11,289 bases of DNA, from NCBI GenBank assembly GCA_025924495.1, contig JAICIG010000261.1, positions 1 through 11,289 on the forward strand, read 5' to 3'. A model generated the notes under the pieces. That model saw only the letters and a list, made by a program, of their open reading frames with translations, did no database searches and was not told where the DNA came from. The stretch comes from Pirellulales bacterium. Lineage in GTDB: Bacteria; Planctomycetota; Planctomycetia; Pirellulales; JAICIG01. The translations under genes and the position numbers were made by a program. Position 1 is the first letter of the stretch, and every line of letters begins with the position of its first letter. Of the stretch, positions 1 through 11,289 are shown in pieces.

Positions 1-1
1 A

Positions 2-1144
2 TTGCGCTTTGCTGCGGGCGAGACGCTTGTGCTGGAATCGGGCGGGCGGATCGAGGGTGAAATTGTCAATGCCAAGGAATCGCCTCGACAGACGTATGTC
101 GTCAAAACGGCCAACGGCGGACAAGTGACTCTAGCCCGCGCCCAAGTCATCGAGGTAATTCGTCCAACGGAAGCGGAGCTGGAATACGAAAAGATTCGTC
201 CCCAGTATCCCGACACCGTCGAAGGCCAGTGGGAGTTAGCCGTCTGGTGCCGCGATCATGGCCTCAGCCGATTGCGCGACAAGCACCTGGAGCGGATCAT
301 CGAGTTGGATCCCGGGCACAAGGAAGCCCATCGTCTGCTGAACCATACGATGGACCAGGGTCGGTGGAAGACCAAGTCTGGCTACTGGGAGGATCAGGGC
401 TATGTGTTCTACAAGGGCGATTGGATGACTCCGCAAGAGATGGAGCTCAAGGAGCGCGCCCGCACGACCGAGCTGTCGGTCAAGGATTGGAAGCACAAGT
501 TAAAACTGTGGCGCGGCTGGCTCAACACGGATCGCAGCGCTGAAGCGGTAGCAAACATCAACCAGATCAACGACCCTTACGCCGTGGCCGCGCTGGCCGA
601 ATACCTGGCCAAAGAAACGACGGAAGCAATTCGAAAGCGCTACATCGAGGCCTTGGCTCGCATCGGCACTCCCCAGGCCTGGCAGGTGCTCGTCGAATTC
701 TCCTTGAACGACAATAACGAGGAGGTCCGGCTGACGTGCCTCGATTATCTCGACGACAAACCTTCGCCGACCGCAGTTTACTACTACATCAAGAAGTTGC
801 AGGATACGAATAACAAGGTTGTCAATCGCGCGGCCAATGGCCTGTTGCGGATGAATGACCGGCGCGCGGTGGGCCCGCTGATCGACGCGTTGGTTACCAG
901 ACACAAGCACGTCATTCAGCCGTCGCAGAACAACGTCTCTTCTACGTTCGGCAGCGGCGGCGGCGGCTTCAGCTACGGCAGCGCCCCGCCAAAGATTATT
1001 AACGTGCCTTACCAGAACGAAGACGTTCTCGAAGCGTTGGTACAGCTTGCCGGCGGACCAAATTACAACTTTGACGTCGCGAGTTGGAAAGCCTGGCTGG
1101 CGACCCAAAAGAAGGCCCAGAGCCTCAGTGCTCGTCGCGATTAG
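2..1144 (+). CDS. HEAT-repeat protein, 5' partial, function unknown
   Basis: The reading frame is open at the left edge, so the true start and any signal peptide lie outside the window; 380 residues are visible. Residues 6-55 resemble a small beta-rich module (GETLVLESGGRIEGEI, then a V/T-rich stretch). Residues 75-115 look like a single TPR-type helical pair (WELAVWCRDHGL ... LERIIELDPGHKEAHRLL). Residues 120-143 are aromatic-rich (GRWKTKSGYW, GYVFYKGDWMTP). Residues 190-300 form two to three HEAT-like helical repeats (DPYAVAALAEYL, IRKRYIEALARIGTPQAWQVL, NRAANGLLRMNDRRAVGPL). A Gly/Ser linker at 314-328 precedes a short conserved-looking tail ending in ASWKAWLATQKK. Proteins of this layout are common in planctomycetes and are probably scaffolds in the cell envelope. 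No catalytic motif is visible and no function is claimed. The next gene follows after 27 bases on the same strand, so co-transcription is possible. Confidence 0.8.
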   Translation: MRFAAGETLVLESGGRIEGEIVNAKESPRQTYVVKTANGGQVTLARAQVIEVIRPTEAELEYEKIRPQYPDTVEGQWELAVWCRDHGLSRLRDKHLERIIELDPGHKEAHRLLNHTMDQGRWKTKSGYWEDQGYVFYKGDWMTPQEMELKERARTTELSVKDWKHKLKLWRGWLNTDRSAEAVANINQINDPYAVAALAEYLAKETTEAIRKRYIEALARIGTPQAWQVLVEFSLNDNNEEVRLTCLDYLDDKPSPTAVYYYIKKLQDTNNKVVNRAANGLLRMNDRRAVGPLIDALVTRHKHVIQPSQNNVSSTFGSGGGGFSYGSAPPKIINVPYQNEDVLEALVQLAGGPNYNFDVASWKAWLATQKKAQSLSARRD

Positions 1145-1171
1145 CTCGACGCAAGCAAAAGGAAGTTGCTC

Positions 1172-1552
1172 ATGTCTAAGCCGTCTGTGGCTATTTTAGG
1201 AGCCAGCGCCGACCGCTCCAAGTTTGGCAACAAGGCAGTGCGCGCCTACCTGCAACAGGGCTACGACGTATTTCCGGTGAATCCGAAAGGCGGCGTGATT
1301 GAAGGCCTGACCGTCTATAAAAGCCTGGCCGATGTGCCCGCGGCGCATTTGAACCGCATCAGCGTGTATTTGCCGCCGCAGGTCGGGCTGGCCATGCTCG
1401 ATGAAATCGCAGCCAAAGGCTGCGACGAGCTGTGGCTGAATCCGGGCAGCGAGAGCGACGCCCTTGTGGCCAAGGCGGAAGCGTTGGGCCTCAATCCGAT
1501 TCAAGCCTGCAGTATCGTCGCCGTCGGCGTGCATCCCGGCGACTTGTCTTAG
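1172..1552 (+). CDS. CoA-binding (YccU-like) Rossmann protein
   Basis: A 126-residue single-domain protein of the CoA_binding_2 type. The N-terminus has the family's nucleotide-loop signature (SVAILGASADRSKFGNKA, residues 5-22). It continues with strand-helix alternation: YDVFPVNPKGG at 31-41, the LTVYKSLADVP segment at 46-56 and ISVYLPPQ at 63-70. It ends in ELWLNPGSES (86-95) and a Cys at 113 where this family usually has its conserved IQxxC. Members bind CoA or a related nucleotide; their biochemical role is largely undefined. The ATG at 1172 is chosen because GGAAG (1161-1165) lies six bases upstream. A TTG two codons earlier is in frame but has no ribosome binding site. The length matches the family norm. 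The gene ends 25 bases before the stop of the convergent membrane-protein gene. Confidence 0.88.
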   Translation: MSKPSVAILGASADRSKFGNKAVRAYLQQGYDVFPVNPKGGVIEGLTVYKSLADVPAAHLNRISVYLPPQVGLAMLDEIAAKGCDELWLNPGSESDALVAKAEALGLNPIQACSIVAVGVHPGDLS

Positions 1553-1556
1553 CGCT

Positions 1557-1584
1557 CGCTTAGCGTCCGCCGCAGCGCTAAGCG
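1557..1584. terminator. 9-bp inverted repeat between convergent genes, possible bidirectional terminator
   Basis: CGCTTAGCG (1557-1565) and its exact complement CGCTAAGCG (1576-1584) can form a 9-bp stem with a 10-base loop. It begins four bases after the stop of the CoA-binding gene and includes the stop codon (1578-1580, complement) of the opposing membrane-protein gene. The position between two converging genes suggests transcription termination or read-through protection for both. There is no T-run on either side, so it is not a textbook intrinsic terminator. Confidence 0.45.
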
Positions 1585-2903
1585 GCCCGCTGGCCATAGG
1601 GCGCTCGGCGTCGGGCGAACCAGCTCTCGCCCAAGGTGGCCAATGCCACGCGATCTTCCAGGTTCGGTCGGAACACTGTCAGCAGCAGGAGCGGCAAATA
1701 CCAGTTGAGATAAACTCCGCCGGCGCTGGCGATCCAGAACTGCGTGCCGAGCATAACTGCGGCCGAGCAGCTCAGCAGCGTCCCCAGATTCTTCTGGGCC
1801 GGCCAGATCGCAAATCCGCCGCACATCGCTAGAAACAAGGCCAGCACCGGCATGCGATAAGGATTGGCCGATTTGTGAAAACTCCAAAAGCCTTCTGCAA
1901 TGGGAGTCGAAAAATCGGGCCAGCCGAACATCATTTTTAGTTGCGTGACAAACTGGTCGATGTTGGCCGATGCAAAAATTAGCGGCACAACCATCATTAC
2001 CAGCACCGCCGCAAATGCCGAGCTGAATCGCAACAAGCCCCGGTGCCAATAGAAGCCCAGCCAGAGCGGCAACAGGAAGATGGGGTAATAAATGACCCCG
2101 GTCGCCAGCCCCAACAAAATGCCTGAAATGATCGGCCGGCGATAGGCGGCGACTGCCCAGGTCAACAAGGCGGCGGGCAGCACGTGGTCAACGCGACCGG
2201 TCATTTGCGCCGTATAAGGCAATAGCAAATAGAGCGTGGCCGCGGCGACTCCTGTGCGGATATTATCGAAATGCCAGACGCCGATCATGATCATGCCGAC
2301 CACGACCGCCAGATGCGATAAGATGGCCAATGTCCTCGCCGTGGCGGCATGGACCATGTACTTGCCTTGCTCTTCCGAGGCCGCTGGATCTCTAGGCGAA
2401 ACGGCCTTGGTCGTAATGCTGGGAAGCCAGAAAAACCAAGGATACCCCGGCCCATAGCGAACCAGGCTCTTGTCGCCAGCGTGCGCCTCGGTCCGCGCTA
2501 GCAAGTCATCGAGCTTTCGCGGTCCCTCGAGATCGCTGGTCGTAGGCTGCTTGGTGATGACGTTAACCATCAAGAAAACCAACAGCGACGCGGCGATAAA
2601 CGTCAGCCCGCCGGGCGAAAGATTAGGCTCCAAGAGCGGACGGCGCACCATCCAAGAATCGCTAAGCAGCCGCACCAGGATCAGACCGCTCAGCACAAAC
2701 AGCCAAACGTAGCCCCAGTACTTGATATCGCCCGAGTGGTCAATCATCAACAGGCCCGGCGCCAGCGCAATCAACAATGCCAGGTCGAAATTGCGCATAC
2801 TCCAGAACCGGCTGAACTTGATAAAAATCGCGATCGTCAGCAATGACGACAGGTAAACCCAGGTCGTCAGATTCAGATCGTATTGGTAGAGAAGTCTTCC
2901 CAT
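1578..2903 (-). CDS. Polytopic membrane protein, possibly GT-C glycosyltransferase-like
   Basis: A 441-residue protein with roughly ten to twelve hydrophobic membrane segments, near residues 13-30, 40-55, 63-80, 99-116, 190-209, 217-233, 238-254, 258-286, 297-312, 351-366 and 396-411. A long non-hydrophobic loop (117-185) carries GPGYPWFFWLPS (151-162). Another at 313-350 holds MFGWPDFSTPIAEGFWSFHK. Many helices with large aromatic-rich loops, a short GRVDH motif (236-240) and YYPIFLLPLW (272-281) resemble polyprenyl-phosphate-sugar-dependent GT-C transferases or DUF2029-type proteins. The diagnostic acidic pair of a GT-C first loop is not evident, so that is only a suggestion. The ATG at 2903 is used because translation from it begins with MGRLLYQYDL and soon reaches the first helix. 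An in-frame ATG at 3062 would add 53 charged, Cys/Pro-rich residues with no coding look. The only Shine-Dalgarno-like sequence is a distant GGAAA. The gene is alone in its orientation here. Confidence 0.75.
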   Translation of the reverse strand: MGRLLYQYDLNLTTWVYLSSLLTIAIFIKFSRFWSMRNFDLALLIALAPGLLMIDHSGDIKYWGYVWLFVLSGLILVRLLSDSWMVRRPLLEPNLSPGGLTFIAASLLVFLMVNVITKQPTTSDLEGPRKLDDLLARTEAHAGDKSLVRYGPGYPWFFWLPSITTKAVSPRDPAASEEQGKYMVHAATARTLAILSHLAVVVGMIMIGVWHFDNIRTGVAAATLYLLLPYTAQMTGRVDHVLPAALLTWAVAAYRRPIISGILLGLATGVIYYPIFLLPLWLGFYWHRGLLRFSSAFAAVLVMMVVPLIFASANIDQFVTQLKMMFGWPDFSTPIAEGFWSFHKSANPYRMPVLALFLAMCGGFAIWPAQKNLGTLLSCSAAVMLGTQFWIASAGGVYLNWYLPLLLLTVFRPNLEDRVALATLGESWFARRRAPYGQRAA

Positions 2904-3055
2904 CGTAGTGCGCCGTTTTCCTGGAGGCCTGTCGGCGACCGTCTGCCGTCGGCAGAGCAGGCTACAACCAGCGCCCGGCGGAATGCCAGCTCGGTGAACA
3001 AGATTCCTCAGGTTTTCACAATTTCGCAACTTCGAGGATACGGTTTTCAGGCCGA

Positions 3056-3102
3056 TTTGCAAGCATTCGAGATGCCTTTCGGCATAGGCATTTGCTTGTA
3101 AA
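3056..3102. repeat. Nested inverted repeat in the divergent intergenic region
   Basis: TTTGCAAGCA (3056-3065) pairs with TGCTTGTAAA (3093-3102) over ten positions, nine Watson-Crick and one G-U. Between them ATGCC (3072-3076) and GGCAT (3081-3085) form a second stem with a TTTC loop. The result is a hairpin on a stem, in the 250-base gap between the divergent membrane-protein and YbaK genes and 51 bases before the YbaK start. It could be a cruciform or operator, or an mRNA leader structure for the YbaK-like gene. I saw no convincing -35/-10 pair in the gap. Confidence 0.45.
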
Positions 3103-3153
3103 CTGAGGCGTTGGTAGCGGTTGTGTCGATCGGGCTAGTCGCCGGAGGCCTGC

Positions 3154-3624
3154 ATGCCGGAACGTGTGTTTGATCGCATCGAGCAGTTGCTCTCGCAGCA
3201 AGGCATAGCACGCCAGGTACTGCACCATGCGCCGGTATTCACCAGCGCCGAGGCCGCCGCCATACGCGGAGTCCCTTTGGCCAGCGGGGCTAAAGCTTTG
3301 GTTTGTAAGGCGGATGGCGCGTTTGTATTCTTCGTCATTCCTGCGGACCGCAAGTTGGACAGCAAGGCGGTTCGCGCCGCTCGGGGCTGGAAAAGCTTTC
3401 GCTTTGCCGGTCGCGACGAAGTCCTGGAACTGACCGGCCTGACTCCCGGTTCCATTCCTCCCTTTGGCAGCTTATTTGGACTACAGACCCTCTGCGACCG
3501 CCGCCTGGCCGAGCAGACGACGATCAACTTCAACGCCGGAGATCATGCAATTTCGATGAGCATGCGCTTTGAAGATTATCTGGCGGCGGAACAGCCGGAA
3601 TTGGGCCCGTTCGCCGAATCGTAA
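3154..3624 (+). CDS. YbaK/ProX-type aminoacyl-tRNA deacylase
   Basis: A 156-residue single YbaK-domain protein. Free-standing members hydrolyse mischarged aminoacyl-tRNAs in trans, for example Ala- or Cys-tRNA(Pro), and so act in the cytosol as translation quality control. Family marks seen are the TSAEAAAIRGVP helix region (30-41), the key lysine in GAKALVCK (K47 in the 45-52 segment), FVFFVIPADRKLDSKAVR (57-74), and the GSIPPFG glycine/proline loop (99-105). The C-terminal strand INFNAGDHAISMSM (124-137) sits where family members bind the tRNA 3' end. The start is well supported: ATG at 3154 with GGAGG at 3144-3148, five bases upstream. The length is normal for a free-standing deacylase. 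Substrate choice (ProX, YbaK or Ala-specific) cannot be settled by eye. The 65-base gap to the convergent gene downstream contains only a weak 5-bp hairpin (3628-3646). Confidence 0.87.
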   Translation: MPERVFDRIEQLLSQQGIARQVLHHAPVFTSAEAAAIRGVPLASGAKALVCKADGAFVFFVIPADRKLDSKAVRAARGWKSFRFAGRDEVLELTGLTPGSIPPFGSLFGLQTLCDRRLAEQTTINFNAGDHAISMSMRFEDYLAAEQPELGPFAES

Positions 3625-3689
3625 TCGCCGCCACAGGTCTGCGGCCGTTACGGAGAATGAATCGGCATGCGGAGTGTCGCACGAACGAA

Positions 3690-4934
3690 TTAAGAATCGT
3701 CCGATGCACGGCCGCTTGCCAAGCGCTCGTGCGCGGCGTCTGTCCAAGGACTGTCGACCGTCAGGTCTAGGAAGGCGCGCCAGTGAACTTCGGCCTCATC
3801 GCGGCGTCCCATTTCGTCGAGGGTCCGCGCCAGATGATACCGTGCGTCGGCATAATCGGGATGGTAAGCGAGCGCCCCTTCAAAGGCTGCGGCCGCCAGT
3901 TCGTGCTGATCGCTCTCGGCCAATACGCAACCCAGGTTGGCTCGCGCCTCCACATAATCTTCGTCGAGTTCGATGGCCATATAGTATCGCTCGCGAGCGG
4001 CGCCGACGTCCCCCATACGATATAGCAACTCCGCCAGCATGAAACAGGTTTCCGCATGCGGACCGCCGGCGGCCAGGGCCGCGCGATACATCTCCGCGGC
4101 GAGTTCCAGGTCGCCTTCGTCTTCGAGTTCCGCCGCTAGCGCCTTCATTTCTTCGGGCGAAGCCAGCGATGACAGGTTGGTTCGGCGCGAATCGCGGCCG
4201 GGCGATGCGGTCGTTGCTGGGCTGGCAGCTGTCGTGGCCGCCGGGCGGCTGCGAGTCGCTGGCTCGGCGCGCTCCGCTTCGAAATCGAACCGCAGTTGAC
4301 CTCCCGATTCGATGAGCCCGTCCCCTTGGCGAAGCAAAAGCTGCTTGCCTTCGACGATGATCGACAGTTGGGCCAGGGGGCGCTCGATCTCGGGCAGCAG
4401 CCGCTGCAAGGCCGCTAATTTTTTTTCAATTGCTTGCGGCGATACGCCGGCGGCCAGCAACTCGGCTAATCGCCGCGCCGTGGCGACTTGCTGGAAGTCG
4501 AAGTAAGGCAGCTTGCGCACCTCGCGCACCGGCGCGATCAGCCCGCGCCGATGCCAGCGGCGGATGACCGCCACGGAAACGCCCAGCAAGTCGGCGAGCA
4601 TGGCCGGAGTGTAAAGCCGATGGATGTTTTGCTCCCCCTCGACGAATCCCAACCGCTGCCAGAGTTGTGTCTCGGTGATGACCTGCACGCTGCCTTGCTC
4701 GACCGCCGCCCGCAATTCATCGTCTAGCGACTCGGTCAGGTCGCTCAGCGGCAAATCGGCTTCGCCCACGACAATGAGTTGAGGCCTTTCCGACAGCTTA
4801 TCCAGGGCAATGCCGCCGCTGGCCCGCACTAACTGCTGCGCTTCACGCCGCGACATACCGGCCAGCTTGCCGACGAATGCCACCCGCTCGTTCTTTAAGG
4901 CATCGGAGGCGGCGGCGGAAGCATGAAAGGACAT
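3690..4934 (-). CDS. BRCT-MerR-TPR fusion protein
   Basis: A 414-residue, three-part cytosolic protein. Residues 14-95 look like a BRCT domain (NERVAFVGKLAGMSRREAQQ, then ASGGIALDKL and LIVVGEADLPLS), similar to the NAD+-ligase/RFC1 type. Residues 107-175 form a MerR-like winged helix-turn-helix (YTPAMLADLLGVSVAVIRRW, RRGLIAP, YFDFQQVATARRLAELLAAGVS), which suggests DNA binding. Residues 180-220 are a short beta-rich linker and 221-258 an Ala/Thr/Pro/Ser-rich disordered linker. From 262 to the end there are about four TPR units (EEMKALAAELEDEGDLELAA; AETCFMLAELLYRMGDVGAA; VEARANLGCVLAESDQHELA; ADARYHLARTLDEMGRRDEA). The ATG at 4934 is preferred because the BRCT begins soon after it. The longer open frame upstream would be low-complexity and overlap the YTV gene. 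No clear Shine-Dalgarno is seen. This domain order recurs in planctomycetes; no function is established that I know of. A role as a DNA-associated regulator using TPRs for protein partners is inference. Confidence 0.85.
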   Translation of the reverse strand: MSFHASAAASDALKNERVAFVGKLAGMSRREAQQLVRASGGIALDKLSERPQLIVVGEADLPLSDLTESLDDELRAAVEQGSVQVITETQLWQRLGFVEGEQNIHRLYTPAMLADLLGVSVAVIRRWHRRGLIAPVREVRKLPYFDFQQVATARRLAELLAAGVSPQAIEKKLAALQRLLPEIERPLAQLSIIVEGKQLLLRQGDGLIESGGQLRFDFEAERAEPATRSRPAATTAASPATTASPGRDSRRTNLSSLASPEEMKALAAELEDEGDLELAAEMYRAALAAGGPHAETCFMLAELLYRMGDVGAARERYYMAIELDEDYVEARANLGCVLAESDQHELAAAAFEGALAYHPDYADARYHLARTLDEMGRRDEAEVHWRAFLDLTVDSPWTDAAHERLASGRASDDS

Positions 4935-5026
4935 CTGTTTTTGTGCGGGGAAAGTCGCTCGACCGTGCTTTCCAGGGTTCCGGCGAAGATGTGGTTCCCC
5001 CAAGCATAACGCCGCGAGGGGCGGCG

Positions 5027-5069
5027 AAAAAGATGCGGGGCACAGGCCGCAGTGATGGCCCGTGCCCCG
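5027..5069 (-). terminator. Rho-independent terminator of the YTV-repeat gene
   Basis: Read on the minus strand, CGGGGCAC (5062-5069) and GTGCCCCG (5036-5043) form an 8-bp GC-rich stem. After one mismatch it continues inward with four more pairs (5045-5048 with 5057-5060). It is followed by GCATC and a run of five T (the A-run at 5027-5031 on the plus strand). It lies 62 bases beyond the YTV stop codon and before the BRCT-MerR-TPR start, so the two minus-strand genes are probably separate transcription units. Confidence 0.75.
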
Positions 5070-5130
5070 GGCGCTGGTTTCGGGCCTGCTTGTTGGGGCG
5101 ATTCGGCAGGCAGTTCTCTTTACCCGGTTC

Positions 5131-6564
5131 TCAGGTTTCACGGCCTCGGGTGGAGCGAATGACCGGCCGCAACTTCGATGAGCGGTTGCTCGTGCTTCCG
5201 TTCGGCGCCGATTCATCGACCGGTTCCGGCACGTTCTGCCCAGGCGGGATCTCCGGTTTTTTCTTGGCGGCGCCGTTCGTTTCGCCGCCGTTCGATGCGC
5301 CGTTGCCGCCCGATTTCGATTCTTCTTCCGGCGGCGCCAGCGTGGGCTCGCCTTGCTTCAGCGACCTTTGCGGCGCCGAGCTGTAAGCCGGCGCGCTGGG
5401 AGCAACCGCGGCCGCCGGGGCGGGAGCATAGACGGGATTGCCGCATGGATCGATCGGCACCTTAAAGACCACCGTTCGCGGCACGCGATAGGTGTAGGTG
5501 ATCGGCACGCGCTTCTCGACGATTTGCGGCACCTGGATCGTTTCTTCGGTGGCTACCTGGCGGCAGACCTGAACCGGCAGTTGCTCCACCTTCTCTTCTT
5601 CGACCATGCGCATCGTGGTGACCGGCACTTTGCGGACCACTTCTTCAGGCATCATGCGGCAAACGCGCACCGGTACCTTGTTTTCCACTCGTTCCGTCAC
5701 TTGTCGGCAAACGGTGTATGGCACCCGGCGCACCTGTTCTTCTTGTACCATCCGGCAAACCTGGATGGGCACTTTACGGACCACCTGCTCGTCAACATAA
5801 CGGCAAACCTGCACCGGCACCTTGCGTGTCATCACGCGGGCGGCATAGCTGGTTTGCGGAACTTGCATGGTGACTAGATTCGGCTGCCAGACTCTCTGCG
5901 CCGTGACCACGCCTGGCTGTTGCACCGGAGTCCAGTACAGGCCGCCGCGCTGGTAGGCGGTGCGGCCCGTCAACGGATCGCTAACGCACATGCCCGACTG
6001 CCACGAAAGCTGGTTGCGCACCGGCCCAGGTCGGTAAACTTGCTGTTCGACAAAATATCCTTGATCCACTTGCACCGGACTGTAGGTAGTTACCGGTTCC
6101 ATGACGGTGTAGTTTTCGTCGCGTTCGGCGGTTTCGACCACCGGACGACGCACCATATATCGCTCCTCGCGTTCTTGCGTCTCGTACACGGGGCGCTGCA
6201 CCATGTAGCGCTCTTCGCGTTCGGCGGTTTCGTACACATTTCGCACGACATCGTAGCTGCGGTCTTCGACGCGTTCTTCCCATACGGGTCGCTGCACGGT
6301 GTAGCGTTCTTCGCGTTCGGCGGTCTCATACACGGGTCGAGCTACGGTGTAGCGCCTTTCGCGCATTTCCGTTTCCCAGACGGGGCGATAGCTCGTCACC
6401 TTGCGCTGCTCATAGACGGTTTCTTGCTCGACGCGATAGGCGGTTACTTGACGGTCTTCAAAGACCGTCTGGTACTCGAGCCGGTACGTATCCCCACACG
6501 GCGATTGGGCGCTCGCGGCCGAAGCCAGCAGGAACGCAGTCGTAATAGCAAGTGCGGTTCTCAT
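5131..6564 (-). CDS. Secreted planctomycete YTV-repeat protein
   Basis: A 477-residue exported protein. Residues 1-20 are a signal peptide (MRTALAITTAFLLASAASAQ, cleavage likely after A-x-A). Residues 30-157 are eight consecutive 16-residue units of the YTV type (consensus roughly VYETAEREERYTVQRP), with a weaker ninth to 173. Residues 174-246 form a unique segment rich in W, Y, Q and P with one Cys (193). Residues 247-342 hold six more 16-residue units of a different consensus (RKVPVQVCRMVxEExV), five of them with a Cys in the same place. Residues 343-373 are degenerate copies. The tail from 378 is a low-complexity Ala/Pro, Ser/Gly/Glu and basic stretch. The ATG at 6564 is chosen because it gives the signal peptide and has GAGGGGAAG directly upstream; an in-frame ATG at 6642 does not. 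YTV proteins are known almost only from planctomycetes and are taken to be cell-envelope components. A disulfide-linked or extended beta structure is plausible but inferred. Confidence 0.9.
   Translation of the reverse strand: MRTALAITTAFLLASAASAQSPCGDTYRLEYQTVFEDRQVTAYRVEQETVYEQRKVTSYRPVWETEMRERRYTVARPVYETAEREERYTVQRPVWEERVEDRSYDVVRNVYETAEREERYMVQRPVYETQEREERYMVRRPVVETAERDENYTVMEPVTTYSPVQVDQGYFVEQQVYRPGPVRNQLSWQSGMCVSDPLTGRTAYQRGGLYWTPVQQPGVVTAQRVWQPNLVTMQVPQTSYAARVMTRKVPVQVCRYVDEQVVRKVPIQVCRMVQEEQVRRVPYTVCRQVTERVENKVPVRVCRMMPEEVVRKVPVTTMRMVEEEKVEQLPVQVCRQVATEETIQVPQIVEKRVPITYTYRVPRTVVFKVPIDPCGNPVYAPAPAAAVAPSAPAYSSAPQRSLKQGEPTLAPPEEESKSGGNGASNGGETNGAAKKKPEIPPGQNVPEPVDESAPNGSTSNRSSKLRPVIRSTRGRET
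5539..5826 (-). repeat. Six coding 48-bp repeats with periodic cysteine
   Basis: These code for residues 247-342 of the YTV-repeat protein. Each 48-bp unit encodes about (R/N)KVPVQVCRMVxEExV; units differ by many synonymous and some amino-acid changes, so they are old duplications rather than recent slippage. Five of six units have Cys at unit position 8; the fifth unit has Met there. Confidence 0.85.
6094..6477 (-). repeat. Eight coding 48-bp YTV repeats
   Basis: These code for residues 30-157 of the YTV-repeat protein, eight units of exactly 16 codons with no indels. The DNA word GCGTTCGGCGG/T recurs at 6121, 6217 and 6313, exactly 96 bases apart. Alternate units are therefore most alike, and the array probably grew by duplication of a two-unit block. 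Confidence 0.85.
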
Positions 6565-7092
6565 CTTCCCCTCATCCTTCACATTGCCGTCCGGAAGCGC
6601 GGTCCGGCCGGCAAATTTCCTGGTGCTGGTATCTCGGTTCAATATTCCTTGCGCTGGGTTCCTCGCCGCGGCCCCCCTCCTTACTACGCAATAAGACCGC
6701 GAAAAAACCCTTCAAGAGAATGTGGCGGACTAAATGAGAGGCTGCAAACAGAAAACTTTAACATCGCCCCGATCGCGATCCCTAAATCCATACATTAAAA
6801 GACTTTGTGTTTCTCAAAAATCCCTAAAGATTTTTCACCGGCCACGCCGAGCGACGCTAGCGGCGCCATCGATTTTTCACCGCAAACGCTAGCGTCGCAA
6901 CGAACCGGTACATCCCGTCTCTGGCGGGGGCGGATTTGGAGGTGGAATTGCGGTCGAAACAAGCAAACGCTGTAGCCCAACGAAGGCCCGCGTAATAGCA
7001 CCGTTCTCAGCCGACAGGGGGCAAGGTGCTAATATGAATCAACGCTCCGAGTCGCCAGCCGGCCCTAACTGCAACGCTGAGACCCTCCTCGC
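6565..7092. other. 528-base intergenic region between divergent genes
   Basis: This gap must hold the promoters of the minus-strand YTV gene and the plus-strand regulator. No gene is supported in it. The only distinct structure is the repeat cluster at 6816-6898, described separately. TAATAT at 7030-7035 resembles a -10 box for the regulator but has no matching -35. TTGAAG on the minus strand near 6711 followed by TATTGC near 6689 is a poor promoter candidate for the YTV gene. I saw no sigma-54 -24/-12 pair here. Confidence 0.6.
6829..6898. repeat. Compound inverted/direct repeat, possible dispersed planctomycete element
   Basis: GCGACGCTAGCG (6851-6862) and its exact complement CGCTAGCGTCGC (6887-6898) make a 12-bp inverted repeat with a 24-base spacer. 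Each arm itself contains the palindrome CGCTAGCG. The 12-base word GATTTTTCACCG occurs twice as a direct repeat (6829-6840 and 6871-6882), 42 bases apart. A smaller AAAAATC/GATTTTT pair (6816-6822, 6829-6835) adjoins it. The layout resembles REP/BIME-like units scattered between genes. I see no other copy in this window. Confidence 0.55.
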
Positions 7093-8478
7093 ATGGAACT
7101 CGATTTTCGGAAAGATCCGGCCGTGCTGAGCATGGTCATTGATGCAATGGCCGTGGGGGTGTTCACGGTGGATGCCAAAGGAAGCTTCGTGGCCTGGAGC
7201 GAGGGCGCCGAGCGGATCACCGGCTATTCTGCCGGCGAGGTCATTGGCAAACCATGCCGCATCCTCGAAGGGCCCAACTGCAAAGGCTTCGCCACGCTGG
7301 ACGAGTTACTCCGCTCGCCGGAAGCGGCGCCCGCGGGCATTTGCAACCAGGAGTGCAAACTGCTCGCTAAGGGCGGGCGGGAATTGTACATCTTCGGCAG
7401 CGTGCGCCTGCTTCGCGATGAAGCGGGCAAACCGCAAGGCGCGGTTGGCAGTTTCGCCGACCTCACGCCGTTCGTGCAGGCGAACGAGAAAATTGCGCTG
7501 CTGGAAGAGCAGACGCGCTCCCGCACGGCGCTGGCGCGTTTGTTGGGCAAGAGCGAGTCGATGCAGGAGGTGTTCCGGCGCTTGCGCCTGGCGGCGCAAA
7601 GCGATGTCACGGTACTCATCACGGGCGAGTCGGGCTCAGGCAAGGAATTGGCAGCGGCGGCCGTTCATTCGCTCAGCGCCCGCTCTAGCCGGCCATTTCT
7701 CGGCGTCAATTGCTCCGCCATTCCGGAAAGCCTGTTGGAAAGCGAGTTGTTCGGCCACGTGAAAGGGGCTTTCACGGGCGCGGTGCGCGACAAAATCGGC
7801 TTGTTTCAGGCCGCCGATGGCGGCACGCTGTTTCTCGACGAAATTGGCGACGTCAGCCCGTTGCTGCAAGTCAAGCTGTTGCGAGTGTTGCAAGAGCGCG
7901 AGATTCGTCGCGTCGGCGATGAACGCGCGATTAAGGTCGACGTGCGGCTGTTGACCGCCACGAATCGTGATCTGAAGAGCCTGATTCAGAGCGGGCAGAT
8001 GCGCGAAGATTTTTACTATCGCATCCGCGTTTTCGAGATCGCCTTGCCGGCGCTGCGCGAGCGGCGCGAAGACATTCCGCTGCTGGTCGATCATTTCATC
8101 GCGGACTTTGCCCGCAGTCAATCGAAGCACGTCACCGGAATTGCGCGCGACGCGCTGGCGCGGTTAATGCACTATCGCTGGCCCGGCAACGTGCGCGAAT
8201 TAAAGAACGCCATCGAACATGCCTTTGTCACGGTGAGCGGCGACCGCATTACGTTGCTCGACCTGCCGACCGAGATTCGCAATGAGGCCGAGTCCGGCCG
8301 AGCGGCCGCGCCACTCCTTTCGCCCGCCGCAGCCGCCGAGCGTCAGCGCATTTTGGAGGCGCTCAAACAATCGGGCGGCAATCGCACGGAAGCGGCAAAA
8401 CGACTCGGCGTCAGTCGGGTCACGCTCTGGAAGCGAATGCGGAAGGCCGGGCTCGACAGCGTCGAAACGCCGGATTAG
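7093..8478 (+). CDS. PAS-domain sigma-54-dependent activator, FisR-like, probable sulfane-sulfur sensor
   Basis: A 461-residue bacterial enhancer-binding protein. Residues 8-128 are a PAS sensor domain ([20 protein letters not shown], then [14 protein letters not shown] and the [20 protein letters not shown] strand pair). It carries four cysteines, C55, C63, C84 and C88. A short helical linker (130-150) leads to the AAA+ domain, with Walker A GESGSGKE (178-185), the sigma-54 contact loop GAFTGA (225-230), Walker [12 protein letters not shown] (243-253), LRERREDIP (321-329) and sensor II GNVREL (365-370). Residues 418-454 form a Fis-type helix-turn-helix ([19 protein letters not shown]). There is no receiver domain, so control is by ligand or redox state rather than phosphorylation. 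The gene lies directly upstream of the persulfide dioxygenase operon, whose promoter is of the sigma-54 type. FisR of Cupriavidus, as I recall it, activates sulfide-oxidation genes through cysteines in its N-terminal domain; by analogy this is its counterpart. ATG 7093 has no Shine-Dalgarno. Confidence 0.9.
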
Positions 8479-8511
8479 GCCTCGCCGCGCCGACTTCATG
8501 CTTCATGCCGT

Positions 8512-8556
8512 GCGTTAACGCGCTAGGTTAACGCGTTAACGGTTTCAGGTTAACGC
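8512..8556. promoter_or_regulatory. Enhancer-like array of four GTTAAC motifs (probable activator binding site)
   Basis: GTTAAC occurs at 8514, 8527, 8535 and 8549. The first lies in the 10-bp perfect palindrome GCGTTAACGC (8512-8521). The second and third form the 14-bp perfect palindrome GTTAACGCGTTAAC (8527-8540). The fourth is GTTAACGC followed by ATGC. Motifs one and three are 21 bases apart and motifs two and four 22 bases apart, about two helical turns, so they face the same side of the DNA. The array starts 33 bases after the regulator's stop and ends about 100 bases before the -24 element, the usual place for an upstream activating sequence. Confidence 0.7.
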
Positions 8557-8653
8557 ATGCCGCTGCCGCCTTGCGAGTAAATCGGCTTTCTGCAATTGCT
8601 AACTGATTACTGCAGGCAGTGTTGGGGCGTGGGTTGCTGATGCGCGCAGACGC

Positions 8654-8669
8654 TGGCACGGCCATTGCT
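8654..8669 (+). promoter_or_regulatory. Sigma-54 (-24/-12) promoter of the persulfide dioxygenase operon
   Basis: TGGCACG (8654-8660), four bases, then TTGCT (8665-8669) matches the sigma-54 consensus TGGCACG-N4-TTGCW at every position, with the invariant GG (8655-8656) and GC (8667-8668) ten bases apart. Transcription should start near 8680 and leave a leader of about 113 bases before the dioxygenase ATG. The upstream gene encodes a sigma-54 activator with an intact GAFTGA loop, which makes the call very strong. Confidence 0.92.
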
Positions 8670-8708
8670 TTCTATGCCGTCCGCTGACAAAAGGCGGTGA
8701 AACGGCCC

Positions 8709-8744
8709 GCGGCGTCCAATCGAACATCCGTGGGAAGACGCCGC
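8709..8744 (+). other. Hairpin in the dioxygenase mRNA leader
   Basis: GCGGCGTC (8709-8716) and GACGCCGC (8737-8744) pair perfectly over 8 bp with a 20-base loop, entirely inside the predicted leader between the sigma-54 start near 8680 and the ATG at 8793. It does not cover the ribosome binding site (8777-8784) and has no T-run after it. It may stabilise the message or act as a pause/attenuation element. Confidence 0.45.
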
Positions 8745-8792
8745 TGAATTCTCCCCTGGGAAGCAAACGCCTCATCGAAGGAAGCGACAAGC

Positions 8793-10187
8793 ATGATCCT
8801 CAAACAATATTATCTCGGCTGTCTGGCGCACGCCTCGTACCTCGTCGGCGACGAGCAGTCGGGAAAAGCCGCCGTCATCGATCCTCAGCGCGACATTGAT
8901 CAATACCTTTCAGACGCGCAAGAGTTAGGATTGAAAGTCGAGTATGTGTTCTTGACGCACTTCCATGCCGATTTTGTGGCTGGACACGTTGAGCTGCGCA
9001 ATCGCACCGGCGCCCGAATTTATCTCGGCGCCCGCGCTCAGGCCGAATATCAATTCGTTCCGGTGCGCGACGGCGACGTTATTCAGTTCGGACGCACCGC
9101 GTTAAAGGTGCTCGAAACTCCGGGGCACACGCCCGAAGGCATTTCGATCTTGGTTTATGACCTGGTTCGCGATGCCAGCCGGCCTCACGCTGTCTTCACT
9201 GGCGACACGTTGTTCATTGGCGACGTGGGCCGACCCGACCTGATGGCATCGATCGGCGTTTCAGCCGAAGAACTGGGCGGCATGCTGTACGACTCGTTGC
9301 ATGAGAAACTGCTGACCTTGCCAGATGAAACGTTGGTCTATCCAGCGCATGGCGCAGGCTCGATGTGCGGCAAACAGCTCAGCAGCGAGAGCGTCTCGAC
9401 CATCGGCGTGCAGCGCAAATATAACTACGCCTTACAGCCGATGAGTCGCGAAGAATTTGTCCGCCTGGTATCAGCAGATCAACCCGAGGCGCCCAGTTAT
9501 TTTCTGCATGATGCGATGTTGAATCGCCAGGAACGGTCTGATCTGGATGCATCACTCGAGAAGTCGCTGCGCCCGCTGAGCTTGAATGAGACGGTGCGAT
9601 TGCAGGCCGCAGCGGCGCAAGTTGTGGACGTGCGCTCTGCCGCGGATTTCGAAGCTGGGCATCTGCGCGACAGCATCAACATTGGCTTAAAAGGCAGCTA
9701 CGCGACCTGGGCGGGAACCGTGCTCGATCGCCAGCGACCGATTGTTCTGATTGCCGAGCCGGGCGAAGAACAAGAGGCGGCCATGCGATTGGGGCGAATT
9801 GGCTTCGACCACGTTGCCGGCTACCTGGGCGGCGGGTCGCGCGCGCTGTTCGACCATCCGGAATTGGTCCGAGCCACCGAGCGGATCACGGCGGCCAGCC
9901 TGGCAGAAGAGTTGAGCTCAGAGACGCCGCCTGTCGTTGTCGACGTCCGAAATGCTCAGGAACGGAGTTATGGAGCGATCGAAAACAGCGTCCATGTTCC
10001 TTTGAATCGATTGCGGGATCGGCTTAGCGAATTGCCGCGAGATTGCCGGCTGGCGGTTCACTGCGCGGGCGGATATCGCTCGGCGATCGCCGCCAGCTTG
10101 TTGCTGCAGGCAGGCTTCGAAAATGTTGTTGATCTTGTCGGCGGCTACTCCGCGTGGGAGAAGAGCAAAACTGCAACCGCCGTCTGA
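8793..10187 (+). CDS. CstB-like persulfide dioxygenase with two rhodanese domains
   Basis: A 464-residue cytosolic enzyme in three parts. Residues 1-245 are a metallo-beta-lactamase-fold persulfide dioxygenase (ETHE1/Blh family), with THFHADFVAGH (55-65), GHTPEG (111-116), GDTLFIGDVGRPDL (137-150) and PAHGAGSMCG (184-193). The likely Fe(II) ligands are H56, H112 and D138. C192 sits where CstB has a reactive cysteine near the iron. Residues 268-356 are a rhodanese fold with no cysteine in the active-site loop (AEPGEEQE, 321-328), hence catalytically dead. Residues 366-460 are a complete rhodanese domain with loop CAGGYRS (C424). The first domain oxidises low-molecular-weight persulfide with O2 to sulfite. 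By analogy with staphylococcal CstB, the last domain uses persulfide and sulfite to make thiosulfate. The start has AAGGAAG (8778-8784) eight bases upstream. It is first in the sigma-54 operon; a 46-base gap leads to the next gene. Confidence 0.93.
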   Translation: MILKQYYLGCLAHASYLVGDEQSGKAAVIDPQRDIDQYLSDAQELGLKVEYVFLTHFHADFVAGHVELRNRTGARIYLGARAQAEYQFVPVRDGDVIQFGRTALKVLETPGHTPEGISILVYDLVRDASRPHAVFTGDTLFIGDVGRPDLMASIGVSAEELGGMLYDSLHEKLLTLPDETLVYPAHGAGSMCGKQLSSESVSTIGVQRKYNYALQPMSREEFVRLVSADQPEAPSYFLHDAMLNRQERSDLDASLEKSLRPLSLNETVRLQAAAAQVVDVRSAADFEAGHLRDSINIGLKGSYATWAGTVLDRQRPIVLIAEPGEEQEAAMRLGRIGFDHVAGYLGGGSRALFDHPELVRATERITAASLAEELSSETPPVVVDVRNAQERSYGAIENSVHVPLNRLRDRLSELPRDCRLAVHCAGGYRSAIAASLLLQAGFENVVDLVGGYSAWEKSKTATAV

Positions 10188-10233
10188 ACAAGTTTGTAGC
10201 GCTAGAGAAACAAACACTTAAGGAAATCCATTC

Positions 10234-10794
10234 ATGTCGACTGCTGTTAACTCGTCGGTCAAAACCAAGCCTGCCCTGCCGGAGTCGCTCGACGGCGATT
10301 GCCTCTGGATCGACGTCCGTACCCCGGCCGAGTTCCGCGAGCTCCATGTGCCGGGCTCTGTGAATGTGCCGCTGGGAGATCTCGAGCGGCTATTGCCCAA
10401 AATCAAGGAAGACGCCGCCGGCAAGCATGTGGGGCTGGTTTGCGCTTCGGGCCGGCGCGCCAGCGTGGCTTTCGAGCAGTTAATCAAGGCGGGTGTCGAT
10501 AATTGTTGGGTTCTCGAAGGGGGAGTGACGGCTTGGGCTGGCGCTGGGCATCCGGTGAATCGCGGTCGGAAGGCGATCTCGCTCGAGCGACAGGTGCGCA
10601 TCGTGGCAGGCTCGCTGGTAGTGCTCGGCTCGACACTCGGCGCCCTCCTGCATCCCGGCTTCTTTGGGCTGGCGGCATTCATTGGCGCCGGCCTGGTGTT
10701 CTCCGGAGTCACCGACACTTGCGGCATGGCGCTGATGCTGGCGAAGTTGCCCTTCAATCGTAGCAGTTCGCAAGGCTGTTGCGGGGCTAAGTGA
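10234..10794 (+). CDS. Membrane-anchored rhodanese (rhodanese + DUF2892, YgaP-like)
   Basis: A 186-residue sulfurtransferase. Residues 20-107 form a single rhodanese domain (CLWIDVRTPAEFRELHVPGS; catalytic loop CASGRRAS with C70; VLEGGVTAWAGAGHPV). Residues 115-175 form a DUF2892/YgaP transmembrane hairpin (ISLERQVRIVAGSLVVLGS, then PGFFGLAAFIGAGLVFSGVT and CGMALMLAKLPFN). The rhodanese domain should face the cytosol at the membrane. The tail ends in GCCGAK, a vicinal Cys pair. It probably moves sulfane sulfur at the membrane, perhaps between the dioxygenase, a quinone-linked sulfide oxidase or the exporter. AGGAA (10221-10225) is eight bases upstream of the ATG. The 46-base gap after the dioxygenase holds no promoter I can see, so it is likely in the same operon. 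Confidence 0.92.
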   Translation: MSTAVNSSVKTKPALPESLDGDCLWIDVRTPAEFRELHVPGSVNVPLGDLERLLPKIKEDAAGKHVGLVCASGRRASVAFEQLIKAGVDNCWVLEGGVTAWAGAGHPVNRGRKAISLERQVRIVAGSLVVLGSTLGALLHPGFFGLAAFIGAGLVFSGVTDTCGMALMLAKLPFNRSSSQGCCGAK

Positions 10795-10915
10795 TCGGCG
10801 AGTAGGTCAATTGCCATTCAAGTCTTGCTCGGGAATGCCGGCAGGAAAACTGCAAAGGCGCGGGCCATAGCAGGGTTGCGCGCATCGCAACGAATACAAA
10901 ACGGAAAGATCGTCC

Positions 10916-11289
10916 ATGGCCGCTCATTTTGTGATTGCACTGGCGCTGGCCGCGTTGATCGGCCTCTCGCTGGGGCTGTTAGGCAGCGGGGGATCGATCG
11001 TCACGTTACCGGTGCTCGCGTATGTGGCGAAAGTCCCGCCCGAGACCGCAGTGGCGATGTCGTTGGCCATTGTGGGAGCCACAAGTCTCGTGGGCGGCGG
11101 CATGGCCTGGCGACGCGGATTCGTGCAAGTGCGAGAAACATTGTTATTTGCCGCATTGGGAATGCTGGGCGCCGCGCTCGGAGCGCAACTGACGCACTTC
11201 GTTCCCTCCGCCTTGCTGATGCTATTGTTCGCCGGTCTGATGCTCGTGGTGGGGTTACGAATGTTGCTGGTTCGCGGCGCCAAATTCGG
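10916..11289 (+). CDS. TauE/SafE-family exporter, 3' partial (probable sulfite exporter)
   Basis: The first 124 residues of a membrane permease; the gene continues past the right edge, and the family is usually about 250 residues long. The hallmark first-helix motif is present (GLSLGLLGSGGSIVTLPVL, 16-34). PPETAVAMSLAIVGATSLVGG (41-61) and two further hydrophobic segments (75-92, 97-118) follow. TauE/SafE proteins export sulfite, sulfoacetate and related anions; in the staphylococcal cst locus a TauE member accompanies CstB. Here it would remove the sulfite produced upstream. The ATG at 10916 has GGAAAG (10903-10908) seven bases before it. The 121-base gap from the rhodanese gene contains a small GTTGCG/CGCAAC hairpin (10875-10880 with 10886-10891) but no evident promoter, so the gene probably belongs to the same operon. 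Confidence 0.88.
   Translation, partial: MAAHFVIALALAALIGLSLGLLGSGGSIVTLPVLAYVAKVPPETAVAMSLAIVGATSLVGGGMAWRRGFVQVRETLLFAALGMLGAALGAQLTHFVPSALLMLLFAGLMLVVGLRMLLVRGAKF

Follow-up and report, generated by a model that had tools for sequence, protein, structure and literature searches.

The FisR protein of Cupriavidus has three reactive cysteines in its sensor domain. In Acinetobacter baumannii, the sigma-54 activator FisR controls PDO1-SQR-TauE and, according to the accessible part of the report by Walsh et al. (2020; PMC7315123), is required for the sulfide induction of these genes, which correspond to genes of the S. aureus cst operon; the A. baumannii protein is described there without the Cupriavidus regulatory cysteines. 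The combination of FisR-type control with TauE, presented as a new mixture in the preliminary description of the locus studied here, was therefore already known from A. baumannii. A review states, in the portion available, that tetrasulfide or polysulfide bridges of the FisR cysteines raise the ATPase activity of FisR (PMC12170894). Sulfide is a stress in the habitats of planctomycetes and nitrite oxidizers, and no description of a regulator of sulfide detoxification in either group was found in the open-access literature searched.

Gene content and control region of the locus

The whole stretch of DNA analysed, referred to below as the window, comprises 11,289 nucleotides. The parts that the preliminary description had assigned to persulfide handling were found in it, all in one direction (Table 1).

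Table 1. Features of the window attributed to persulfide handling and its control
Feature	Positions	Strand	Details
Sigma-54-dependent activator gene	7093..8478	+	Pfam PAS, Sigma54_activat, AAA lid, HTH_8
Enhancer-like array of four GTTAAC half-sites	8514..8554		Half-sites at 8514, 8527, 8535, 8549
-24/-12 sigma-54 promoter TGGCACGGCCATTGCT	8654..8669	+	Exact consensus match
CstB-like persulfide dioxygenase - cysteine-less rhodanese - rhodanese fusion, 464 aa	8793..10187	+	Lactamase_B and two rhodanese stretches
Rhodanese with YgaP-like transmembrane domain, 186 aa	10234..10794	+	Pfam Rhodanese 6e-17, YgaP-like_TM 9e-10
TauE/SafE-type exporter, partial	10916..11289 (window end)	+	PF01925

The activator consists of a sensor domain, a Sigma54_activat AAA+ domain and a Fis-type HTH, which is the FisR-type domain layout (Pfam E-values: Sigma54_activat 2e-69, AAA_lid_14 4e-29, HTH_8 2e-13, PAS_9 4e-10). 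Its placement is also that of FisR, at a pdo operon with a sigma-54 promoter and tauE, with sqr in relatives only. No SQR gene is present within the 11.3-kb window, and no CsoR/CstR-type gene was found among the ten window proteins scanned with Pfam. The dioxygenase aligns over its full length to 3tp9 (E 8e-88) and 3r2u (E 5e-63), and annotated cstB genes of staphylococcal plasmids match it at 32–33% over 97–99% of the query. It has the CstB layout in one chain, with an MBL dioxygenase followed by a rhodanese without the cysteine and then a rhodanese with it, and carries the hallmarks of CstB, namely the THxHAD metal motif (THFHAD at 55), the GAGSxCGK cysteine (HGAGSMCGK at 186) and the rhodanese active-site cysteine (HCAGGYRS at 423). 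Its only cysteines are residues 10, 192, 418 and 424, of which C192 and C424 stand at CstB-like positions. The TauE gene scores 75.5 bits with PF01925 (cut-off 32.6) at profile positions 2–111 of 237; since the match covers the first half of the profile, the gene appears to be cut by the window end.

Elsewhere in the window, a YTV-family protein is encoded at 5131–6642; this family is typical of planctomycetes. The named matches of a MerR/TPR protein (3690–5216) among the 120 homologues listed belong to Pirellulales, Thermoguttaceae or Planctomycetes. Both proteins point to a planctomycete source for the window.

Apart from the promoter, the window has no exact match to TGGCACGNNNNTTGCW. Sites with up to two mismatches show no excess, with three found against 2.46 expected from shuffling. 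In order-1 Markov simulations of the 314-bp intergenic stretch, an exact promoter arose in 1 of 20,000 runs, and four GTTAAC copies within 56 bp in none of 20,000. The array is located about 100–140 bp upstream of the -24 element; two more copies of GTTAAC occur elsewhere in the 11.3 kb, at 2562 and 10246.

Regulator, array and sulfur genes in related genomes

Neighbourhood loci were located by tblastn, and a dioxygenase was counted when it lay within 2 kb downstream of the regulator. Loci with contig ends near the regulator were excluded (L002, L012, L046, L108, L110 and L112 outside Nitrospirota; L006 and L042 within it). A dioxygenase is found 3' of the regulator in 11 of the 22 readable non-Nitrospirota loci and in 19 of the 38 readable Nitrospirota loci. 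Locus L002, left out of the counts, probably leads into a dioxygenase too, because its intergenic sequence is common with that of L126 from the same genome (G013). The linkage claimed in the preliminary description withstood this survey, although only about half of the readable loci show direct adjacency.

Alternatively, the regulator might belong to another pathway and be located before the operon by chance, as the dioxygenase is missing beside it in half of the readable loci. However, array and promoter accompany even an unlinked operon: the distant dioxygenase ortholog is preceded by one to four exact half-sites and an element scoring 10–12 of 12 in six of seven genomes, both dioxygenase genes of G308 being without half-sites. 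In L009, the pair is kept with the rhodanese operon despite a subtilase gene separating this operon from the regulator. Chance adjacency was rejected because array and promoter recur with unlinked dioxygenase operons, and it is hardly conceivable.

Relatives carry GTTARC sites at the equivalent place after the regulator. Of the 61 loci, 34 have both array and promoter 3' of the regulator, compared with 4 of 564 other upstream regions; of these four, two precede cytochrome c genes, one a response regulator and one a displaced rhodanese operon. A promoter element scoring at least 9 of 12 is present at 49/61 loci versus 59/564 control regions, and a sigma-54 gene was detected in 16 of the 17 regulator-bearing genomes checked. 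Judged from this comparison of loci at the sequence level, the link between regulator and operon exceeds mere adjacency. Genes and array-promoter pair are conserved across two distant phyla, Planctomycetota and Nitrospirota, in agreement with the earlier proposal of a single sigma-54-controlled persulfide module whose regulator, array, promoter and dioxygenase are kept across relatives.

The remaining sulfur genes in the operons of relatives encode SQR, TauE, rhodanese, and peroxiredoxin or thioredoxin. The suggestion that SQR may follow TauE was confirmed in four of them (L182, L183, L184 and L186); SQR of the L011 type was found in 2 of 16 genomes tested. At an E-value of 1e-40, the dioxygenase was unmatched in 8 of 20 regulator-bearing genomes, four of them Nitrospirota, and some of these genomes may be incomplete.

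The Nitrospirota loci bear on the question of whether the signal read by the regulator is a broader one, such as copper, nitric oxide, or stress of nitrite-derived or electrophile origin, the dioxygenase operon being one among several targets. Of the 38 Nitrospirota loci, 11 have genes for DUF1264 and cytochrome c as the ones found downstream, with neither a dioxygenase nor a rhodanese, and lineages of this phylum in which no dioxygenase was found keep regulator and array before these genes. Besides, a cupredoxin is encoded near the regulator in 34 of 40 Nitrospirota loci and a 585-aa protein in 38 of 40; the latter, upstream of the regulator, has no Pfam or PDB relative. On the other hand, wherever targets were identified outside Nitrospirota they are sulfur genes, unlinked dioxygenase operons have the array, and SorA sulfite dehydrogenase is encoded in 7 of 10 Nitrospirota genomes tested, though also in G017, itself without a dioxygenase. 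It seems that a broader signal is quite unlikely.

The PAS sensor and a proposed mechanism

The sensor is a LOV-like PAS domain of about residues 1–145 with the cysteines C55, C63, C84 and C88, conserved in 109, 113, 110 and 113 of 113 aligned regulators, respectively. Its predicted structure is of moderate quality, with a mean pLDDT of 78.6 and about 60 at residues 61–70. LOV domains were the best fold and profile matches, heme PAS domains (FixL) standing lower in the list, and C55 aligned with the LOV adduct cysteine (that of NCRFLQ). A functional blue-light LOV receptor, with the operon under light control, would have these properties. The conserved asparagine and glutamine of LOV domains are flavin contacts, but the canonical contacts are absent from the PAS alignment, where the glutamine is replaced by the invariant F121 and the second asparagine by a hydrophobic residue, and the extra cysteines would be unaccounted for by light sensing. 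Blue-light sensing by this PAS was rejected because of the replaced residues and the additional conserved cysteines; a light-controlled operon is very improbable.

With the same operon and the same sigma-54 control, the PAS cysteines might instead hold an Fe-S cluster or a metal as cofactor, or the domain might bind heme, and the regulator would then sense sulfide, oxygen or redox state, not thiol persulfidation. A cluster could be held by the four conserved cysteines, and one study, in its accessible text, cites NreB of Staphylococcus carnosus as an example of a [4Fe-4S]-binding PAS and reports the NreB PAS of Bacillus licheniformis as H2S-responsive and activating sqr-pdo (PMC9918477). However, C84 is missing from the regulators of L046 and L047, the second of which nonetheless has a dioxygenase; as C84 is dispensable there, a cluster held by all four cysteines cannot be the rule. 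The lower rank of heme PAS domains also speaks against a cofactor, which is rather unlikely.

The near-invariant cysteines and the lack of canonical flavin contacts suggest that the sensor detects sulfane sulfur through its thiols. The operon of the window is likely to be a reactive-sulfur-inducible detoxification operon, for which we infer DNA binding, induction, inducer and enzyme activities as follows. Sulfane sulfur (persulfide or polysulfide) would react with C55, C63, C88 and usually C84; DNA looping would bring the activator, bound to the array of GTTARC half-sites, to RNA polymerase-sigma-54 at the -24/-12 promoter, and the modified PAS would allow the AAA+ ring to open the promoter. 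The dioxygenase-rhodanese would then convert thiol persulfide to sulfite and thiosulfate, the membrane rhodanese may handle sulfur at the membrane, and TauE would export sulfite or thiosulfate. Where SQR is encoded past TauE, as in several relatives, it would supply persulfide from sulfide. A regulator of the window's type could account for the response of planctomycete pdo transcripts to NaHS, an increase of more than 76-fold given at the phylum level in the available part of a sediment metatranscriptome study (PMC12345210).

More tentatively, at somewhat short of an even chance, the regulator may sense sulfane sulfur in a way that defines a new sensor class: its PAS would derive from a LOV domain, have lost the flavin contacts, carry three or four conserved cysteines and read persulfide, not light, at C55, the old photo-adduct site. 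Through GTTARC enhancers it would govern one regulon common to Planctomycetota and nitrifier-related Nitrospirota, covering the sulfide-to-sulfite pathway and, in some Nitrospirota, cytochromes and the SorA sulfite dehydrogenase region. If true, this would be a second route, besides FisR, coupling sigma-54 to sulfane sulfur, and a LOV-derived sensor regulon would tie nitrifiers to sulfide tolerance. With candidate sensor, DNA motif and targets now named, the question is testable in cultured strains, for example Planctomycetes bacterium Poly30 (L047), which has the regulator.

Comparison with described systems

Three features are new within the literature searched: the type of sensor, the motif of the enhancer, and the sharing of one regulon between Planctomycetota and Nitrospirota. 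FisR of Cupriavidus pinatubonensis and A. baumannii shares with the window regulator the sigma-54 activator type, the Fis-type HTH, the sigma-54 promoter and, as far as the text of PMC7315123 goes, persulfide dioxygenase, SQR and TauE as targets, SQR being seen only in relatives of the window. Unlike these systems, the window has a dioxygenase of the three-domain CstB type and a regulator upstream of the operon in the same direction, the A. baumannii regulator being divergent in that account. The LOV-like PAS with C55, C63, C84 and C88 also seems to set the window regulator apart. In a tblastn search against plasmids, the regulator gave matches of 35–41% with no trace of the window's sensor among the best 25 of 2,536 records.

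The S. aureus cst operon shares with the window the three-domain dioxygenase-rhodanese CstB and TauE, plus SQR in the window's relatives, but is controlled by the repressor CstR, whereas the window has a sigma-54 activator and promoter. In B. licheniformis, a PAS domain likewise directs sulfide-induced sqr-pdo expression (PMC9918477, in the part available), but NreBC is a two-component system of a Firmicute, and the window regulator is a sigma-54 activator. Short LOV photoreceptors and CagFbFP share with the window sensor the fold and the adduct-position cysteine, which is C55 in the latter. The window sensor differs from them in its replaced flavin-contact residues and in two or three further conserved cysteines.

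Operon, sites and enzyme in the window

The contig of the 11,289-base window resembles Pirellulales, and the features found on it are collected in the table. In 20,000 simulations of an intergenic stretch, four GTTAAC sites within 56 bp never arose, and an exact promoter match arose once.

Positions of the module components and of two other genes in the window
Feature	Position	Direction
Sigma-54 activator (regulator)	7093-8478	same as other module parts
Four GTTAAC sites	8514-8554	
Exact TGGCACG-N4-TTGCT element (sigma-54 promoter)	8654-8669	same as genes
Three-domain dioxygenase-rhodanese	8793-10187	same
Rhodanese with YgaP-like membrane domain	10234-10794	same
TauE exporter, first half only	10916 to window end	same
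MerR-TPR fusion	3690-5216	(-)
YTV-family protein	5131-6642	(-)

Almost the full length of the dioxygenase aligns with 3tp9 (E 8e-88) and 3r2u (E 5e-63); among the best 60 of 863 records, it also matches the annotated cstB of two staphylococcal plasmids (32-33% identity, 97-99% of the query). It carries a THFHAD motif at residue 55 and C192 inside GAGSMCGK; the first rhodanese domain has no cysteine, and the second has C424 in HCAGGYRS. This motif and domain arrangement is the CstB layout, in which the corresponding residues are the metal motif, a conserved cysteine and the active-site cysteine of the rhodanese.

The YTV-family protein contains a 48-bp repeat in about 5.4 copies. Some homologues of the MerR-TPR fusion are about 400-420 aa long and cover about 80% of the query, which suggests a true start within the 508-aa ORF; a BRCT domain (PF00533) also occurs in several homologues among the matches listed.

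The PAS sensor and its distribution

The regulator was compared with 112 homologues (length-filtered, from the best 120 of 314), and four cysteines are kept among these 113 proteins: C55 in 109, C63 in 113, C84 in 110 and C88 in 113. All of 36 aligned PAS domains have C55, C63 and C88, and at least 90% have C84; the regulators of loci L046 and L047 (Planctomycetes bacterium Poly30) lack C84. LOV domains rank first for the PAS domain, both in the profile search and with the predicted model (mean pLDDT 78.6), and the alignment places C55 at the position of the LOV adduct cysteine. The LOV glutamine position is occupied by F121 and that of the second LOV asparagine by a hydrophobic residue, which makes canonical flavin binding unlikely.

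The PAS profile found a single gene per genome in 17 genomes (E ≤2e-58), the next-best match anywhere among them being 4e-13; outside these, genome G779 has two sensor genes and G470 has one, split across two contigs. The sensor is present in 7 of 392 genomes of a planctomycete phylum sample, 16 of 170 of one planctomycete order and 38 of 246 of one Nitrospirota class, three samples overlapping with the loci of the neighbourhood set. The closest named genome contig, L001 (regulator 73% identical), is labelled Chloroflexi; no sigma-54 match was found in its genome, G012, which may therefore be mis-binned or incomplete.

Neighbourhoods and probable target sites of the regulator

The neighbourhood survey called for in the preliminary description was made by tblastn on 68 loci (47, 20 and the window), and the proposed linkage was recovered in half of those readable downstream. 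A dioxygenase lies within 2 kb in 11 of 22 readable non-Nitrospirota loci (28 in total; L004, L011, L014, L047, L102, L103, L104, L107, L109, L111 and the window) and in 19 of 38 readable Nitrospirota loci (40 in total); the other half are without this adjacency. L107 shares with the window the order regulator-dioxygenase-rhodanese-TauE. In L047 a peroxiredoxin precedes the dioxygenase, in L109 a rhodanese is followed by thioredoxin and SQR, L011 has an SQR (E 9e-132 against mitochondrial SQR structures), and L001 has a double rhodanese in place of the dioxygenase.

Eight Nitrospirota loci (L003, L009, L015, L016, L027, L028, L029, L113) have a rhodanese and no dioxygenase within 2 kb; the rhodanese of L009 lies at 4.2 kb and the dioxygenase of L029 at 4.3 kb. 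Eleven (L010, L024, L032, L034, L035, L037, L038, L039, L041, L043, L118) have DUF1264 and cytochrome c genes with neither dioxygenase nor rhodanese. At L034:11647-12764 and ten other Nitrospirota loci, the regulator and GTTAAC sites are kept before these genes, and the cytochrome genes may be the oldest target of the array. The fetched stretch encodes a SorA-type sulfite:cytochrome c oxidoreductase (2blf, E 7e-131) at 11 of 40 Nitrospirota loci; when whole genomes were searched, 7 of 10 Nitrospirota had one. Cupredoxin (34/40) and a 585-aa protein (38/40) are encoded near Nitrospirota regulators. The latter (L003:8090-9847) is conserved, upstream of the regulator and in the same direction, with a hydrophobic stretch close to its start; no Pfam or PDB relative was found.

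A dioxygenase search at E 1e-40 in 20 regulator-bearing genomes, picked mostly for a non-adjacent gene, gave a match in 12 and none in G007, G008, G009, G414, G015, G017, G626 and G628. For the 11 readable non-Nitrospirota loci without an adjacent dioxygenase, an ortholog (57-68% identity) lies elsewhere in G005, G006, G014, G306, G308, G436 and G469; none was found in G007, G008 and G009, while in G012 there is a 38% paralog but no ortholog. In six of the seven genomes, the far-off ortholog has one to four exact half-sites together with an element that scores 10-12 of 12; the combination is missing from G308 and also from four paralogs (35-38%), where element scores are ≤7 except for 9 in L135, and one half-site occurs, in L131 only. 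The far-off dioxygenase gene of the Nitrospirota genome G610 has one half-site and an element score of 8.

When five unlinked operons were read on, four (L182, L183, L184, L186) had the order dioxygenase-rhodanese-TauE-SQR; therefore SQR could well come after TauE in the source organism, as had been guessed, though relatives differ: L185 has no SQR, and this SQR type occurs in 2 of 16 genomes tested (2/6 planctomycetes, 0/10 Nitrospirota).

The array and promoter were treated as a signature of two half-sites (GTTARC/GCTAAC) within 60 bp, followed 40-200 bp downstream by an element with a score of ≥9. It follows the regulator in 34 of 61 regions versus 4 of 564 upstream of other predicted genes of the same loci, related loci being weighted equally; half-sites alone gave 37/61 versus 6/564, and elements alone 49/61 versus 59/564. 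The four control matches, at a displaced rhodanese operon (L009), cytochrome c genes (L005 and L016, the latter preceding SorA) and a response regulator (L028), look like further targets. A stricter pattern, scanned genome-wide in 18 genomes, matched 13 distinct sites (15 rows) in 10 genomes and was absent from eight although the regulator is present. Since 11 hits came from the backwards control, the hit number is not in excess and only hit location is informative: nine sites lie at these modules or dioxygenase genes, two, some 12 kb off the module, precede a gene pair for a response regulator and a cytochrome (G658, G630), and two, in G006, make no obvious sense.

Half-sites and a sigma-54 element precede a response-regulator gene at L169 and L170 (G658:C1:1178548, G630:C1:33332), where a cytochrome c gene follows, and at L028:14598-15098; this gene is possibly a second target of the same activator. 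Three GTTAAC and one GCTAAC follow the regulator at L044:11383-11500; no dioxygenase, rhodanese or good-scoring element was found downstream, nor a dioxygenase in the genome, and the sites may be a leftover array or belong to an unrecognised target.

Proposed mechanism and known systems

The genes, the sites and their conservation were established by sequence comparison, and we infer the DNA binding, inducer and activity of the following mechanism. Sulfide, taken in or made, would be converted by SQR (in relatives) or other enzymes to thiol persulfides, and sulfane sulfur would modify the sensor cysteines. The array-bound activator would hydrolyse ATP and open the promoter for sigma-54, which is encoded in 16 of 17 regulator-bearing genomes. 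The sulfur load would be cleared by the dioxygenase-rhodanese together with the membrane rhodanese and TauE, and by SQR in the genomes that have it.

Regulator and dioxygenase distances are correlated (r = 0.88, 29 pairs, 0/2,000 permutations), as shared descent would predict too. Adjacency missing in half of the readable loci and dioxygenase not found in 8 of 20 regulator-bearing genomes speak against the proposed mechanism. DUF1264 and cytochrome c, which appear to be the target in 11 of 38 Nitrospirota loci, also count against it, and the inducing signal may include more than persulfide. In a sediment study (PMC12345210), NaHS is reported to have raised planctomycete pdo transcripts >76-fold, pdo type and regulator being left unspecified, and Nitrospirota are one of 20 phyla with such a rise.

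In the accessible portions of the open-access literature, no description was found of the present cysteine-bearing LOV-like PAS activator, of its GTTARC enhancers or of the regulon common to Planctomycetota and Nitrospirota; 'persulfide', 'rhodanese' and 'Nitrospir' are absent from the main text of a sigma-54 regulon survey (PMC12316311). A review states that polysulfide bridges form at FisR cysteines and raise ATPase activity (PMC12170894). In Acinetobacter, sulfide induction of PDO1-SQR-TauE is reported to need FisR, and this FisR is said to be without those bridge-forming cysteines (PMC7315123). The preliminary description had set FisR-type control together with TauE against the cst operon; this contrast is weaker than claimed, since the Acinetobacter FisR system already has sigma-54 control of PDO, SQR and TauE.
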